Source: Nocardioides sp. Soil774 (GTDB taxonomy: Bacteria; Actinomycetota; Actinomycetes; Propionibacteriales; Nocardioidaceae). Taken from it: DNA of 64,000 nucleotides. Under the pieces are notes generated by a model. That model worked only from the letters and a program-made list of their open reading frames with translations. It was not told where the DNA came from and did no database searches. How positions within the stretch are numbered: the stretch's first letter is position 1; each line of letters begins with the position of its first letter. Shown here piece after piece: positions 1 through 64,000 of the stretch. A program made the position numbers and the translations under genes. The DNA is taken from positions 355,185-419,184 of the forward strand of contig NZ_LMSM01000008.1 of the NCBI RefSeq assembly GCF_001428125.1. Reading direction: 5' to 3'.

Positions 1-419
1 CGCCAGCCCTCTGCGGTCAGCTTCCACACGATGGTCGCGACGCAGTCGAAGGTCGCCACGTGCGGGCCGACCGCCAGCGTCTGGCGGAAGTCGAGCGCCG
101 AGAAGCCCATCGTCTCGTGCCGGACGGCCTGGTAGCCCAGGACGGTCGACTCGGTCCACGCTCCCATGGCGTCCAGGGTGGCGAACAGGTCCCGGAACCA
201 GGTCAGCCACTCCGTGCGGGTCCTGATCGGGCGGGCATGGCCGGAGACGTCGATGTCGACGATGCCGAAGTCGTCGTCGCACAGGTCCGAGAGCGTGGCG
301 AGGTCGTGGTCGCGCACGGAGTCCAGCAGCGTGACGGTCTCGGTGTAGAACGGCTGGTCCTCGAAGCCGCGGGGCACAGCGCCGGCGAACGCGGTGGTGG
401 GAGTGGTGGGACGGTCCAT
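1..419 (-). CDS. SnoaL/NTF2-like protein, 3' end cut off by the window
   Basis: Translating the complement from the ATG at 417-419 gives an open frame that runs off the left edge (about 139 residues visible). It begins MDRPTTPTTAFAGAVPRGFE and contains a stretch around residues 25-75 (LLDSVRDHDLATLSDLCDDD, then a TRTEWLTWF segment) typical of SnoaL/NTF2-like cone folds, which include polyketide cyclases, small hydrolases and ring-nuclease-like or scaffold proteins. The gene lies 68 bp downstream of the rhodopsin gene on the same strand and may be co-transcribed with it. Function is unknown; the fold assignment is by general pattern only. Confidence 0.55.
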   Translation of the reverse strand, partial: MDRPTTPTTAFAGAVPRGFEDQPFYTETVTLLDSVRDHDLATLSDLCDDDFGIVDIDVSGHARPIRTRTEWLTWFRDLFATLDAMGAWTESTVLGYQAVRHETMGFSALDFRQTLAVGPHVATFDCVATIVWKLTAEGW

Positions 420-487
420 GGTCTTCTGCCTCTGGGTCGGGTCGCCCCGGTCCCTGCGCGACGACGCCGGGACCGGGGCTCGGGTGG

Positions 488-1309
488 TCAGGAGCGGGTG
501 CGCAGCGGAGACGGAGCCGCGGGCTCGGATCCGGCGAGTCCGCTGTCGCCCGACTCGACGTAGCCCTCGTCGCGCGACTTGGCGAGCGCGATCGCAAGGA
601 CCAGGAGGCCGAAGAGCGGCTTGGCGAGCACGTCCGCCACCGAGTAGCCCACCTGACGGGCGATCTCGGCGGTGACCGGGTCGTCGACCAGGACGGGCAG
701 GAAGTAGGCGACAGGGTAGACGGTCCAGGTCACGACGAGGATCCAGCGCAGGCCGCTGAGGAGCCGGATGACGCCCGGAGCCTGCCGGCCCAGGGAGTTG
801 CCGAGCTCGACGAACAGGACGTACACGATGTAGAGGAACGGCAGGGTGCCCACGACCCCCCAGACGATCTTCGCGGTGCTGTCGGCGGCGGCGAGCTCAC
901 CGGGGTAGCCGGAGATGATCATCGCGAGCGCGGCGATCGTCAGTCGTACGAGGAGGCTGCGGGTCTTGCCACGGTCCAGCTTCAGCACCACGACGAGCTC
1001 GGCCAGCAGCAGCGGCACCGTCAACAACCAGTCGACGTAGCGGTAGGCCTCGTTGAACGGGATGCCGTCCTGGACGTAGGCGCCGCCGGTGTAGGTGAAG
1101 GCGTCGACCCAGGAGTTGAAGATGCGCACGTAGTGGTAGAGCGCGATGCCCACCACGACCGTCGACAGCGTGATCGCCAGGCGGTGACGGGGCGCCACCG
1201 AGCCCCGGACGAGCACGAAGAACAGCAGGGACGCGCCCATGGCTGCGATGACGAAGGAGAACGAGTTGTAGACCAGGTCGTACTGACCCGCACTCAGGGT
1301 GAGGCCCAT
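488..1309 (-). CDS. Proton-pumping microbial rhodopsin, xanthorhodopsin/Gloeobacter type
   Basis: Seven-helix retinal protein of 273 residues, expected to pump protons out of the cell in light. Helix C reads RYVDWLLTVPLLLAE at residues 90-104, giving the D93-T97-E104 (DTE) triad of outward proton pumps; L101 is at the proteorhodopsin position where Leu gives green absorption. Helix B has H59 (YHYVRIFNSW, residues 58-67), as in xanthorhodopsin. Helix G has D226 and the retinal Schiff-base lysine K230 (DVLAKPLFG). G151 (IVWG) is at the site where Gloeobacter rhodopsin and xanthorhodopsin have Gly, opening a window for a carotenoid antenna. The start has AAGGAG six bases upstream. No retinal or carotenoid gene is in the window. 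Divergent from a CarH-like regulator. Confidence 0.95.
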   Translation of the reverse strand: MGLTLSAGQYDLVYNSFSFVIAAMGASLLFFVLVRGSVAPRHRLAITLSTVVVGIALYHYVRIFNSWVDAFTYTGGAYVQDGIPFNEAYRYVDWLLTVPLLLAELVVVLKLDRGKTRSLLVRLTIAALAMIISGYPGELAAADSTAKIVWGVVGTLPFLYIVYVLFVELGNSLGRQAPGVIRLLSGLRWILVVTWTVYPVAYFLPVLVDDPVTAEIARQVGYSVADVLAKPLFGLLVLAIALAKSRDEGYVESGDSGLAGSEPAAPSPLRTRS

Positions 1310-1432
1310 GGCTTGCTCCTTGTAGGAGAGGCTCCCGAGTGGCGCTCGTGATTAGGTGCTGCGAAATTAGCATCGCTTAGCCCGAATTAACAATGATCAG
1401 CGCAAATATGTCGTCCGCTCTACGATGGAGGG
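1310..1432. promoter_or_regulatory. Divergent rhodopsin/CarH-like promoter region with 10-bp-period repeats
   Basis: This AT-richer spacer separates the rhodopsin gene from the B12-type regulator. On the complement, TTGTTA (1388-1393) and TAATTT (1364-1369) are spaced 18 bp and form a plausible rhodopsin promoter. On the plus strand, TACGAT (1421-1426) lies six bases before the regulator's ATG, the layout of a leaderless transcript. The motifs TTAGC (1367), TTAGC (1377), TTAAC (1387) and TCAGC (1397) recur exactly every 10 bp across the rhodopsin promoter. CarH proteins bind as tetramers to tandem repeats of about 11 bp, so these are operator candidates; that is inference. Confidence 0.6.
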
Positions 1433-2212
1433 ATGACGGAGCCGCCCCTGATCGAGCTGCGCGACGCGGCAGCCGAGCTCGGCGTGCACTACCAGACCGC
1501 CTACCGGTGGGTCCGCAGTGGACAGCTCCCCGCCACCATGGTCGCTGGGAAGTACGCCGTCAGCCGCGCCGACGTCGAGGAGCTGGCGGAACGCCGGACA
1601 CGCCCCCGGCCGGTCCCCGCCCCCGGCCCGCGACGCCTGGAGGGCCAGGCCGACCGCATGCACGACGCGCTGGTCTCCGGAGACGACGCCGCCGCCCGGA
1701 AGGTCGCACGCCGCCTCGTGGAGGAGGGGACGTCGGTCCAGGAGCTCATCACGCACGTCCTCAGCCCTCCGCTGCGGCGGATCGGTCAGTCCTGGCACGA
1801 CGGCGAGGTCCCGATCTGGGTGGAGCACCGCGCCTCGGCGGTCGTCGAGCGGGTCCTGGGAGAGCTCACTCCCTCGCCGCGCGGGCGCAGGCGCGGCACG
1901 GTGATGGTCGCGGCCGTCACCGGCGACCTGCACGCCTTGCCCACCGCGATGGCCGCCGCCGCACTCCGCGACGACAACTGGCGCGTCGAGCACCTCGGCG
2001 CCAACATGCCCCCCGACGACATCGTCGGGTTCTGCCTCAGCCACGACATCGACGTCGCCGTCCTGTCGGTCACCAACAGCCAGGTCGAGGCCGCCGTACG
2101 TCGTGCCACCGCGTCGCTCCGCGAGTCCGGCATCCCCGTCGTGGTGGGGGGCCCGGGACGCGGCCTCGACGAGCTCCTCACCTCCGTCCGGGCAGCGCAC
2201 GACCGAGCCTGA
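1433..2212 (+). CDS. CarH/LitR-like adenosylcobalamin photoreceptor transcription regulator
   Basis: A 259-residue regulator with an N-terminal helix-turn-helix of excisionase/MerR type (residues 6-52, HYQTAYRWVRSG), a B12-binding helical bundle (about 70-145) and a B12-binding Rossmann domain (about 155-255). Key residues of Thermus CarH are present at a constant offset of 10: W121-H122 (W131-H132), E131-H132 (E141-H142) and H167 in GDLH (lower axial ligand H177). In CarH these cap adenosylcobalamin and make the bis-His adduct after light, which breaks the DNA-binding tetramer. It probably represses in the dark and releases in light. Its position divergent from the rhodopsin gene suggests it controls that gene. 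Leaderless start is likely. Confidence 0.88.
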   Translation: MTEPPLIELRDAAAELGVHYQTAYRWVRSGQLPATMVAGKYAVSRADVEELAERRTRPRPVPAPGPRRLEGQADRMHDALVSGDDAAARKVARRLVEEGTSVQELITHVLSPPLRRIGQSWHDGEVPIWVEHRASAVVERVLGELTPSPRGRRRGTVMVAAVTGDLHALPTAMAAAALRDDNWRVEHLGANMPPDDIVGFCLSHDIDVAVLSVTNSQVEAAVRRATASLRESGIPVVVGGPGRGLDELLTSVRAAHDRA

Positions 2213-2263
2213 GCGCTCCGACCGCCTGACGACCCTCACCGGGCGACTGGGACAATCGAGCCC

Positions 2264-3001
2264 GTGAGCTCACCCCGCCGACCCGGCCTGCTGACCGACC
2301 TCGGCGCCGTGGTCCTCACGCTGGTGCTGGTGGGCATCGCGGGCGCGCTGGGCAGGTGGCAGTACGACGCGTGGCAGGCGCACCGCGAGGCCGAGGCCCG
2401 GGACCTCTCCGGCGTCACGCCGGTGCCGCTCGACGACGTGATGGGTGCCGACGACCCCTTCCCCGCCCCCGACCTCGGGCGTCCGGTCGAGGTGCGCGGC
2501 GAGTGGCTGGAGGGCGGCTTCTGGGTCGCCGACCGCGAGCTCGACGGACGCGACGGCTACTGGGCCGTGGACCCGCTGCAGGTCGGCGACGCCGCCGTGC
2601 TCGTCGTACGCGGGTGGGCGCCCGAGCCGGAGGCGGCGCTGCTGGCGGCGCGCGGCGAGACCGCGCTGACCGGGTGGCTGCAGGCCCCGGACGGCAGCCT
2701 GGCCACCGACGACGACCCCGACGACGACGTCTTCCCCGAGATCCGCGTCGCGGACGCGATCCAGCGCGTGGACGTCGACCTCTACTCCGCCTACCTCGTC
2801 GCCCAGGAGCCGGCGCCCGGCCTGCAGGCCGCCGAGCTCGAGGCGCTGCCCAGCCCGAGCCGGTTCACCGGCGTCCGCAACCTGCTCTACGCCTTCGAGT
2901 GGTGGATCTTCGGCGGCTTCGCGGCCTTCATCTGGTGGCGCTGGCGCAGGGACGCGACCGCTCCCGAGGTCGGCGACCTCGACCGCCCGGCAGCCGGGTA
3001 G
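2264..3001 (+). CDS. SURF1-family cytochrome oxidase biogenesis protein
   Basis: A 245-residue membrane protein with the SURF1 layout: an N-terminal transmembrane segment (about residues 12-30), the signature LGRWQYDAWQAH just after it (family LGxWQ), a large extracytoplasmic domain, and a C-terminal transmembrane segment (NLLYAFEWWIFGGFAAFIWW). SURF1 proteins help heme a insertion and assembly of aa3-type cytochrome c oxidase. The GTG at 2264 is the only start that keeps the first membrane segment intact. It stands between the CarH-like regulator and a DUF3817 gene, a pairing often seen in actinobacteria. Confidence 0.85.
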   Translation: MSSPRRPGLLTDLGAVVLTLVLVGIAGALGRWQYDAWQAHREAEARDLSGVTPVPLDDVMGADDPFPAPDLGRPVEVRGEWLEGGFWVADRELDGRDGYWAVDPLQVGDAAVLVVRGWAPEPEAALLAARGETALTGWLQAPDGSLATDDDPDDDVFPEIRVADAIQRVDVDLYSAYLVAQEPAPGLQAAELEALPSPSRFTGVRNLLYAFEWWIFGGFAAFIWWRWRRDATAPEVGDLDRPAAG

Positions 3002-3025
3002 GGCCTGCCCGCTACCTTGGTCGCC

Positions 3026-3406
3026 GTGTCCCGCAACCTCACCGCCTACCGCGTCATGGCCACGATCGTCGGTGTCCTGCTCGTGGTGCTCTGCCTCATC
3101 GGCGTCCCGCTGGCCAACTTCGACGGCTCGCCGATGTGGGGGGTCTTCGACAGCACCCCCGCCTGGGTGACGGCCGGCTCCGACCTCAACAACCTCGGTG
3201 AGGTCATCACGACCTACCTCGGTGTGGCCCACGGCTGGCTCTACATGATCTTCCTGCTCAGCGCGTTCCTGCTCTCGCGTCGCGCCCGCTGGGACCTGCC
3301 GTTCACGCTGGTCACGCTCGTCTGCGGCACCGTTCCGCTGCTGTCGTTCTGGGCCGAGCACCGCGCGACGAAGCGCGTGCGGGCCGAGCACCCCGAGCTG
3401 GTATGA
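3026..3406 (+). CDS. DUF3817 membrane protein
   Basis: A 126-residue protein with three predicted membrane helices (about residues 10-30, 70-90 and 97-113) and the DUF3817 pattern (VAHGWLYMIFL, then WDLPFTLVTLVCGTVPLLSFWAEH). Function is unknown; members are often found near SURF1 or cytochrome genes and at C-termini of some actinobacterial transporters. I choose GTG at 3026 over the upstream TTG at 3017, because TACCTT (3013-3018) sits seven bases before it, as expected for a leaderless promoter, and because MSRNLTAYRV is a natural N-terminus. Confidence 0.8.
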   Translation: MSRNLTAYRVMATIVGVLLVVLCLIGVPLANFDGSPMWGVFDSTPAWVTAGSDLNNLGEVITTYLGVAHGWLYMIFLLSAFLLSRRARWDLPFTLVTLVCGTVPLLSFWAEHRATKRVRAEHPELV

Positions 3407-3508
3407 CGCGGGTTTCGACGCGCCGTCGCGACCTCGCAGGCTCGGTCGCGGGCTTGCTCAACCTCCCGGCACACGTCGCCCACTCCTGCGTCGTGGTCGA
3501 CTAGTGCC

Positions 3509-4354
3509 GTGACGACAGCGTTCGTGCTCGGCGGGGGCGGCGTGCTCGGCGCCGTCGAGGTGGGCATGCTGCGTGCGCTCCTGGAGCGCGACATCGTGCC
3601 CGACCTGGTCGTCGGCACGAGCGTGGGTGCGCTCAACGGGGCGCTCGTCGCCCGGCAGCCCGACCTCACGGTCGTGCAGCGCCTCACCGAGCTCTGGGTG
3701 GCCACCGCCCGGGGGCGTGAGGTCTACGGTGACAAGCCGCTGCGCACTGTGCGGCGGGCGGTGTCCACCGGCACCCACATCTACTCCTCGGCGCCGCTGC
3801 GGCGCAGGCTCGAGGACGAGCTCGGCGACGCCCGCTTCGAGGACCTCCCGGTGCGCCTCGAGGTGTGCGCGGCCAGCATCGAGCGCGCGGCGGAGCACTG
3901 GTTCACCAGCGGCCCGCTGGTGCCTGCGATCCTGGCCAGCGCCGCGGTGCCGGGCCTGCTCCCGCCCGCGGAGGTCGACGGCGAGCACTTCCTCGACGGC
4001 GGCCTGGTCAACTCCATCCCGGTCAGCCGGGCCGTCGAGCTCGGCGCCACGCGCGTCTTCGTGCTCCAGGTGGGCCGGATCGACCGGCCGCTCTCGGTGC
4101 CGAGCCGTCCGTGGGAGGTCGCCCGGGTGAGCTTCGAGGTCGCCCGTCGGCACCGCTTCATGCGCGACATGGCCACGATCCCCGAGGGCGTGGAGGCCCA
4201 CGTCCTGCCGGCAGGAGGCACGTCGGCACGCGACGACTCCCTGCTCGCCCACCGGGACTTCGGTGGGGTCGAGGCCCGCATCGAGGCGACGTACGCCGCC
4301 TCGCGGGCGCACCTCGACGAGGTCCTCGGACCGTGGGACGGACCGCGGTCGTGA
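3509..4354 (+). CDS. Patatin-like phospholipase
   Basis: A 281-residue patatin-fold serine hydrolase. Visible are the oxyanion-hole loop GGGGVLG (8-14), the nucleophile elbow GTSVG with S38, and the DGG motif with catalytic D163. These make a Ser-Asp dyad acting on acyl esters of phospholipids or related lipids. No signal peptide is seen, so it is probably cytoplasmic or on the inner face of the membrane. Its stop overlaps the start of the acyltransferase gene by four bases (GTGA at 4351), so the two are translationally coupled, suggesting lipid remodelling. Upstream 3407-3508 holds no clear promoter. Confidence 0.88.
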   Translation: MTTAFVLGGGGVLGAVEVGMLRALLERDIVPDLVVGTSVGALNGALVARQPDLTVVQRLTELWVATARGREVYGDKPLRTVRRAVSTGTHIYSSAPLRRRLEDELGDARFEDLPVRLEVCAASIERAAEHWFTSGPLVPAILASAAVPGLLPPAEVDGEHFLDGGLVNSIPVSRAVELGATRVFVLQVGRIDRPLSVPSRPWEVARVSFEVARRHRFMRDMATIPEGVEAHVLPAGGTSARDDSLLAHRDFGGVEARIEATYAASRAHLDEVLGPWDGPRS

Positions 4355-5367
4355 CGCACCCCGCGGTCTGGGCGCTGCGCCGGCTGGTCGTCGCCCCTGC
4401 CGTGGTCGCCCTGGCCGTGGTGCTGTGGGTGACGCTGCCGGCGTGGCTCCTCGTGGCAGCCGCCCTGTCGCCCGTGCTGCCCGGCCGGTGGCGCGCCCTG
4501 CGGCTGCTGTGGCTGGTCGTGGTCTACCTGAGCTTCGAGACCCTGCTGCTCGCGGTGATGCTGGGCCTGTGGCTCGCCAGCGGCTTCGGGTGGCGGATCC
4601 GCTCGCCGTACTTCGCGGGCATCCACTACGACCTCGTGCAGGGCACGCTCATCGTCTTCTTCCGCGAGGCCCGCCGGGTGCTGGCGCTGCGCATCGTCAC
4701 CGACGGCCCGCACCCCTCGCGGCACCCGGACGGCCCCGTGCTCGTGATGTGCCGCCACGCCGGCCCGGGCGACTCGTTCATCCTGATGTACGCCCTGCTG
4801 CACTGGTACCACCGCGAGCCGCGCGTGGTGCTGAAGAACACCCTCGCGTGGGACCCGGCGATCGACGTGGTGCTGCGTCGCATCCCGGCGCGCTTCATCT
4901 CCCCGAACCCCGCGGCCGGGGAGGACCTCGAGTCGCAGATCGCGGCGCTGGCGACCGGGCTCGACGACAACGACGCGTTCGTGATCTTCCCCGAGGGCGG
5001 CAACTTCACCCCCGAGCGCCGCGCCCGCGCGATCACCCGGCTGCGCAGGCTGGGCCTGGAGCGGATGGCGGTGCGCGCCGAGGAGATGACCCACGTGCTG
5101 GCGCCGCGCCCCGGCGGCGTACTGGCCGCGCTCGAGGCCGCGCCCGACGCCGACGTGCTGATGGTGGCGCACACCGGGCTCGACCACCTCGTCACGGTCA
5201 GCGACCTGTGGCGCGAGCTGCCGATGGACAAGCAGATCACCATGCGGTGGTGGCAGGTCTCGCGCGCCGAGATCCCCGAGGACCGCGAGGCGCGCATCGA
5301 GTGGCTCTACGGCTGGTGGGAGCGCGTGGACGACTGGATCGAGGAGAACCGACCGGCCGAGGCCTGA
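4351..5367 (+). CDS. PlsC-type 1-acylglycerol-phosphate acyltransferase family protein
   Basis: A 338-residue membrane-associated acyltransferase. Two hydrophobic segments lie at about residues 12-40 and 50-78. The acyltransferase motif I appears as RHAGPGD with H136 and D141 (HX4D), and motif III as FPEGGNFT (213-220). The family transfers acyl groups from acyl-CoA or acyl-ACP to lysophospholipids or other hydroxyls. The open frame extends upstream, but the GTG at 4351 overlapping the patatin stop is the logical start. Coupling with a patatin lipase suggests a deacylation/reacylation pair; the substrate is not known. Confidence 0.8.
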   Translation: MTHPAVWALRRLVVAPAVVALAVVLWVTLPAWLLVAAALSPVLPGRWRALRLLWLVVVYLSFETLLLAVMLGLWLASGFGWRIRSPYFAGIHYDLVQGTLIVFFREARRVLALRIVTDGPHPSRHPDGPVLVMCRHAGPGDSFILMYALLHWYHREPRVVLKNTLAWDPAIDVVLRRIPARFISPNPAAGEDLESQIAALATGLDDNDAFVIFPEGGNFTPERRARAITRLRRLGLERMAVRAEEMTHVLAPRPGGVLAALEAAPDADVLMVAHTGLDHLVTVSDLWRELPMDKQITMRWWQVSRAEIPEDREARIEWLYGWWERVDDWIEENRPAEA

Positions 5368-5491
5368 GCGGTGTGTGAGGCGGGTTTTCGCGACCAGGAT
5401 CCCGCTTCACGCACCGCCCACGTCCGGGCACGCGAACGGGCGGTGCGTGAGGCGGGTTCGCGAGCTGGAGAACCCTCCTCACACACCGCCC
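5368..5491. repeat. Tandem pair of REP-like inverted repeats
   Basis: Two related stem-loops in tandem. The first pairs 5368-5384 (GCGGTGTGTGAGGCGGG) with 5401-5419. The second pairs 5438-5458 with 5471-5491. Arms of the two copies share the core GGTGYGTGAGGCGGGTT and its complement, and changes between arms preserve pairing (G-T for G-C). The element lies between the converging acyltransferase and DUF5324-like genes. It may act as a bidirectional terminator or be a dispersed extragenic palindrome. Confidence 0.7.
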
Positions 5492-5509
5492 GTGGCGATG
5501 GAGCAGGTG

Positions 5510-6310
5510 CTACTTCTTCGGCGGTACGTCGTCGATGTCGATGACCTCGGCGGGCGCGTCGGGCGTGGTGGCCGGGTGGGCCTCCTCGACCGAGTCGCTG
5601 ATCGCCTCGCCCGGGTCGCCGCCACCGATGTCCTGCGCGGCCGGGGGCTCGGCGGTGACGACGTCGTCCGCGGTGATCTCCTCCGGCAGCGGGTCGGTCA
5701 GCGGGTCACCGGAGGTGGTGGCCGGCGTGACGGGCGCAGCTGCAGGTGGGGCGGCCGGCGACGACGGCGTCGACGCGGGCGCGGCCGGGGGAGCCGGCGG
5801 GACGTAGCTGGACTGCCAGTTGGCCTCCGCGTCCTGCTTGGAGCGCAGCTTGCTGAAGACCACGCCACCGAGGGCGAGCAGCCCGGTCAGCACGAGCAGC
5901 TTCTTGAGCCGACCGCCCTGGGGCTCGGGCTCCACCCCGCGGAGCTCGTTGACTCTCGCGGCGGCCACGTCGCGGCTCGACGCGGCCTTCTCGGCAGCGA
6001 GCGCGGCGGCGACGGACGCCTTCTCGCTCGCGGTGGCACGAGCCTCGGCCAGCAGCGGTGCGGCCTTCTCCCGCGCCTCGGCGGCCTTCTCGCTCGCCAG
6101 GGCCGCACCGACGGCGGCCTTCTCGGCGGCGGTGGCGCGCGCCTCGGCCAGCAGGGGCTGGGTCTTGTCACGGGCGTCGGTGATGACCGGCCCGGCCTTG
6201 TCCACGGCCTGCTCCCACGCGGACTCCAGGTGGGGCAGAACGGTCTCCGAGACCTGCTCGACGTAGTCGTGTGCCCGGTCCATGAGGGACTTCTTGCGGC
6301 GGAAAGGCAT
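5510..6310 (-). CDS. DUF5324-like Ala-rich coiled-coil membrane protein
   Basis: A 266-residue protein. The N-terminal half is Ala/Glu/Lys-rich and helical, with an imperfect duplication (PLLAEARATAAEKAAVGAAL near residue 52, PLLAEARATASEKASVAAAL near 84). A single membrane segment follows (about 134-150, KKLLVLTGLLALGGVVFSKL), then a short QDAEANWQSSYVPP motif and a long Pro/Ala/Asp-rich tail. Streptomyces DUF5324 proteins have the same plan (helical N-terminus, one TM, DW-x-PP motif) and also sit next to ppiA near oriC. Function is unknown. It diverges from the cyclophilin gene across about 180 bp. Confidence 0.65.
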   Translation of the reverse strand: MPFRRKKSLMDRAHDYVEQVSETVLPHLESAWEQAVDKAGPVITDARDKTQPLLAEARATAAEKAAVGAALASEKAAEAREKAAPLLAEARATASEKASVAAALAAEKAASSRDVAAARVNELRGVEPEPQGGRLKKLLVLTGLLALGGVVFSKLRSKQDAEANWQSSYVPPAPPAAPASTPSSPAAPPAAAPVTPATTSGDPLTDPLPEEITADDVVTAEPPAAQDIGGGDPGEAISDSVEEAHPATTPDAPAEVIDIDDVPPKK

Positions 6311-6491
6311 GCGTGACCTCCTCTGTCAGTTGTGGCTCCATCTCACCATGCCCACCCTGAGGCGACCAGCCCCGTCCGGGTGGGGGCCCCGGCGCCGCCC
6401 TGCGTGGGCCGGGCGTGGGCGGTGCGTGGCAGGATCGAGGCGCACGCGGGCCCGACGGGCCCACCCCACAGACAGCTGAGAGGCACATCCC

Positions 6492-7004
6492 ATGGCCGAC
6501 CTGAAGGCGACCCTGAAGACCAACCGGGGCGACATCGTCATCAACCTGTTCCCGAACCACGCCCCCGAGACCGTCGAGAACTTCGTCGGCCTCGCCGAGG
6601 GCACCAAGGACTACCGCGACGACGCGGGCCGCTCGGGGGAGAAGTACTACGACGGCCTCGGCTTCCACCGCGTGATCGAGGGCTTCATGATCCAGGGCGG
6701 CTGCCCGCTCGGCACCGGCACCGGCGGCCCGGGCTACACGTTCAAGGACGAGATCCACCCCGAGCTCGTCTTCGACAAGCCCTACCTGCTCGCGATGGCC
6801 AACGCCGGCCCCGGCACCAACGGCTCGCAGTTCTTCATCACCGTCGGCGCCACCCCGTGGCTCAACCGCAAGCACACCATCTTCGGCGAGGTGGCCGACC
6901 AGGCCAGCCGCGACGTCGTCGACGCCATCGCCACCACGCCCACCGGCGCGATGGACCGCCCGGCCGAGCCCGTCGTCATCGAGACGGTCACCGTCGAGCG
7001 CTGA
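6492..7004 (+). CDS. ppiA: Cyclophilin-type peptidyl-prolyl cis-trans isomerase
   Basis: A 170-residue single-domain cyclophilin that isomerises Xaa-Pro bonds. Catalytic and binding segments are visible: FHRVIEGFMIQGG (the Arg and the Phe/Met/Gln of the active site), LAMANAGPGTNGSQFFIT, and WLNRKHTIFGEV. There is no signal peptide, so it is cytoplasmic. RBS GAGAGG lies upstream of the ATG. In actinobacteria this gene sits beside rhomboid and crgA near the replication origin, as here. Confidence 0.95.
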   Translation: MADLKATLKTNRGDIVINLFPNHAPETVENFVGLAEGTKDYRDDAGRSGEKYYDGLGFHRVIEGFMIQGGCPLGTGTGGPGYTFKDEIHPELVFDKPYLLAMANAGPGTNGSQFFITVGATPWLNRKHTIFGEVADQASRDVVDAIATTPTGAMDRPAEPVVIETVTVER

Positions 7005-7037
7005 GACCCGCACCACCTCCACACGAGCCTCCCGACG

Positions 7038-7991
7038 ATGACGCAACCGTCCGAGGACCCGGCCGCGACCGGGGTGCCCACCTGCTACCGGCACCCCGGT
7101 CGCGAGACCTGGATCCGCTGCCAGCGCTGCGAGCGCCCGATCTGTCCCGACTGCATGCGCGACGCCGCCGTGGGCTTCCAGTGCCCCGACTGCGTCAAGG
7201 AGGCCAGCAAGGGATCGCGCCAGAACAAGGCGATGTACGGCGGTGAGCGCAGCGCCGACCCGCGGCTGACGACGTACGTCCTGATCGGCATCAACGCCCT
7301 CGTCTGGCTCGCGATCACCGCCACCGGCGGGCGGCTGTCCAAGGTGGCCGACCTGTTCGCCCTGGCGCCCACGGGCAGCTGCCACTCGGCGTCCTCGCCC
7401 AACCAGTACTACCCCGGCATCAACCAGTCGGGCGTCTGCCAGAGCCTGACCCAGGGTGACGGCGTGTGGCACCCGGGCGTGGCCGACGGGGCCTGGTGGC
7501 AGCTGCTCACCAGTGCGTTCACCCACGTCGAGATCTGGCACGTCGCGATGAACATGTTCGCCCTGTTCATCTTCGGGCCCGCCCTCGAGGGCATCGTGGG
7601 CCGGGCCCGCTTCCTCGCCGTCTACGTCGCCGGCGCGCTCGCCTCGTCGGTGCTGGTGCTCTACCTCGCCGCTCCCGACTCGAGCACGGTGGGCGCCTCC
7701 GGTGCGCTCTTCGGCCTGCTCGGTGCGCTGCTCGTCACCGCCCGCAAGGCGCGGCTCAACTCGCAGTGGCTCGTGCAGAACCTCGTCCTCGGCGCCGTCA
7801 TCACCGTCGTGGGCTGGCAGTCGATCTCCTGGCAGGGCCACCTCGGCGGCTTCGTCGGCGGGGCACTGGCGGCGGCGATCATCGCCTACGCGCCGCGGTC
7901 GAGGCGCACCGTGGTGCAGTGGGTGGGGCTCGGCGCCCTCGCGGCCGTGCTGCTGGTCCTGGCCGTGGTGCGGGCCTCCGCGCTCGGCTGA
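7038..7991 (+). CDS. Rhomboid intramembrane serine protease with N-terminal zinc-binding domain
   Basis: A 317-residue protein. Residues 16-52 hold a Cys/His cluster (C16, H19, C28, C31, C36, C39, C49, C52) resembling a B-box-like zinc-binding module. About six membrane helices follow. The rhomboid dyad is S221 in GASGALFG and H268 in GHLGG; the loop HVEIWHVAMNMFALFIFG (163-180) matches the HxxxN region. It cleaves membrane proteins within the bilayer. A loop rich in Cys (C115, C134) lies between helices 1 and 2. Neighbouring ppiA and crgA are the usual context. Confidence 0.93.
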   Translation: MTQPSEDPAATGVPTCYRHPGRETWIRCQRCERPICPDCMRDAAVGFQCPDCVKEASKGSRQNKAMYGGERSADPRLTTYVLIGINALVWLAITATGGRLSKVADLFALAPTGSCHSASSPNQYYPGINQSGVCQSLTQGDGVWHPGVADGAWWQLLTSAFTHVEIWHVAMNMFALFIFGPALEGIVGRARFLAVYVAGALASSVLVLYLAAPDSSTVGASGALFGLLGALLVTARKARLNSQWLVQNLVLGAVITVVGWQSISWQGHLGGFVGGALAAAIIAYAPRSRRTVVQWVGLGALAAVLLVLAVVRASALG

Positions 7992-8009
7992 GCCCCGCCC
8001 CCGGCCGCC

Positions 8010-8046
8010 GGCCCCCGCTTCCCGTCGTACGACCGGGGCGGGGGCC
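8010..8046 (+). terminator. Probable terminator after the rhomboid gene
   Basis: GGCCCCCGC (8010-8018) pairs with GCGGGGGCC (8038-8046), with further pairing possible inside. It starts 18 bases after the rhomboid stop. No T-run follows, which is common in high-GC actinobacteria. Confidence 0.6.
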
Positions 8047-8052
8047 GCTGCG

Positions 8053-8131
8053 TTACCCACAGGTGTGCACACAGCTGTGGACAACTACACCGGTGTAATT
8101 CATCCACAGATGTTCTCCACAGTGTGGAAAT
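8053..8131. other. Cluster of DnaA-box-like sequences
   Basis: Five 9-mers resembling the DnaA box lie within 79 bp: TTACCCACA (8053-8061), the complement of 8076-8084 which is a perfect TTGTCCACA, TCATCCACA (8100-8108), TTCTCCACA (8113-8121), and the complement of 8123-8131 (ATTTCCACA). Base composition here is clearly lower in GC than the flanks. It is not next to dnaA or dnaN in this window, so I call it a DnaA-binding cluster and not the origin itself. Confidence 0.6.
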
Positions 8132-8167
8132 CGAACGGCTGCTCGCTCCGTCCGTCCCCGAAATCGA

Positions 8168-8227
8168 CTCGAGCGGTGAGAGAGACGCCTTCCCTTCCCC
8201 AGGAAGGCGCCTCACTCACCGCTCGAG
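8168..8227. terminator. Long inverted repeat between convergent genes
   Basis: CTCGAGCGGTGAG (8168-8180) pairs perfectly with 8215-8227. The inner segments 8181-8193 and 8202-8214 pair with a few mismatches, leaving an 8-base loop. The stem is about 26 bp. It lies between the 3' ends of the rhomboid and crgA genes and could terminate transcription from both sides. Confidence 0.6.
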
Positions 8228-8272
8228 GCGCGGGGCCTGATCACCACGCAGGATGTCAGGCCGAGGGAGAAC

Positions 8273-8725
8273 CTACTCCCACTTGGTCGCGAAGCTGAAG
8301 CCGACCGCCATGAAGGCGATGCCGACGACCAGGTTCCACTGGCCGAGGTCGTTGAAGATCCAGATGCTGGAGAGATCGTTGGAGAAGACGTAGAAGGTGC
8401 AGATCCACAGCAGGCCGACGAGGAAGCACGCCAGCATGCCGACCACGACGCCGCGACCGCGCCCGAGCGGGGTGGAGGGGTGCGCCGAGACGACCAGGCC
8501 GAGCATCAGCAGGCCGAAGCCGATGGCGTAGTTCCAGTCGCCCAGGTCGGCGACGGCCTTCGGCGAGCCCTTGGTGGGCGGGAACGCCAGCGGGTTGCCA
8601 CGTGCCTGGGTGTAGTAGAAGACCAGCCAGGCGATGCCGGCCACGACCAGGAGCAGACTGATCACGAACCTGACGGTGAAGAGCTTGCTCTTCTCCGACT
8701 CAATGACCGTCGTGGACTTCGACAC
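8273..8725 (-). CDS. crgA: CrgA-like cell division protein with duplicated domain
   Basis: CrgA proteins coordinate septum formation and bind FtsZ/PBPs; the usual form is about 85-95 residues with two membrane helices and a C-terminal LGxWNYAI-xF-x-GL motif. This protein has 150 residues and two such units. The first has a helix at about 18-38 and LGDWNYAIGFGLLMLGLVVS (61-80). The second has a helix at about 93-113 and LGQWNLVVGIAFMAVGFSF (127-145). That gives four helices. The GTG at 8725 is chosen because the frame upstream is non-natural and an AGGAG lies seven bases before it. Position between rhomboid and DUF881 matches crgA in other actinobacteria. Confidence 0.8.
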   Translation of the reverse strand: MSKSTTVIESEKSKLFTVRFVISLLLVVAGIAWLVFYYTQARGNPLAFPPTKGSPKAVADLGDWNYAIGFGLLMLGLVVSAHPSTPLGRGRGVVVGMLACFLVGLLWICTFYVFSNDLSSIWIFNDLGQWNLVVGIAFMAVGFSFATKWE

Positions 8726-8818
8726 TGCTGCTCCTGTGGGTAGCTGATGCGGCTCAGGGCGTACGACGACGCCGCTGCGGGGCGGCGAACCACCCGGTGG
8801 GGGGTTAGCGTAGTCGCC

Positions 8819-9577
8819 ATGCCGCCCCACCCACACGCACGCCCCGCGCGTCACCGCGCCTGGCGTGTGGCGACCCCGGTGGTGGTGCTGCTGCTGAGCG
8901 GGGCGCTCTTCGCGGTGAGCGCGAGGCAGAGCGACGGCCTCGACCTGCGCGGCGGACGGCTCACCGACCTCGCCTCGGTGGTGCGCGCCGAGCGCGACGA
9001 GGCGGGCGACCTGACCGCGCAGGCCTCCGAGCTCAACGCCGAGGTCGAGGCGCTCAGCGCCCGGCTCGGCGACCGCTCCGTGGCGCGCGTGCAGGACGAG
9101 GTCGCCACCCTCGTCGACCCGGCCGGGCTCACCGAGAAGACCGGACCGGCCGTGCAGGTCACCCTCGACGACGCCTCCCCGGAGGCGCGGCTGGCCTATG
9201 AGGGCGATCCCAACGACCTGGTCGTGCACCAGCAGGACATCCAGGCCGTGGCCAACGCGATGTGGAACGCCGGGGCCGTCGCGGTCACCATCCAGGGCCA
9301 GCGGCTGATCTCGACGACCGGCATCAAGTGCGAGGGCAACCAGGTGACCCTGCACGGCATCCCCTACTCGCCGCCCTACGTGATCGTGGGGATCGGCGAC
9401 ACGGCCCGGCTGTTCTCCGAGCTCACCACCGACCCGATCCTCGCGACCTACCGCGACTACACGCTCATCCCCGGCGGTGGGGTCGCGTGGGACATGACCG
9501 AGCTCGACGCGGCGACGGCGCCGGCCTACACGGGCCTGCTCGACCTCACCTACGCCACCCCGATGGCCGACGGCTGA
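8819..9577 (+). CDS. DUF881 membrane-anchored protein
   Basis: A 252-residue DUF881 protein: N-terminal membrane anchor (about residues 18-36), a coiled-coil stretch (about 50-85, RAERDEAGDLTAQASELNAE), then the globular DUF881 domain (GPAVQVTLDDA, WNAGAVAVTIQGQRLI, PPYVIVGIGD). Its function is unknown but it is conserved beside crgA and pknB, as Rv0012 is in M. tuberculosis. TAGCGT (8806-8811) lies seven bases before the ATG, indicating a leaderless transcript. The open frame can be extended upstream to 8747, but that adds unlikely sequence overlapping the crgA promoter. Confidence 0.87.
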   Translation: MPPHPHARPARHRAWRVATPVVVLLLSGALFAVSARQSDGLDLRGGRLTDLASVVRAERDEAGDLTAQASELNAEVEALSARLGDRSVARVQDEVATLVDPAGLTEKTGPAVQVTLDDASPEARLAYEGDPNDLVVHQQDIQAVANAMWNAGAVAVTIQGQRLISTTGIKCEGNQVTLHGIPYSPPYVIVGIGDTARLFSELTTDPILATYRDYTLIPGGGVAWDMTELDAATAPAYTGLLDLTYATPMADG

Positions 9578-9604
9578 GCAGGACCGGTCGCCCCGGGTGG
9601 GGCG

Positions 9605-11392
9605 TCAGGACCGCCGTGGGGTCGTGGTCGGGGTCTCCGTCGGCACCGGCGTGGTCGGGGTCTCGGTCGGGGCCGGCGTGGTCGGGGTCTCGGTCGGCGT
9701 CTCGGTGGGCACCGGCTCCTCGTAGGCGGAGACGAAGATCGTGACGGTGCTGCCCTGGTCGGCCGTGCCCCCCACGGGGATCTGGTCGACGACCGTGCCC
9801 TTGGGCTCGGTCGAGGTGGCGTCGGTGCGCACGTCGGGGACGAAGCCGGCCTCGCGGATGGCCCGCTCCGCCGCACCCTGCTTCAGCCCGCGCACGTCCG
9901 GGACCTTCTCGGGGCCGTCGGAGAACACGATCGTGATCGTGGTGCCCTCACCGACCGGCGTGCCGGCCGGCGGCGTGGTGCTGAGGACCTGGAAGCGCGG
10001 CTCGTCGGAGTCCTCCTCCTGGAAGCGCACCTTGAGGTCCTGCGCGAGCATCGCCTCGCGGGCGTCCTTGCGCAGCGTGCCCACGACGTAGGGCACCTCG
10101 ACCTCGGGCTTGCCGACCGACAGCACGAAGTCGACCGAGGTGCCGGGGTCGACGAAGACGTCGCGGTTGGGGTCCTGGGAGATGACCTTGTCGGCCTCGA
10201 CGGTGTCGGAGGTGTCACGGCCGACCTGCCCGACCCGGAGCCCGGCGTCGGCGATCGCGAGGCGCGCCTGCTGCTCGGTGAGTCCGACGACGTTGGGGAC
10301 GGCCTCCCGCTGGGGGGCGTCGTCGAAGAGCATGTTGTTGAGCGCCCAGGCGCCCAGACCGAGCAGGAGGACGGCGAGGAAGCCCGCGAGCACCCACCAC
10401 GCCGTACGGCTGCGGGACGGGCCCTCCTGCTGGGGCGGCGGGGGCGGAGCCATCGTGGTGGTGGCGTGCGCGGGCGGGACGGCGGCGACCTGCTGGGTCT
10501 CCGCGGCGAGCGGCAGCACGGCCGGCGCCTGGATGGGGTGCCCGGAGAGGTAGCGCTCGATGTCGGCCTTCATCGCCGCGGCGCTCTGGTAGCGGTCCTC
10601 GACGCGCTTGGCGAGCGACTTCATCACGATCGCGTCGATCTCGGGGTCGAGCTGGTCGTCGAGGTCCGACGGCGGCGCCGCGGGCTCGCGGACGTGCTGG
10701 TAGGCGACCGCCACCGGGCTGTCGCCGATGAACGGCGGACGGCCGGTGAGCAGCTCGTAGAGCATGCACCCGGTGGAGTAGACGTCGGACCTCGAGTCGA
10801 CGGTCTCCCCGCGCGCCTGCTCGGGGGAGAGGTACTGGGCGGTGCCGACCACGGCCGCGGTCTGGGTCATCGTCGAGGAGGCGTCGGAGATCGCGCGGGC
10901 GATGCCGAAGTCCATCACCTTCACGTCGCCCGACGGCGTGAGCATCACGTTGCCGGGCTTGATGTCGCGGTGGATGATGCCCGCGCGGTGGCTGTAGTCG
11001 AGCGCCGACAGGACGCCCGCGGTGATCTCGAGCGCCCGCTCGGGGAGGATCTTGCGACCCTCGCGCAGGATGTCGCGCAGCGTGCGTCCGTCGACGCACT
11101 CCATGACGATGTAGGGCTGGGCGACCCCCGAGCCGTCGGTGGCCATCTCCTCGCCGGTGTCGTAGGTCGACACGATCGCCGGGTGGTTGAGGGAGGCCGA
11201 CGACTGGGCCTCGCGCCGGAAGCGCGCCTGGAAGGTCGCGTCGCTGGCCAGGTCGGTGCGCAGCCGCTTCACCGCGACGGTGCGCCCCAGGCGACGGTCC
11301 TTGCCCTTGCGGACCTCGGCCATGCCTCCGCGGCCCAGCAGCTCGCCGAGCTCGTAGCGGCCGCCGATCAGCGTCGGCTCCGGCTGGGTCAT
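9605..11392 (-). CDS. pknB: PASTA-domain Ser/Thr protein kinase PknB
   Basis: A 595-residue transmembrane kinase that senses peptidoglycan fragments and controls growth and division. The kinase domain (13-280) has the glycine loop GRGGMAEV, K42, HRDIKPGN (141-148), DFG (161-163) and activation-loop threonines T174, T176 and T178 before GTAQYLSPEQA. One membrane helix follows (331-352). Three PASTA repeats start near 365, 429 and 496; M. tuberculosis PknB has four. A Thr/Pro-rich tail of PTETPT repeats (from about 561) ends the protein. Its ATG overlaps the upstream kinase stop (ATGA), and it is last in the pstP-rodA-pbpA-pknA-pknB operon. Confidence 0.95.
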   Translation of the reverse strand: MTQPEPTLIGGRYELGELLGRGGMAEVRKGKDRRLGRTVAVKRLRTDLASDATFQARFRREAQSSASLNHPAIVSTYDTGEEMATDGSGVAQPYIVMECVDGRTLRDILREGRKILPERALEITAGVLSALDYSHRAGIIHRDIKPGNVMLTPSGDVKVMDFGIARAISDASSTMTQTAAVVGTAQYLSPEQARGETVDSRSDVYSTGCMLYELLTGRPPFIGDSPVAVAYQHVREPAAPPSDLDDQLDPEIDAIVMKSLAKRVEDRYQSAAAMKADIERYLSGHPIQAPAVLPLAAETQQVAAVPPAHATTTMAPPPPPQQEGPSRSRTAWWVLAGFLAVLLLGLGAWALNNMLFDDAPQREAVPNVVGLTEQQARLAIADAGLRVGQVGRDTSDTVEADKVISQDPNRDVFVDPGTSVDFVLSVGKPEVEVPYVVGTLRKDAREAMLAQDLKVRFQEEDSDEPRFQVLSTTPPAGTPVGEGTTITIVFSDGPEKVPDVRGLKQGAAERAIREAGFVPDVRTDATSTEPKGTVVDQIPVGGTADQGSTVTIFVSAYEEPVPTETPTETPTTPAPTETPTTPVPTETPTTTPRRS

Positions 11393-12837
11393 CGCTTCTT
11401 GTCCTTCCCGGGCGGGGTGGGCTTGGGGGCCTTGCCGTAGTAGCTGACGGTCACCGGCGTGCCCTCCTCGAGGGTGCCACTGGGGGACACGTCCGAGACC
11501 GTGTCGGGCGCGGCGTCAGCGGTGTTCTCCACCTCCACCAGCTGCGGCACCAGGCCGAGGTCGCGCAGCTCCTTCTCGACGTCCTTGGCCTTGCGACCGA
11601 CGTAGGAGGCGGGGTCGACCTCGACCGTCGTCGGCTCCGGCGTCTCGGTGGGGGTCTGGCTCGGCGACTCCGTCGGCGTCTGCGACGGCGACTGGCTCGG
11701 GCTCGGGCTGGGGCTCTGCGACTGGCGGGGCGTCTGCGACGGCTGATCAGTGGGGTCGGTGTCGTCGCGGGTGCCGAGCCAGACCGCGAGCAGCACCGCG
11801 GCCAGCACCGCGGCGATCCCGATCACGAGCGGCCACGGCACCGACGTACGGCGTCGCGCGGACGTCGGCGTGGGTGCGGGCCGCGCGGCAGCGGCGGCGG
11901 CAGGGGCGGCGGGGTCAGCGACAGCAGTCGGCAGCACCTGGGTGCTCGACGAGGCGGGGGGCACGACGGGCGCGACCACTGTCGCCGCTTCCTCGGCGGT
12001 CGGCGCGCGCAGCGCCCGGGCGAACGCCGCGCCGTCGGGGTAGCGCTCGGCGGGCGACTTGGCCAGCGCGCGGCGTACGACAGCTGCGAGCGCGCCCGGC
12101 ACGTGGTCGGGCAGCTCGGGCACGGGGTTGCGCAGGTGGGCCAGGGCGGTGGCCACCGCGCTGTCGGCGGTGAACGGCTTGCGCCCGGCCAGGCACTCGA
12201 AGGCCACCACGCCGAGGGAGTAGACGTCGGAGGCCGCGGTGGCGGTGCCGCCCTCGGCCTGCTCGGGGGAGATGTAGGCGGGGGTGCCCATCACCTCGCC
12301 GGTCTTGGTGAGCGCCATGCCCTCGGCGGCGCGCGCGATGCCGAAGTCGGTGACCTTCACCCGCCGGTCGGGGGTGACGAGGAGGTTGGCGGGCTTGACG
12401 TCGCGGTGCACGATGCCAGCGGCGTGCGCGACGCCCAGCGCCTCGGCGGCCTGCGCGAGCAGCTGCTGGGCGACCGCCGCGTCGAGCGGCGCGTCCGGGC
12501 GCAGGAGGGCGGAGAGGGGCTGGCCCTCCACGAGCTCCATGACGAGGTAGGGCCGCGGCGTCGCCGAGCCGTCGTCGAGGGAGCTCGCGCCGTAGTCGAA
12601 GACCGAGGCGATGCCCGGGTGGTGCAGCGCAGCCGCGTGGCGGGCCTCGGTCTCGAAGCGAGCGCGGAACAGCGGGTCGTCGGCGTACTCCGTCTTGAGC
12701 ACCTTCACCGCGACGGGGCGGTCGAGCACGGTGTCGCGCGCCGACCACACCTCGCCCATGCCGCCGGTGGCGATGCGGGACTCGAGGACGTAGCGACGGG
12801 CGTCGTCGACGTGACCGCCCGGAGCGAGGGTGGTCAC
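11389..12837 (-). CDS. pknA: PknA-type Ser/Thr protein kinase with single PASTA-like repeat
   Basis: A 482-residue kinase. Visible are the loop ATGGMGEV (23-30), K45, HRDVKPAN (144-151), DFG (165-167) and GTPAYISPEQA. A membrane segment follows (PWPLVIGIAAVLAAVLLAVWL), then a Ser/Gln/Pro/Thr-rich linker and one PASTA-like unit (YVGRKAKDVEKELRDLGLVP). Classical mycobacterial PknA lacks PASTA, so this is a variant. GTG at 12837 is the start because it overlaps the pbpA stop by four bases. The protein acts with PknB on cell-wall and division targets. Confidence 0.9.
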   Translation of the reverse strand: MTTLAPGGHVDDARRYVLESRIATGGMGEVWSARDTVLDRPVAVKVLKTEYADDPLFRARFETEARHAAALHHPGIASVFDYGASSLDDGSATPRPYLVMELVEGQPLSALLRPDAPLDAAVAQQLLAQAAEALGVAHAAGIVHRDVKPANLLVTPDRRVKVTDFGIARAAEGMALTKTGEVMGTPAYISPEQAEGGTATAASDVYSLGVVAFECLAGRKPFTADSAVATALAHLRNPVPELPDHVPGALAAVVRRALAKSPAERYPDGAAFARALRAPTAEEAATVVAPVVPPASSSTQVLPTAVADPAAPAAAAAARPAPTPTSARRRTSVPWPLVIGIAAVLAAVLLAVWLGTRDDTDPTDQPSQTPRQSQSPSPSPSQSPSQTPTESPSQTPTETPEPTTVEVDPASYVGRKAKDVEKELRDLGLVPQLVEVENTADAAPDTVSDVSPSGTLEEGTPVTVSYYGKAPKPTPPGKDKKR

Positions 12838-14294
12838 TGGTTGATCACCGCCTCCATGACCGACTTCGCGATCGGGCCGCCGAGGACGCCGCCGCCGATC
12901 TCGTCGGGCGAGGTGTCGCTGGACTCCACCAGGACGGCGACCGCGACCTGGGGGTCGTCGGCCGGCGCGAAGGAGACGAACCAGGCGTAGGGCGGGCGGT
13001 CGCCGGAGGACTGCGCGGTGCCGGTCTTGCCGGCGACGTCGACCCCGGGGATCTGTGCGGGGCTCGCGGTGCCGTCGGCGACCGTCGCGACCATCATCTT
13101 GGTCAGCTCGTCCGCCGTGGTGCTGGAGATCGCCTTGCTGATGCTCTGGGTGTCGGTCTGGTCGAGCACCGACAGGTTGGGCGCGCGGACCTCGTCGACG
13201 ACGTAGGGACGCATCACGTCGCCGTCGTTGGCGATCGCGGCGGCGACCATCGCCATCTGCAGGGGGGTGGCGGTCACGCTGGACTGGCCGATGCCCGACA
13301 TCGCGGTCTGGGGTGCGTCCATGTCTCGCGGGTAGAGCGAGGTCGCCTGGCCGCCGAGGTCCTCGAGCGAGGTGTCGTTGAAGCCGAACTTCTCCGCCTG
13401 CTCGGCCATCGCGTCGTTGCCGAGCTCGTTGGCGAGGGTGAGGAAGGTGACGTTGCACGACACCTGCAGGGCCTGGGTCAGGGTGATCCGCGCACCGCCG
13501 CAGTTGCCACCGTCGTAGTTGCCGATGGTGTCCGACGACTGCGGCAGCTTGAAGCGGTAGCCGCCGGGCACCTGGGAGTCGGCGTCGTAGTCGCCGGACT
13601 CGATCGCGGCCGCGGCGGTGACGAGCTTGAACGTCGAGCCGGGCGGCAGCGTCGTGCCGATGGTGCGGTTGATCAGCGGGTCGCGCGGGTCGTCGTTGAG
13701 GTCCTTGCTCAGGCCCGCGACCGCGGTGAAGTCGTGGGAGGCGAGCTTGTTGGGGTCGAAGGTCGGCGTGGAGGCCATCGCCAGCACCCGCCCCGTGGTC
13801 GGCTCGAGCGCCACGACCGCGCCCTCGGCGTCGCCCGGCAGGGCCTGCAGGCCGTCCCAGGCGGCGGTCTGCGCGGCGGCGTCGAGCGTGAGCTGGACGT
13901 TGCCGCCCTTGGGGTCGCCGTTGCTCAGCATGTCGACGAGGCGGGTGACGAAGAGCCGCGAGTCGTCGCCGGAGAGCACCGAGTTCTGCGAGCGCTCCAC
14001 GCCGGTCTGGCTGAAGAAGGCGAAGTAGCCCGTGACGGGGGCGTACTTGAAGGGCTCGGAGTAGGTGCGCTGGAACTTGTACTTGTCGTCCGAGGGCACG
14101 CTGCGCGCGATCGCGTCCTTGCCCACCAGGATCGCCCCGCGCTCACGGGAGTACGTCGCGGTGATGATGCGGCGGTTGCGCGGGTCCTTCGAGAGGTCGT
14201 CGGCGCGGACGTACATCAGGTAGGTCGCGTTGAGCAGCAGCGCCAGGAAGAGCAGCAGGCAGAACACGGACACGACGCGGATCGGCTTGTTCAC
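12834..14294 (-). CDS. pbpA: Penicillin-binding protein PbpA (class B transpeptidase)
   Basis: A 486-residue D,D-transpeptidase that cross-links peptidoglycan, anchored by an N-terminal helix (about residues 7-28). Transpeptidase motifs are S220-TFK (SxxK), S279-C-N (SxN) and K423-T-G (KTG). The length and absence of a PASTA domain match actinobacterial PbpA. It lies between rodA and pknA, each junction a 4-bp overlap, so the glycosyltransferase partner RodA is produced from the same mRNA. Confidence 0.95.
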   Translation of the reverse strand: MNKPIRVVSVFCLLLFLALLLNATYLMYVRADDLSKDPRNRRIITATYSRERGAILVGKDAIARSVPSDDKYKFQRTYSEPFKYAPVTGYFAFFSQTGVERSQNSVLSGDDSRLFVTRLVDMLSNGDPKGGNVQLTLDAAAQTAAWDGLQALPGDAEGAVVALEPTTGRVLAMASTPTFDPNKLASHDFTAVAGLSKDLNDDPRDPLINRTIGTTLPPGSTFKLVTAAAAIESGDYDADSQVPGGYRFKLPQSSDTIGNYDGGNCGGARITLTQALQVSCNVTFLTLANELGNDAMAEQAEKFGFNDTSLEDLGGQATSLYPRDMDAPQTAMSGIGQSSVTATPLQMAMVAAAIANDGDVMRPYVVDEVRAPNLSVLDQTDTQSISKAISSTTADELTKMMVATVADGTASPAQIPGVDVAGKTGTAQSSGDRPPYAWFVSFAPADDPQVAVAVLVESSDTSPDEIGGGVLGGPIAKSVMEAVINQ

Positions 14295-15706
14295 CTCAGC
14301 TTCACCACCTGGGTGTGCTCACTGTCGGCGGCACCGTCGTCCACCGGGTCGAGGCGCGGCGCCGGCCGGCGGGCCTGGTCGGAGATGCGCAGCAGCAGCG
14401 CGATGACCACCCAGTTGGCCACGAGCGAGGAGCCGCCGTAGGACAGGAACGGGGTGGTGAGCCCGGTCAGCGGGATCAGGCCGGTGACGCCGCCGATGAC
14501 CACGAACACCTGCAGCGCGAAGATCGCGGCGAGGCCGACGGCCATCAGCTTGCCGAAGCCGTCGCGCGAGATCAGCGCGATGCGCAGCGCGCGCTCCACG
14601 ATCAGGCCGTAGCAGAGCACGATGGCCATGACCGCGGTCAGGCCGAGCTCCTCGCCGATGGTGGAGAGGATGAAGTCGGAGTAGGCGAACGGCACGCGTT
14701 CGGGGAAGCCGTTGCCGAGGCCGCGCCCGATCAGCCCACCCCACCCCATGCCGAACATCGCCTCGACGAGCTGGCCGCTGCCGGGGGTCTGGTCGTAGTA
14801 GTCGAGCGGGTGCAGCCAGAAGTTGAAGCGGTTCTGCACGTTGCCCACGAAGGTGTACGCCGCCAGCGCGCCGGCCGCGAACAGCAGGCCGCCCACGACG
14901 AGCCACCCGGGCCGCTCGGTGGCGACGTAGAGCATCACCAGGAACAGCCCGAAGAACAGCAGCGACGACCCGAGGTCGTTCTGCAGGACGAGGATCATCA
15001 TCGAGATCCCGAACATCGCCAGGATCGGGCCCAGGTCGCGCCCGCGCGGCAGGTCGACGAAGACCACGCGGCGCCCGGCGAGCGCCAGCGCGTCACGGTG
15101 CAGCACGAGGTAGCCGGAGAACGCGATCACCAGCAGGACCTTGGCGACCTCGCCGGGCTGGAAGCTGAAGCCGGCGATGTAGATCCAGATCTTGGCGCCG
15201 TTCTTGGCGCTGCCGATGACCGGGAGGAAGGGAAGGACCAGGAGCACGATGCCGGCCAGGCCGGACGTGTAGGTCAGGCGCTGCAGCGAGCGGTGGTCGC
15301 GCAGCAGGAACATCGTGGCGACGAAGAGCACCACGCCGAGCGTCATCCAGATCAGCTGCTGGCGCGCGAAGGTGTGCTGGTCGTTGCCGATCGCCTCGTA
15401 GGTCAGGTCGAGGCGGTGCAGGACCGCCAGGCCCAGCCCGTTGAGCGCGGCGACGAGCGGCAGCAGCACCGGGTCGGCGTACGGCGCGACGAGGCGGACC
15501 GTGACGTGCGAGGCGACGATCAGTGCCGTCAACCAGCCGCCGTAGGCCACCAGGTCCGCCGGCACGGAGCCCTCGACGCCGAGGCCGACCGCGGCGTAGG
15601 CGCCGATGCCGACCGCGAGGGCGAGGACCAGCAGGAACAGCTCCGCACCCCGGCGCCGCCGGTGCACGAAGCCCATGAGGGTCCCGTTCTGACTCATCGC
15701 CGTCAC
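14291..15706 (-). CDS. rodA: RodA/FtsW-family peptidoglycan polymerase
   Basis: A SEDS-family protein with about ten to twelve membrane helices that polymerises lipid II into glycan strands with its cognate class B PBP. SEDS signatures include LQNDLGSSLLFFGLFLVMLY, the long extracellular loop, PFAYSDFILSTIGEELGL and GLTTPFLSYGGSSLVANW. Two starts are close: GTG at 15706, overlapping the pstP stop (GTGA), and ATG at 15697 (MSQNGTLMGF). I use the first because every other junction in this operon is coupled this way. Length is 468-471 residues. Confidence 0.93.
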   Translation of the reverse strand: MTAMSQNGTLMGFVHRRRRGAELFLLVLALAVGIGAYAAVGLGVEGSVPADLVAYGGWLTALIVASHVTVRLVAPYADPVLLPLVAALNGLGLAVLHRLDLTYEAIGNDQHTFARQQLIWMTLGVVLFVATMFLLRDHRSLQRLTYTSGLAGIVLLVLPFLPVIGSAKNGAKIWIYIAGFSFQPGEVAKVLLVIAFSGYLVLHRDALALAGRRVVFVDLPRGRDLGPILAMFGISMMILVLQNDLGSSLLFFGLFLVMLYVATERPGWLVVGGLLFAAGALAAYTFVGNVQNRFNFWLHPLDYYDQTPGSGQLVEAMFGMGWGGLIGRGLGNGFPERVPFAYSDFILSTIGEELGLTAVMAIVLCYGLIVERALRIALISRDGFGKLMAVGLAAIFALQVFVVIGGVTGLIPLTGLTTPFLSYGGSSLVANWVVIALLLRISDQARRPAPRLDPVDDGAADSEHTQVVKLR

Positions 15707-16962
15707 CCTGCGTTGACGTCCTGGCGCGCGGCGTAGTTGTCCACGGTGAGCCGGGCCCCGTCGAGGCCGTCGGCCTCGATGCCCTCGCGCACCTGCTCGG
15801 CGTCGATGTCGCTGAGGCGGTCGAGGTCGACGTCGGTGAGCTCGTAGGCGTGGGACAGCGAGACACCGGGGAGGTCGGCGTCGATGCCGCGGAAGATCGC
15901 GACCTTGCCGTCCTGCTCGGCGACGTAGAACTGCTGCTGGCTCCACGACCAGCCGGCGGCCACGACCACCCACGCCAGGCCGAGCAGCACCAGGGCGAGC
16001 ATCAGGCGGCGCAGCCAGCGGTGGCGGCCAGGGTCGCGCGGGGCGTAGCGAGCGGCCTCGCGGTCGATGGGGTCCGCGACGTAGGCGCCCTCGGGGACGT
16101 CGGCCGGCACGGGGGCGATCTCCCCGGTGTCACCGGAGCGGTGCCCCCGGAAGAGCCCGCCGACGGCACCGCTGACCGCGCCGCCCAGCGGCATCCGGCG
16201 GGGCAGGTCTGCCGCGGCACCGACGAGCAGCGGCGCCAGGTCGGCAGGCGGCGGCTCCTCGGCGACGTCGGCGACGATGCAGGTGACGTTGTCGGTGCTG
16301 CCGGCCTCGAGGCTGGCGCGTACGAGCTCGACGGCGGCGAAGTCGGGCGTGCCGGTCGACAGGATGTCGGCCATCCGGTCGTCGGTCAGCGTGCCGCAGG
16401 CGCCGTCGCTGCACACGAAGATGCGGTCGCCCGGCTCGGCGGGGAACTCGAAGAGGTCGGGCTCCTCGTGGCGGATGCCGTCGAGGGCCTTGAGGATGAG
16501 GTTGCGGTGCGGGTGGGTCCGCGACTGCTCCTCGGTGATGCGCCCCTCGTCGATGAGCGACTGCACGAAGGTGTGGTCGTGGGTGAGCTGGCGCAGCTGG
16601 CCACGGCGGTAGAGGTAGGCGCGGCTGTCGCCGATGTGGCCGATGCCGAAGCGGGTGCCGTCGAACAGCGCGACGGTCGCGGTGGTGGAGGTGCCGTTGA
16701 GGTCGGGGTCCTCCTCGACGAGCTCGGCGATCCGGTCGTCGGCGCGGTGCACGGCGCCGGCGAGCTGGCCGAGGATGTCGGCGTCGGGCTCCTGGTCGAG
16801 CTTGCGCAGCGCCTGCACGGCGGTGCTGGAGGCCAGGTCACCGCGCACGGCGCCGCCGACGCCGTCGCACACCGTCAGGAGCCAGGGCCCGGCATAGCCG
16901 CTGTCCTGGTTCTCCCGGCGTACGCGCCCGACGTCGGAGATCGCGGAGTAGTGGAGGTACAT
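15703..16962 (-). CDS. pstP: PP2C-family Ser/Thr phosphatase PstP
   Basis: A 419-residue membrane phosphatase that reverses PknA/PknB phosphorylation. The N-terminal PP2C domain has RxENQD (15-20), D33-GVGG, GHIGDSRAYL, FVCSDGACGTL and GSTDNVT, giving the metal-binding aspartates. A juxtamembrane linker, one helix (WLRRLMLALVLLGLAWVVVAA) and a small extracytoplasmic part follow. The ATG at 16962 overlaps the fhaB stop (TGATG). It precedes rodA in the same operon. Confidence 0.95.
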   Translation of the reverse strand: MYLHYSAISDVGRVRRENQDSGYAGPWLLTVCDGVGGAVRGDLASSTAVQALRKLDQEPDADILGQLAGAVHRADDRIAELVEEDPDLNGTSTTATVALFDGTRFGIGHIGDSRAYLYRRGQLRQLTHDHTFVQSLIDEGRITEEQSRTHPHRNLILKALDGIRHEEPDLFEFPAEPGDRIFVCSDGACGTLTDDRMADILSTGTPDFAAVELVRASLEAGSTDNVTCIVADVAEEPPPADLAPLLVGAAADLPRRMPLGGAVSGAVGGLFRGHRSGDTGEIAPVPADVPEGAYVADPIDREAARYAPRDPGRHRWLRRLMLALVLLGLAWVVVAAGWSWSQQQFYVAEQDGKVAIFRGIDADLPGVSLSHAYELTDVDLDRLSDIDAEQVREGIEADGLDGARLTVDNYAARQDVNAG

Positions 16963-17441
16963 CACTTCCGCAGCTCCAGGATCGTCTTGCCGACGCGCAC
17001 CTGCACGCCGAGGCCGATCGTCGTGGGCTGCGTGATGCGCACCGGGCCGACGTAGGTGCCGTTGGTGGAGCCGAGGTCCTCGACGAACCACTCGTCGCCG
17101 CTGGCCGCCACCCGGGCGTGGCGGGTCGAGACGTAGTCGTCGTCGAGCTTGATCGCGGCGTCGCTGCCACGACCGATGAGCAGGGGCGCGTCGGCCAGCT
17201 CGGCGCGGGCGCCGGCCTCGGCCCCCTCGACCACCAGCAGGTGGGTGGGCGCACCACGTCGCGGCTTGCGGGGCTTGCCGCTGGCCTTGCGGCCCGCCGG
17301 CGCCGGCGCGCCGCCGCGCGCGGTCTCGGGGACCCGGGCACCGAACATGTCCGAGCGGATCACGGAGATGGCGGACAGGACGAAGATCCAGAGGATGGCC
17401 AGGAAGGCCATGCGGATCAGGAAGAGGGTCAGCTCAGACAT
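16962..17441 (-). CDS. fhaB: FHA-domain protein FhaB (FipA)
   Basis: A 159-residue protein with an N-terminal membrane helix (residues 4-27), a basic Pro/Lys linker, and a C-terminal FHA domain (about 86-155) containing LIGRGSDAAIKLDDDYVSTRH and LGSTNGTYV, the phosphothreonine-binding loops. In mycobacteria FhaB binds phosphorylated PknA/PknB targets and FtsZ. It overlaps fhaA by eight bases and pstP by one, heading the kinase operon. Confidence 0.93.
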   Translation of the reverse strand: MSELTLFLIRMAFLAILWIFVLSAISVIRSDMFGARVPETARGGAPAPAGRKASGKPRKPRRGAPTHLLVVEGAEAGARAELADAPLLIGRGSDAAIKLDDDYVSTRHARVAASGDEWFVEDLGSTNGTYVGPVRITQPTTIGLGVQVRVGKTILELRK

Positions 17442-18150
17442 TCCAGCCCCCGGCCTCGTCGCGCCCGCCGTCGATGCGGACCGTCATCTCGGTGTGCCCG
17501 ATCTTGATCGTCGAGCCGTCGCGCAGCCGGGCCCGCGTGACCTTGCTGCCGTCGACGAGGATGCCGTTGGTCGAGCCCAGGTCGACCGCCTCGACACCGT
17601 CGATGCTGACCTCGAGCTCGAGGTGGCGGCGGCTGACGCCGGGGTCGTTGATGCGCAGGTCGGCCTCGGTGCCGCGGCCGATGACCAGGCCCGGGGGTCG
17701 CAGCGGGTGCCGGGTGCCGTTGACCTCGAGGGTGGCGTGGGAGGAGCGCGTACGGGTGCGCTGGTCGTTGTCGGTGACGCTCGCCTGCGCCTTGCTCCGG
17801 ATCCGGAAGCGGCCGGTCGTCAGGTCGTCGGCGGACTCGAAGGCCACCGAGACCGGACCGGTGAAGACGTAGCCCTGCGCGTCGGCGTGGTCCTGGAGCT
17901 GGTCGACGAGGTCCTGCTCGAGCGCACGACCCAGGCCGAGCATCCGGTCGAGGTCGACGCCGGAGAGCTCGACGTGGAAGTCGTTGGGCACGAGCCGGCG
18001 CTGACGGCTCAGCACCTGGGCGTTGTTGTCGCACTCGCGCTGCAGCGCCGCCGCGATCTCGACCGGCTGCACGGCGCTGCGGAAGGCGCGGGCGAAGACA
18101 CCGGAGATCACCTGCTCGAGCCGCTGCTCGAAGCGTTGGAGGGCGTTCAC
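17434..18150 (-). CDS. fhaA: FhaA, DUF3662 plus FHA domain
   Basis: A 238-residue cytoplasmic protein. The N-terminal DUF3662 domain (FEQRLEQVISGVFARAFRSA, about residues 5-125) is followed by a C-terminal FHA domain with GLVIGRGTEADLRINDPGVS and LGSTNGILV. FhaA binds phosphorylated MviN and PknB in mycobacteria. The GTG at 18150 has AGGAGG eight bases upstream, so it is preferred over an ATG at 18216. The homologue usually has a disordered Gly/Tyr-rich linker between domains; here the linker is short. Confidence 0.92.
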   Translation of the reverse strand: MNALQRFEQRLEQVISGVFARAFRSAVQPVEIAAALQRECDNNAQVLSRQRRLVPNDFHVELSGVDLDRMLGLGRALEQDLVDQLQDHADAQGYVFTGPVSVAFESADDLTTGRFRIRSKAQASVTDNDQRTRTRSSHATLEVNGTRHPLRPPGLVIGRGTEADLRINDPGVSRRHLELEVSIDGVEAVDLGSTNGILVDGSKVTRARLRDGSTIKIGHTEMTVRIDGGRDEAGGWNV

Positions 18151-18463
18151 CCCGTGCCTCCTCTCCTCGCGCTCGCGTCGCATCGTCGTGATGGGTTCGT
18201 GCTGGGCAGGCTTCACACACCGCCCGATCGGTGCGGCCGAGCGTACCGGCCGTCCACCCGGGCGCGCGGGTGCCGCCCCGTCGTGCGGTCCTGCCTCGCG
18301 CAGTTTCCCCGGATATCCGGGGAAACTGGAGCCTCACCCCCGAAACTTCGCACTGGAACCTCACGTTTCCCCGGGTACCCGGGGATCGCGACACGAGCCC
18401 CAGCGCCGAGGGGCACCGATTGGGACCGCTCGTCACGCGTGGGGTAGCCTGAGCCCGCTTCAA
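18151..18463. other. 313-bp gene-free spacer upstream of fhaA and tRNA-Leu
   Basis: This spacer holds the fhaA operon promoter (not resolved), two GC-rich palindromes listed separately at 18301-18384, and the start region of the tRNA gene. No coding frame with convincing composition was seen. Confidence 0.6.
18301..18384. repeat. Two related GC-rich palindromes
   Basis: 18301-18328 is a perfect 28-bp palindrome with half-site CAGTTTCCCCGGAT. 18369-18384 is CCCCGGGTACCCGGGG, preceded by TTT and so resembling the first (TTTCCCCGG core). The segments around them also repeat (CTGGAGCCTCAC and CTGGAACCTCAC). They look like two copies of a dispersed palindromic element. Confidence 0.75.
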
Positions 18464-18546
18464 GCGCGAGTGGCGGAACGGCAGACGCGCTGCGTTCAGG
18501 TCGCAGTGTCCGAAAGGGCGTGGGGGTTCAAATCCCCCCTCGCGCA
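18464..18546 (+). tRNA. tRNA-Leu, anticodon CAG
   Basis: The acceptor 5' arm GCGCGAG (18464-18470) pairs with CTCGCGC (18539-18545); discriminator A at 18546 and an encoded CCA at 18547-18549 follow. The anticodon arm TGCG-TTCAGGT-CGCA gives anticodon CAG for CUG codons. A long variable arm and the T-loop GGTTCAAATCC are present, as expected of a class II tRNA. A tRNA-Leu at this point also closes the fha/pkn block in mycobacteria. The catabolic island begins immediately after it. Confidence 0.95.
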
Positions 18547-18555
18547 CCACACCAC

Positions 18556-18584
18556 GAAGGCCCCGGACAGTGTCCGGGGCCTTC
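18556..18584 (+). terminator. Terminator of tRNA-Leu
   Basis: A near-perfect hairpin pairs GAAGGCCCCGGACA (18556-18569) with the complementary arm ending at 18584; the short loop is GT and a T-rich stretch follows. It starts ten bases after the tRNA 3' end. Confidence 0.85.
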
Positions 18585-18607
18585 GTCGTTCTCTCCCGGG
18601 GGAGATG

Positions 18608-19870
18608 TCATCGCGCCGGCGGGCCGTCGCTGTCGAGACGCGTCCCGTGGCGCCAGACCGCACGGATGTCGAGCGTCGCCGCGATGTCCGTGGTCGGGTC
18701 CCCCTCGACGAGCAGGAGGTCGGCTCGGAGGCCGGGCGCGATGCGGCCGCGGTCGGACAACCCGAAGGCCTCGGCTGCCTCGGAGGTGGCTGCGCGGAGT
18801 GCGGCGGACGGGGAGAGCCCGGCCCGGACGAGGTACTGCATCTCGTGGTGCACGCTGGCGCCGTGGGCCAGCCCGCCGAGGAACGGGAACGGTGCGGAGG
18901 AGTCGGTCCCGGCGAGCAGTCGTACGCCGGCCTCGTGGAGGGCGCGCACGGAATCCAGGACATGGTCGATGCTGCCCTGCGGGTAGCGGTCGAAGCTCGA
19001 CCTGAGCGTCCGGTCCCACGCCGCGTCGAGCCGTGAGGCGACGCGGTGGTCGTCCGCCAGGGCGGCGCCGTTGAGGCCCATCATCGAGGCGTTGAGGACG
19101 ACGCACGGCACGACGAACGTGCCGCTCCCGGCGATCCGGGCGAGGAGGTCGTCGTCGTGGGGCCCGTCCATGAAGAGGTGGACGAGGCCGTCGACGCCTG
19201 CCTCGAGGCACATGCGGGTCGCGTCTCGCGTCAGTGCGTGGGCCACGGTCAGCATCCCGAGGCGCTGTGCCTCGGCGACGCCGGCGTCGAGGGTGGCCTG
19301 GTCCAGCATCGGCACCGGCGTCCCCTCCACGGATCCGTCGTCGACGATGAACTTGATGTAGTCCGACCCGGACTCAACGAGGATCCCGACGTGGGCCACC
19401 GCCTCGGCGGGCGTGCTGGTGAACGGCTGGAAGGGTCGTTCCGCCGGCCGTCCGGACCCTGCGTGCTCGTCGTCGGACCGCGCTCGCCCACCGCTGGGGT
19501 CGAAGTCGTCGGGGAACAGCTCGCTCGGGTGACCCCCCGGCGGAGTGATGGCCAGTCCGGACGACCGGACGTCCGCGGACGTGTCGTCGTCCTCGATGTC
19601 GCGCCGGTGCTCGCGCGTGTGCATCCCCTGCATCTCGAGCTCGGTCGTCACCCCGAAGCGGAGCGCGAGACGCAGCGCCTCCGGTGAGGTGTGCACGTGG
19701 GCGTCGATCAAGCCGGGCACCAGCGTGCAGCCGCGCCCGTCCACGACGTCCACCCCGGACGGGGGGTCACCGCCGATCGACGCGATGACGCCGCCGCTGA
19801 CGATGACGTCGAGGCTCCCGAGCGAGCGTTCGCCGTCGAAGACCTGTGCGCCTGTGATGACCGTGGACAT
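18608..19870 (-). CDS. Amidohydrolase (imidazolonepropionase/prolidase-like)
   Basis: A 420-residue metal-dependent hydrolase. The N-terminal beta-sandwich (residues 1-55) is followed by the metal motif GLIDAHVHT, then the barrel with VAHALTRDA (His ligand), HLFMDG and LLAGTDSSAPF (metal-binding Asp). FIKF-like Lys (YIKFIVDDGS) suits a binuclear centre. Such enzymes hydrolyse cyclic amides, peptides or esters. It is divergent from a MarR regulator with a palindrome between them. The ATG at 19870 has GAGGAG upstream; the same frame stays open far upstream but only as antisense to the genes on the other strand. Confidence 0.85.
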   Translation of the reverse strand: MSTVITGAQVFDGERSLGSLDVIVSGGVIASIGGDPPSGVDVVDGRGCTLVPGLIDAHVHTSPEALRLALRFGVTTELEMQGMHTREHRRDIEDDDTSADVRSSGLAITPPGGHPSELFPDDFDPSGGRARSDDEHAGSGRPAERPFQPFTSTPAEAVAHVGILVESGSDYIKFIVDDGSVEGTPVPMLDQATLDAGVAEAQRLGMLTVAHALTRDATRMCLEAGVDGLVHLFMDGPHDDDLLARIAGSGTFVVPCVVLNASMMGLNGAALADDHRVASRLDAAWDRTLRSSFDRYPQGSIDHVLDSVRALHEAGVRLLAGTDSSAPFPFLGGLAHGASVHHEMQYLVRAGLSPSAALRAATSEAAEAFGLSDRGRIAPGLRADLLLVEGDPTTDIAATLDIRAVWRHGTRLDSDGPPAR

Positions 19871-19907
19871 GGCCGCTCCTCGTTGGTGCATCTCTATTGA
19901 TATATGC

Positions 19908-19921
19908 ATAACATACGTTAT
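19908..19921. promoter_or_regulatory. Candidate MarR operator
   Basis: ATAAC-atac-GTTAT is an inverted repeat in an AT-rich patch between the amidohydrolase and MarR genes, within 50 bp of both starts. MarR proteins usually bind such palindromes to control themselves and the divergent gene. Confidence 0.5.
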
Positions 19922-19969
19922 AGAAGTGTCCGCGTACAGTCCGCACGGAACATGAGGGGTGGAGGCGTG

Positions 19970-20404
19970 ATGGACGACGACCAGGAGTCGCTGCTCGACC
20001 AGGTCGGGCCCGCGTTGGCGCGGATGAGGAGACGCACGCAGGCCGCCACCAGCGGTGACGTGCTGCGCAACGTCGTGCTGTTCGTGCTGGCGGACCAGCC
20101 GCGTCTGACGGTGGGCGGGCTGTCGGTCGAGATGGGGGTCGCCCAACCGGCGGCCAGTCGTGTGGTGGCCGACTGCGTCGCGACCGGGCTCGTGCGGCGG
20201 CAGGCCGCGGCCGACGACGGACGCAAGACGGTGCTCGAGCTGACGGACGAGGGCCGGGCGGAGGCGCGCCGCCTGGCGCGCCTGCAGCGCGAGGCCTTCG
20301 AGGACATCACGGCCGGCTGGCGCCCGTCGGAGCGGGAGGACTTCGCGCGTCACCTCGTCCGCTACGCCGCCGACGCCGCGGCATGGAGCCGGAACCGGTC
20401 CTGA
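19970..20404 (+). CDS. MarR-family transcriptional regulator
   Basis: A 144-residue winged-helix regulator: dimerisation helices at both ends and the HTH LTVGGLSVEMGVAQPAASRVVADCVATG, then the wing RRQAAADDGRKTVLELTDEGR. ATG at 19970 follows GGAGG with good spacing; a frame extension to 19904 is not needed. It probably controls the divergent amidohydrolase gene. The signal is unknown. Confidence 0.85.
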   Translation: MDDDQESLLDQVGPALARMRRRTQAATSGDVLRNVVLFVLADQPRLTVGGLSVEMGVAQPAASRVVADCVATGLVRRQAAADDGRKTVLELTDEGRAEARRLARLQREAFEDITAGWRPSEREDFARHLVRYAADAAAWSRNRS

Positions 20405-20539
20405 CGCGGTCGTCGCGGCGCACGTGCGGTCCTTGCCTTCGCGCCCCGGGAGGTGCCACCCTCGTCTCCGCGGATGCGTCGCCGCGAGTGGCATGTCGAC
20501 CAGCTGGTCGCGTGCTGATCGCCGAGAGAAGAGACCGAC

Positions 20540-21529
20540 GTGACCGCTGACCCCACGCCCCTGTCCGACGCGCCCCGGTTGTTGACGGTGGGACGGATCA
20601 ACCTCGACCTGTTCGCCGACTCCCACGGCACCGGGTTGGTCGGTGCGACGTGCTTCCGTCCGTCGGTGGGGGGTAGCCCGACGAACACCGCCATCGCAGC
20701 TCGTCGCCTCGGGGTCCCCTCGATCGTGCTGACCGCCGTCGCGGCCGACCCGGTCGGGGACCTGGCGATCTCCCGGCTGGCGTCCACCGGGGTCAGTGTC
20801 GCGGCGGTGCAGCGGGTCGAAGGCGCGCTCACCTCGACCGCCTTCCTCGCCACCCTCTCCGCCGACCACGGCGAGCGGGTGTTCTACCGGCGCGAGGCCG
20901 CCGACACGCTGGTCGACCCCGCAGCCGTCGACGACCTGCCGTGGGAGGCGATCGAGGTGGTCGTGCTGTCCGCGGACTCGCTCGCCGCGGGCACGACGCC
21001 CCAGGCCGTGGCCCGCGTGGCGGCGTACGCCCGGGACCGTGCGATCCCGGTGTGGTGGGACCTCGACCTGCGTCCCAGCACGTGGCGGGACCCGGCTGAC
21101 TACGGGCGCACCACCGTCCCGGCGCTGGACGGCGCCGACCTGGTCATCGGGACGGAGGAGGAGTTCGCGGCGCTGCTGGGTGCGGGCCCTGATGCATCGC
21201 CGGCCCAGGTGCGTGACCTGGCGCGCACCTTCCCTGCGCCGTCCACCATCCTCAAGCGTGGACCGCGCGGAGCCCTCTTGTTCGAGGGCGGTGAGGAGGT
21301 GGTCGACGTCGCGGCAGTCGCCCTGGAGCCGGTGTGCACGGTCGGCGGCGGGGACTCGACCACCGGCGCGCTCGTGGCGGCACGCCTGGCGGGCATGGCG
21401 TGGGAGGACGCCCTCGACCTGGCGATGCGGGCCGCCGCGCACACCGTGATGCAGCCGGGCTGCTCCGAGGGCTTTCCTGTGCCGGCTGACCTGGGACTCG
21501 ACCTGGGCGTGGTCGCCGTACGCCGCTGA
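20540..21529 (+). CDS. PfkB-family sugar kinase, IolC-like
   Basis: A 329-residue ribokinase-fold kinase. The substrate-binding N-terminal motif GGSPTNTAIAARRLG and the C-terminal PfkB signature VGGGDSTTGALVAARLAG (with the catalytic Asp of GGGDS) are clear. Its start, LTVGRINLDLFAD, and the FRPSVGGSPTN segment resemble 5-dehydro-2-deoxygluconokinase (IolC), which phosphorylates the product of IolB. The presence of iolB-, iolD-, iolE- and iolG-like genes nearby supports that. Promoter lies in 20405-20539; GAGA at 20525-20535 may be the RBS. Confidence 0.78.
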   Translation: MTADPTPLSDAPRLLTVGRINLDLFADSHGTGLVGATCFRPSVGGSPTNTAIAARRLGVPSIVLTAVAADPVGDLAISRLASTGVSVAAVQRVEGALTSTAFLATLSADHGERVFYRREAADTLVDPAAVDDLPWEAIEVVVLSADSLAAGTTPQAVARVAAYARDRAIPVWWDLDLRPSTWRDPADYGRTTVPALDGADLVIGTEEEFAALLGAGPDASPAQVRDLARTFPAPSTILKRGPRGALLFEGGEEVVDVAAVALEPVCTVGGGDSTTGALVAARLAGMAWEDALDLAMRAAAHTVMQPGCSEGFPVPADLGLDLGVVAVRR

Positions 21530-21649
21530 GCCGTTGACCGAGGGACCGGGCCGCGGTTACTGTCTTCCCCACATAATCATTGCGCGTTTTAGGGGGCGCT
21601 GCGGTGTCCCCGGCAGTGCCCCGGTGAGCGCCGAGCCGAGGAGGACCGG

Positions 21650-22129
21650 GTGTCCGAGCAGACGCTGACGCGTGAGGAAGTCATCGAGCGCAACCTGCAA
21701 GTCGTGGAGGCGCACTTCCACAACGAGACGCCCGAAACGATCCAGGACGCCGTCGCGCTCTACGCCGACGACATCTTGTGGGAGGGCCCGGCCCGCGGCC
21801 TCGTCCTCGACAACGCGGACGACGCGCTGGCGGGCTACCACGACATCTTCAGCTCGCTGGTCATCCACAAGCACACCCACCTGCGGCGGTTCGCGACGGA
21901 GGACTTCGTCTTCGACGACTGCATCTACGAGGCGACATACGTCGCGGACCACATGACCAACTTCCCCTTCCCGGCCGGGACGAGGGTCAGCCTGCGACTG
22001 GCCCACGTCTTCGAGATGCGCGACGGCAGGATCGCCAAGGAGATCGCGTACGAGATCTTCCGCGAGGCCGGTGCCCCGAGCGACCACGACCACATCCCGC
22101 CCGGCTCCGAGGTGACCGTCTTCGGCTAG
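21650..22129 (+). CDS. SnoaL/NTF2-like protein, copy 1
   Basis: A 159-residue NTF2-like protein: LTREEVIERNLQVVEAHFHN, then LYADDILWEGPARG and FEMRDGRIAKEIAYEIF, typical of SnoaL-type polyketide-cyclase folds and small isomerases/dehydratases. A clear paralogue lies at 42839-43396 in the same island. GTG at 21650 has GAGGAG upstream. Its 3' end overlaps the convergent LacI gene by four bases. It may act on a cyclitol intermediate; function is unknown. Confidence 0.72.
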   Translation: MSEQTLTREEVIERNLQVVEAHFHNETPETIQDAVALYADDILWEGPARGLVLDNADDALAGYHDIFSSLVIHKHTHLRRFATEDFVFDDCIYEATYVADHMTNFPFPAGTRVSLRLAHVFEMRDGRIAKEIAYEIFREAGAPSDHDHIPPGSEVTVFG

Positions 22130-23139
22130 GACTTCCGTGGCGGCGCGGTGCTGGTCCTGATCATCATGTCCGGGGACATGCGCACCCGTCGCGTCGCACC
22201 GGGCCCGTCGTCGAGCCGGGAGCACAGCTCGCGGGACGCCGCGACGCCCATGTCGGTGAGGGGTTGCGCCACGGTCGTCAGGCCGATCGACCGGAGCCCG
22301 CTGAGCCGGGTGCCGTCGTAGCCGACGATCGAGATGTCCCCCGGCACGTCGAGGCCGCGGTCGGCGGCCGCTGCCAGCGCGCCGATCGCGGCGAAGTCGT
22401 TGGCGACGAAGAGCGCGGTGGGGCGCACGGCGGCGTCCAGCGCCTCGATCGTGCCGTGGTAGCCGTCCTCGTCGGTGAACCCGCCCGGGATGCAGCGGAT
22501 GTGCTCGTGCAGGCCGTGCCGCTCCATGGCCTGGACGTAGCCGCGCTCGCGCTTGCGCGCCACGCTGTTGGTGCCTCCGGTGACGTGCGCGATGGCCGAG
22601 TGCCCGAGGCCCACGAGGTGGTCGACCGCCAGCGCGGTGCCGCGGGTGTCGTCGGTGCACACCGAGAGCAGGTGCGGCGTGAGCCGTGGTTCGGCACCGA
22701 CCAGGACGGCAGGGCAGGAGTCCGAGATCGCGTCGCGTGCACCGACGGGGAGTCGGTGACCCATGGTGATCAGCCCCTCGACGCGGAACTCCATCAGCTT
22801 GTCGAGCTCGGCACGCTCGATGCGGCGGTCCGAGCTGCCCATCACGACGATGGTGCGGTAGTCGAGACGGTGCGCCTCGGCCTGCACGCCGTCGAGGATG
22901 TCGACGTAGATGGGGTTGTGCAGATCGAGCACGTAGACCCCGATGGTGCGCGAGCGGTGCGCGCCGAGGCTGCGGGCGATCGCGTTCGGGCGGTAGCCGA
23001 GCTCGTCCGCAGCGCGCTGGATCGAGCGACGGGTCTCGGGCGCGACCCGCGAGGAGCCCTGGAGTGCGAGCGAGACCAGCGACTTGGACACCCCGGCCTT
23101 GGCGGCGACGTCGCGGATCGTGGGCTCACCCGAGGGCAA
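22126..23139 (-). CDS. LacI-family transcriptional regulator
   Basis: A 337-residue repressor. The N-terminal LacI HTH is PTIRDVAAKAGVSKSLVSLALQG followed by the hinge helix (RPNAIARSL), and a periplasmic-binding-like effector domain spans about 60-330. The TTG start at 23139 has GAGG six bases upstream and keeps the HTH near the N-terminus; GTG at 23163 is possible. It overlaps the iolG-like stop. I infer that it binds TGTTGGACCGGTCCAACA found at 25364 and 32879, given its LacI-type CG-centred palindrome. Ligand is probably an inositol derivative. Confidence 0.85.
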   Translation of the reverse strand: MPSGEPTIRDVAAKAGVSKSLVSLALQGSSRVAPETRRSIQRAADELGYRPNAIARSLGAHRSRTIGVYVLDLHNPIYVDILDGVQAEAHRLDYRTIVVMGSSDRRIERAELDKLMEFRVEGLITMGHRLPVGARDAISDSCPAVLVGAEPRLTPHLLSVCTDDTRGTALAVDHLVGLGHSAIAHVTGGTNSVARKRERGYVQAMERHGLHEHIRCIPGGFTDEDGYHGTIEALDAAVRPTALFVANDFAAIGALAAAADRGLDVPGDISIVGYDGTRLSGLRSIGLTTVAQPLTDMGVAASRELCSRLDDGPGATRRVRMSPDMMIRTSTAPPRKS

Positions 23140-24145
23140 CGTCCACCTCGACCGGCGCTCCACGGCGCATGGACTCCGACGCTGCCCCGGCGATGACGAC
23201 CGGCGCACGCCCGTCGCGCACGGTGACGGGAGAGGGCCCTCCGCCCCGGACGTAGTCGACGAAGGCGAACCACTCGCGTCGGTAGGCCTCGGCGTAGCGG
23301 TCGATGAAGAATCGCATCAGCGGCTGCTGGCGGGTGCCGGAGGCGTCGGTCACCTCGGCGTTGTGGAGACGGCGGTTGTCCGACGAGGCCATGCCCCGGG
23401 AACCGAATGCCTCCACCCGCTGATCGTAGCCATAGGTCGCCAGACGACTGTTGTCGATCACCGTCACGGACCTGTTGGCATGGGTCAGGACGGTCACGGC
23501 CGTGTCGATGTCCCCGGCGTCCCCGATCGCGGAGTCGATGAGGACCTCTCCCTGCGCGTAGACCTGCACCACGGGCCCGGCGATGTAGCGCGCCATGTCG
23601 AAGTCGTGGATGGCCATGTCCACGAAGAGCCCACCACTGACCCTCAGGTAGTCCAGCGACGGCAGCTCGGGGTCGCGGCTGGAGATCCGGGTCAGGTGCA
23701 CCGCGCCGATGCTGCCGTCGCGGATCGCGTCGTGGACTGCCTGGTGCCCCGGGTCGAAGCGACGGTTGAAGCCCGTCATGAAGGCGATCCCCGAGGACTC
23801 CACGAGCTCCACGGCGCGATCGACCTCCGCGAGCGACCTGCTCAGGGGCTTCTCGCACATCACGGCCTTCCCGGCCGCGGCGGCGAGCTCGATGATCTCG
23901 ACGTGGGTGTCGGTGGACGAGCAGATCCCGATCGCGTCCACCCTCTCGGAGGCCACCAGCTCGGCGGGGCTCCCCGCGGCCTCGACACCCAGGCGCGCGG
24001 CGACTTGGTGCGCGAGCTCCGGGACGACGTCGTGGACCATCGTGAGCTCTGCCCCGGGCACGTCTCGCGCGATGATCTCGGCGTGCATCCGCCCGATCCG
24101 TCCCACTCCGACCAGACCGATGCGCAACGGCGTGTTCGTGCTCAT
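23126..24145 (-). CDS. Gfo/Idh/MocA dehydrogenase, inositol 2-dehydrogenase-like
   Basis: A 339-residue NAD(P)-dependent oxidoreductase. It has the Rossmann motif GLVGVGRIGRMHAE, the EKP motif (VMCEKPLSRS), the substrate-domain GFNRRFDPG and DMAIHDFDMARYIAG with the catalytic Asp/His. These segments match bacterial inositol 2-dehydrogenases (IolG), which oxidise myo-inositol to 2-keto-inositol. The ATG at 24145 overlaps the PhyH stop by four bases, so PhyH, this gene and LacI form one leftward operon. Confidence 0.85.
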   Translation of the reverse strand: MSTNTPLRIGLVGVGRIGRMHAEIIARDVPGAELTMVHDVVPELAHQVAARLGVEAAGSPAELVASERVDAIGICSSTDTHVEIIELAAAAGKAVMCEKPLSRSLAEVDRAVELVESSGIAFMTGFNRRFDPGHQAVHDAIRDGSIGAVHLTRISSRDPELPSLDYLRVSGGLFVDMAIHDFDMARYIAGPVVQVYAQGEVLIDSAIGDAGDIDTAVTVLTHANRSVTVIDNSRLATYGYDQRVEAFGSRGMASSDNRRLHNAEVTDASGTRQQPLMRFFIDRYAEAYRREWFAFVDYVRGGGPSPVTVRDGRAPVVIAGAASESMRRGAPVEVDVALG

Positions 24146-25296
24146 GTCTTCCTCCTTGCCGCGTGCGCGGCCAACGTGGTGCTGATGACGTCGAGGGGAT
24201 GCCCCTCCTCCAGGCCGGTTCGGACGAGCGCGGCCTGGGCCGGCGGTGCCAGCCCGTCGATGGGTGGGTCCCGATCGAGGTTCGTCGGGAAGGCGTAGCC
24301 CTCCGCCGCGGCGGCGAGGGCGTTGTCCACGAGTGCACGGGGCACACCCGCGGCCAGGGCAGAGGCGAGGGCCGGGTAGACGGCCTCGACGACGCGGGTG
24401 CGGTCCACGACCTCGGTGGAGCGACCGAAGGCCGAGGAGACCTGGATGAGGTTGGCCATCCGCTCGATGTCCCGCGAGTCGTTGTCGCCGGCCCCGTGGA
24501 TGACCGCCGGGTTGAAGAAGACGACGTCGCCCTTGCGCAGCGGGACCTGCACGGCGTGGTCGGCGACGACCCGCGCGAAGGCCTCGTCGTCGCGCGCGAA
24601 GTAGCCGGCGACGTACTTCTGGCTGTGCGGCACGAAGACCGTCGGGCCGCTCTCCAGCGGCATGTCGCAGTGGGCGACCGCACCCTGGAGGGTCAGGAGG
24701 GGGGAGAGGCGGTGGACGTGCTGCGGATAGGCCTCCAGGCTGGCAACGGGGAGGAAGCCGAGGTGGTAGTCGCGGTGCGGCACCTGTGCCCGGCCCCCGG
24801 GGCGGACCAGGTTCACCTGCGAGGTCACCTGGTATCCCGGGCCGAGCCAGGCCTCGGAGGCCAGCGCGATGACGTCGTTGCCGAAGTAGCGCACGAACAG
24901 GTCCGCGTCGCGCAGCGCCAGCTTCTCCAGTGAGTCCCAGAGCCGGTCGTTGACCCCGGGCACACCGAAGTGGTCGCCGCTCGCCCCGCCGGCTCCCTTC
25001 TCCTCGCGGATGATCTCGGTGTAGACCGCGCTCACCGCGTCGACCAGCGCGTGGTCCGGGTAGGCGCCGGCGAACACCACGACGCCCGGTCCGTCCATCA
25101 GGGCCCGGCCCACCTCCGCCATCACCGCGCGGCGGGCGACCGGGTCTGCCGCGCCGGGGAGCGACGTGGCGTCGTAGACGACGATGCCGCTGCGCACGTC
25201 GGACCAGTGGGGGTGGTCGGTCGCCTGCGTCGGCTCGCGGACCACCGTCGCGAGGTCTCGCGGGTCGGCGTCGTGCCGGCTCATCCAGTAGTCCAC
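24142..25296 (-). CDS. PhyH-family Fe(II)/2-oxoglutarate dioxygenase
   Basis: A 384-residue member of the phytanoyl-CoA dioxygenase superfamily. Metal-binding residues are H174 and D176 (HRDYH) and distal H267 (VIHGAGDN), with R276 just after as a likely 2-oxoglutarate binder. The family hydroxylates or demethylates small molecules. Heading an operon with an inositol dehydrogenase and a LacI regulator suggests that it acts on the island substrate, for example oxidative demethylation of a methyl-inositol; this is inference. It is not part of the classic iol pathway. Confidence 0.82.
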   Translation of the reverse strand: MDYWMSRHDADPRDLATVVREPTQATDHPHWSDVRSGIVVYDATSLPGAADPVARRAVMAEVGRALMDGPGVVVFAGAYPDHALVDAVSAVYTEIIREEKGAGGASGDHFGVPGVNDRLWDSLEKLALRDADLFVRYFGNDVIALASEAWLGPGYQVTSQVNLVRPGGRAQVPHRDYHLGFLPVASLEAYPQHVHRLSPLLTLQGAVAHCDMPLESGPTVFVPHSQKYVAGYFARDDEAFARVVADHAVQVPLRKGDVVFFNPAVIHGAGDNDSRDIERMANLIQVSSAFGRSTEVVDRTRVVEAVYPALASALAAGVPRALVDNALAAAAEGYAFPTNLDRDPPIDGLAPPAQAALVRTGLEEGHPLDVISTTLAAHAARRKT

Positions 25297-25363
25297 GCCT
25301 CACTCCCTTGCCGACCGATCTGGACCAGGTGCTTGCACCCGTCCTCCGTAGAGTGGCACGATC

Positions 25364-25381
25364 TGTTGGACCGGTCCAACA
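25364..25381. promoter_or_regulatory. 18-bp palindromic operator, copy 1
   Basis: TGTTGGACCGGTCCAACA is a perfect palindrome 16 bases before the ATG of the iolE-like gene and within 70 bp of the divergent PhyH start. An identical copy lies at 32879-32896. CG-centred palindromes of this size are typical of LacI-family sites; the lacI gene is in the divergent operon. Confidence 0.85.
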
Positions 25382-25397
25382 GTCACGGAGAAAATAG

Positions 25398-26300
25398 ATG
25401 ACGGACTTCATGTCGCGGATCGCATCCGCACCCATCTCGTGGGGCATCTGCGAGGTGCCCGGATGGGGCGCGATGCTCCCGACCGACCGTGTCCTGGGCG
25501 AGATGGCCGGGCTCGGCCTCCCGGCCACGGAGCTCGGCGCGCCGGGCTTCCTCCCGGCCGACCCGGACGCAGTGAGGGACGACCTGGCCCGACACGGCCT
25601 GGCCCTCATCGGCGGGTTCACACCCCTTGTGCTGCACGAGCGCTCGGCGCGCGACGAGGCACTGAAGTCGGCGCGCGACACCGCAGCTGCCCTCGCCCGC
25701 GCCGGCGCGACGACGTTCATCACCGCCGCGGTGGCGGACGCGGCGTGGAGCCCGCCGGAGGTGCTGGACAGCTCCGAGCACCGCCACCTGGTGGAGATGC
25801 TGGCCCGGGTCGACGAGGTGTGCGACGAGTTCGGGCTGGCCCAGGTGCTGCACCCGCACGTGCAGACGATCATCGAGACGGCCACCGACGTCGACCGGCT
25901 GCTCGAGGCCTGCGACGTCGCATGGTGCCTGGACACCGGGCACCTGGCCATCGGCGGGAAGGATCCCGTCGCGTTCGCCCGCGAGGCCGCGGACCGCGTC
26001 GGCCACGTCCACCTGAAGGACGTCGACCTCAGCCACGTGCCGGCGCTGATGGAGCGCCGCTCGTCGATCCTGCAGTCGGTGCACGCCGGCCTGTTCACCC
26101 CGCTCGGCCAGGGTGACGTGGCGATCGCCGAGGTGATCTGGACCCTGGAGGCCGCCGGCTACGACGGCTGGTACGTCATCGAGCAGGACACCGCCGTCGT
26201 TGGCGAGGTCCCGCCCCCGGGCGACGGTCCCGTGCGTTCGGTCGCCTCGTCGATGGACTACCTGCGCGACGTGGTGGCTCCCCGGCTGGAGGTCCGGTGA
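25398..26300 (+). CDS. IolE-like inosose dehydratase (TIM barrel)
   Basis: A 300-residue AP-endonuclease-2-type TIM barrel. The N-terminus IASAPISWGICEVPGWG and metal-site segments LHPHVQTIIET, CLDTGHLAIGG and VHLKDVD match myo-inosose-2 dehydratase (IolE), which converts 2-keto-inositol to the trihydroxy dione. First gene of a rightward operon with 4-bp overlaps to the next genes. Start ATG follows GGAG; an 18-bp operator lies just upstream. Confidence 0.85.
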   Translation: MTDFMSRIASAPISWGICEVPGWGAMLPTDRVLGEMAGLGLPATELGAPGFLPADPDAVRDDLARHGLALIGGFTPLVLHERSARDEALKSARDTAAALARAGATTFITAAVADAAWSPPEVLDSSEHRHLVEMLARVDEVCDEFGLAQVLHPHVQTIIETATDVDRLLEACDVAWCLDTGHLAIGGKDPVAFAREAADRVGHVHLKDVDLSHVPALMERRSSILQSVHAGLFTPLGQGDVAIAEVIWTLEAAGYDGWYVIEQDTAVVGEVPPPGDGPVRSVASSMDYLRDVVAPRLEVR

Positions 26301-27211
26301 CCACGGGCGTGCTGAGCGACCACGACTACGACCGCATCCTGGGCGCTCGCCTCAGTGAGCCGCGGGCCCTGCCGGACGCCCTCGCCAAGCGCCCGCGCCG
26401 GCCCCTGCTCGGCGACGACCAGCGGCTGATGATCCTGGCGGCGGACCATACCGCTCGGGGGATGGTGGCGGTCGGCTCCGAGCCCCTCGCGGTCGCGAAC
26501 CGTCGTGACCTCCTCGAGCGCCTGCTCACCGGGCTGGAGGACCCGCGCGTCGACGGGGTGATGGCGAGCGCCGACATCCTCGAGGAGCTCGCGCTGTTGG
26601 GTGCGCTCGACCATCGGCTGGCGATCGGCACCATGAACCGTGGCGGCATCATCGGCGCGTCGTGGGAGCTCGACGACCGGGTCACCGCCTACGACGCCGA
26701 GCACGTGGCCGCGAGCGGGCTCGACGGCGGCAAGATGCTGCTCCGCCTCGAGCCGACGGACCCCGGGGTCGCGCGGACCATCGAGATGGCCGGCCGGCTC
26801 GTGACGCAGCTCGCCGAGCAGTCGCTCATGGCGATGGTCGAGCCGCTGCCCTACCTCAAGGACGCCGACGGGCGCGCGTTCCTGGACCCGTCCGAGGCTG
26901 CTCTGGCGCGTGTGGTCGGGATCGCGTCCGGCCTGGGCTCGTCGTCGGCCCACACGTGGCTGAAGATCCCGGCCACGGCGAACCCCGGTCTCGTCGCCGC
27001 CGCGACGACCTGCCCGATCCTGTTGCTCGGCGGAGATCCCGGGAGCTCCTGGGAGGCGGTGTTCAGCAGCTGGGCGGAGGCACTGGCCGTGCCCAACGTC
27101 CGCGGCCTGGTCCCCGGCCGGGCGCTGCTCTATCCGTCCACCATGTCCGCGCGCGCCGCCGTCGATCGTGCGGCGCAGCTCGTCCATGGCTCTGTCGAAA
27201 GGAAGTGGTGA
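26297..27211 (+). CDS. Cgl0159-type (beta/alpha)8 aldolase-like protein
   Basis: A 304-residue protein with LMILAADHTARGMV, GVMASADILEEL, GTMNRGGIIGASWELDD, KMLLRLEP and a C-terminal GLVPGRALLYP. These match the Cgl0159 family, a class I-aldolase-like barrel found in actinobacterial inositol clusters in place of IolJ. It likely handles the phosphorylated deoxyketogluconate produced by IolC. GTG at 26297 overlaps the previous stop (GTGA). Confidence 0.75.
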   Translation: MTTGVLSDHDYDRILGARLSEPRALPDALAKRPRRPLLGDDQRLMILAADHTARGMVAVGSEPLAVANRRDLLERLLTGLEDPRVDGVMASADILEELALLGALDHRLAIGTMNRGGIIGASWELDDRVTAYDAEHVAASGLDGGKMLLRLEPTDPGVARTIEMAGRLVTQLAEQSLMAMVEPLPYLKDADGRAFLDPSEAALARVVGIASGLGSSSAHTWLKIPATANPGLVAAATTCPILLLGGDPGSSWEAVFSSWAEALAVPNVRGLVPGRALLYPSTMSARAAVDRAAQLVHGSVERKW

Positions 27212-28104
27212 CCATGACGTGGCTGCGCAGGGCAGGAGAGGTGGGCGCCGACGGCGTCGTCGCGCGGGTGACGCCCGAGGCCGCCGGCTGGGAGTACTGC
27301 GGGCTGGAGGTCCTCGACCTCGGCGTCGCCGGGTCCGTCACCCGCACGATGGCCTCGACCGAGGGGGTGCTCGTCCCCCTGTCCGCCCGCGAGGTCGAGG
27401 TGAGGGTGGACGGTGAGCTCCACACGCTGCGTGGCCGTGACGGCGTCTTCGCCGCGGTGTCCGACTGGATCTACCTCCCGCTCGGGAGCACGGTGGTGTT
27501 CTCGGCACCTCGTGGCGAGGTCGCCCTGTGCACCGCGCGAGCGACCACGACGTACGACGTGGTGGTGACGCAGGCCGTCGACGTGCCGGTCCAGGTGCGC
27601 GGCGCGGGCCCCGCGACCCGCCAGGTCACCGACATCGCCACGCCGGACTCCTTCACCGGCGCGGACCGCATCAACGTCTGCGAGGTGATCACCCCGGCCG
27701 GCAACTTCTCCTCCTGGCCGCCGCACCGCCACGACGGGATCGACGGCTGCCCGGTGCGCAACGAGGAGATCTACTACTTCCGCACCGGGTGCCTGGACTC
27801 GCCGCACGGCGACGCCCGCGGGCAGGCACAGTTCCGGGTCTACACCGTGGACGGCGGGGTCGACGAGACCGTCACCGTCCACGACCAAGACGTCTACCTG
27901 GTGCCCGAGGGCTACCACGGGCCCTCCACCGCCCCGCCGCAGTACCCGCTCTACTTCCTCAACGTCCTGGCCGGGCCGGACGACGAGCGGACCATGGGCT
28001 TCTGCGACGACCCGACCCATGCCTGGATCCGCGAGTCCTGGGACTCGCAGGACCAGGATCCACGGTGCCCGGTGACCTCGGCCAGCGGACGGGTGGCCCG
28101 ATGA
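27208..28104 (+). CDS. iolB: 5-deoxy-glucuronate isomerase
   Basis: A bicupin of about 298 residues that isomerises 5-deoxyglucuronate to 5-dehydro-2-deoxygluconate. Signature segments: EVITPAGNFSSWPPHRHDG (metal-binding His cluster), EEIYYFRTG, QDVYLVPEGYHGPSTAPPQYPLYFLN and the terminal PTHAWIRESW. Either GTG 27208 (overlapping the previous stop) or ATG 27214 could be the start; AAAGGAAG precedes both. Overlaps the next gene (ATGA). Confidence 0.93.
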   Translation: MTMTWLRRAGEVGADGVVARVTPEAAGWEYCGLEVLDLGVAGSVTRTMASTEGVLVPLSAREVEVRVDGELHTLRGRDGVFAAVSDWIYLPLGSTVVFSAPRGEVALCTARATTTYDVVVTQAVDVPVQVRGAGPATRQVTDIATPDSFTGADRINVCEVITPAGNFSSWPPHRHDGIDGCPVRNEEIYYFRTGCLDSPHGDARGQAQFRVYTVDGGVDETVTVHDQDVYLVPEGYHGPSTAPPQYPLYFLNVLAGPDDERTMGFCDDPTHAWIRESWDSQDQDPRCPVTSASGRVAR

Positions 28105-29276
28105 AGCGGCCCCTCGGCATCGCCGTGCTCGGGCTGGGATGGATGGGGCAGGCCCACAGCAGGTCGGCGCGCCGGATCCCCATGCACTTCCCCGACCGGT
28201 CCTACGACCCCCGGCTCGTCGTGTGCGCCGATCCCGACCCGGGTCGGCGAGCCGCTGCGAGCGACGACTTCGGCTTCAGCCGGGTGACGGACGACTGGCG
28301 TTCCGCCGTCACGGCCGACGACGTCGACGTGGTGTTCGTTACGGCGCCCAACATGCTGCACCTGCCGATGATCGAGGCCGCGTGCGCGGCCGGCAAGGCG
28401 GTGTTCAGCGAGAAGCCGATCGGTGGCACCCCAGACCACGCCCTCCGCGCCTGGCGGATGGCTCAGGAGGCCGGGGTCCCCACCGGGGTGGGGTACTGCT
28501 ACCTGTGGTCCCCCCTGGTGCTCCACGCCCGTCACCTGATCCAGAGCGGTGCCCTCGGCGAGATCGTGCACTACAAGGGATGCTTCCTGTCGATGTACGG
28601 CAGCGACCCTCTCGGGCTGCTGACGTGGCGCTTCATGATGGACCAGGCCGGCTACGGCGTCTCGAGCGACATCCTGAGCCACTCCGTCGCGCTGGCGCAG
28701 TTCCTCATCGGTGAGGTCTCCGAGGTCGTGGGGATGGCCCGCACGACGATCCCGCAGCGGCCGCTGCCCAGCGGCAACGCGAGTCACTACGGCACCGGGT
28801 CGCCGTCCGACCCGGTCGGCGAGGTGGAGAACGAGGACTTCGCGTCGATGCTGTGCTCCTTCGACAACGGGGCGACGGGCACCTTCGAGGCGAGTCGCAC
28901 CATCGTCGGGCCGGAGAGCCGCAACGCCTTCGAGGTCTACGGCACGCGCGGCTCCCTCAGCTGGGACCACGAGCGGATCAACGAGCTGCGCTACTACTCC
29001 GGCTCGGACCCGACCAACTCCGGCTACACCACGATCTTCGGTGGCGACCGGTTCCCCTTCCACGGCGCGTTCGTGCCGGGCAAGGCCAACAGCATCGGGT
29101 TCGAGGACCTGGTGACCATCCAGGACCACAGCTTCCTGGAGTCCCTCGCGACCGGTGAGCAGTTCTCTCCCGGCTTCGACGAGGCCGTTGCGGTGGTGGG
29201 GGTCCAGCAGGCGCTGATCGACTCCTGGGCATCGCGTTCGTGGCAGCGCGTGTCCGACCTGAGGAGCAACCCGTGA
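28101..29276 (+). CDS. Gfo/Idh/MocA-family dehydrogenase, copy 2
   Basis: A 391-residue oxidoreductase: Rossmann motif VLGLGWMGQAHSRSARR, FSEKPIGGT, GYCYLWSPLVLHARHL and the catalytic region YGVSSDILSHSVALAQFLIG. It is longer than the iolG-like protein and its EVENEDFASMLCSFDNGATG segment marks the Gfo C-terminal sheet. Located between iolB and iolD with 4-bp overlaps on both sides, so it is obligately co-expressed with the inositol pathway. It may oxidise a different inositol isomer or a derivative. Confidence 0.87.
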   Translation: MKRPLGIAVLGLGWMGQAHSRSARRIPMHFPDRSYDPRLVVCADPDPGRRAAASDDFGFSRVTDDWRSAVTADDVDVVFVTAPNMLHLPMIEAACAAGKAVFSEKPIGGTPDHALRAWRMAQEAGVPTGVGYCYLWSPLVLHARHLIQSGALGEIVHYKGCFLSMYGSDPLGLLTWRFMMDQAGYGVSSDILSHSVALAQFLIGEVSEVVGMARTTIPQRPLPSGNASHYGTGSPSDPVGEVENEDFASMLCSFDNGATGTFEASRTIVGPESRNAFEVYGTRGSLSWDHERINELRYYSGSDPTNSGYTTIFGGDRFPFHGAFVPGKANSIGFEDLVTIQDHSFLESLATGEQFSPGFDEAVAVVGVQQALIDSWASRSWQRVSDLRSNP

Positions 29277-31117
29277 GCACGATCCGTACGACGACGGCCG
29301 ACGCCTTGGTGCGCTTCCTCATCGCCCAGCGGACGGTGGTCGACGGGGTCGAGGTGCCCCTGTTTCCCGGCACGCTGGCGATCTTCGGTCACGGCAACGT
29401 CACGAGCCTGGGACAGTCACTGGAGGCCCACCGAGACCAAATGCCGGTCTGGCGCGGGCAGAGCGAGGAAGGCATGGGGCTCGCCGCCGCGGCCTTCGCC
29501 AAGGCCACGAGGCGCCGCCAGATCATGGTGTGCACCTCCTCGATCGGCCCCGGTGCGACGAACATGGTGACCGCAGCCGGAGTGGCGATGGCCAACCGCT
29601 TGCCGGTGCTCTTCGTCGCGGGCGACACCTTCAACTCCAGGCTCCCTGACCCGGTGCTGCAGCAGGTCGAGCACTTCGGCACGCCCTCGGTCACCGTCAA
29701 CGACGCGTTCCGCCCGGTGGTGCGCTTCTGGGACCGGCTGACCCACCCCGCTCAGGTCCTCGCCTCGATCCCCGGTGCCGTACGCACGATGATGGATCCC
29801 GCGGAGTGCGGCCCCGCCTTCATCGGCCTCCCGCAGGACGTGGCCGCGGAGGCGTACGACTATCCCGCGGCGTTCTTCGAGCCGCGGGTGCACCACTGGC
29901 CGCGTCCCCGTCCGGACCGCGAGGAGCTGGCGCGCGCTGCGCGGCTGATCCGCGCCGCTCGGCGCCCGGTGCTGGTCGCGGGGGGCGGGGTCCACTACTC
30001 GCTGGCCGAGGACGGGCTCGACCGCTTCGTGCGCGCCCACCGGGTCCCGGTCGTCGAGACCGTGGCCGGCAAGTCGTCGCTGCTCGGCTCGCACCCGCAC
30101 TACGTCGGGCCGCTGGGGGTGACCGGCGCCGACGCGACGAACGCGCTGGTCGAGGAGGCCGACCTCGTCATCGCCGTCGGGACCCGGCTCCAGGACTTCA
30201 CCACGGGGTCGTGGACGCTGTTCGCGCCCCAGGCGCAGGTCGTCACCGTCAACGCCGCACGCTTCGACGCGGGCAAGCACTTCTCGGCACCCGTCGTCGG
30301 TGACGCGCGCGAGTGCCTCGAGGAGCTGGACGCGCTGCTCGCGGGGTGGACCTGCTCGGTCGAGTGGAACGAGCGGGCGACCGCGGCTCGCGCCGACCTG
30401 GATCGTCTGGTGGCGGCCCGCACCGGCGCGGAGGAGTCGTCCGTCCTGAGCTATGCGCAGGTGGTGGGCGCGGTGCACGACGAGGCGACCGAGGAGGACT
30501 ACGTCCTCACCGCCGCCGGTGGTCTCCCCGGAGAGCTCAACATCAACTGGTCCAGCAAGGGCGTCGCGACCTTCGACTGCGAGTACGGCTTCTCGTGCAT
30601 GGGCTACGAGATCTCCGGTGCCTGGGGGGCGGCCTTCGCGCGCGACCGGGGTGAGGTCTTCGCCCTCGTCGGTGACGGGTCCTACCTCATGCTGAACAGC
30701 GACATCTATGCCTCGGTGCTCTCCGGCAAGAAGTTCGTGCTGGTGGTGTGCGACAACGCGGGCTTCGCCGTGATCGAGCGCCTCCAGCGCGGCAAGGGCG
30801 GGGAGTCCTACAACAACATGCTGCGCGACGCCCGCGGGAGCGGCTCGCACGAGAGGGTCGACTTCGCCGCGCACGCAGCGGCGATGGGCGCCCGGTCGGT
30901 GCACGTGAGCGGCCTCGACGAGCTGCGCGAGGCGCTGGCCGCTGCGCGGACGCACGACCGCACGAGCGTGATCGTCGTCGACGTCGCCGAGTCCGACTGG
31001 ACGCCGGGTGGCTCCTACTGGCAGGTGGGCATCCCCGAGGTCAGCGAGTCACCCGCCGTGGTCGTGGCCAGGGCGGAGTCCGATGCCGCGCTGGTCGACC
31101 AGCGACGCGGCACGTGA
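29273..31117 (+). CDS. iolD: 3D-(3,5/4)-trihydroxycyclohexane-1,2-dione hydrolase
   Basis: A 614-residue thiamine-diphosphate enzyme that opens the inositol ring. N-terminal pyrimidine-binding domain: FPGTLAIFGHGNVTSLGQSL and GQSEEGMGLAAAAFAKA with the activating Glu. Central domain: VVETVAGKSSLLGSHPHYVG. C-terminal pyrophosphate domain: GDGSYLMLNSDIYASVLSGKKFVLVVCDNAGFAVIERLQ (split by function, GDG then N). GTG at 29273 overlaps the preceding stop and has GAGGAG upstream. Confidence 0.93.
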   Translation: MSTIRTTTADALVRFLIAQRTVVDGVEVPLFPGTLAIFGHGNVTSLGQSLEAHRDQMPVWRGQSEEGMGLAAAAFAKATRRRQIMVCTSSIGPGATNMVTAAGVAMANRLPVLFVAGDTFNSRLPDPVLQQVEHFGTPSVTVNDAFRPVVRFWDRLTHPAQVLASIPGAVRTMMDPAECGPAFIGLPQDVAAEAYDYPAAFFEPRVHHWPRPRPDREELARAARLIRAARRPVLVAGGGVHYSLAEDGLDRFVRAHRVPVVETVAGKSSLLGSHPHYVGPLGVTGADATNALVEEADLVIAVGTRLQDFTTGSWTLFAPQAQVVTVNAARFDAGKHFSAPVVGDARECLEELDALLAGWTCSVEWNERATAARADLDRLVAARTGAEESSVLSYAQVVGAVHDEATEEDYVLTAAGGLPGELNINWSSKGVATFDCEYGFSCMGYEISGAWGAAFARDRGEVFALVGDGSYLMLNSDIYASVLSGKKFVLVVCDNAGFAVIERLQRGKGGESYNNMLRDARGSGSHERVDFAAHAAAMGARSVHVSGLDELREALAAARTHDRTSVIVVDVAESDWTPGGSYWQVGIPEVSESPAVVVARAESDAALVDQRRGT

Positions 31118-31175
31118 GCCCGGCGTCCCCGCCCGGCCACGGGCACCACGCACCTTCGACGAGAGAGAGCACACC

Positions 31176-32057
31176 ATGACCACGACGACAGGACCCGAGC
31201 TGATCGCGACCTGCTGGCTCACGGCGGGAGCGGCCATGCCGCTGAGCGCCGACGAACGCAGCCCGGAGCGGATCGAGGACCGGGTGCGGGTGGCGGGCGA
31301 AGCCGGCTTCACCGGGTTCGGACTGCTGCACGCGGACCTGGTCACCGTGCGTGACTCCATGGGCTACGCCGGGTTCGCACAGCTGCTCGCGGACTCCTCG
31401 ATCAAGTACCTCGAGCTGGAGATGCTGGTCGACTGGTTCGCCGACGGTGCCGCGCGCGAGGCCTCCGACCGGGTCCGCAGCGACCTCCTCGAGGCAGCGC
31501 GTCACCTCCCCGTACGCCACCTCAAGGCGGGTGGCGACTTCTCGGGGAGCCCCTGGCCGTTCGAGACGCGGGCCGCAGAGTTCCGCGCCCTGTGCGAGCA
31601 GGCCGAGGGCGTCGGGATCCGCGTCGGGATCGAACCGATCGCCTTCGCCGACATCCGGACTCCCGCGGACGGGATGCAGCTGGTCGAGGCAGCCGGACAC
31701 CCGTCCGGCGGCGTCGTGCTCGACGTGTGGCACCTGGGCCGGCTGGGCCTTCCTGTCGACGTGGTCAGAGACGTCCCGGTCGAGTCCATCGTGTCCACCG
31801 AGCTCGACGACGCGGCGGAGGAGGTCGTGGGCACGCTGCTGGAGGACACGATCAACGAGCGGCTGATGCCGGGTGACGGCGTGTTCGACGTCGTGGGCTT
31901 CGTCCGCGCGGTCCGTGCCACCGGCTACGACGGCCCATGGGGCATCGAGGTGATCTCCCGCGCCCAGCGGGCCAGGCCGATGGAGGAGGTCGTGCGTGAC
32001 GCGGTCGCTGCTGCACGTGCGCAGTTCGCGCTGGCAGACGCTGCACCGGTGGCCTAG
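31176..32057 (+). CDS. Sugar phosphate isomerase/epimerase family TIM barrel, copy 2
   Basis: A 293-residue AP-endonuclease-2-type barrel with metal-ligand segments YLELEMLVDW, VRHLKAGGDF, RVGIEPIAFADI and VVLDVWHLGRLGLP, plus WGIEVIS near the C-terminus. It belongs to the same superfamily as IolE but is divergent; candidates are inosose isomerase (IolI-like), epimerase or 3-keto-glycoside-acting enzymes. Last gene of the rightward iol operon, 58 bp after iolD. Confidence 0.8.
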   Translation: MTTTTGPELIATCWLTAGAAMPLSADERSPERIEDRVRVAGEAGFTGFGLLHADLVTVRDSMGYAGFAQLLADSSIKYLELEMLVDWFADGAAREASDRVRSDLLEAARHLPVRHLKAGGDFSGSPWPFETRAAEFRALCEQAEGVGIRVGIEPIAFADIRTPADGMQLVEAAGHPSGGVVLDVWHLGRLGLPVDVVRDVPVESIVSTELDDAAEEVVGTLLEDTINERLMPGDGVFDVVGFVRAVRATGYDGPWGIEVISRAQRARPMEEVVRDAVAAARAQFALADAAPVA

Positions 32058-32103
32058 CCGGACGCGCGCGGGTGTCGCCGGACGCCCGCGCCGGGGCCCC
32101 GGG

Positions 32104-32787
32104 TCAGGACGTGGCGAGTCGGTGCCGGGCGATGGCGCGCTCGGCGGCCGCGACGTCCTTCTTGTCGATGGCGTCCACGATCAGCTCGTGCACCTCGAGG
32201 CGCTCGCGCTTGTAGTCGACGCTCTTGGACTGCGGGACCACGCCGAGGGTCGCGTCCTCGACCAGCTTGAGGATCCCGAGGTACATGCTGGTGAGGATCT
32301 GGTTGGAGCCCATGTTGGCGATGTCCTCGTGCAGGCACCAGATCTGGCGCAGGAACTGCTCGTCGTCGTCGATCGACTCCGCGACCCGGGCGATGCGCCC
32401 GCGCAGGCCGCGCACGGACGCCGCACTCCGGTTGCGCAGCGCCTCCATCACGACGAGCGACTCCAGCGCGTCGCGGACCGCGACGGCGTGGCCCACCGAC
32501 TCGGGCTGGCCACGGACGGAGAGGAAGGTCTGGCCCAGCTGGACGACCGGGTCCGGGACAGTCGTGAACACGCCGCCGCGCGGGCCCGGCTTGACCTCGA
32601 CCAGCCCGCGCTCCTGGAGCAGGCGCAACGCCTCGTTCAGCGTCCCCGCGGCCACGCCGAGCATCTTCTGCAGCTCGGACTTGGTGCCGATCCGTTCGTT
32701 GGGCGCCATGTCGCGGAACTGCGCCTCCAGGTGGTCAGCAGCCTCGTGCGCGCGGCTGGGGGACGAGGTCCTGATGGCAGTGATCAC
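32104..32787 (-). CDS. FadR/GntR-family regulator, copy 1
   Basis: A 227-residue regulator with a winged HTH (IGTKSELQKMLGVAAGTLNEALRLLQERGLVEVKPGPRGGVF) and an all-helical FCD ligand domain (LVVMEALRN, LHEDIANMG, HELIVDAI). GTG at 32787 is preferred over the ATG at 32805: TATGCT lies six bases before it (leaderless pattern), and the resulting N-terminus aligns with the paralogue at 41851-42591 (TS-x-x-SRA). Likely controls the divergent importer operon. Confidence 0.83.
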   Translation of the reverse strand: MITAIRTSSPSRAHEAADHLEAQFRDMAPNERIGTKSELQKMLGVAAGTLNEALRLLQERGLVEVKPGPRGGVFTTVPDPVVQLGQTFLSVRGQPESVGHAVAVRDALESLVVMEALRNRSAASVRGLRGRIARVAESIDDDEQFLRQIWCLHEDIANMGSNQILTSMYLGILKLVEDATLGVVPQSKSVDYKRERLEVHELIVDAIDKKDVAAAERAIARHRLATS

Positions 32788-33250
32788 CAATCCAGCATAT
32801 TCCATATGCGAGACCGGCCGCACCCGGGGGTCTTGACCAGTGCCGCCGCGGGGGGACCTCGGCGCAGCGGCTCGCAGGTGTTGGACCGGTCCAACAAATG
32901 TGCGCGTTTCTCTTGACAGTCGGCCGGGACCGCTGGTTTAGTCACGGCTAATGATTATGGGGGATATGAGCTGGTGATCCACACACCGGTCGCGGCAGGA
33001 GCCGTGGCCTGATCGCAGGAGGCGGCCATGAACCCACCGGTTCCCGGTCCTCACCTGACGGTCACGTCGAGTCCCCGGTGCACTGCACCGGAGTCGTGCG
33101 CGACCCCACACCGGGTCCCGCGCAGCACGACCTCGCACCAGCGGTCCTGAGCTCGGGAATGAGCATGCCCAGTGGCCCGCCGCCACCGGTACCAGTTTCG
33201 TCATTCTGTATCTGCAGGCGCGTGAGCGCCCACCACGAAGGAGCACGACA
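32788..33250. promoter_or_regulatory. 463-bp control region of the first sugar importer
   Basis: In order: leaderless promoter of the FadR gene (complement of 32794-32799); the 18-bp palindrome at 32879-32896; a strong promoter with TTGACA (32913-32918) and, 17-18 bp on, GTTTAGT (32936-32942); AATGATTATG (32950-32959), whose complement CATAATCATT also occurs at 21572; then a GC-rich leader of about 300 bases with a possible 40-codon frame (33028-33150, AGGAGG in front). The importer gene starts at 33251. Confidence 0.7.
32879..32896. promoter_or_regulatory. 18-bp palindromic operator, copy 2
   Basis: TGTTGGACCGGTCCAACA, identical to 25364-25381, lies 16 bp upstream of the TTGACA promoter element of the importer operon. 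Being upstream of -35 it could loop with another site or activate; sequence alone does not decide. Confidence 0.85.
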
Positions 33251-34369
33251 GTGATTGGTTTGTCAGGGAATCGTCCGATGCGAGTCCCCGCGGTGGGCCT
33301 CGGCGTCCTCCTGCTGGCGCTCGGTGCCTGTTCGTCGGACGGCTCCGACGGCTCCGGCTCCGGCTCCGGCTCGGGGGACGCGAAGACCACGGTCGCCCAG
33401 TTCCTGCCCCACACCGAGGCGGTGCGGTTCAAGACGATCGACGCGCCCGAGTTCGAGAAGGCGGTGAACGCGAGCTGCCCCGAGTGCGGCGTGATCCTGC
33501 AGAACGCCGAGGGCGACGCGGGCAACGAGCAGCGGCAGATGGACGCGGCCATCGGCCAGGGCGTCGACGCGATGGTCGTCGACCCGGTCGACGGACAGGC
33601 GCTCGCGGGCGTGGTCAACAACGCGCGGCAGAAGGGCATCCCGGTGATCTCCTACGACGCCCTCATCCAGGACGTCCCGCTGGACTACTACGTGTCCTTC
33701 GACAACGTGGTCGTCGGCCAGCAGATCGCCACCTCGCTGGTGGACCAGATGAAGGCGCTGGGCACGACGGACAAGTGCCTGGTCGTCATCAAGGGAGACG
33801 CGAAGGACAACAACGCGTCCGTCTTCTGGTCCGGCTCCGAGCCGGTCATCCAGGACGCCGGCCTGGACATCTGCTTCGAGACGAACACCCCGGCGTGGTC
33901 GGCGGAGAACGCGCAGCGCGAGATGGACCAGGCGATCACCAAGATCGGCAAGGACAACATCGGGGGCGTCTACAGCATGAACGACTCGATGGCCGCCGGC
34001 ATCGTGGCCTCCCTGAAGGGAGCCGGCGTCGACCTGTCGCAGGTGCCGGTGACCGGCCAGGACGGCGACACCGCCGCGATCCAGCGCATCCTCGTCGGTG
34101 AGCAGTACATGACCGTATGGAAGGACACCTTCGCGCTGGCCAAGGAGGCGGCCAAGGTCGCGTTGCAGCTGGCCAACAAGGAGGACCCCGCGGGCGAGCA
34201 GTCGGTCGACAACGGGTCCGGGGACGACATCCCCGCGACGCTCCTGCCGCCGGTCGTGGTGACGAAGGACAACATCGCCGACACGGTCATCAAGAGCGGC
34301 TTCATCAAGGTCGCTGACCTGTGCACCGGGCCCTACGCCGACGCCTGCGCCGAGGCCGGCATCCAGTAG
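33251..34369 (+). CDS. Sugar ABC transporter substrate-binding lipoprotein, CUT2 type
   Basis: A 372-residue periplasmic-binding-fold lipoprotein. Signal peptide to the lipobox LALGAC (Cys near residue 26), a Ser/Gly-rich linker, then the type I sugar-binding domain with MDAAIGQGVDAMVVDPVDG, VISYDALI, GVYSMNDSMAAGI and VTGQDGDTAAIQRI, resembling xylose/ribose-type binding proteins. GTG at 33251 follows AAGGAG. It binds a sugar or cyclitol for the permease and ATPase encoded next. Confidence 0.9.
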   Translation: MIGLSGNRPMRVPAVGLGVLLLALGACSSDGSDGSGSGSGSGDAKTTVAQFLPHTEAVRFKTIDAPEFEKAVNASCPECGVILQNAEGDAGNEQRQMDAAIGQGVDAMVVDPVDGQALAGVVNNARQKGIPVISYDALIQDVPLDYYVSFDNVVVGQQIATSLVDQMKALGTTDKCLVVIKGDAKDNNASVFWSGSEPVIQDAGLDICFETNTPAWSAENAQREMDQAITKIGKDNIGGVYSMNDSMAAGIVASLKGAGVDLSQVPVTGQDGDTAAIQRILVGEQYMTVWKDTFALAKEAAKVALQLANKEDPAGEQSVDNGSGDDIPATLLPPVVVTKDNIADTVIKSGFIKVADLCTGPYADACAEAGIQ

Positions 34370-34382
34370 GTCCCACCCAGCC

Positions 34383-34422
34383 CCGGGGCGCGGGCATGAC
34401 GACGCACGTGCCCGCGCCCCGG
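34383..34422 (+). terminator. Intra-operon stem-loop after the binding-protein gene
   Basis: CCGGGGCGCGGGCA (34383-34396) pairs perfectly with 34409-34422 around a 12-base loop. It sits 14 bases after the binding-protein stop and before the ATPase gene, and probably attenuates or protects mRNA so that binding protein exceeds membrane components. Confidence 0.7.
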
Positions 34423-34466
34423 CTCCACCAGCCCCCACCGCGACCCCCCACAAGAAAGCAGCTGCC

Positions 34467-35291
34467 ATGAACGCCCTGCAGTCGGACCCGGTGCTGGAGC
34501 TGGTCGACATCCGCAAGTCGTACGGCCCGGTCAACGCACTGCGGGGCGTGTCCCTGCAGCTGCGGCCGGGAGAGGTACATGCCCTCGTCGGCGACAACGG
34601 CGCCGGCAAGTCCACCCTCATCAAGACCATCACCGGGGTCCAGCCACACGACGGCGGACAGATCCTCTGGCGCGGCGAGCCGATGTCGTTCGCCGGCCCG
34701 CGCGACGCGGCCCGGCGCGGGATCTCGGTCGTCTACCAGGACCTGGCCGTGTGCGGGAACCTGAGCGTCGCCGACAACGTCTTCCTGGGCCGGGAGTCGC
34801 GGCACTCGGGTCCCCTCGGCTCCTTGCTGCGCCGCGTTGACCGGACGGCGATGGAGCAGGAGACCCTCGACCTGCTGCGGTCGCTCTCGGTCAACCTCCA
34901 GAAGGTGCGCACGCCCGTGGAGGGTCTCTCCGGCGGCCAGCGCCAGTCGGTGGCCATCGCCCGAGCCCTCCTCGGCAAGCCCGAGGTGATGCTCCTCGAC
35001 GAGCCCACGGCGGCCCTCTCGGTCGCCCAGACCCACGAGGTGCTCAACCTCGTGCGCCGGCTGCGCGACCAGGGACTGGCCGTGGTGATCGTGAGCCACA
35101 ACCTCGCCGACGTCTTCGCCGTGTCCGACGTCGTGACCGTCCTGAGGCTCGGGCAGGTCGCCGGCCGCTTCGACGTACGCAGCTCCTCCCAGCAGGAGGT
35201 CGTCGCCGCCATCACCGGTGCCGAGTGGGGCGCCGGTCTGCCGAGCCTCGCAGAAGAGCCCACCACTACCGAGCAGGAGCTGTCCCGATGA
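34467..35291 (+). CDS. Sugar ABC transporter ATPase, single nucleotide-binding domain
   Basis: A 274-residue ATPase: Walker A GDNGAGKST (42-50), Q-loop YQD, signature LSGGQ (154-158), Walker B VMLLDEPT and H-loop SHN. Most CUT2 importers have a fused two-domain ATPase (about 500 residues); this one has a single domain and so would act as a homodimer, as in XylG-like single-domain variants. Overlaps the permease start (ATGA). Confidence 0.92.
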   Translation: MNALQSDPVLELVDIRKSYGPVNALRGVSLQLRPGEVHALVGDNGAGKSTLIKTITGVQPHDGGQILWRGEPMSFAGPRDAARRGISVVYQDLAVCGNLSVADNVFLGRESRHSGPLGSLLRRVDRTAMEQETLDLLRSLSVNLQKVRTPVEGLSGGQRQSVAIARALLGKPEVMLLDEPTAALSVAQTHEVLNLVRRLRDQGLAVVIVSHNLADVFAVSDVVTVLRLGQVAGRFDVRSSSQQEVVAAITGAEWGAGLPSLAEEPTTTEQELSR

Positions 35292-36541
35292 GCGTGCAGT
35301 CAGCCGTCACCAGGAAACCGGGCGGGACCCCGGTGCCGACCACCGACGGGCCCCGCGCCGGGCGGAGCGGAGGAGCCTGGATCCGGGCGCTCTTCGCGCG
35401 CCGTCCGAGCGGGATCAACCTCGCCCCCGTGCTGCTGGGCCTCGTCGTCGTGTGCGTCGGCTTCCAGACCGCCAACAGCAACTTCCTCACGCCGTGGAAC
35501 CTCACCAACCTCTCGCTCCAGGTCGCCTCGGTCGGCGTGATCGCCGTCGGTGTCGTCGTCATCCTGCTGCTCGGCGAGATCGACCTTTCGGTCGCCGCCA
35601 TCAGCGGCTTCTGTGGGGCCGTGCTGGGCGTGCTGAACGTCCAGCTGGGGTGGAACGCGTGGCTCTCGATCGTGGTCGCAGTGTCGGTGGGCATCGCGAT
35701 CGGCACCTTCCAGGGCACGGTCGTGACCTACTTCCGGGTCCCTGCCTTCGTGATCACCCTGGCCGGTCTGATCGGCCTGCAGGGATGGACGCTGGCCCTC
35801 TTCGGAGACCGCACAGCCATCAACTTCGACTACGACGGTGACGTCGCCAAGCTCACCGCCACGTTCCTCTCACCGCTTGCCGGATGGTTGATCGCGATCG
35901 GCGCCACCGCTGCCCTCGCCTACTTCACCCTCGCGGAGCGCGCCCGGCTGAAGGCGGCCGGCCTCGAGCACAGTGACCTGCGCACGCAGGTGCTCAAGCT
36001 GGTCGGGATCGCCGTGGGCCTCGGCGGCGCGGTGGCGGTCTTCAACCGCGACCGCGGCGTCCCCCTCGCCGTCTTCATCTTCGTCGGCATCGTGGTGGTG
36101 ATGGACTACGTCGTACGCCAGACGCGGTTCGGCGTCCGGCTGCTCGCGATCGGCGGCAACGCCGAGGCCGCACGACGCGCCGGCATCCCGGTGCAGCGCA
36201 TCCGCATCGCTGCGTTCGCCATCGGCTCCGGACTGGCAGCTTTCGGAGGGGTCCTCGCGGCCTCGCGACTGATCGCCGCCACGACGCAGTCGGGAGCAGG
36301 AGACACGCTCATCAACGCGATCGCCGCCGCGGTCATCGGCGGCACGAGCCTGTTCGGCGGTCGCGGGTCCGTCTACTCGGCTCTCGTCGGGATCCTGATC
36401 ATCGGCTCCATCTCCAACGGGATGGACCTCCTCGCACTGCCGTCCGCGGCGAAGTTCATCATCACCAGCATGGTGCTGCTCCTGGCCGTGGTCGTCGATG
36501 CCATCGCCGCTCGCGGCAGCCGTTCGCAGCTGAGGGAGTGA
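35288..36541 (+). CDS. Sugar ABC transporter permease, CUT2 type
   Basis: A 417-residue BPD_transp_2 permease with about ten membrane helices, after a 45-residue hydrophilic N-terminus. Family marks: LLGEIDLSVAAISGF, FQGTVVTYFRVPAFVITLAGL and VIGGTSLFGGRGSVYSALVG. It resembles XylH-like permeases. Only one permease gene is present, so it would work as a homodimer. Overlaps the following SDR start. Confidence 0.92.
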   Translation: MSVQSAVTRKPGGTPVPTTDGPRAGRSGGAWIRALFARRPSGINLAPVLLGLVVVCVGFQTANSNFLTPWNLTNLSLQVASVGVIAVGVVVILLLGEIDLSVAAISGFCGAVLGVLNVQLGWNAWLSIVVAVSVGIAIGTFQGTVVTYFRVPAFVITLAGLIGLQGWTLALFGDRTAINFDYDGDVAKLTATFLSPLAGWLIAIGATAALAYFTLAERARLKAAGLEHSDLRTQVLKLVGIAVGLGGAVAVFNRDRGVPLAVFIFVGIVVVMDYVVRQTRFGVRLLAIGGNAEAARRAGIPVQRIRIAAFAIGSGLAAFGGVLAASRLIAATTQSGAGDTLINAIAAAVIGGTSLFGGRGSVYSALVGILIIGSISNGMDLLALPSAAKFIITSMVLLLAVVVDAIAARGSRSQLRE

Positions 36542-37338
36542 GTGTCATGAAGATCAACCTTCCGCAGACAGTGGTCCTGACGGGGGCGTCCTCCGGGCTC
36601 GGCAGGCACCTCGCAGGCTCCCTCCTCGAGGACGGCTGCGCCGTCATCGGCGTCGACGTGGTGCCGGCGCCCGAGGAGCTGACTGCTCACCCCACCTTCG
36701 TGCCGGTGTCTGGCAGCGTGGACTCCGAGGCGACGTGGGAGGCCGTGACGTCGGCCCTTGCCGACCTGCCTGACGGTTCTCTCGGCCTGGCATCGGTCGC
36801 CGCGACCCTCGTGCAGGGAAGCGCGACCGAGATCTCCGTGCCGGAGTGGCGCCGCGCTTTCGACGTCAACGTCGTTGGGCCGGGCCTGGCAATCAAGCAC
36901 CTCCAGCCCGAGATGGCGCGTCGCGAGGGCGGTCCGATGGTGTTCGTCGGGAGCGTCGATGCCACCTACGGCGAGGAGGCGCTGGTCGCCTACTGCGCCT
37001 CCAAGGGCGCCTTGCGGCAGGTCGTGCGCGCCAGTGCTCTGGACTTCGGCCGCTCAGGCATCCGCTGCACGATGGTCAGCCCGGGGCCGATGACCACTGA
37101 GATGTTCTACAAGCACCTCTACAGCAGCCCCGACCCGGAGGCACTCCTGGCGACCCGTGTCGGCAGGCAGCCGCTGGGCGCCATCACGGACCCCGCTGAC
37201 GTCTCACGGGTCGTCGCCTTCCTCCTGAGCGAGGAGGCCAGGGGCATCAGCGGTGTCGACCTGGTCGTGGACGGAGCGCTCACTGCCGGCTACGAGTTCC
37301 GCAACATCGAGATGGACGCGGGGTCGGACCGGTCATGA
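36538..37338 (+). CDS. Short-chain dehydrogenase/reductase
   Basis: A 266-residue SDR. Cofactor loop TGASSGLG (15-22), D40 after the second strand (GVDVV) pointing to NAD(H), catalytic S139, Y152 and K156 (YCASK). The tail SGVDLVVDGALTAG is typical. GTG at 36538 overlaps the permease stop; ATG at 36547 is the alternative. Operon position suggests oxidation of a sugar or cyclitol hydroxyl. Confidence 0.88.
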   Translation: MSVMKINLPQTVVLTGASSGLGRHLAGSLLEDGCAVIGVDVVPAPEELTAHPTFVPVSGSVDSEATWEAVTSALADLPDGSLGLASVAATLVQGSATEISVPEWRRAFDVNVVGPGLAIKHLQPEMARREGGPMVFVGSVDATYGEEALVAYCASKGALRQVVRASALDFGRSGIRCTMVSPGPMTTEMFYKHLYSSPDPEALLATRVGRQPLGAITDPADVSRVVAFLLSEEARGISGVDLVVDGALTAGYEFRNIEMDAGSDRS

Positions 37339-38321
37339 GGGCCCTCATCCTGGGCAGCGGGCGGATGGCGGCCATCCGGGCCGCCGCACTGCGCGAGATG
37401 GACGGGGTCGACCTGGTCTTCGCGACCCGCGACGAGTCGCGCGCCGTGGGTCTCGGCGAGGAGTTCGGAGGAGTCGGGATCTCCCTGGATGCCGCCGGTT
37501 CGGAGTCCCCGGACGCTGTCTTCGTCACCAGCGCCACCGCTCGGCACCGGGCCGACCTCGAGCTCGCGCTCCGGCTCGGCGTCCCGGTGCTCATCGAGAA
37601 GCCCTTGGGTTCCACGGTCGAGGAGAGCGAGGCCCTCGTGGCGTCCGCGGAGGCGGTGGGGGTGCCAGTGATCGTCGGGTTCCAGCGCCGCTTCGACGAC
37701 GGCTTCGTCGCGCTGAAGTCCGCGATCGACTCCGGGTCGGCGGGACGCCTCTACCTGATGCGCTCGGCGTCGATGGACCACACGCCGGGTCACGCGGCGT
37801 TCATCGCGGCGAGCGCAGGCATCCACCACGACCTGTTCGTGCACGACATCGAGACGGCGATGTGGCTCACCGGCCAACGGGTGCAGTCGGTCTATGCGGT
37901 CGGGAGCAGCCGGGTCTCCCAGGCCTACGCCGAACACGGAGACGCCGACGTCGCGACCATCGTGGCGCACCTCGAGGACGGCCTCACCGTGACCATGCAC
38001 GGCCTGCGCCATGACCCCATCGGCCAGGACGTGCGCTGGGAGGTCTTCGGCTCGCAGCTCGCCGCCGCGGCGGGCCTGAGTCGTCGTACGCCGATCGTGG
38101 CCGTCGAGGATCCCTCGCTCCTGGCCCAGGATCCGCCGCTGACGTTCGCCGAGCGGTTCGCGGACGCCTTCGCGGAGGAGACGCGCTCCTTCGTGCGCTC
38201 CGTGGCGGACGGCGGGCCGTTCCTCGGCTGCACGGCGCGCGAGGCGGCCCTGGTGTCCCGGGTGGCCGAGGCCTGCCAGCGCAGCAGCACCCTCGGCACG
38301 TCCGTGCCCGTGGACGACTGA
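37335..38321 (+). CDS. Gfo/Idh/MocA-family dehydrogenase, copy 3
   Basis: A 328-residue oxidoreductase: LILGSGRMAAIRAAALR, LIEKPLGSTVEES, VGFQRRFDDGFVALK and the catalytic segment GIHHDLFVHDIETAMWLTG. The FQRRFD segment is close to that of inositol dehydrogenases. ATG overlaps the SDR stop (ATGA). It completes the importer-SDR-dehydrogenase operon. Confidence 0.87.
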   Translation: MRALILGSGRMAAIRAAALREMDGVDLVFATRDESRAVGLGEEFGGVGISLDAAGSESPDAVFVTSATARHRADLELALRLGVPVLIEKPLGSTVEESEALVASAEAVGVPVIVGFQRRFDDGFVALKSAIDSGSAGRLYLMRSASMDHTPGHAAFIAASAGIHHDLFVHDIETAMWLTGQRVQSVYAVGSSRVSQAYAEHGDADVATIVAHLEDGLTVTMHGLRHDPIGQDVRWEVFGSQLAAAAGLSRRTPIVAVEDPSLLAQDPPLTFAERFADAFAEETRSFVRSVADGGPFLGCTAREAALVSRVAEACQRSSTLGTSVPVDD

Positions 38322-38335
38322 ACAGGTCGACCGCC

Positions 38336-39091
38336 ATGAGCGGCCCGGGGCTCGACGCCGGCGCCTGGGCCGCACTCGCCCTCGGCGCGGCGCTGATCGG
38401 CTTCTCCAAGACCGCGGTGAACGGCGTGTCACTGGTGAGCGTGGTGCTGTTCGCGTCGGTGCTGCCGGTGCGCAGCTCCACCGGCACCCTGCTGGTGCTG
38501 ATCCTGGTCGGCGACCTCTACGCGGTGCGCACCTACCGCCGGCACGCCGACTGGAAGGTGCTGCGACGCCTGGTCGTGCCGGTGGCGGCCGGCATCCTCG
38601 GCGGCACCTGCTACCTCGCCCGCGCGAGCGACGCCACGGTGGGGCGCACGATCGGCTGGGTGCTCCTCGCCCTCCTGGCGTGGCAGGGGGTCTCGCGATT
38701 GAGGCTGCCGCGGTCGGGGCCCCCCCAGTCGCGCCTGCAGGCTCCGCTGCTCGGTGCGCTGGCCGGCTTCACGAGCATGGTCGCCAACGCCGGGGGGTCG
38801 TTCATGAGCATCTACCTGCTGCGTGCGGACGTGGGGGTGCTCGGGTTCCTCGGGACCGGGGCCTGGTTCTTCTTCGTCGTCAACCTGGTGAAGCTGCCGC
38901 TCGCTGTCGGCCTCGGCCTGGTCGGTGCCGGCTCGTGGGTCGTGCTCGTCGCACTGGCGCCCGTCGTGCTGGCCGGAGGGTGGCTCGGACGCATGGTCCT
39001 GCCCCGTCTGTCGTTGCGCACCTTCGAGTGGACCGTGGTCGTCCTCACCGCAGTCGGTGCGGTCAACCTCATCGTCGCGTCAGGACCTTGA
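38336..39091 (+). CDS. TauE/SafE-family membrane permease
   Basis: A 251-residue protein with about eight membrane helices and the TauE/SafE pattern (LIGFSKTAVNG at the N-terminus and AGFTSMVANAGGSFMSIYLL in the second half). Members export sulfite, sulfoacetate or other organic anions. It starts 14 bp after the dehydrogenase gene and is probably in the same operon, so it may export an acidic product. Substrate unknown. Confidence 0.85.
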   Translation: MSGPGLDAGAWAALALGAALIGFSKTAVNGVSLVSVVLFASVLPVRSSTGTLLVLILVGDLYAVRTYRRHADWKVLRRLVVPVAAGILGGTCYLARASDATVGRTIGWVLLALLAWQGVSRLRLPRSGPPQSRLQAPLLGALAGFTSMVANAGGSFMSIYLLRADVGVLGFLGTGAWFFFVVNLVKLPLAVGLGLVGAGSWVVLVALAPVVLAGGWLGRMVLPRLSLRTFEWTVVVLTAVGAVNLIVASGP

Positions 39092-39187
39092 CAGCCCTGT
39101 CCTAGGGTTGGACACTGAAACTGTTGTAATCAATTATGGTCGTTTTCGCCGACGTGGCGAGCGCGAGCAGGAGCCGAGAGGTGGAGC

Positions 39188-40279
39188 ATGGCGCGAGGTC
39201 CGGTCCGGGTGGCCTTCCTGGGCATCACCCACCCGCACTCCTCCGGCCGCTACCGCAGCGCCCTGGCGGCCGCCGGGGTGGAGCTCGCCGGCGCCGCGGA
39301 CGACGACGGCGTGGCGTTGCGCGCCTTCTGCGACGAGGTCGGGGCGACGGCCCGCACGACCGACGACATCCTGGCCGATCCCGACGTCGACGCCGTGCTG
39401 GTCCACTCCAAGTCCTACCGGATGGCCGCCCTGGGCGTCGCTGCCATCGAGGCGGGCAAGCACCTCCTGGTCGAGAAGCCCGGCGGCGCGGACCTGGCCG
39501 ACCTCCGAGCCCTCGCGCAGGCCCACGCGGCGAGCGACCGCGTCGTGCGAGTGGGCTACAACTTCCACTTCTCGCCCGCCGTGGAGAAGACGCTCGCCCA
39601 GCTCGGGGCGGGAGCCATCGGCACCGTCAGCTTGGTGCGCGGGCACGGCGCATGCTCACGCCAGGAGCACCTCTCCGCGCACCTCAACCAGCCCGCCGAC
39701 ATGTCCGGTGGGTTGTGGGTCATCGGTTGCCACACCCTCCACCTGGTGGTGGAGCTCCTGGGACGCCCCGATGCGGTGCGTGCCTCGGTCGAGAAGCTCG
39801 CCCCACTCTCGACCGCCGCGTCGCGCGAGGACGTCGCGAGCCTCACCCTGCTCTATCCCGACAAGATCGCGACCTTCGACTTCACCGTCCACGAGGAGTG
39901 TGAGTGGTTCGAGTCGTCCGAGGTGACCCTCTACGGCACGGGTGGGCAGCTGACGATGGGCATCCTCCCGGGTCGCGTCTCCCTCCTCCGGGTGGACGAC
40001 GACCGGACGCGGGCCGGGTGGAACGAGTGGTCCGAGGGCCGGTTCACCACACCGTGGGGCGGGGACGAGTCGACCTTCAGCGAGCTCCCGCAGATCGGCA
40101 ACAGGTTCTTCTTCGACGCCGAGATCAAGGAGTTCGTCGCCGCGATCCGCGGTGACGAGCACGACGGCGGCGTGCCTCCCTCCACCGCCCTCGACGTGGC
40201 ACTGGTGGTGGCTGCCGCCCTGCGCTCTGCCGAGCACGACGGCATCCGCGTCCCCCTCGACGAGCTCCTTCAGTCCTAG
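39188..40279 (+). CDS. Gfo/Idh/MocA-family dehydrogenase, copy 4
   Basis: A 363-residue oxidoreductase: AFLGITHPHSSGRYRSAL, LVEKPGGADLADL, GYNFHFSPAVEK and GLWVIGCHTLHLVVELLG. It starts its own unit after a 96-bp spacer holding GTAATCAATTATGG (39126-39139). The GITHPHS N-terminus and lack of the HD pair make it distinct from the other four copies. Substrate unknown. Confidence 0.85.
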   Translation: MARGPVRVAFLGITHPHSSGRYRSALAAAGVELAGAADDDGVALRAFCDEVGATARTTDDILADPDVDAVLVHSKSYRMAALGVAAIEAGKHLLVEKPGGADLADLRALAQAHAASDRVVRVGYNFHFSPAVEKTLAQLGAGAIGTVSLVRGHGACSRQEHLSAHLNQPADMSGGLWVIGCHTLHLVVELLGRPDAVRASVEKLAPLSTAASREDVASLTLLYPDKIATFDFTVHEECEWFESSEVTLYGTGGQLTMGILPGRVSLLRVDDDRTRAGWNEWSEGRFTTPWGGDESTFSELPQIGNRFFFDAEIKEFVAAIRGDEHDGGVPPSTALDVALVVAAALRSAEHDGIRVPLDELLQS

Positions 40280-40371
40280 CACCGCGCCGTACGACGCACC
40301 AGCTCACGAACTCGATCGGCCGCCCCGGCCGGCAGGACCAGCCCTGGAGCTGGGGAACAGGTGGTGGACCC

Positions 40372-41823
40372 ATGCCGCAGCTCGCGCTCAGGACCCTCAT
40401 GGTCCTCGCAGGCGGGGAGACCGCTGCCATCGACGACGACTGGATCGAGGTGCTCGAGCCCGCGACCGGTGCCGTCCTCAGCGAGGTGCCACGCGGCCGG
40501 GCCGCCGACGTCGACGCCGCGACACAAGCAGCGGCACAGGCCTTCCCGTCCTGGCGGGCGGTGTCGGCGACCGAGCGCGGGCGCGCGCTCAACCGGCTGG
40601 CCGACCTGCTGGACCACGAGCGCGAGGAGCTCGCGCAGCTGCTGTGCAGGGAGACGGGCAACGCGATCCGCACCCAGTCGCGACCCGAGATCGGGTCGGC
40701 GATCGACATCCTCCGCTACTTCGCCGGCGTCGCCCAGGAGACCAAGGGTGAGACCGTCCCGCTGGGTCCGGGGATCTTCAACTACACCGTGCGCGAGCCG
40801 ATGGGCGTGGTCGGCGCGATGACCCCGTGGAACGCACCGGTGCAGCTGGCCGTGGTGAAGGCCGCCGCAGCCATCGTCACCGGCAACACCGTCGTCCTGA
40901 AGGCGTCCGAGGAGGCTCCCCTGACGGTGCTGCGCGTGGCCCGGCTCGCGCAGGACGTGCTCCCCCCGGGTGTCCTCAACGTCGTGACGGGTCTCGGCCC
41001 CGAGGCCGGCGCGGCGCTGCTGGAGGACCGGAAGGTCGCCAAGCTCTCGTTCACCGGCTCGACGCGCGTGGGGCGCGTGGTGATGCGAGCGGCGGCCGAC
41101 CGCATCATCCCGGTCTCGCTCGAGCTGGGGGGAAAGAGCCCGGCCGTCGTCTGCGCGGACGCCGACGACGACGAGACCGCGCGCGGTGTCGTCAACGGCA
41201 TGCGGTTCCACCGCCAGGGACAGTCGTGCACCGCGGGCAGCAGGCTCTACGTCCACGACGCGGTCTACGACAGCTTCGTCGCCCGCCTCCGCGCGCACGT
41301 CGCCGAGCTCGTGGTGGGCGACCCGATGGACGAGCGGTCCGACATGGGCTCGCTCATCAACCAGACGCAGTACGACCGGGTGCGCGGATATGTCCGGGGA
41401 GCCCTCAGCGCCGGAGGGGAGCTCCTCGCCGGCACGCATCCCGACGAGTCCGTCCGCGGGGCCGGCTACTACCTCGACCCGATCCTGCTGGGCGGGCTGG
41501 CGCCGGACGCGCCTGCCGCGTGCGAGGAGATCTTCGGTCCGGTCATGGTCATCAGCCGCTGGCGCGAGCTCGACGAGGTCGTCGGGCTGTGCAACGACTC
41601 GCCCTACGGCCTGGCCGCCTTCGTCTGGACAAAGGACGTCTCGACCGCGCTGAGGCTGGCGCACTCCGTGGAGGCGGGCTGGGTCCAGGTCAATCGCGGC
41701 CTCGGGCAGCTGCCGGGCCTGTCGTACGGCGGGGTCAAGGCCAGCGGCATCGGGGGCGAGTTCTCGCTCGAGACCGCCGTCGAGGCCTTCACCCACCGCA
41801 AGACCGTGACCATCGGCCTGTAG
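40372..41823 (+). CDS. NAD(P)-dependent aldehyde dehydrogenase
   Basis: A 483-residue ALDH with catalytic C286 (GQSCTAGS), general base E251 (LELGGKSP), N154 (PWNAP) and the FTGSTRVG cofactor loop. The cysteine region is not that of methylmalonate-semialdehyde dehydrogenase, so it is not an iolA substitute on sequence grounds. It probably oxidises an aldehyde formed by the island enzymes. The start context is weak; ATG at 40399 is an alternative. Spacer 40280-40371 shows nothing specific. Confidence 0.88.
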   Translation: MPQLALRTLMVLAGGETAAIDDDWIEVLEPATGAVLSEVPRGRAADVDAATQAAAQAFPSWRAVSATERGRALNRLADLLDHEREELAQLLCRETGNAIRTQSRPEIGSAIDILRYFAGVAQETKGETVPLGPGIFNYTVREPMGVVGAMTPWNAPVQLAVVKAAAAIVTGNTVVLKASEEAPLTVLRVARLAQDVLPPGVLNVVTGLGPEAGAALLEDRKVAKLSFTGSTRVGRVVMRAAADRIIPVSLELGGKSPAVVCADADDDETARGVVNGMRFHRQGQSCTAGSRLYVHDAVYDSFVARLRAHVAELVVGDPMDERSDMGSLINQTQYDRVRGYVRGALSAGGELLAGTHPDESVRGAGYYLDPILLGGLAPDAPAACEEIFGPVMVISRWRELDEVVGLCNDSPYGLAAFVWTKDVSTALRLAHSVEAGWVQVNRGLGQLPGLSYGGVKASGIGGEFSLETAVEAFTHRKTVTIGL

Positions 41824-41850
41824 GCGGCCGTGCGCGCGCCCCGACGTGCG

Positions 41851-42591
41851 TCACCGCCTGCGATGGCCCCGGCTCGGGCGCGCCTCGACACCGAGGCCCT
41901 TGTTGTGCAGCTCGACGGTCGCGGCGGCCTCGACGAGGTCGCCCTGCTCGATCGCCCGGACGAGGTCCTCGTGGATCCCCAGGCGCTCGCGGTGGAACTC
42001 CGTCAGGGACATCGGTCCGGCCGATCGCACGGAGATCGTGTGCTCCTCGACCAGGTCGAGCAACGACAGGTAGAGCGAGCTCAGGATCTCCGAGCGGGCC
42101 GTGGCGGCGATCTTGGAGTGGAGCTCCCAGTTGGAGTGCAGGAACTCGATGCCGTCCTCCTCGCGCAGGGCGTCCCTCATCCTCGCCAGCGCCTGCTCCA
42201 TCGCCGCGACGTCGGCGCGCGTGGCGTACAGGCACGCGTCCTCCACCACGAGAGCCTCGAGGGCGTTGCGGATCCTCACCGCCTCCCCGACCGTGGACCG
42301 GTCGATGTTGAGGCCCAGCAAGGCGTTGCCCAGGCGCGCCATCGGCGACTGCTCGGCGACGAAGACGCCACCGCCCGGGCCCGGACGCACCGTGACCAGT
42401 CCTCGCGACTGCAGGAGCCGCAGCGTCTCGTTGAACGACGCCAGCGACAGCGAGGCGTCGACGGAGGCCCGCACCTCCTCCTTGGTGCCGAGGCGGGCGC
42501 CGGTCTGCTGGCCGGCGAGGATGTCGGCGAGCTTCGCTGCTGCCACCTCCGCGCGCGAGGAGCCGAAGGAGGTGCCGCGGGTCGAGGCCAT
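41851..42591 (-). CDS. FadR/GntR-family regulator, copy 2
   Basis: A 246-residue regulator, paralogue of 32104-32787. N-terminus MASTRGTSFGSSRAEVAAAK, winged HTH (LGTKEEVRASVDASLSLASFNETLRLLQSRGLVTVRPGPGGGVF) and FCD domain (ALEALVVEDACLYATR, LHSKIAATA, HEDLVRAI). A long AT-rich spacer separates it from the divergent SnoaL-FAH-importer operon, which it probably controls. The C-terminus is basic (GHRRR). Confidence 0.85.
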   Translation of the reverse strand: MASTRGTSFGSSRAEVAAAKLADILAGQQTGARLGTKEEVRASVDASLSLASFNETLRLLQSRGLVTVRPGPGGGVFVAEQSPMARLGNALLGLNIDRSTVGEAVRIRNALEALVVEDACLYATRADVAAMEQALARMRDALREEDGIEFLHSNWELHSKIAATARSEILSSLYLSLLDLVEEHTISVRSAGPMSLTEFHRERLGIHEDLVRAIEQGDLVEAAATVELHNKGLGVEARPSRGHRRR

Positions 42592-42838
42592 CGGGGTCCC
42601 ACTCTCTGTGGTGTCGGGAAATCCAGCCTAATTCATCATGATGGTTATTGACATTTGCTGGCGCACCCGGCACTCTATCAATTAATAGCGATTGATTCTG
42701 ATGGTGCGCCGGGCGTCACGGCGGACCTCGGCAGCGGGCCACGCGCGGAGTGCGGCGACGGCCCCCCGGACGCCGCGTGCTGCAGCGACCCCTCCGGCCC
42801 CCACCAGTGTCGTACGGCACCGAGAGCAAGGACCCCCC
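42592..42838. promoter_or_regulatory. Divergent control region between FadR copy 2 and the second importer operon
   Basis: AT-rich patch in GC-rich DNA. It holds the palindrome CATCATGATG (42634-42643), TTGACA (42649-42654), the near-palindrome CTATCAATTAATAG (42675-42688) and the inverted repeat ATCAAT-N8-ATTGAT (42677-42696). The 8-mer ATCAATTA also occurs upstream of the 39188 dehydrogenase. One or more are probably FadR-type sites. Confidence 0.55.
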
Positions 42839-43396
42839 GTGACCAGCGAAACGATCCAGCACGACACCGCCCCGGGTGAGGTCGACCTCTCCGTCGACAT
42901 CGCCTCGATGACCCGCGAGGAGCTCATCGCGCACAACCTGCGCGTGGTCGAGGCCCACTTCCACAACGAGTCACCCGAGCTCGTCGACCGTGCCATCGCC
43001 CTCTACGGGCCCGAGGTGGTGTGGGAGGCACCGGCTCGAGGGGTGCTCCTCACCGACCCGGCGGAGGTGAAGGACGCCTACATGGGCATCTACCGCACGG
43101 TGCACTTCAACAAGGCCACCACGCTGCGACGCTTCGCCACCGAGGACTACGTCTTCGACGACCAGGTCATCGACATGACGGTCGTCGGTGAGGAGATGCC
43201 CCACCTCGGCTTCGCGCCGGGCGACCGCATCAGCATGCGGCTCGTGCACTGCTTCGAGATGAAGGACGGGCGGATCGCACGCGAGATCGCCTACGAGGTC
43301 TGCCGGCCCTTCAAGGGCCCGACCGACGTCGACTCGATCCCGGAGGGATCGGTCAGCGAGGAGTTCAACGACGGACCGCACTTCGGTCAGTGGTGA
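42839..43396 (+). CDS. SnoaL/NTF2-like protein, copy 2
   Basis: A 185-residue paralogue of 21650-22129, sharing VVEAHFHNE, a LRRFATEDYVFDD segment and FEMKDGRIAREIAYEV, with a longer N-terminus and C-terminus. GTG at 42839 has AAGGA seven bases upstream; frames starting at 42692 would pass through the AT-rich promoter. First gene of an operon with an FAH hydrolase and an importer. Probably acts on a similar intermediate as copy 1, in a second branch. Confidence 0.75.
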   Translation: MTSETIQHDTAPGEVDLSVDIASMTREELIAHNLRVVEAHFHNESPELVDRAIALYGPEVVWEAPARGVLLTDPAEVKDAYMGIYRTVHFNKATTLRRFATEDYVFDDQVIDMTVVGEEMPHLGFAPGDRISMRLVHCFEMKDGRIAREIAYEVCRPFKGPTDVDSIPEGSVSEEFNDGPHFGQW

Positions 43397-43424
43397 CGAG
43401 CACCGGGAAAGAGGAGGCACCGAC

Positions 43425-44258
43425 ATGAAGCTGACTGGACTCGTCCTCGGGGGCGTACGGCACATCGGGGCGATCGAGGACGGACAGGTCCGTGACCTCG
43501 GACCGGCACCGGGCTTCTTCGCAGACCCGGGCGCCGCCCTGGCGAACCCCGGCGGCGACATGCACGACCTGGACACCGTCGAGCTGGCACCCGCGGTGCC
43601 CGAGACGTCGCGGATCTTCTGCGTCGGCATCAACTACCGCAGCCATGCTGCGGAGTCGAAGGACCTGGCCGGGCTCGACGAGCCGACCGTGCCGATGATC
43701 TTCGGCCGGTGGCAGCAGAGCCTCGTGGTCGACGGCACGCCCGTCCCGGTCCCGCCCAACGAGCCGGGCCTGGACTGGGAGGTCGAGCTGGCGGTGGTCA
43801 TCGGACGCCGGGTCTGGCGCGCGGACGAGGACACCGCGCTGGACGCCGTGCTCGGCTACGCGGCGTTCAACGACCTGAGCGCCCGCACCAAGCAGCTGGA
43901 GACGGCGCAGTTCACCGTCGGGAAGAACGCGGACAGGAGCGGCCCCATCAGTCCTGTCGTGACCAAGGACGAGGTGGGCGACCCGCGGCTCGGGCTGCGG
44001 GTCACCACCGAGGTCAACGGACGCCTGCGACAGGACGGCAACACGCGCGACCTCATCCACAGCGTCCCTCGCATCATCGCCTACATCACCGACACGCTCA
44101 CCCTGCTGCCCGGAGACGTCATCGCGACGGGCACGCCCGGCGGAGTGGGGGCCGGGCTCAAGCCGCCGGTCTTCCTCCGACCCGGGGACGAGGTCGTCGT
44201 CACCGTCGAGTCGGTCGGACAGGTCCGCAACCCGATCGTCGACGACATCGTGCGATGA
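43425..44258 (+). CDS. Fumarylacetoacetate-hydrolase-family protein
   Basis: A 277-residue FAH-fold enzyme. Metal-site and fold motifs are present: CVGINYRSHAAE, DWEVELAVVIG (metal-binding Glu pair), GYAAFNDLSART, and LLPGDVIATGTPGGVGAG. The family includes 2-oxo-3-deoxy sugar acid dehydratases, acylpyruvases and 2,4-diketo-3-deoxy acid hydrolases. Next to a sugar importer and dehydrogenases, it likely cleaves or dehydrates a keto acid from sugar oxidation. AGGAGG precedes the ATG. Confidence 0.88.
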   Translation: MKLTGLVLGGVRHIGAIEDGQVRDLGPAPGFFADPGAALANPGGDMHDLDTVELAPAVPETSRIFCVGINYRSHAAESKDLAGLDEPTVPMIFGRWQQSLVVDGTPVPVPPNEPGLDWEVELAVVIGRRVWRADEDTALDAVLGYAAFNDLSARTKQLETAQFTVGKNADRSGPISPVVTKDEVGDPRLGLRVTTEVNGRLRQDGNTRDLIHSVPRIIAYITDTLTLLPGDVIATGTPGGVGAGLKPPVFLRPGDEVVVTVESVGQVRNPIVDDIVR

Positions 44259-44320
44259 CACGCGTCCCAGCACGGCCACGGGAGGAACAGCACACGCGGT
44301 GTCGGGTCATCGCTCCAGGT

Positions 44321-44335
44321 CCGCACCAGGTGCGG
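44321..44335. promoter_or_regulatory. 15-bp palindrome upstream of the second binding-protein gene
   Basis: CCGCACCAGGTGCGG is a palindrome around a central A, 27 bases before the binding-protein ATG. It could be an operator or a small mRNA stem. Confidence 0.35.
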
Positions 44336-44361
44336 CGACACTTCCAAGGAGACACGCAGAC

Positions 44362-45468
44362 ATGAAGACACTGAATCGATCACGGCAGGTGGTGCCCGCG
44401 CTGGTGGCGACGGCGGTCGTGCTCGCCACCGCGGGATGCGGGTCGGACTCCGGCGCCGACGGCGGATCCGGCGCGGACGACAGCGGCGACTACACCGTCG
44501 CCCTCAGCGTCGCGTTCACCGGCAACGCCTGGCGCAAGTCGATGATCCAGGGCTGGGAGCACGCCGCGCAGGCGGCCAAGGACGCCGGCAGGATCTCCGA
44601 CTTCAAGGTCTCCGTGGCCCCCGACGGCACCGCGACCTCGCAGATCTCCCAGATCCAGAGCCTCATCCTGGAGAGCCCGGACGCGCTCAACATCGACGCC
44701 GAGTCGCCCACCGCCCTCAACCCCGTCATCAAGCAGGCGTGCGACGCGGGCATCGACGTCATCGTCTTCGACCAGACCACCGACGCCACCGACGACTGCG
44801 CGACGTTCCTCTACAACCCCCTCAAGGACTACGGAGCGGCCATCGCGGCGTCGGTCGCCGAGCAGATGGGTGGCTCCGGCAACATGATCGTCGTCGAGGG
44901 CGTGGTGGGCGGCAAGCCCAACGCGGAGATCCTGTCGGGCGTCGAGGAGACCCTGCAGGGCTATCCCGACATCGATGTGGTCTCCAAGGTCGTGGGCGAG
45001 TCGAGCGACTCGGTCACCGAGAAGGCGCTCACCGGCGTGCTCCCCACGCTCGACGAGGTCGGCGGAGTCATCTCCTGGGGCGGGACGAGCGGCATCCTCA
45101 GCGCCTTCGAGAAGGCCGACCGGCCGCTGCCCGCCCTCGCCTTCGACAACAGCGGCGAGAGCCTGCGCAAGCTCGCCGAGCTCTACGGCCAGGACCCGGA
45201 CTTCTCGGGCGGCGGCGTGTTCACCGATCCGGGCCAGGGTGCTGCCGCCTTCCAGGCCACGATGCTGATGAAGGAGGGCACCAAGCTCCCGAAGAACATC
45301 ATCACGCCGGTCATCAACGTCCCCAAGGACGACCTGGACGCCTGGATCGCCGTCACCGGACCCGGAGCCGTCGCCCAGTGGCTGTGGACCGAGGACGACG
45401 TGCAGCAGGTGATCGACACCCAGGGCGCCGACCTCCACGAGCCGGCCATCCCGGACGAGTCCCTGTAG
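44362..45468 (+). CDS. Sugar ABC transporter substrate-binding lipoprotein, second system
   Basis: A 368-residue lipoprotein. Signal peptide MKTLNRSRQVVPALVATAVV leads to lipobox LATAGC, then an acidic Gly/Ser linker and a type I periplasmic-binding domain (VALSVAFTGNAWRKSMIQGW, LNIDAESPTALNPVI, DVIVFDQTTD, GGVISWGGTSGIL). The start ATG has AAGGA upstream at a slightly long spacing. Not close to the first system binding protein, so a different ligand is likely. Confidence 0.9.
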   Translation: MKTLNRSRQVVPALVATAVVLATAGCGSDSGADGGSGADDSGDYTVALSVAFTGNAWRKSMIQGWEHAAQAAKDAGRISDFKVSVAPDGTATSQISQIQSLILESPDALNIDAESPTALNPVIKQACDAGIDVIVFDQTTDATDDCATFLYNPLKDYGAAIAASVAEQMGGSGNMIVVEGVVGGKPNAEILSGVEETLQGYPDIDVVSKVVGESSDSVTEKALTGVLPTLDEVGGVISWGGTSGILSAFEKADRPLPALAFDNSGESLRKLAELYGQDPDFSGGGVFTDPGQGAAAFQATMLMKEGTKLPKNIITPVINVPKDDLDAWIAVTGPGAVAQWLWTEDDVQQVIDTQGADLHEPAIPDESL

Positions 45469-45473
45469 GGACC

Positions 45474-47021
45474 ATGCGACGAGCGACGACCTCCGACCCG
45501 GATCCCCAGGCGATGAACCGCACGCAGGAGCGAGAGCGGATGTTCGACCTCGTCGGCGTCTCGAAGCGCTACGGCCGGACGAAGGCGCTCAGCGACGTCA
45601 CGCTGGGGCTCGAGCCCGGCGAGTTCCTCGGGGTCGTGGGCCACAACGGTGCCGGCAAGAGCACTCTGATGCGTGTCCTTGCCGGCACCGAACCGGCCTC
45701 GTCCGGCCGGCTCGCGCTTCACGGCCGGGCCGCTCCCGAGCCCTACGGCCCGAACACGGCCCGGGCGCTGGGTGTGTCCTGCTCGGCCCAGACCTCGATG
45801 CTGTGCGAGGACCTGAGGGCCTACGAGAACGTCTTCATCCTCGACCCCGACTTCCGGGGCGGCAGGCGGGCTGCGCGGGAGGCGGTGGTCGGGGCCGTCG
45901 AGCGGCTGTTCCCCAGCATCACCCTCGACCCGGACGTCAGGGCAGGCTCGCTGAGCGTCGTGCACCGGCAGGCGCTCCAGCTGGCGCTGGTCGCGCGCGG
46001 CCTGTCGCGGCCCGACTCCGTGCTGCTCCTGGACGAGCCCACCGCGTCCCTCCCCGACGAGCTGTCCGACGAGCTCTTCACCGGCATCAAGGAGCTGGTC
46101 CACGGTCGGCGCTCGGTCGTGCTCATCACCCACAAGGTGCGCGAGGTCCTGGAGCAGTGCCAGCGGATCGTGGCGATGGCCGCGGGACGCGTCATCCTCG
46201 ACTCTCCCACCGCGGCGCTCGACTTCGACGGTGTCATCAGCGCGATGGCCGGCACCGAGCTGAGCGCGGCCCACCGCTCGGCCACCGGTCCCACGCGGGC
46301 CAGCGGCTCCGCCGTGGTCGGACCCCCTGCCGAGCCCGTCCTGAGCCTCGAGGTCGGTGGCCTGCGAGAGGACTCACCCGGACGCCTGGTCGTCCGCGCG
46401 GGTGAGGTCGTCGGCCTCGGGGGCCTGGAGGGCCAGGGCCAGAGCGACGTGCTCGAACGGGCGTGGACCTCGCTGCGGATGTCGCTCCGAGGCCCCGGAC
46501 GACCGAGCCGCACACGACGTCCCAGCACCGCCTTCGTCACCGGCGACCGCGCCGGCGCGGGGCTCTTCCTGCTGTGGTCGATCGAGCAGAACGTGGTCGC
46601 CAGCAGCCTGGGCCGGGTGTCGCGCTCACGCGTCCTGAGCCGGCGGCGGGAGGCGGCGGTGGCCGAGCACTGGATCGACGAGCTGGGCATCATCGGCCGG
46701 CGCCAGGACAACATCATGACCCTCAGCGGCGGGAACCAGCAGAAGGTCCTCTTCGCCCGGGCGCTCGCGGACGACCCACGGCTCCTGATCCTGGACGACC
46801 CGTTCCGGGGGGTCGACGTGGGGAGCAAGCTCGACTCCTACGACCTGCTGCAACGCCTAGCCGCCGAGCAGGGAGTGGCGATCCTCTGGTACTCCAGCGA
46901 GCTCGACGAGCTCCAGCGCTGCGACGCCGTGTACGTCATGTACCAGGGCCGGCTGGTGCGACGCGTGGGCGCGGGAGAGCTCACCAGCAACACCTTCTTG
47001 ACCAGCTCCTTCCAGAGCTGA
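45474..47021 (+). CDS. Two-domain sugar ABC transporter ATPase with degenerate motifs
   Basis: A 515-residue fused ATPase of CUT2 type. Domain 1: Walker A GHNGAGKST (56-64), weak signature LSVVHRQ, Walker B VLLLDEPTAS. Domain 2: degenerate P-loop GLGGLEGQGQSD, canonical signature LSGGNQQ, and Walker B LLILDDPFRGVDVG in which the catalytic Glu position is Asp. Domain asymmetry is usual in this family, but the DDPF change is not. Starts at 45513 or 45540 are possible. Confidence 0.9.
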   Translation: MRRATTSDPDPQAMNRTQERERMFDLVGVSKRYGRTKALSDVTLGLEPGEFLGVVGHNGAGKSTLMRVLAGTEPASSGRLALHGRAAPEPYGPNTARALGVSCSAQTSMLCEDLRAYENVFILDPDFRGGRRAAREAVVGAVERLFPSITLDPDVRAGSLSVVHRQALQLALVARGLSRPDSVLLLDEPTASLPDELSDELFTGIKELVHGRRSVVLITHKVREVLEQCQRIVAMAAGRVILDSPTAALDFDGVISAMAGTELSAAHRSATGPTRASGSAVVGPPAEPVLSLEVGGLREDSPGRLVVRAGEVVGLGGLEGQGQSDVLERAWTSLRMSLRGPGRPSRTRRPSTAFVTGDRAGAGLFLLWSIEQNVVASSLGRVSRSRVLSRRREAAVAEHWIDELGIIGRRQDNIMTLSGGNQQKVLFARALADDPRLLILDDPFRGVDVGSKLDSYDLLQRLAAEQGVAILWYSSELDELQRCDAVYVMYQGRLVRRVGAGELTSNTFLTSSFQS

Positions 47022-47045
47022 CCGACGTCTTCAGGGAGTGAACCC

Positions 47046-48104
47046 ATGTCACCCACGGTCCAGGTCCGCCCGCCGTCGAGCCCGGCGTCGCGCGTCGTCA
47101 CGATCGCGAAGGCCCACGCGAGGGACAGCAGCAGCGTCGTCATCGCGTCGCTGGCCCTGCTCGTGCTCATCGTCTGGGCCGCGACGCTGAACGATCGCGT
47201 CCTGTCCTACCTCGGGCTGTCGCTGCTGCTCCAGAGCTCGGTCGTGCTGGTCTTCGCGGCCTGCAGCGCGGCGTTCGTCATCCTCATCGGGGACATCGAC
47301 CTCGGCATCGGCAACTTCATCGGTCTGGCCAACGTGGTCGCCGCGGTCCACCTCGCCACACGTCCCGTCGTCGGGGTGCTCCTCCTCGTGGCGATGATCG
47401 CCGCCTACGGCGCTCTCGCCGTCCTCATCGAGGCGGTCCAGATCCCGGCGATCGTCGCCACCCTCGGTGCGGCGTTCGTGTGGTTTGGGCTCGCGACCCT
47501 GGTGCTCCCTCAGCCGGGAGGCGCGGCGCCCGCCTGGCTGTCGGCGCTGCTCCAGTCCCGTCCGCCGCTGCTTCCGGTCGCGATCTGGTTGGCTCTCGCC
47601 ACCGGCGCCGTCTTCCACGGCGTGCTGTTCCACACCCGGACCGGGCTCGACCTGAGGGCGCTGGGCTCGAACCGGGCCAACCTCGTCCGCACCGGCGTCT
47701 CCGCACTCCGGTTGCGGGTGGTCGCCTACCTCGTCGCGGGGCTGCTCGGGGTGCTTGCCGGCATCGCGCTCACGGGCATCACCGGCGGGGGCAACGCGAC
47801 GGGCACGGCGCAGTACACACTGCTCGCCGTGGGTGGGGTCATCCTCGGTGGCGGCGAGTTCAGCGGTGGTCGGATCTCCGTCGTCGGGGCGGTGCTCGGC
47901 GCGCTGAGCCTGGCGATGGTCGGCTCGGTCGTGTCGCTGGTCGGCCTGTCGTCGGTGTGGCAGAGCGCCGTGGTCGGGGTGGTCCTCATCGTGATCGTCG
48001 CGCTGCGCCGGGTCCGCCAGGGGCTGGAGCAGCTCCTGCTCCGCCGTCAGCTGTCCCACCAGCTGGCGGAGGAGCGCGCGATGCTCGAGGGGGGCTCGCG
48101 ATGA
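47046..48104 (+). CDS. Sugar ABC transporter permease, second system, subunit 1
   Basis: A 352-residue BPD_transp_2 permease with about nine helices. Family segments: LIGDIDLGIGNFIGL, IVATLGAAFVWFGLATLVLP, LRALGSNRANLVRTGV and GGVILGGGEFSGGRISVVGAVLG. Ends 4 bp into the next permease gene, so the two are probably a heterodimer. RBS AGGGAG precedes the ATG. Confidence 0.9.
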   Translation: MSPTVQVRPPSSPASRVVTIAKAHARDSSSVVIASLALLVLIVWAATLNDRVLSYLGLSLLLQSSVVLVFAACSAAFVILIGDIDLGIGNFIGLANVVAAVHLATRPVVGVLLLVAMIAAYGALAVLIEAVQIPAIVATLGAAFVWFGLATLVLPQPGGAAPAWLSALLQSRPPLLPVAIWLALATGAVFHGVLFHTRTGLDLRALGSNRANLVRTGVSALRLRVVAYLVAGLLGVLAGIALTGITGGGNATGTAQYTLLAVGGVILGGGEFSGGRISVVGAVLGALSLAMVGSVVSLVGLSSVWQSAVVGVVLIVIVALRRVRQGLEQLLLRRQLSHQLAEERAMLEGGSR

Positions 48105-49129
48105 CGCCTGATGCGCCGCCCACCGATGCACCCCTGCGGATCCGCACCTCCGACCCGGCCGCGGCCGAGCCGACGGCCCGCGGCGAGCGCACCGGCGAGG
48201 CCTTCCGGCGGGTGCCCCCCGCGGCCTGGCCGCTCCTGGCTTCGGTCGTCCTCTGGATCGTGATCTGGCTCATCGCAGGCCGTGGCCTCCCGGGGATCGC
48301 TGCGGGTGCGCTCGACAGCTCCTCGATCCTGATCGTGGTCGGCCTCGGCCAGCTCATCGTGATCACCACCGGCAACGCCAACATCGACCTGTCGATCCCC
48401 AGCACGATGACCCTCGCCGCCTACGTCAGCGCCGTCGCCCTCGACGGAGATGCCGGACGGGTGCCGATCGCAGTGGCGGCGACGATCGCCTGCGGAGCCG
48501 CGATCGGCCTCGTCAACGCCCTGCTCATCCGCCTCTTCGACCTGCCGGCCATCATCGCCACCATGGCCGTGGCCTTCATCCTGGACAGCCTCTCGCTGCG
48601 ACTGTCCGAGGAGCTCACGACCGGCATCCCTCCTGGCATCTCCAGCGTGCTGGCGTCGCACACCCTCGGAGTCCTCAACCTCGTCTGGATCGCGGTGGCG
48701 GTGAGCGTCGCGGGCGCCTTCGTCCTGGCCCGCACCACGTGGGGCCGCTGCCTCTCCGGCATCGGCCAGGACCGGCGGGTGGCCTTCTTCGCCGGTTATC
48801 GCTGGCGGGCGGGAGAGGCCGCGGCCTTCGTGGCGTCCGGCGTCCTCGCGGCGGTGGGCGGTCTGCTCGCGGGCTGGGACGTCGGGGCCGAGATCGGTCT
48901 GGGAGCGCCCTACCTGCTGTCGTCGGTCGCGGTCGTGGTGCTCGGCGGCACCCTCATCACCGGTGGCAAGTCCTACGTCCTGGGCCTCTGGGGCGGCGCG
49001 GTGCTGCTCAGCCTGATCCTCACCCTCGTGATCACGATGGGCCTGAGCACCGCCTACCAGAACATCACCCAGGGCGTGCTGATCCTGGTCATCCTGGGGA
49101 TCAGCTCGCGCGCGAGGCGAGCAGCATGA
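48101..49129 (+). CDS. Sugar ABC transporter permease, second system, subunit 2
   Basis: A 342-residue permease. After a hydrophilic 45-residue N-terminus come helices with NANIDLSIPSTMTLAAY, LFDLPAIIATMAVAFILDSLSL, GRCLSGIGQDRRVAFFAGY and VVVLGGTLITGGKSYVLGLWGG. The ATG overlaps the previous stop (ATGA). Two permease genes with a fused ATPase set this importer apart from the first. Confidence 0.9.
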   Translation: MTPDAPPTDAPLRIRTSDPAAAEPTARGERTGEAFRRVPPAAWPLLASVVLWIVIWLIAGRGLPGIAAGALDSSSILIVVGLGQLIVITTGNANIDLSIPSTMTLAAYVSAVALDGDAGRVPIAVAATIACGAAIGLVNALLIRLFDLPAIIATMAVAFILDSLSLRLSEELTTGIPPGISSVLASHTLGVLNLVWIAVAVSVAGAFVLARTTWGRCLSGIGQDRRVAFFAGYRWRAGEAAAFVASGVLAAVGGLLAGWDVGAEIGLGAPYLLSSVAVVVLGGTLITGGKSYVLGLWGGAVLLSLILTLVITMGLSTAYQNITQGVLILVILGISSRARRAA

Positions 49130-50016
49130 CCGGCCGAGTCGCGACCGGAGCACGCCCGGTGGTCGAGACGATCCTGTGGGAGGGCAACGTCCGGGCCCTG
49201 GGCCTGCCCGACCGCGTCGAGGTGGCCCGGCGTCTCGGCTGCCGCAAGATGTCGCTGTCGCCCCACACGCTCCAGACCTGGCGGGCGGACGGGCTGTCCC
49301 TCGCCCAGATCGAGGACATCTGCGGCGAGGTGAGGCTCGCGCACCTCGATCCGCTGGTCCGCTGGAACCGCGGACACCACCCCGACGACCTGAGCCCGCA
49401 GCTCCAGGAGTTCTCGACGACGTCGCAGGACGACTTCTTCGCCTGCGCGGAGCTCCTCGGCGTCGAGTCGATCACCTTGCCGGCGATCGTCGCGGGCGAG
49501 CGCGCCACCCCCGAGGAGCTGGCCGACGACTTCGCGCGGGTGTGTGACCGGGCGCGTCCGCTCGGCATCCGGTGCGACCTGGAGTTCCTGCCCTACTGGA
49601 GCGGCGTACGCACCCTGGGCGCGGCGGTAGAGATCGTCGAGCGCGCCGGTCGCGACAACGGGAAGGTGCTCTTCGACGTCTACCACTTCGTCCGTGGGGG
49701 AGGCACCCCGGACGAGGTCCTGGATGTGGACGGACGCCTCATCGCGGCGATCCAGCTCTCGGACGGCGCTGTGCAGCCACCGGTGGGCGTCGACCTCGTC
49801 CACGACATGCTCAACTCGCGCTTGCTGCCGGGGCAGGGCCAGTTCGACCTGGGGAGGATCGTGGCCGCGCTGAAGGCCATCGGCGCGGGCCGGGTCGTCG
49901 GCGTCGAGGTGTTCAGCACCGAGCTCGACCGGCTCGACCGCGACGACCTGGCGGCAGCGCTGGCCGTTGCCGGCGAGGGCGTCGTCGCCGACTTCCTGGA
50001 CGGCGGACCTCGATGA
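49126..50016 (+). CDS. Sugar phosphate isomerase/epimerase family TIM barrel, copy 3
   Basis: A 296-residue AP-endonuclease-2-type barrel: CRKMSLSPHTLQTW, LAHLDPLVRWN, CDLEFLPYWSGVRTL (metal Glu), VLFDVYHFVRGGG (Asp/His) and VGVEVFS. It has no clear IolE or IolI signature. It overlaps the permease gene and the following dehydrogenase, so import, isomerisation and oxidation are coupled. Confidence 0.8.
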   Translation: MTGRVATGARPVVETILWEGNVRALGLPDRVEVARRLGCRKMSLSPHTLQTWRADGLSLAQIEDICGEVRLAHLDPLVRWNRGHHPDDLSPQLQEFSTTSQDDFFACAELLGVESITLPAIVAGERATPEELADDFARVCDRARPLGIRCDLEFLPYWSGVRTLGAAVEIVERAGRDNGKVLFDVYHFVRGGGTPDEVLDVDGRLIAAIQLSDGAVQPPVGVDLVHDMLNSRLLPGQGQFDLGRIVAALKAIGAGRVVGVEVFSTELDRLDRDDLAAALAVAGEGVVADFLDGGPR

Positions 50017-51182
50017 CCGACGACGTGCACGACGCCGCCGCCCGCGGGCGCCTGCGCTACGGGATCGTGGGCCTGGGCTTCATCGCCCAGCTCCACCTGG
50101 CGGCGCTCGAACGGCTGACCCACTACTGCGACGTCGAGCTCGAGGCGGTGGCGGGGGTGGACGTCGACCCCGCTGTCGTCAGGGCCTTCCCCTTGCGTCT
50201 GCCGCGCGTCTCCGGCGACCACCGCGACGTCACGCGGGCAGACGACGTGGACGTGGTGGTCGTCGCGACCCCCAACGACCAGCACGCCACGGTCGTCGTC
50301 GACGCGCTGCGCCACGGCAAGCTCGTGGTCTGCGAGAAGCCGCTCGCGTCCACCCTCGAGGGCGCCCGGACGATTCACCGGGCCGGGCTCGAGTCGTCGC
50401 GCGAGCACTACGTGTCGTTCGTCTTCCGCACCTGGCCGACGGTGGAGCTCGCCAAGCAGCTCATCGATGCGGGGGAGATCGGCGACGTCTTCGGCTACCG
50501 GGGTCACATGGTGCACGGGCACGCGCTGGACCCGGGCCATCCCCACTCCTGGCGGATGGACCCGCTGCGGTCCGGTGGCGGCGCGGTCGTCGACATCGGG
50601 TCGCACGCCATCGACCTCGCGCGCTACCTCGTCGGAGAGGTCGCAGCGGTGTCCGCGCTGAGCCTGACGGTCATCCCCGAACGTCCCACGGTGCGCGGCG
50701 GGAGCCACCGGTCACCGGTGACGGTCGACGATCACACGGCGCTGCTGATGCGGTTCGACAACGACGCGACCGGACAGGTCCTGGTCACCTGGGTGGCCGG
50801 CGGGGAGAGCACCGACGTGGCCTTCGAGGTGCTGGGGACGAAGGGCAGCCTGCGCTTCACGTGGCGGCGACCGGAGGAGCTCCACGTCGCTCGCCTCGGT
50901 CAGCACCCGCAGACCGTCGTCATCGGCCCGGACGACCCCGACGGTGACCTGCGCTTCCCCGTCGCGGGCCTCGGCCTGGGCTACGTCGACGCGTTCGTGT
51001 CGCTGCACAAGCGCGCGGTCGACCACCACCTGGGTCGGGGCGTGGCGTGCCCGACGATCGAGGACGCCTGGCGCTGCGCACTCGTCGTCGATGCCGCCCA
51101 GAGGTCCGCGGAGGCGGCCGGCGCGTGGCGCCCGGTCCTCGCGGACGCCCTCGAGCCGGGGTCGGGCATGCTCTCGACATGA
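50013..51182 (+). CDS. Gfo/Idh/MocA-family dehydrogenase, copy 5
   Basis: A 389-residue oxidoreductase: [49 protein letters not shown] and the catalytic stretch [21 protein letters not shown]. The [13 protein letters not shown] segment is typical of glycoside- or aminosugar-oxidising members. ATG overlaps the preceding stop; its own stop overlaps the small gene that follows. Last enzyme gene of the island. Confidence 0.87.
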
Positions 51183-51526
51183 CCGGGCCGAGCGACCTCC
51201 CCACCGAAGACGAGAAGTGGCTGGTGGTCGACGGCCGGCGCTGGCGGCGTACGGACCCGGCGATCCCGGCCGACAAGCTCGCACGACTGAAGTCGCACCT
51301 CGGCCGCGGGCGCTCGGGCGTGCGCACCGCGACTACCGACGAGGAGCTCGCCGCCACCCGCCACCGCACGCAGCTGGCCAAGACGGGCCTCGGCGAGCGC
51401 GGACCGAAGTGGTGGGAGCAGTCGGACGCCGAGCGTCGGCAGCGCTGGACCTCCGCGCTGGCCGAGCTCGATGCGCTCGACGGTGGCCGGGACACGACCG
51501 GCGGGGGTCGCCGGCCGCCGCAGTGA
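51179..51526 (+). CDS. Small conserved actinobacterial protein
   Basis: A 115-residue hydrophilic protein with [39 protein letters not shown] and GERGPKWWE. The DGRRWRxTDPAIP pattern is shared by small actinobacterial proteins of unknown role, sometimes labelled biopolymer-transporter Tol without evidence. ATG overlaps the dehydrogenase stop. Its C-terminal [17 protein letters not shown] recurs in a 35-residue frame at 52260. Confidence 0.65.
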
Positions 51527-51633
51527 GGTCGTCCGAACGGCTAGGGTGCGCCGCAGTGTTCGGCCACCCGCCGCGCCGTCGGCGTCACGGGTGCCGCTCC
51601 TGCTCTCGGGTTCCACGTCGGAAAGGACGTCAC

Positions 51634-52260
51634 ATGCGCACGGTCTACGTCATCGCCCACCCTGAGGCGACGCACCACCTCGAGGACGTCGTGGGTGGAT
51701 GGCACGACTCCTCGTTGACCGCCATGGGTCGCGCGCACGCTGCCCAGATCGCCGCGACGATCCGGCAGATGATCCCCGAGGACGCGACGGTCGAGCTCCA
51801 CTCCTCGGACCTGAAGCGGTGCGTCGAGGTGGCCGAGGAGCTCGCCCAGACGCTGGACGCGCCGATCAACACCGATCCCGGACTGCGTGAGAAGTCCTAC
51901 GGCGTCGCCGAAGGACGCCCTCAGGAGTGGCTCGACGAGCGGTTCGTGCCGCCGCCGGCCGACGGCGACCGGATGAATCACTTCGAGGGCGTGGAGGGCT
52001 CGGAGACCAAGCGCGAGTTCGCCGAACGCATCTACGCGGCGATGGACAAGGCACTCGCGGGCTCTGCCGAGCACGTCGTGATCGTGTCGCACGGCTTCGC
52101 GCTGACGTTCCTGGTCATGGCGTGGAGCCGCATGCCGATCGACGCACTGGGTCACGTCAACCTGCGGAGCTCGTCGGGCGGCATCACGGTCCTGCGCGAG
52201 GACGAATTCTTCCGCAACCGCCAGGTCGTCCGGCTCGACAGCGTCGCGCACCTCGCCTGA
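51634..52260 (+). CDS. Histidine-phosphatase-family protein with altered RHG motif
   Basis: A 208-residue member of the phosphoglycerate-mutase/histidine phosphatase superfamily. The N-terminal motif reads [11 protein letters not shown] where RHGET is usual: H9 is kept, but the Arg before it is Ala and the Gly after it is Pro. The second catalytic region [14 protein letters not shown] and the distal VIVSHGFAL with His are present. It may be a phosphatase with changed specificity or a non-catalytic relative. GAAAGGA precedes the ATG. Confidence 0.8.
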
Positions 52261-52367
52261 TGAGCCTGCGGACTCGTCGCGGTCCGACGTGGCGGGAGCA
52301 CCCGGACGCCGAGCGTCGGCAGCACTGGACCTCCGCGCTGGCCGAGCTCGACGCCCTGGACGACTGA
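52260..52367 (+). pseudogene. 35-codon fragment repeating the 3' end of the 51179 gene
   Basis: ATG at 52260 overlaps the phosphatase stop (TGATG) and opens a 35-residue frame: [20 protein letters not shown] and then [15 protein letters not shown]. From about 52293 to 52361 the DNA is nearly identical to 51411-51481. It looks like a partial duplication left after a rearrangement, though translation is possible because the frame is open and coupled. Confidence 0.55.
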
Positions 52368-52940
52368 CTACTTCGGGATGCGGATCTTCTGGCCCGGGAA
52401 GATCAGGTCGGGGTTGTCGATGTTGTTGACCCGCGCGAGCACGTGGTAGTCGACGCCGTAGCGGGCACCGATCTCGGAGAGCGTGTCACCCGACTTCACG
52501 GTGTAGACCTCATCGGCGTGGGCGGCCTCGCGAGCGTCCTGGCGGGCCTCCTGACGCGCGTCCTGCCGCTCCTCGCGGGCCTCCTGGCGGGCCTCCTGGC
52601 GCTTCTCCCGCCGGGCGTTGGCCTTCTCGAGGGCACGCTGGGCGCGCTCGTCGGCCTTGCGCTCGGCCTCTGCGGCGTCCTCCTGGGCCTTGCGCGCCTC
52701 GGCCTCGGCGTCCTGACGGGCCTGGTCGGCCTGCGCCTTCTCCTCGTCGGTGGCGGTCGGCAGACCGGCCTTGGCCGCGGCCTCGTCGGCCTTGCGACGC
52801 GCCTCGTCGGCACGGGCCTGCGCCTCGACCTTGGCCTTGTCGGCCTCGGCCTGTGCTGCCTCCGCCTCCTTGCGGGCCTCCTCGGCCGCCTCGGCGTCGT
52901 CGGTGGTCAGCGCGTCCTTGATCTTGTCCCACACGGACAT
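52368..52940 (-). CDS. LysM-domain protein with long charged coiled coil
   Basis: A 190-residue protein. Residues about 15-140 are a highly charged Ala/Glu/Lys/Arg coiled coil with RQEAR repeats; the C-terminal 46 residues are a LysM domain (VYTVKSGDTLSEIGARYGVD, then NPDLIFPGQKIRIPK) that binds glycan. There is no signal peptide, which is odd for a peptidoglycan binder but seen in this actinobacterial type. ATG 52940 (MSVWDKIKDALTTDD) with GAGAGGA upstream is preferred over 53009. Confidence 0.82.
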   Translation of the reverse strand: MSVWDKIKDALTTDDAEAAEEARKEAEAAQAEADKAKVEAQARADEARRKADEAAAKAGLPTATDEEKAQADQARQDAEAEARKAQEDAAEAERKADERAQRALEKANARREKRQEARQEAREERQDARQEARQDAREAAHADEVYTVKSGDTLSEIGARYGVDYHVLARVNNIDNPDLIFPGQKIRIPK

Positions 52941-53096
52941 CAGGTGGTCCTCTCGTCGTGGCCCGACGGGGTGGTCCCCGTCGCGTGGGCCGTCCTCGAA
53001 CCTAGGCACCGCCCTCCGCGCGCACCACGCACCCAGAGGTGAGGTGCCGGGACCGGCCTACGCTGGCACTCGGGTCGGACCACGAGGAGGAGCACC

Positions 53097-53516
53097 ATGA
53101 AGCACCTTGTTCTGGGCACACGACGACTGCCCATCAGCTCGGCCTGGCTGGTGCCGGTCATCTTCTCCGCGGTCCTGCTGGTCGTGGTGTCCGCGGCCGC
53201 CGCGGCCGCGATCGAGACCCGCACCGTCGACGGGTTCTGGCGGGGGCTGTGGTGGGCGACGAGCCTGATCACGACGGTCGGCTTCATCGGCGAGCCGCCG
53301 GAGACGACGGCGGGCGCCCTGCTCTCCGCGCTGCTGATGGTCGTGGGCTTCCTGACGCTCGCCATGGTCAGCGCGTCACTGGCGGCCCTCTTCGTGCGTG
53401 AGGAGGAGATGCCGCTCCTGGAGGAGGAGTCGTCGCGCGAGCAGCAGGTCCTCGACGCGCTCGCCCGCATCGAGCAGCGGCTCGACGCGCTCGAGGCGAG
53501 GCTGAGCGCCGAGTGA
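53097..53516 (+). CDS. Two-helix ion-channel-like membrane protein
   Basis: A 139-residue protein with two membrane helices (about 16-38 and 72-99) and a re-entrant segment between them. WWATSLITTVGF (52-63) is a K+-channel pore pattern; the filter reads TTVGFIG instead of TVGYG. The C-terminal 35 residues form an acidic coiled coil (REQQVLDALARIEQRLDALE). It likely forms a small tetrameric cation channel; selectivity is uncertain because of the filter change. Confidence 0.75.
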   Translation: MKHLVLGTRRLPISSAWLVPVIFSAVLLVVVSAAAAAAIETRTVDGFWRGLWWATSLITTVGFIGEPPETTAGALLSALLMVVGFLTLAMVSASLAALFVREEEMPLLEEESSREQQVLDALARIEQRLDALEARLSAE

Positions 53517-53547
53517 GCGTGCGGGACCGTTTGGCAGACTCGCGGGC

Positions 53548-54024
53548 ATGACTTCTCTCTCCGACTTCTCGGCGGCCGCGATCGACGGCACCGACACCGA
53601 CCTCTCGCAGTACGACGGCAAGGTCGTTCTGGTCGTCAACACCGCCTCGCAGTGCGGGTTCACCGGCCAGTACAAGGGTCTCCAGCAGCTCCAGGACACC
53701 TACGCCGACCAGGGCCTGGTCGTGCTCGGCTTCCCGTGCGACCAGTTCGGCAACCAGGAGCCCGGCACGGAGGCGGAGATCTCGGAGTTCTGCGAGCGCA
53801 ACTTCGGCGTGACCTTCCCGCTCTTCTCGAAGGTCGACGTCAACGGCGACGACGCGCACCCGCTCTTCGCATGGCTGAAGGACTCCAAGGGCGGCATGCT
53901 CGGCAGCAAGATCAAGTGGAACTTCACCAAGTTCCTCGTGGGCCGCGACGGTCAGGTCATCGACCGCTACGCGCCCACCACGGAGCCGGAGAAGCTCAGC
54001 AAGGACATCGAGAAGGCGCTCTGA
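53548..54024 (+). CDS. Glutathione-peroxidase-family peroxidase
   Basis: A 158-residue thiol peroxidase with peroxidatic C36 (NTASQCGFTGQY), the Gln loop GFPCDQFGNQEPG and the Trp/Asn segment KIKWNFTKFLV. The second Cys in GFPC and C91-like FCERNF may serve as resolving thiol with thioredoxin or mycothiol-linked partners. Convergent with, and 5 bp from, the glutathionylspermidine-synthase-like gene. Confidence 0.93.
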   Translation: MTSLSDFSAAAIDGTDTDLSQYDGKVVLVVNTASQCGFTGQYKGLQQLQDTYADQGLVVLGFPCDQFGNQEPGTEAEISEFCERNFGVTFPLFSKVDVNGDDAHPLFAWLKDSKGGMLGSKIKWNFTKFLVGRDGQVIDRYAPTTEPEKLSKDIEKAL

Positions 54025-54028
54025 GGCG

Positions 54029-55297
54029 CTAGCCGCGCATCGTGGGCGCGTCCGGCCCGACCCGCTCGGCGAGCCACTGCGCGACCTGCTGCTCGCTCGG
54101 CGCGAGCCCGTCGGAGATGACGTGGGGCGCGACCCGCGAGAAGTAGTCGGTGACCATGGAGTCCGACTCGCGCACGATCATCCCGGCGGCCTCGCCGTCG
54201 ACGATCCACGAGCCGAGCACCACGCGGTTGCCCTCGAAGCTGGGCAGCTCGGTGTAGCCCTGGTAGACCCAGCCCTCCGCGCCGTAGCCACCGGGCATCA
54301 CGACGTCCTCGAGCATGTCGTCGAGGTGGATGCGGATGTTGTCGCCCTCGCGGCCGTGGAGCGGCTTGGCGACCCAGCGCTCGAGGTCGCGCGGCTCGTC
54401 GAAGTACGCCGGCAGCAGCAGGCGGTGGCGCGGGAAGAGCTCCCACAGCACCGGCAGGAGCGCCTTGGTGCTGAGCAGCGCCTTCCAGGCGGGCTCGATC
54501 CACCGGGTCGGGCGCGCCTCGGCCCGGTCGACGACGTACTGCCCGAACGGCTCGGCGAGCATCTCCTCCCAGGCGTAGAGCTTGAAGGCGTTGCGCAGCG
54601 GCTCGTCGTGGACGTCGCGGAACTCTCGGGCGTCGGGGTTCCAGCCGACCTCGGCGACGGGGTGGGCGAGCGCGAGCCACCCGGCCTGGACGGCGGTGTC
54701 CATCAGGTAGTGGACGGTCATCTCCATCTCGCCGCCGTCGTAGGAGTCCTCCTCGCCCAGGTCGTAGAGGAAGTGCATCCGGTCGCCGTCGAAGCGCCCC
54801 GAGCGGCGCAGCGTGCGCCACGCGGCGACCAGCCGGTCGTGGACGGAGTTCCACTGGTCCATCTCCGGCATCACGTCCTCCATCCAGTTCCACTGGATGA
54901 TCCCGGTCTCCACGAGACCGGTCGGGGTGTCGCCGTTGATCTCGAGCATCTTGATCGACCCGTCGGCGCCGTAGGCCAGGTCGAAGCGGGAGTAGAGCGC
55001 CGGGTCGCGGGCCTCGATGGAGCGGCGTACGACGTCGAGCGAGCCGGGCGGCAGGCCGAGCCGCTCGTCGGTCATCGTGGTGGCCATGTGGGAGACGGCC
55101 TGCAGGCACATCGCCCACAGCTCCTCAGTGGCGGCCTCGAGGGCCTCCACCTCCTCCATGGTCACCTCGTACCACGCCTCCTCGTTCCAGTAGGGGAGCT
55201 CGGAGCCGTCGGGCATCTTCGTCACCGGGAAGACCAGGCCCTGCTCGACCACGGTGTCGCGCCAGCCCTCACGGGCGCGCGAGCGGTGGCGCCACAT
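54029..55297 (-). CDS. Glutathionylspermidine-synthase-like ATP-grasp ligase (YgiC/YjfC type)
   Basis: A 422-residue C-N ligase. Segments YWNEEAWYEVTMEEVEALE, LYSRFDLAYGADG, MLEINGDTPTGLVE, FKLYAWEEMLAEPF, WIEPAWKALLSTKALLPVLWELFP and GREGDNIRIHL match E. coli YgiC/YjfC, ATP-grasp relatives of the synthetase half of GspS. The amidase domain of true GspS is missing. The acceptor is unknown. ATG 55297 overlaps the DUF350 stop. Last gene of a four-gene operon. Confidence 0.88.
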   Translation of the reverse strand: MWRHRSRAREGWRDTVVEQGLVFPVTKMPDGSELPYWNEEAWYEVTMEEVEALEAATEELWAMCLQAVSHMATTMTDERLGLPPGSLDVVRRSIEARDPALYSRFDLAYGADGSIKMLEINGDTPTGLVETGIIQWNWMEDVMPEMDQWNSVHDRLVAAWRTLRRSGRFDGDRMHFLYDLGEEDSYDGGEMEMTVHYLMDTAVQAGWLALAHPVAEVGWNPDAREFRDVHDEPLRNAFKLYAWEEMLAEPFGQYVVDRAEARPTRWIEPAWKALLSTKALLPVLWELFPRHRLLLPAYFDEPRDLERWVAKPLHGREGDNIRIHLDDMLEDVVMPGGYGAEGWVYQGYTELPSFEGNRVVLGSWIVDGEAAGMIVRESDSMVTDYFSRVAPHVISDGLAPSEQQVAQWLAERVGPDAPTMRG

Positions 55298-55755
55298 CAG
55301 GCGATGCTGGCGCAGACGATCGCGCCCACCGACAGCGCGACCGACGCGGCGACGTAGGCCAGCGGGCGCACCGGGCCGGGCTCGGTGATGATGCGGCGCA
55401 GGTTGCCCGGGGTGATCGCCTCGACGGCGAAGAACATCACCGTGTTGAGCACGATGCCCACCACGCCGAAGGAGACCGTCCACCCGAGCGCCCACCCCAG
55501 CGAGGTCTCGCCGTTGGTCCAGATCGCGGTGAAGAGCACCGCGGCGTTGGAGACCAGCCAGGCGGAGGTCACCACGCCGGCCGAGCGGGAGTGGGCGTGG
55601 ACCGACTCCATGCCGTTGTCGTCGACGCCGCGCAGGTGGGTGCCGAGGTGGCCGGGCGTGGCCAGGTCGAGGACGTAGTAGGCCACGACGAGCATCGCGC
55701 CCCCGACGAGGGCGTAGGCGACGGCGTGGAGCAGGGCGTTGAGCAGGTCGGTCAC
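55297..55755 (-). CDS. DUF350 membrane protein (YjfL-like)
   Basis: A 152-residue protein with four membrane helices and the DUF350 pattern: YALVGGAMLVVAYYVLDL, then NAAVLFTAIW and SFGVVGIVLNTVMFFAVEAI. GTG at 55755 has AGGAGA upstream; a longer frame to 55836 lacks support. DUF350 genes are regularly next to glutathionylspermidine-synthase-like genes (yjfL-yjfC). Function is unknown. Confidence 0.85.
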   Translation of the reverse strand: MTDLLNALLHAVAYALVGGAMLVVAYYVLDLATPGHLGTHLRGVDDNGMESVHAHSRSAGVVTSAWLVSNAAVLFTAIWTNGETSLGWALGWTVSFGVVGIVLNTVMFFAVEAITPGNLRRIITEPGPVRPLAYVAASVALSVGAIVCASIA

Positions 55756-55801
55756 GAGTTCTCCTGGGAGGGGGGCGGCAGGTGGCGAGGGAGGGCGGGG
55801 G

Positions 55802-56188
55802 TCAGCCGAAGCCGCGCGAGGAGCCGCCGAAGCCACCCTTGGTGGTGCTCGACCTGACGGTGGAGCCGCCGGTGCTGGGCAGGCCGCCGCGCTGGACGGT
55901 GCCGTTGAGGGTGCTGCCGCGGAAGGTGCCGCCCGAGGTGGTCTGGCCGATCGCCGGCACGCGCGAGCTGGCGCCGAGGTAGTACCAGAAGAAGCCCGAC
56001 CCGCTGCCGTTGTAGTCGGAGTCGTCGTCGCACTGGTCGTCGGCGACGCGCTCCTGGGTGTCGGGGTCCACGCACACCGCGGCGTAGTCGGCGCTGGAGG
56101 CGCACCCGGTGAGGCTGGAGGCCATCACCGCCGTGATGCCGAGCGAGATGCTTGCGGAGCGCATCCGGCGGCGCGCGGGCGCACTCAT
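55802..56188 (-). CDS. Small lipoprotein, YgiB/YjfM-like
   Basis: A 128-residue lipoprotein: basic N-terminus, hydrophobic segment and lipobox SLTGC. The mature part has two Cys (AVCVDPDTQERVADDQC), then SGSGFFWYYLG and a Gly/Ser/Thr-rich tail ending in KGGFGGSSRGFG. E. coli YgiB/YjfM (DUF1190), partners of YgiC/YjfC, have the same order: lipobox, Cys pair, aromatic segment, GGFG tail. ATG 56188 overlaps the acetyltransferase stop. Confidence 0.65.
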   Translation of the reverse strand: MSAPARRRMRSASISLGITAVMASSLTGCASSADYAAVCVDPDTQERVADDQCDDDSDYNGSGSGFFWYYLGASSRVPAIGQTTSGGTFRGSTLNGTVQRGGLPSTGGSTVRSSTTKGGFGGSSRGFG

Positions 56189-56466
56189 GACACGACGAGG
56201 TCGGTGTGCTCGGGGTGCTTCTTCACGTAGGCCGCGACGTAGGGACATGACGCGACGACGCGCAACCCCCGCTCACGGGCGTCGGCCAGCGCGCGGCCGG
56301 CGAGCGTCGCGGCATGGCCCTGCCCGCCGAACTCGTCGGGGACCTCGGTGTGCACGAGGTCGATCACGTCGCGCGAGAGGCGGTAGTCGATGAAGCCGAC
56401 CAGCTGGTCACCGGCGCGCAGCTCGTAGCGGCTGCGGTCCGGGGCGTCGGCGAACTCTATGTCCAC
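56185..56466 (-). CDS. Small GNAT N-acetyltransferase (YidJ-like)
   Basis: A 93-residue GNAT of COG2388 type: FIDYRLSRDVIDLVHTEVPDEFGGQG, GRALADARERGLRVVASCPYVAAYVKKHPE. The GGQG-x-A acetyl-CoA loop and CPYVAAYxKxHPE ending are diagnostic. GTG at 56466 lies six bases after TAGGGT (complement of 56473-56478), so it is probably leaderless. First gene of the operon leading to the ATP-grasp ligase. Confidence 0.9.
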   Translation of the reverse strand: MDIEFADAPDRSRYELRAGDQLVGFIDYRLSRDVIDLVHTEVPDEFGGQGHAATLAGRALADARERGLRVVASCPYVAAYVKKHPEHTDLVVS

Positions 56467-56526
56467 AACGCGACCCTAGCCTGAGGTGACTTGTGCGTAA
56501 CCCCGGCGGAGGGGGAGGGTCTGGGC

Positions 56527-57906
56527 ATGGCAGCAACCGCGTCGTCGTACTCGATCACCATGCGGTTGCACACCGCCCCCGACCACCACGTGGTCGGCGC
56601 CGTCGCCACCTCGATCGCGCAGGGCGGCGGTGTGGTCACCGCGATCGACGTCACCGAGTCGCGCCACGACCGGCTCGTGGTGGACGTGACCTGCTCGGCG
56701 GCCGACGCCCCCCACTCCCAGGAGCTGGTGGCCGCGGTCGACGCGGTCGACGGGGTCACCGTGCACAAGGTCAGCGACCGGACCTTCCTGCTGCACCTCG
56801 GCGGCAAGATCGAGGTCTCCTCCAAGGTCCCGCTGCGCACCCGCGACGACCTCTCGATGGCCTACACGCCCGGCGTCGGGCGGGTGTCGATGGCGATCCA
56901 CGACAACCCCGAGGACGTGCGCCGGCTCACGATCAAGGGCAACTCGGTCGCGGTCGTCACCGACGGCTCGGCCGTGCTGGGGCTGGGCAACATCGGGCCC
57001 GGCGCCGCGCTGCCGGTGATGGAGGGCAAGGCCGCGCTGTTCAAGCGCTTCGCCGACATCGACGCCTGGCCCATCTGCCTGGCCACCCAGGACACCGACG
57101 AGATCGTGCGCGCGGTCGAGATGATCGCGCCCGGCTTCGGTGGCATCAACCTCGAGGACATCGCCGCTCCGCGCTGCTTCGAGATCGAGGCCCGCCTGCG
57201 CGAGTCGCTCGACATCCCGGTCTTCCACGACGACCAGCACGGCACCGCGATCGTCGTGCTCGCGGCGCTGACCAACGCGCTGCGCTGCGTGGAGAAGCAG
57301 CTCGCCGACGTGCGGATCGTGGTCTCGGGCGCAGGTGCCGCGGGCACCGCCATCGTGACGCTGCTGCTCGCCGCCGGGGCCCACGACGTCGTCGTCGTCG
57401 ACCGCGAGGGTGCGCTCGCCGCGGGCGACGAGTCGCTGTCCGCGGCGCACTCCGAGCTCGCGGCCGTGACCAACCCCCGTCGCGCGACCGGGTCGCTGCA
57501 GGACGTCCTGGTCGACGCCGACGTCTTCGTCGGCGTCTCGGCCCCGGGCATCCTCAAGGGTAAGTGGATCCCTACGATGGCCGCGAAGCCGGTCGTCTTC
57601 GCCCTCGCCAACCCCGACCCGGAGATCGACCCGGCCGAGGCCGACAAGTACGCCGCCGTCGTGGCCTCGGGCCGCTCCGACTACCCCAACCAGATCAACA
57701 ACGTGCTCGCCTTCCCCGGCGTCTTCCGCGGCCTGCTCGACGCCGGCGCCGACGAGGTCACCACCGACATGCTGCTGCGCGCCGCGCAGGCCATCGCCGA
57801 CACGGTGAGCGAGGAGGAGCTGCACGCGGCCTTCATCATCCCGAGCGTGTTCCACCCCGACGTCACCAAGCGCGTCGCGGCCGCGATCAGCGGCCGCGAG
57901 GGCTGA
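56527..57906 (+). CDS. NAD(P)-dependent malic enzyme with N-terminal ACT domain
   Basis: A 459-residue enzyme that decarboxylates malate to pyruvate. Residues 1-75 look like an ACT regulatory domain (SYSITMRLHTAPDH). The catalytic part has SMAYTPGVGRVSMAI, NIGPGAALPVMEGKAALFK, GGINLEDIAAPRCFEIE (metal ligands), VFHDDQHGTAIV and the NAD fold VVSGAGAAGTAIV. ATG 56527 follows a GGAGGG-rich RBS; the upstream GTG/TTG at 56491 is unlikely. Confidence 0.95.
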   Translation: MAATASSYSITMRLHTAPDHHVVGAVATSIAQGGGVVTAIDVTESRHDRLVVDVTCSAADAPHSQELVAAVDAVDGVTVHKVSDRTFLLHLGGKIEVSSKVPLRTRDDLSMAYTPGVGRVSMAIHDNPEDVRRLTIKGNSVAVVTDGSAVLGLGNIGPGAALPVMEGKAALFKRFADIDAWPICLATQDTDEIVRAVEMIAPGFGGINLEDIAAPRCFEIEARLRESLDIPVFHDDQHGTAIVVLAALTNALRCVEKQLADVRIVVSGAGAAGTAIVTLLLAAGAHDVVVVDREGALAAGDESLSAAHSELAAVTNPRRATGSLQDVLVDADVFVGVSAPGILKGKWIPTMAAKPVVFALANPDPEIDPAEADKYAAVVASGRSDYPNQINNVLAFPGVFRGLLDAGADEVTTDMLLRAAQAIADTVSEEELHAAFIIPSVFHPDVTKRVAAAISGREG

Positions 57907-57924
57907 GGTCGGACCCCGCGCGCG

Positions 57925-60021
57925 TCAGCCGGTCACCTTCCGCGGCCACCAGAACTTCTCGCCGAGGGTCAGCGCGAGCGCCGGCACCAGCACCGTGCGT
58001 ACGACGAGGGTGTCGAGCAGCACGCCCACGAAGATGATCGCGCCGAGCTGGGCCAGCACGACCAGGGGCAGCACGCCGAGGACGGCGAACACCGCGGCCA
58101 GCAGGATGCCTGCGCTCGTGATCACCCCGCCGGTGGCGGTGAGCGCGCGCAGCATCCCGGTGCGCGTGCCGTGCTCGCGCGCCTCCTCGCGGGCGCGGGT
58201 GACGAGGAAGATGTTGTAGTCGACGCCGAGCGCGACGAGGAACAGGAACGCGAGCAGGGGCACGCCGGTGTCCATCGCCTCGAAGCCGAACACCGTGCGG
58301 AACAGCACCCACGACGCGCCCATGCTGGCGGCGTACGTCGCCACGACGGTGGCCACGAGCAGGATGGGCGCCACGACCGAGCGGAGCAGCAGGAGCAGCG
58401 CGCCCAGCACCAGCAGGAGGATCAGCGGCAGGATGAGCAGCCGGTCCTGCGCGGCGTAGTCGCCCGCGTCGAGCGACTCGGCGTCGCCACCCCCGACGTG
58501 GGTGTCGTCGAAGCCGGCCACCGCGTCACGGACGTCGAGCACGATCGCCTGGGCGGCGTCGCTGCCGGGCTCGGCGTCGGGCACCGCGTCGATGCGGGTG
58601 ATGCCGTCGCCGGTGGTGGAGATGCGGGCGGAGTCGACACCCTCCACGGCCTCCACGGCCGAGAGCACCTGCTCGGGGGTGTCGCGGGTGACGACCTGGA
58701 CGGGATCGCTGGTGCCGGCCGGGAAGGACTGACCGAGCCGCTCGGCGGCCGAGATGGCCTCGGGACGCTGCAGGAACTGGTCGGCCGGGTCGAGCCCGGT
58801 GGTGATCGACAGCGTGCCGGAGGCCAGCACGACCAGGGCTGCGACGGTGCCGAGGACGAACGTGCGCGGGCGCCTGGCGACGGCCTCGCCGACGCGGTGC
58901 CACAGCGAGTTCGACTCGACCAGCACCGTGTCGCCCACGTGCGGCACGCGCGGCCAGAAGACCCAGCGGCCGAACAGCACCAGTGCCGCGGGAAGCACGA
59001 CGAGCGCGAAGGCGGCCGCGATCACGACACCGACGGCGCACGCGACGCCGAGCCCGCGGGTGGTGGGGATGGCCGAGAGCAGCAGGGTCAGCAGGCCCAG
59101 CACCACGGTGGTGGCGCTCGACAGAACCGCCTCGGTGGTGCGCGCCAGGGCGTGGGCCATCGCCTGGTGGCGCGAGTCGGTGGTCTTGAGCTCGTCGCGG
59201 TAGCGGGAGATCAGCAGCAGGGCGTAGTCGGTGCCGGCGCCGAACACGAGCACGCTGAGGATGCCGACGGTGGACTCGTCCCACGCGACGCCCGTCGCCT
59301 CGAGCACGTTGGTCGCCACGATCGCGGACAGCCGATCGGCGACTCCCACGACGATCAGCGGGACCAGCCAGAGCACGGGGCTGCGGTAGGTGATGATCAG
59401 CAGCAGCGCGACGACGCCGGCCGTGGCGAGCAGCAGGCGGAAGTCGGCGCCGTCGAAGACCTGGCCGATGTCGGCCTGGATGCCGGCGGGTCCGGTCACC
59501 TGCACCGTGACGCCGTCGGGGGCGTCGGCGCGCAGCTGGTCGCGCAGCTCCTCGACCTTGTCGATGTTGTCGGTCGCGGACGACGACGTCACCGGTACGG
59601 CGACGAATGCGGCCGTGCCGTCCTCGGACACCACGACGGGTGACTGCTGCCCGCCCGCCCCGGCTCCGGGAGGACCACCGGCGCCCTCGGGAGCGCCTTC
59701 CCCGTCGCCGGCCTTCGAGAGCAGGCCGACGGCCTGCTGGGACAGGTCGCCCTGCACCGCCCGGTCGAGCTCCCCCGAGTCGGCCGTCCACAGCACGATC
59801 GCCACCTGGCCCTCGTCCTCGGGCAGCTGGTCGGCGAGCTGCACCGCGAGGGTGCTGTCGGCCCCGGAGGGGAGGGTGTCGGTGGCCGAGGCCTCGCGCG
59901 AGCCCTCGGGCACCAGCGCGATCACCGCGAGGGCGACCAAGAGCGGCACGAGCGCGACGAGCCAGGCGAGCCGGCGCCCGGCGATGGCGCGGGCCAGGGC
60001 GGGGGTGCGGTGGGGGGACAC
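57925..60021 (-). CDS. MMPL-family (RND-like) exporter
   Basis: A 698-residue membrane protein with twelve predicted helices in two similar halves (helix, large outer domain, five helices; repeated). Segments GILSVLVFGAGTDYALLLISRYRDEL and PLLAFLFLVALGVDYNIFLVTRAREE are the duplicated MMPL signatures with charged DY residues for proton coupling. It may export lipids, siderophores or drugs. GTG at 60021 has GAGGAG upstream. The divergent MarR gene is the probable regulator. Confidence 0.93.
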   Translation of the reverse strand: MSPHRTPALARAIAGRRLAWLVALVPLLVALAVIALVPEGSREASATDTLPSGADSTLAVQLADQLPEDEGQVAIVLWTADSGELDRAVQGDLSQQAVGLLSKAGDGEGAPEGAGGPPGAGAGGQQSPVVVSEDGTAAFVAVPVTSSSATDNIDKVEELRDQLRADAPDGVTVQVTGPAGIQADIGQVFDGADFRLLLATAGVVALLLIITYRSPVLWLVPLIVVGVADRLSAIVATNVLEATGVAWDESTVGILSVLVFGAGTDYALLLISRYRDELKTTDSRHQAMAHALARTTEAVLSSATTVVLGLLTLLLSAIPTTRGLGVACAVGVVIAAAFALVVLPAALVLFGRWVFWPRVPHVGDTVLVESNSLWHRVGEAVARRPRTFVLGTVAALVVLASGTLSITTGLDPADQFLQRPEAISAAERLGQSFPAGTSDPVQVVTRDTPEQVLSAVEAVEGVDSARISTTGDGITRIDAVPDAEPGSDAAQAIVLDVRDAVAGFDDTHVGGGDAESLDAGDYAAQDRLLILPLILLLVLGALLLLLRSVVAPILLVATVVATYAASMGASWVLFRTVFGFEAMDTGVPLLAFLFLVALGVDYNIFLVTRAREEAREHGTRTGMLRALTATGGVITSAGILLAAVFAVLGVLPLVVLAQLGAIIFVGVLLDTLVVRTVLVPALALTLGEKFWWPRKVTG

Positions 60022-60143
60022 GGGTGCTCCTCGGAGGAAGGGGTGAGAAGTAGCTAGTCAGGGAGATTGCTAAGCAAGTTACTTATCAAGTTAGCGGTAG
60101 AATAGCTACAGTGCCAAGCGCACCTCGATCCGGAAGGACGGTC
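60022..60143. promoter_or_regulatory. MMPL/MarR divergent promoter with MarR-type sites
   Basis: AT-rich region. TTGCTAAGCAA (60067-60077) is a perfect 11-bp palindrome around a central A, and CAAGTTA recurs at 60075 and 60087. TAGAAT (60098-60103) is a good -10 for the MarR gene. Confidence 0.6.
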
Positions 60144-60629
60144 GTGACCGACCAGCAGCAGCCGACGACGGCACCCGTGTGGGCCGAGCGTGGACAGGAG
60201 CGGCAGCAGCCGCCGACCCTGCTCGCCCTGCGCGACCTCGTCGCGGCGGGCAGCCGGGTGACCCACGTGGTGGCGCGCCGCGCCGGCCTCAGCGAGACCG
60301 AGCTCGTCACGCTCGAGCACCTGAGCCGCGAGCAGATCGGCCCGGCCGAGGTCGCCCGACGCCTGGAGGTCTCGACCGCCGCCGCCACCGGCATCGTGGA
60401 CCGCCTCGTCTCCCGGGGGCACGTCGAGCGGCGACCGCACGAGGTCGACCGACGGCGTACGGACCTGCACATCACCGACTCCGGGCGCGGCGAGATCGTC
60501 GGCCACCTGATGCCGATGTTCGCGGCGCTCGACCGTCACGACGCGGAGTTCAGCGACGAGGAGAAGGCGGTCGTCGAGCGCTACCTGCGCGGTGCGACGC
60601 GCGCCTTCGAGCGGGTGCTCGAGCCCTGA
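60144..60629 (+). CDS. MarR-family transcriptional regulator (MMPL-linked)
   Basis: A 161-residue winged-helix protein: LVTLEHLSREQIGPAEVARRLEVSTAAATGIVDRLVSRGHV (HTH) and the wing ERRPHEVDRRRTDLHITDSGR. GTG 60144 has GGAAGG seven bases upstream; GTG 60111, seven bases after TAGAAT, would be a leaderless start adding 11 residues. It probably represses the divergent MMPL exporter and itself. Confidence 0.87.
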   Translation: MTDQQQPTTAPVWAERGQERQQPPTLLALRDLVAAGSRVTHVVARRAGLSETELVTLEHLSREQIGPAEVARRLEVSTAAATGIVDRLVSRGHVERRPHEVDRRRTDLHITDSGRGEIVGHLMPMFAALDRHDAEFSDEEKAVVERYLRGATRAFERVLEP

Positions 60630-60644
60630 GGCGGGCCGGGGACG

Positions 60645-61400
60645 TCAGTCCTCGAGGCCGGCCTTGCGGTGCGCGACGAGCGCGGCACCCACGATGCCGG
60701 CGCGGTTCTGCAGCTTGGCCGGGATGATCTCGGTGTCGATCTCGATGAGGTGGCCGAACTTCTCCCACGACTTGCTCACCCCGCCGCCGACGACGAACAG
60801 GTCGGGGGTGAAGAGGCGCTCGACGTGGCGGAAGTACGCCGTCAGGCGGGTGGCCCAGTCCTCCCACGACAGGCCCTCGCGCTCGCGGGCGCTGGTGGCG
60901 GTGGTGACCTCGGCGACGGCGCCGTCGAGCTCGAGGTGGCCGAGCTCGGTGTTGGGCACCAGCTCGCCGTCCCAGATCATCGCCGAGCCGATGCCGGTGC
61001 CGAGCGTGATGACCAGGACCTGGCCGCGACGCCCGCGCGCGGCGCCGTACTCAGCCTCGGCCAGGCCGGCGGCGTCGGCGTCGTTGACGACGTGGACCTC
61101 GCGGCCCAGCGCCTCGGTGAAGATGGCGTCGGCGTCCTGGTGGATCCACGACGGGTCGATGTTGGCCGCGGACAGCACCACGCCGCGGCGCACGATGCCC
61201 GGCACGGTCACGCCGACGGGCTTCGTGGAGTCGGGGAACGACCCGACGATCTGCTTGAACACCGCCGCCACCGCCTGCGGGGTGGCGGGCTTGGGGGTGT
61301 CGATGCGGACCCGGTCGTGCGCGAAGTCGCCGATCGCGAGGTCGACCGGGGCGCCCTTGATCCCGGTGCCGCCGAAGTCGATGCCGAAGGGGTGCTCCAT
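60645..61400 (-). CDS. ppgK: Polyphosphate glucokinase
   Basis: A 251-residue ROK-type kinase that phosphorylates glucose with polyphosphate or ATP. Visible: phosphate loop GIDFGGTGIKGAPVDL, VVNDADAAGLAEAEYGAA (catalytic Asp), LGTGIGSAMIWDGELVPNTELGHLEL and VGGGVSKSWEKF. TTGC-rich actinobacterial PPGK motifs (GHL-E, SWEKF) are clear. TAGGTT (complement of 61407-61412) lies six bases before the ATG, so it is probably leaderless. Confidence 0.95.
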   Translation of the reverse strand: MEHPFGIDFGGTGIKGAPVDLAIGDFAHDRVRIDTPKPATPQAVAAVFKQIVGSFPDSTKPVGVTVPGIVRRGVVLSAANIDPSWIHQDADAIFTEALGREVHVVNDADAAGLAEAEYGAARGRRGQVLVITLGTGIGSAMIWDGELVPNTELGHLELDGAVAEVTTATSAREREGLSWEDWATRLTAYFRHVERLFTPDLFVVGGGVSKSWEKFGHLIEIDTEIIPAKLQNRAGIVGAALVAHRKAGLED

Positions 61401-61471
61401 GGCTCCAACCTATCGCCAGCCCTCGGCGGGTGTGACGGGGGCAACACGCGACGAGACGGCGACGCCATCGT

Positions 61472-61530
61472 GGTTGACAGAACCCAGCCTCTTGTCAAAG
61501 TGGTTTACAGATCATATGGTCTTGTAAACC
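61472..61530 (+). promoter_or_regulatory. Tandem inverted-repeat operators upstream of alkB
   Basis: Two sites with the same design, 30 bp apart: GGTTGACAGA...TCTTGTCAA (61472-61498) and GGTTTACAGA...TCTTGTAAACC (61502-61530). In each, TTKACA and TGTMAA arms are separated by 13 bp. They end 21 bases before the ATG, spanning the likely promoter. A TetR-type repressor (AlkX-like) is a possible binder; none is in the window. Confidence 0.75.
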
Positions 61531-61551
61531 CCACGGCAGGAGGTCCGTCAG

Positions 61552-63030
61552 ATGGCCGGCTACCCCACCCAGACTCCCGCGCGACTCGCACCCAGCGGCA
61601 CGGTGCCCGAGGGCACCACCGAGCTCTGGAAGGACCGCAAGCGCTACCTGTGGCTCATCGGGCTGGTGGTGCCGAGCCTGGCCTTCGTCGGGTTCGGCGG
61701 CTACGTCGCGACGGGCTGGAGCGTGTGGTTCTGGATCGGGCCGATCGTGATCCTCGGCATCGTCCCGGCCATCGACCTCGTCGCTGGCCTCGACCGCTCC
61801 AACCCGCCCGACGACGTGATCGAGGCGCTGGAGAACGACCGCTACTACCGGTGGATCACCTACCTCTTCCTGCCCATCCAGTACGTCGGCTTCGTCGCGG
61901 CCATGGCCGTGGCCGGTGGCTGGGACGCGTTCGGCGTGCTGGCCGACGCCCCGCTGAGCACCGTCGACAAGCTGGGCCTGGCCATCTCGATCGGCTGCAT
62001 CGGCGGCATCGGGATCAACACCGCCCACGAGCTGGGGCACAAGAAGGAGGCCAACGAGCGCTGGCTGTCGAAGATCGCGCTCGCCCAGGTCTTCTACGGC
62101 CACTTCTACATCGAGCACAACCGCGGCCACCACGTGCGCGTCGCGACGCCGGAGGACCCGGCGAGCTCCCGGCTGGGCGAGAACTTCTACCAGTTCTGGC
62201 CCCGCACGGTCGGCGGCTCGGTGAAGTCGGCCTGGCGCCTGGAGAAGCGCCGGCTCGCGCGGCGCAAGCAGGGCCCGTGGCGCCTCGACAACGACGTGCT
62301 CAACGCGTGGCTGATGTCGCTGGTGCTCTGGGCTGCGGTGATCGCGGCGTTCGGCGTCGAGGTGGCGCCGTACCTGCTCGTGCAGGCGGTCGTCGGCTTC
62401 TCGCTCCTCGAGGTCGTCAACTACATGGAGCACTACGGGATGCTGCGCCAGAAGGTCGGCGAGGGCGACCGCCGGCGCTACGAGCGCGTGCTGCCCGGTC
62501 ACAGCTGGAACTCCAACAACATCGCGACCAACGTGCTGCTCTACCACCTGCAGCGCCACAGCGACCACCACGCCAACCCCACCCGGCGCTACCAGACGCT
62601 GCGCGACTTCGAGGAGAGCCCCACGCTGCCGACCGGCTATGCCGGGATGATCGTGCTGGCCATCGTCCCCGCGGTGTGGCGACGGGTGATGGACCAGCGG
62701 GTGGTCGACCACTTCGGCGGCGACGTGTCGCTGGCCAACATCAGCCCCCGCAAGCGCGAGGCCTACCTCAGGAGGTACGCCGCGCAGGGCACCGCCGCGG
62801 CTGCCGCGCCGGCCGAGGGGGAGGTGCTGCCGGGTGCGGTCGCGGAGGTGCTCGCCGCCCGGTGCCCCGGCTGCGAGTACGTCTACGAGGTGGCCGCGGG
62901 CGACGAGCACGAGGGCTTCGCCGCCGGCACCGCCTGGGCCGACATCCCGGCCGACTGGTGCTGCCCCGACTGCGGCGTGCGCGAGAAGGTCGACTTCGTG
63001 CCCTGCGAGCCCGAGAGGTCGGTCGCCTAG
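61552..63030 (+). CDS. alkB: Alkane 1-monooxygenase fused to rubredoxin
   Basis: A 492-residue membrane di-iron hydroxylase that oxidises n-alkanes to 1-alkanols. Six helices are predicted. His motifs: HELGH (159-163), EHNRGHH (188-194), NYMEHYG (290-296) and LQRHSDHH (333-340). A linker (about 410-430) joins a C-terminal rubredoxin with C438, C441, C471 and C474, which passes electrons to the di-iron site. Such fusions are known in Gordonia/Dietzia/Nocardioides relatives. AGGAGG precedes the ATG. Its stop overlaps the convergent selB stop by four bases (63027-63030). Confidence 0.96.
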   Translation: MAGYPTQTPARLAPSGTVPEGTTELWKDRKRYLWLIGLVVPSLAFVGFGGYVATGWSVWFWIGPIVILGIVPAIDLVAGLDRSNPPDDVIEALENDRYYRWITYLFLPIQYVGFVAAMAVAGGWDAFGVLADAPLSTVDKLGLAISIGCIGGIGINTAHELGHKKEANERWLSKIALAQVFYGHFYIEHNRGHHVRVATPEDPASSRLGENFYQFWPRTVGGSVKSAWRLEKRRLARRKQGPWRLDNDVLNAWLMSLVLWAAVIAAFGVEVAPYLLVQAVVGFSLLEVVNYMEHYGMLRQKVGEGDRRRYERVLPGHSWNSNNIATNVLLYHLQRHSDHHANPTRRYQTLRDFEESPTLPTGYAGMIVLAIVPAVWRRVMDQRVVDHFGGDVSLANISPRKREAYLRRYAAQGTAAAAAPAEGEVLPGAVAEVLAARCPGCEYVYEVAAGDEHEGFAAGTAWADIPADWCCPDCGVREKVDFVPCEPERSVA

Positions 63031-64000
63031 CTCCCTGACCGGGCGACGACCTCGCGCCGGTCGTCCGGCAGGCGCCGGGTGCGCCCGGTGCGGTCGAGGT
63101 GGTCGAGCAGCGGCAGCGCGACCCGGCGGGTCGTGCCCAGCCGCTCGCGCGCCGCGCTGGTGGTGAACGGCTGCTCGAGGCCGCGCAGGAGCTCGACCGC
63201 CCCGTCGACCGCACCGGGCGCCAGCACGATGCCGGGTGCGACCCGGCGCAGCAGGCCGCTGCGCTCGGCGGCTCCCAGCGCGCGCTCGTCGAGGCCGAGG
63301 TCGCGCAACCGGTCGGCGGTGGGGGCGGACCAGGGCGCGGCGGCGAGGTCGCGCAGCACCGCCTCCACCGAGCGACGTACGCCGTCGGGCAGGCCGGTCG
63401 CCTCCCCGACGACCCGACCGTCCACCACCCGCAGCGGCGCCCGCACGAGCGGCCGGACCAGCTCGGGCGACGGCAGCCGCAGCCGCGCGGCCAGCACGGA
63501 GAGCGGCACCGCCGGGTCGAGGGGGTGCGCGGCGGCGTGCTCGGCCACCAGCGCGGGCAGGCGCTGCGCGAGGGACCGGGCGACACCGGGGTCGACCAGC
63601 CACGGCCCGGTGCCGTCCTCGACGGGGACGCCCAGCCGGCGCAGGTGGTCGACGCGGGCGATGCCGCGCCGTGCCACCTCGTCGGCCAGGCGCGGTGTGC
63701 CGTCGGCGCCGGCCAGCTGGACGGCGCGGCGGGCGGCCGCACCGCGGCGGCGGAGCCGGGGCGGGTCGGGGTCGAGGACGTCGGTGCGCCACACCGTGCG
63801 ACGTCCGGGGTCGCGCAGCAGCGCGCGGTCGCCGATCCGCAGCGGCAGGGGCCGTGACAGCGTGAGCCGGGCCACGCCCGGGCCGAGCGGCCGGAACCGC
63901 ACGTCCACGTCGGCCGCCCCGACGTGCAGCACCGGCGAGGTCGGCGGCTCGCCCGGCCCGGACCACCGCACGTCGACCGTGTCGGTGTGGTGCCACGCGT
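63027..64000 (-). CDS. selB: SelB C-terminal part (selenocysteine elongation factor), 5' end off the window
   Basis: About 324 residues are visible, and the frame continues past the right edge. It starts inside the domain II/III beta-barrel region (VRFRPLGPGVARLTLSRPLPLRIGDRALLRD) and then has the winged-helix repeats (FTTSAARERLGTTRRVALPLLDHLDRTGRTRRLPDDRREV). This matches the SelB C-terminal half, which binds the SECIS element in bacteria. It implies that the organism may use selenocysteine; no selA, selD or selenoprotein gene is visible here. Confidence 0.82.
   Translation of the reverse strand, partial: AWHHTDTVDVRWSGPGEPPTSPVLHVGAADVDVRFRPLGPGVARLTLSRPLPLRIGDRALLRDPGRRTVWRTDVLDPDPPRLRRRGAAARRAVQLAGADGTPRLADEVARRGIARVDHLRRLGVPVEDGTGPWLVDPGVARSLAQRLPALVAEHAAAHPLDPAVPLSVLAARLRLPSPELVRPLVRAPLRVVDGRVVGEATGLPDGVRRSVEAVLRDLAAAPWSAPTADRLRDLGLDERALGAAERSGLLRRVAPGIVLAPGAVDGAVELLRGLEQPFTTSAARERLGTTRRVALPLLDHLDRTGRTRRLPDDRREVVARSGS

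Follow-up and report, generated by a model that had tools for sequence, protein, structure and literature searches.

In the genome of Nocardioides sp. Soil774 (3.85 Mb, 99.85% complete), a rhodopsin gene lies back to back with a gene for a B12-domain transcriptional regulator, and the space between them holds a candidate operator of 10-bp direct repeats, new here, that is predicted to lie over both promoters. The linkage and the operator are well supported, and we think it likely that the two genes act together as a light switch dedicated to a light-driven pump. We refer to the whole 64,000-nucleotide stretch of DNA that was analyzed as the window; both open reading frames, their divergent layout and the 123 bp between them are as a first-pass annotation of the window had placed them (Table 1). 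That annotation also put the pump under the control of B12 photochemistry, a reading that our evidence supports in the form of a predicted dependence on light and B12. The operator, the lack of carotenoid and retinal gene matches and the SnoaL gene described below go beyond that annotation.

In the scheme that we favor, the regulator would bind adenosylcobalamin (AdoCbl) in the dark and oligomerize, and the oligomer would sit on the four head-to-tail repeats of 10 bp, covering the core promoter of the rhodopsin gene and abutting that of the regulator itself, so that both genes would be off. Light would break the cobalt-carbon bond, H122 of the regulator would take the cobalt, and the oligomer would fall apart, giving RNA polymerase access and allowing the pump and its SnoaL partner to be made. 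If this is true, light would decide whether a light-harvester is made, and the pairing would link two cofactors, B12 and retinal. To our knowledge, how bacteria control when proton-pump rhodopsins are made is little understood. Within the accessible portions of the openly licensed full-text literature, we found no paper placing a rhodopsin gene under CarH/LitR or any other B12 regulator; light-responsive actinorhodopsin transcripts are described in Rhodoluna (PMC8591293), and CarH and cobalamin are absent from the text of that paper. Our data suggest that CarH-like sensing extends past carotenoids, and a predicted B12 photoreceptor for which the window's own genome shows a single detectable operator makes a directly testable switch, whose HTH_17 sensor and 40-bp operator could also serve as a small green-light optogenetic part.

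Table 1. Features of the rhodopsin-regulator locus; positions are counted from the first nucleotide of the window.
Feature	Position	Strand	Basis or remark
SnoaL_3 (NTF2-like) gene	1-419, runs off the window	-	PF13474, 2.4e-8; 161 aa in the genome
Rhodopsin gene, xanthorhodopsin-like	488-1309	-	273 aa; PF01036, 1.7e-41
Likely ribosome-binding site of rhodopsin (AAGGAG)	1316-1321	-	Read from the sequence
Predicted rhodopsin -10 element (TAATTT)	1364-1369	-	Overlaps operator repeat 1; TAANNT in 12 of 13 pairs
Candidate operator, four 10-bp direct repeats (TTAGCatcgc TTAGCccgaa TTAACaatga TCAGCgcaaa)	1367-1406	+	Score 20/20
Predicted regulator -10 element (TACGAT)	1421-1426	+	TANNNT; 12 nt before the start codon
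B12-domain transcriptional regulator gene	1433-2212	+	259 aa; Pfam, NCBIfam, AlphaFold2 model, structural matches
HTH_17 (excisionase-type) DNA-binding domain	1460-1597	+	Residues 10-55; PF12728, 2e-11
B12-binding_2 helical cap	1649-1867	+	Residues 73-145; PF02607, 1.5e-13; contains GxxW (118-121), H122 and E131-H132
B12-binding domain	1898-2158	+	Residues 156-242; PF02310, 1.8e-14; contains GxxH (164-167) and GxxxP (189-193)

The HTH_17, B12-binding_2 and B12-binding domains of the regulator all scored above their Pfam cut-offs; its match to MerR fell below (E = 0.049, 13.9 bits, cut-off 28.2), and the NCBIfam CarH equivalog model gave 62.1 bits against a cut-off of 400. W121, H122, E131, H132 and H167 align with identical residues in Thermus CarH (3whp chain). 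Taken together with the published CarH numbering of W131, H132, E141, H142 and H177 (PMC11796333; H132 and H177 also in PMC10442372), this alignment bears out the constant offset of 10 that had been proposed for these five photochemical residues. The motifs GxxW, EH, GxxH and GxxxP form a signature reported to separate light-responsive from other B12 domains (PMC11796333), which is complete in the regulator (G118-W121, E131-H132, G164-H167, G189-P193) as it is in 15/15 rhodopsin-linked regulators of our alignment A2 (45 rows). Left out of A2 and of the regulator tree were L070, L075, L078, L082, L088 and L090, which were partial, near-duplicate or had odd starts. L095-L102, whose matches covered ≤97 residues, were dropped as well. 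H122, the equivalent of CarH H132, is kept in 13 of the 15 rhodopsin-linked regulators, in 5/10 regulators of the same clade that lack a divergent rhodopsin, and in 0/20 distant regulators in A2 (rhodopsin-linked versus distant, Fisher 7e-8, a p-value that is only a guide because the rows are related). In the H132A variant of CarH, tetramer dissociation does not occur (PMC10442372).

An AlphaFold2 model of the regulator (mean pLDDT 95.9) matched the photocobilin 8j2y best (Z 24.6, rmsd 1.7 over 193), followed by CtMerR 8jbt (Z 20.5, rmsd 2.6 over 194) and the CarH B12 domain 8c73 (Z 18.2, rmsd 2.8 over 182). The sensor's top matches, by sequence and by structure, are photocobilins rather than CarH, and the photocobilins SasPcob and AbDPcob together with CtMerR, which share the four-motif signature, are its closest solved B12 domains. 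Unlike photocobilins, the regulator has a DNA-binding domain, and it stops at residue 259 just past the B12 domain, with nothing over cut-off there, so the biliverdin-binding domain of photocobilins is absent. In place of H122 there is Gln in SasPcob, Tyr in AbDPcob and Arg in CtMerR (PMC11796333).

CarH/LitR proteins of Thermus, Bacillus megaterium and Myxococcus, which are MerR-type AdoCbl photoreceptor-repressors, resemble the regulator in combining a DNA-binding domain with a B12 cap and B12 domain, in the five residues named above, and in having tandem head-to-tail direct repeats over promoter elements. They differ in having MerR where our regulator has HTH_17, and in an operator of 11-bp nnnnTnnACAn repeats (PMC9304148) where the window has 10-bp TTAGY repeats; in the window, moreover, the adjacent gene is a rhodopsin, and the genome gave no phytoene synthase match. 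Strict CarH membership is ruled out by the HTH_17 domain, the NCBIfam score and the 10-bp operator, so the label CarH-type given in the first-pass annotation stands for the sensor, its residues and signature, but not for the DNA-binding domain or the operator. Carotenoid genes as the target were rejected on the lack of a PF00494 match in the regulator's own genome and on the rhodopsin neighbor. The regulator is apparently a CarH-like sensor placed on another DNA-binding domain and operator and dedicated to a pump gene.

The same domains could also serve a regulator that responds not to light but to the supply of AdoCbl (or, by way of the cobalt, to oxygen or redox state), so that rhodopsin would be made when coenzyme B12 is short. 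Several distant homologues (L072, L083, L084, L087, L091 and L093) do lose signature residues, and in L056 and L081 the G of GxxxP is replaced by S, but the photoreceptor signature (PMC11796333) is intact in all 15 rhodopsin-linked regulators of the alignment, the photoswitch histidine is enriched among them, and a target that uses light suits a light signal. We regard such supply sensing as unlikely and retain the light switch as our reading.

The nearest solved chains to the rhodopsin are psXR (9wfa) and Gloeobacter rhodopsin Gll0198 (6nwd). It has the DTE motif as D93/T97/E104, along with H59, R90, D226, K230 and L101, and all eight residues are invariant in 15/15 aligned clade members. An Asp acceptor, Thr, Glu donor, retinal Lys and helix C Arg, as in DTE proton-pumping rhodopsins, are all present; we take D93, T97, E104, K230 and R90 to fill these DTE-type roles, and L101 to be the proteorhodopsin color-tuning site. 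By motif, the protein would be a proton pump, and its family match and DTE residues agree with the earlier call of a light-driven pump gene. G151 aligns with xanthorhodopsin G156, and Gly is found there in 8/15 clade members; this is presumably the carotenoid-fenestration site and would allow a carotenoid antenna. While the window's rhodopsin thus resembles xanthorhodopsin and actinorhodopsin proton pumps in the DTE motif, the retinal Lys and the Gly at the fenestration site, it differs in falling in its own group in the tree (94/97 support, 18 rows, 13 of these with the divergent regulator) and in having a host without detected retinal or carotenoid genes.

Searches of the window's own genome gave no match to phytoene synthase (PF00494; controls positive in 7/14 genomes), to RPE65 (PF03055; controls positive in 2/14), or to Blh/BCD (PF15461; controls silent in that run, with the model positive in 14/33 genomes of another run). 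By the known routes, the host appears able to make neither carotenoids nor retinal, and since phytoene synthase, Blh and RPE65-family genes all went undetected, carotenoids are an unlikely target and the pump probably runs on scavenged retinal. Thirteen pair-bearing genomes, counting G704 and G707, were tested for BCD and phytoene synthase: seven have neither (G000, G066, G702, G704, G705, G706, G707), five have both, and G699 has BCD only, the absences being weaker evidence here because many of these are metagenome-assembled genomes. Functional rhodopsin together with endogenous retinal has been reported in an actinobacterium that lacks the known retinal genes (PMC7734400), and by this precedent an alternative retinal route outside the known genes is possible in our host as well.

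This shortage of retinal genes bears on whether the opsin pumps at all, since opsins scramble lipids without retinal (PMC12805836). An opsin that is not a working pump in this host could be a lipid scramblase or a passenger, and the switch would then control an opsin of another role. Against this, the pump residues that we checked are kept in all 15 aligned clade members, the actinobacterium of PMC7734400 has a functional rhodopsin and retinal without the known genes, and there would be little point in putting a light-independent scramblase under the control of light; we find this alternative improbable and treat the rhodopsin as a putative pump below.

Head-to-tail TTAGY-N5 repeats are common to the intergenic regions of 13 pairs, four in most and six in L052. 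Because the repeat unit was drawn from these same sequences, spacing is the main control: the mean best score over the 13 pairs was 18.0/20 at 10 bp, compared with 12.9-14.5 at spacings of 6-9 and 11-16 bp and 13.1 in dinucleotide shuffles. The arrays are weak in three pairs (L060, L062 and L170), and that of L062 is not significant alone. Automatic scoring covered the 13 pairs and left out L065 and L067/L172, where the rhodopsin N-terminus was unmatched and gave no start; the Mantel test given below leaves out the same loci. Ten same-clade regulators that are not divergent from a rhodopsin scored 17.8, and 25 distant regulators scored 12.4 (shuffles 12.2). No array reached p ≤ 0.01 upstream of four unpaired rhodopsins of 62-70% identity (0/4), at 17 distant Ilumatobacteraceae loci (0/17) or at 27 class loci (0/27), one further locus in each of the last two groups being too short; the unpaired loci L165 and L166 scored 14 and 15 (p 0.21 and 0.16). 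A pattern scan also found no array at the four unpaired loci yet missed three real pairs (L169-L171), so the absence there rests on array scoring. When the window's own genome was scanned with a three-repeat pattern at ≤2 mismatches, the operator alone was found, as one exact match and an overlapping shift; a reversed-pattern control gave two matches, so that mismatched operator sites cannot be judged.

The position of the repeats relative to the promoters is conserved too. On the rhodopsin strand, repeat 1 has the TAANNT form of the predicted -10 in 12 of 13 pairs, whereas the A diagnostic of this form is seen in only 0, 1 and 2 of the 13 at repeats 2, 3 and 4 (for the -10 count, the first repeat of L052, L060, L062 and L169 was placed by eye). 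On the other side, TANNNT stands 12-15 nt 5' of the regulator start in 13/13 pairs, a distance at which the regulator message is probably leaderless, and in the window the operator ends 14 bp before this element. Given a 17-nt spacer, the regulator -35 would lie at 1398-1403, within repeat 4. From the match of repeat 1 to TAANNT and the position of the regulator TANNNT, the operator would cover the rhodopsin -10 and, with the usual spacer, the regulator -35.

Direct repeats near a promoter can also serve activation, and the regulator might be an activator or antirepressor rather than a promoter-occluding repressor. We consider this highly unlikely: repeat 1 lies on the predicted rhodopsin -10 in 12/13 pairs, where binding should block polymerase, and CarH operators, tandem 11-bp repeats that overlap -35 or -10 elements, act in repression (PMC9304148). 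We therefore keep repression in the proposed light switch.

Scanning our genome collection with the regulator alignment gave 55 loci, 12 of which encode a rhodopsin. In 11 it is adjacent and divergent (two of these, L065 and L067, have an unmatched rhodopsin N-terminus), and at L057, counted as not divergent, it shares the regulator's strand and lies ∼1 kb downstream. The pair recurs in Ilumatobacteraceae and other Acidimicrobiia. Among Ilumatobacteraceae, 95/221 genomes have a rhodopsin at E ≤ 1e-25; those 62-71% identical to the window's have the divergent regulator in 10/14 cases (the exceptions being G699:C285, G703:C6, G832 and G741), and those of ≤52% identity have it at 0/18 fetched loci, several with little upstream sequence. 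Across the class Actinomycetes, where 64/394 genomes have a rhodopsin, 30 rhodopsin loci were fetched; besides the window and one Nocardioidaceae locus, a B12 gene was found in the flanks of 0/28, two being almost without upstream sequence. Within Nocardioidaceae, 16/341 genomes have a rhodopsin over cut-off and two of these 16, the window's and an Aeromicrobium (G066), have the divergent pair, which is therefore rare in the family; their rhodopsins are 86% and their regulators 73% identical. The co-occurrence across Nocardioidaceae that had been proposed as a check on the annotation is thus seen as the divergent pair in these two genomes. A neighborhood conserved in relatives, whose absence would have spoken against the annotation, does exist, complete with a shared operator.

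Over 13 pairs, rhodopsin and regulator distances are correlated (Mantel r 0.74, p 1e-4), to which shared species history could add. In the rhodopsin tree and the regulator tree alike, the window's copy is sister to that of G066, and most of the rows grouped with them come from Ilumatobacteraceae and other Acidimicrobiia, a placement consistent with the two genes having been transferred together; the deeper order of both trees is unresolved, and several rows are labeled only Actinomycetes or Actinomycetota. The sensor family is not specific to rhodopsins, as rhodopsin-linked regulators do not form one clean clade (three label changes in the tree) and same-operator relatives adjoin WhiB, amine-oxidase and glycosyltransferase genes. 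Neither plasmids nor viruses emerged as a home: a tblastn search of plasmids gave 14 weak B12-domain matches, none covering 80% of the query, and a viral scan found no relative. Next to the G066 copy lies a transposase (PF00665 with HTH_Tnp_1), whose domains we take to be IS3-like. Chance adjacency or hitch-hiking on a mobile segment could draw on that transposase and on the sister placement of both Nocardioidaceae copies inside mainly Acidimicrobiia groups, but we give it almost no credence, and chance pairing is ruled out, since the divergent layout, the operator and the correlated divergence are kept over 13 pairs.

Three other Nocardioidaceae genomes (G118, G205 and G274) have rhodopsins 45-47% identical to the window's that lie directly downstream of a B12-domain gene in the same direction. 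Two of these B12-domain genes are MerR-type, and in the third the contig ends before the DNA-binding domain is reached; the G118 and G205 rhodopsins fall outside the window's rhodopsin group in the tree, which does not include that of G274. All three genomes have AACTTGTGCAA between the genes, as the sole copy in each fetched stretch, and AACTTGTGCAA is absent at the related G030 rhodopsin locus, which has no adjacent B12 gene. The pairing with another type of B12 sensor is apparently independent, and adjacent B12 sensors are found at 5/16 Nocardioidaceae rhodopsins, with at least two families of DNA-binding domain.

Downstream of the window's rhodopsin and co-oriented with it is a SnoaL gene, which offers a way into the chromophore supply of rhodopsin hosts without known retinal genes. 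Homologues follow the rhodopsin at L049 (65% identity) and L054 (64%), with a partial copy at L057 and a remnant at L048. Homologues or fragments are present in 7/16 pair-bearing genomes, the window's included, versus 0/17 other genomes tested; in the other pair genomes, four copies are 59-65% identical, that of G704 is cut by a contig end and that of G066 is a remnant. SnoaL is found in 6/7 pair genomes without BCD, one of them as a remnant, versus 1/6 with BCD (one-sided Fisher 0.025, or 0.078 without counting the remnant), so that a tie between SnoaL and missing BCD is suggestive only. By sequence, none of the solved structures matched the protein (best E 0.096). The structural model is weak (pLDDT 75, from a three-row alignment) and matches NTF2-like folds broadly, including the CaMKII hub (Z 14.3, rmsd 2.7 over 135), ketosteroid isomerases and SnoaL, and for these reasons says nothing of a ligand; that orange carotenoid protein is not among the 50 structure matches listed is not evidence either way. 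It is possible, though doubtful at present, that the locus is a portable photoheterotrophy cassette for retinal auxotrophs, in which a B12 switch with an HTH_17 domain and 10-bp operator would control a proton pump and an NTF2-like SnoaL protein that captures or delivers retinal taken from outside, or else produces it from scavenged carotenoid; rhodopsin control would then have recruited B12 photoreceptors at least twice, with different DNA-binding families. SnoaL copies also accompany other rhodopsins. In G382, a distant copy, detected by the family profile with no Pfam match, follows another rhodopsin, and G706 has an intact copy overlapping the end of a second rhodopsin, not that of the pair, which by its NDQ motif is of the sodium-pump type and whose solved relatives include sodium and chloride pumps.

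The association of B12 sensors with rhodopsins in the Nocardioidaceae extends beyond the gene pair, at three loci (L038, L040 and L041) where such pairing apparently arose independently of the window's. Two of these three sensor genes are MerR-type, the third being cut by a contig end, and a AACTTGTGCAA site common to all three lies between sensor gene and rhodopsin. For the pair itself, the transposase at its Aeromicrobium copy, whose domains are IS3-like, is a possible vehicle of transfer.

The pair's 10-bp operator also occurs at seven relatives of the regulator (L056, L057, L058, L059, L061, L063 and L066), whose divergent genes encode WhiB, flavin amine oxidase or glycosyltransferase/HEAT proteins, some neighbours in this set being assigned by similarity instead of domain scan. 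These relatives perhaps form a wider light-regulon family. When scored for 10-bp repeats, the operator array was not significant at the unpaired rhodopsins of L165 and L166, and genomes G699 and G703, each with a switched and an unswitched copy, offer a natural comparison. Elsewhere in the window's genome, the scanned neighbours of the other B12 proteins included no carotenoid genes; they were a penicillin-binding protein, spermine-synthase-like and PEP-mutase-like proteins and ABC transporter parts.

A SnoaL_3 gene follows three kinds of rhodopsin (the window's clade, NDQ-motif and another actinobacterial kind; five loci). It is commoner in pair genomes lacking the retinal-forming BCD/Blh genes (6/7, counting one remnant) than in those with them (1/6), and retinal handling is a candidate role for its product.

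Features at related loci and in the window
Feature	Position	Strand	Context
B12-sensor gene	L038:7541-8647		directly upstream of Nocardioidaceae rhodopsin outside pair
B12-sensor gene	L040:10512-11513		as L038
B12-sensor gene	L041:2-664		as L038
Transposase	L035:15503-16672		adjoins Aeromicrobium copy
Second, unpaired rhodopsin, window's clade	L165:4173-4958		one of the genomes G699 and G703
Second, unpaired rhodopsin, window's clade	L166:6178-6963		the other of G699 and G703
SnoaL_3 (NTF2-like) gene	window 1-419	-	directly behind rhodopsin
SnoaL_3 gene	L049:4493-5002		directly behind rhodopsin
SnoaL_3 gene	L054:4483-5025		directly behind rhodopsin
SnoaL_3 gene	L184:6081-6563		directly behind rhodopsin
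SnoaL_3 gene	L119:886-1302		directly behind rhodopsin
Tandem MerR-B12 proteins (two)	L033:8428-9399, L033:9604-10584		window's genome, away from pair
B12-only protein	L034:8732-9388		window's genome, away from pair
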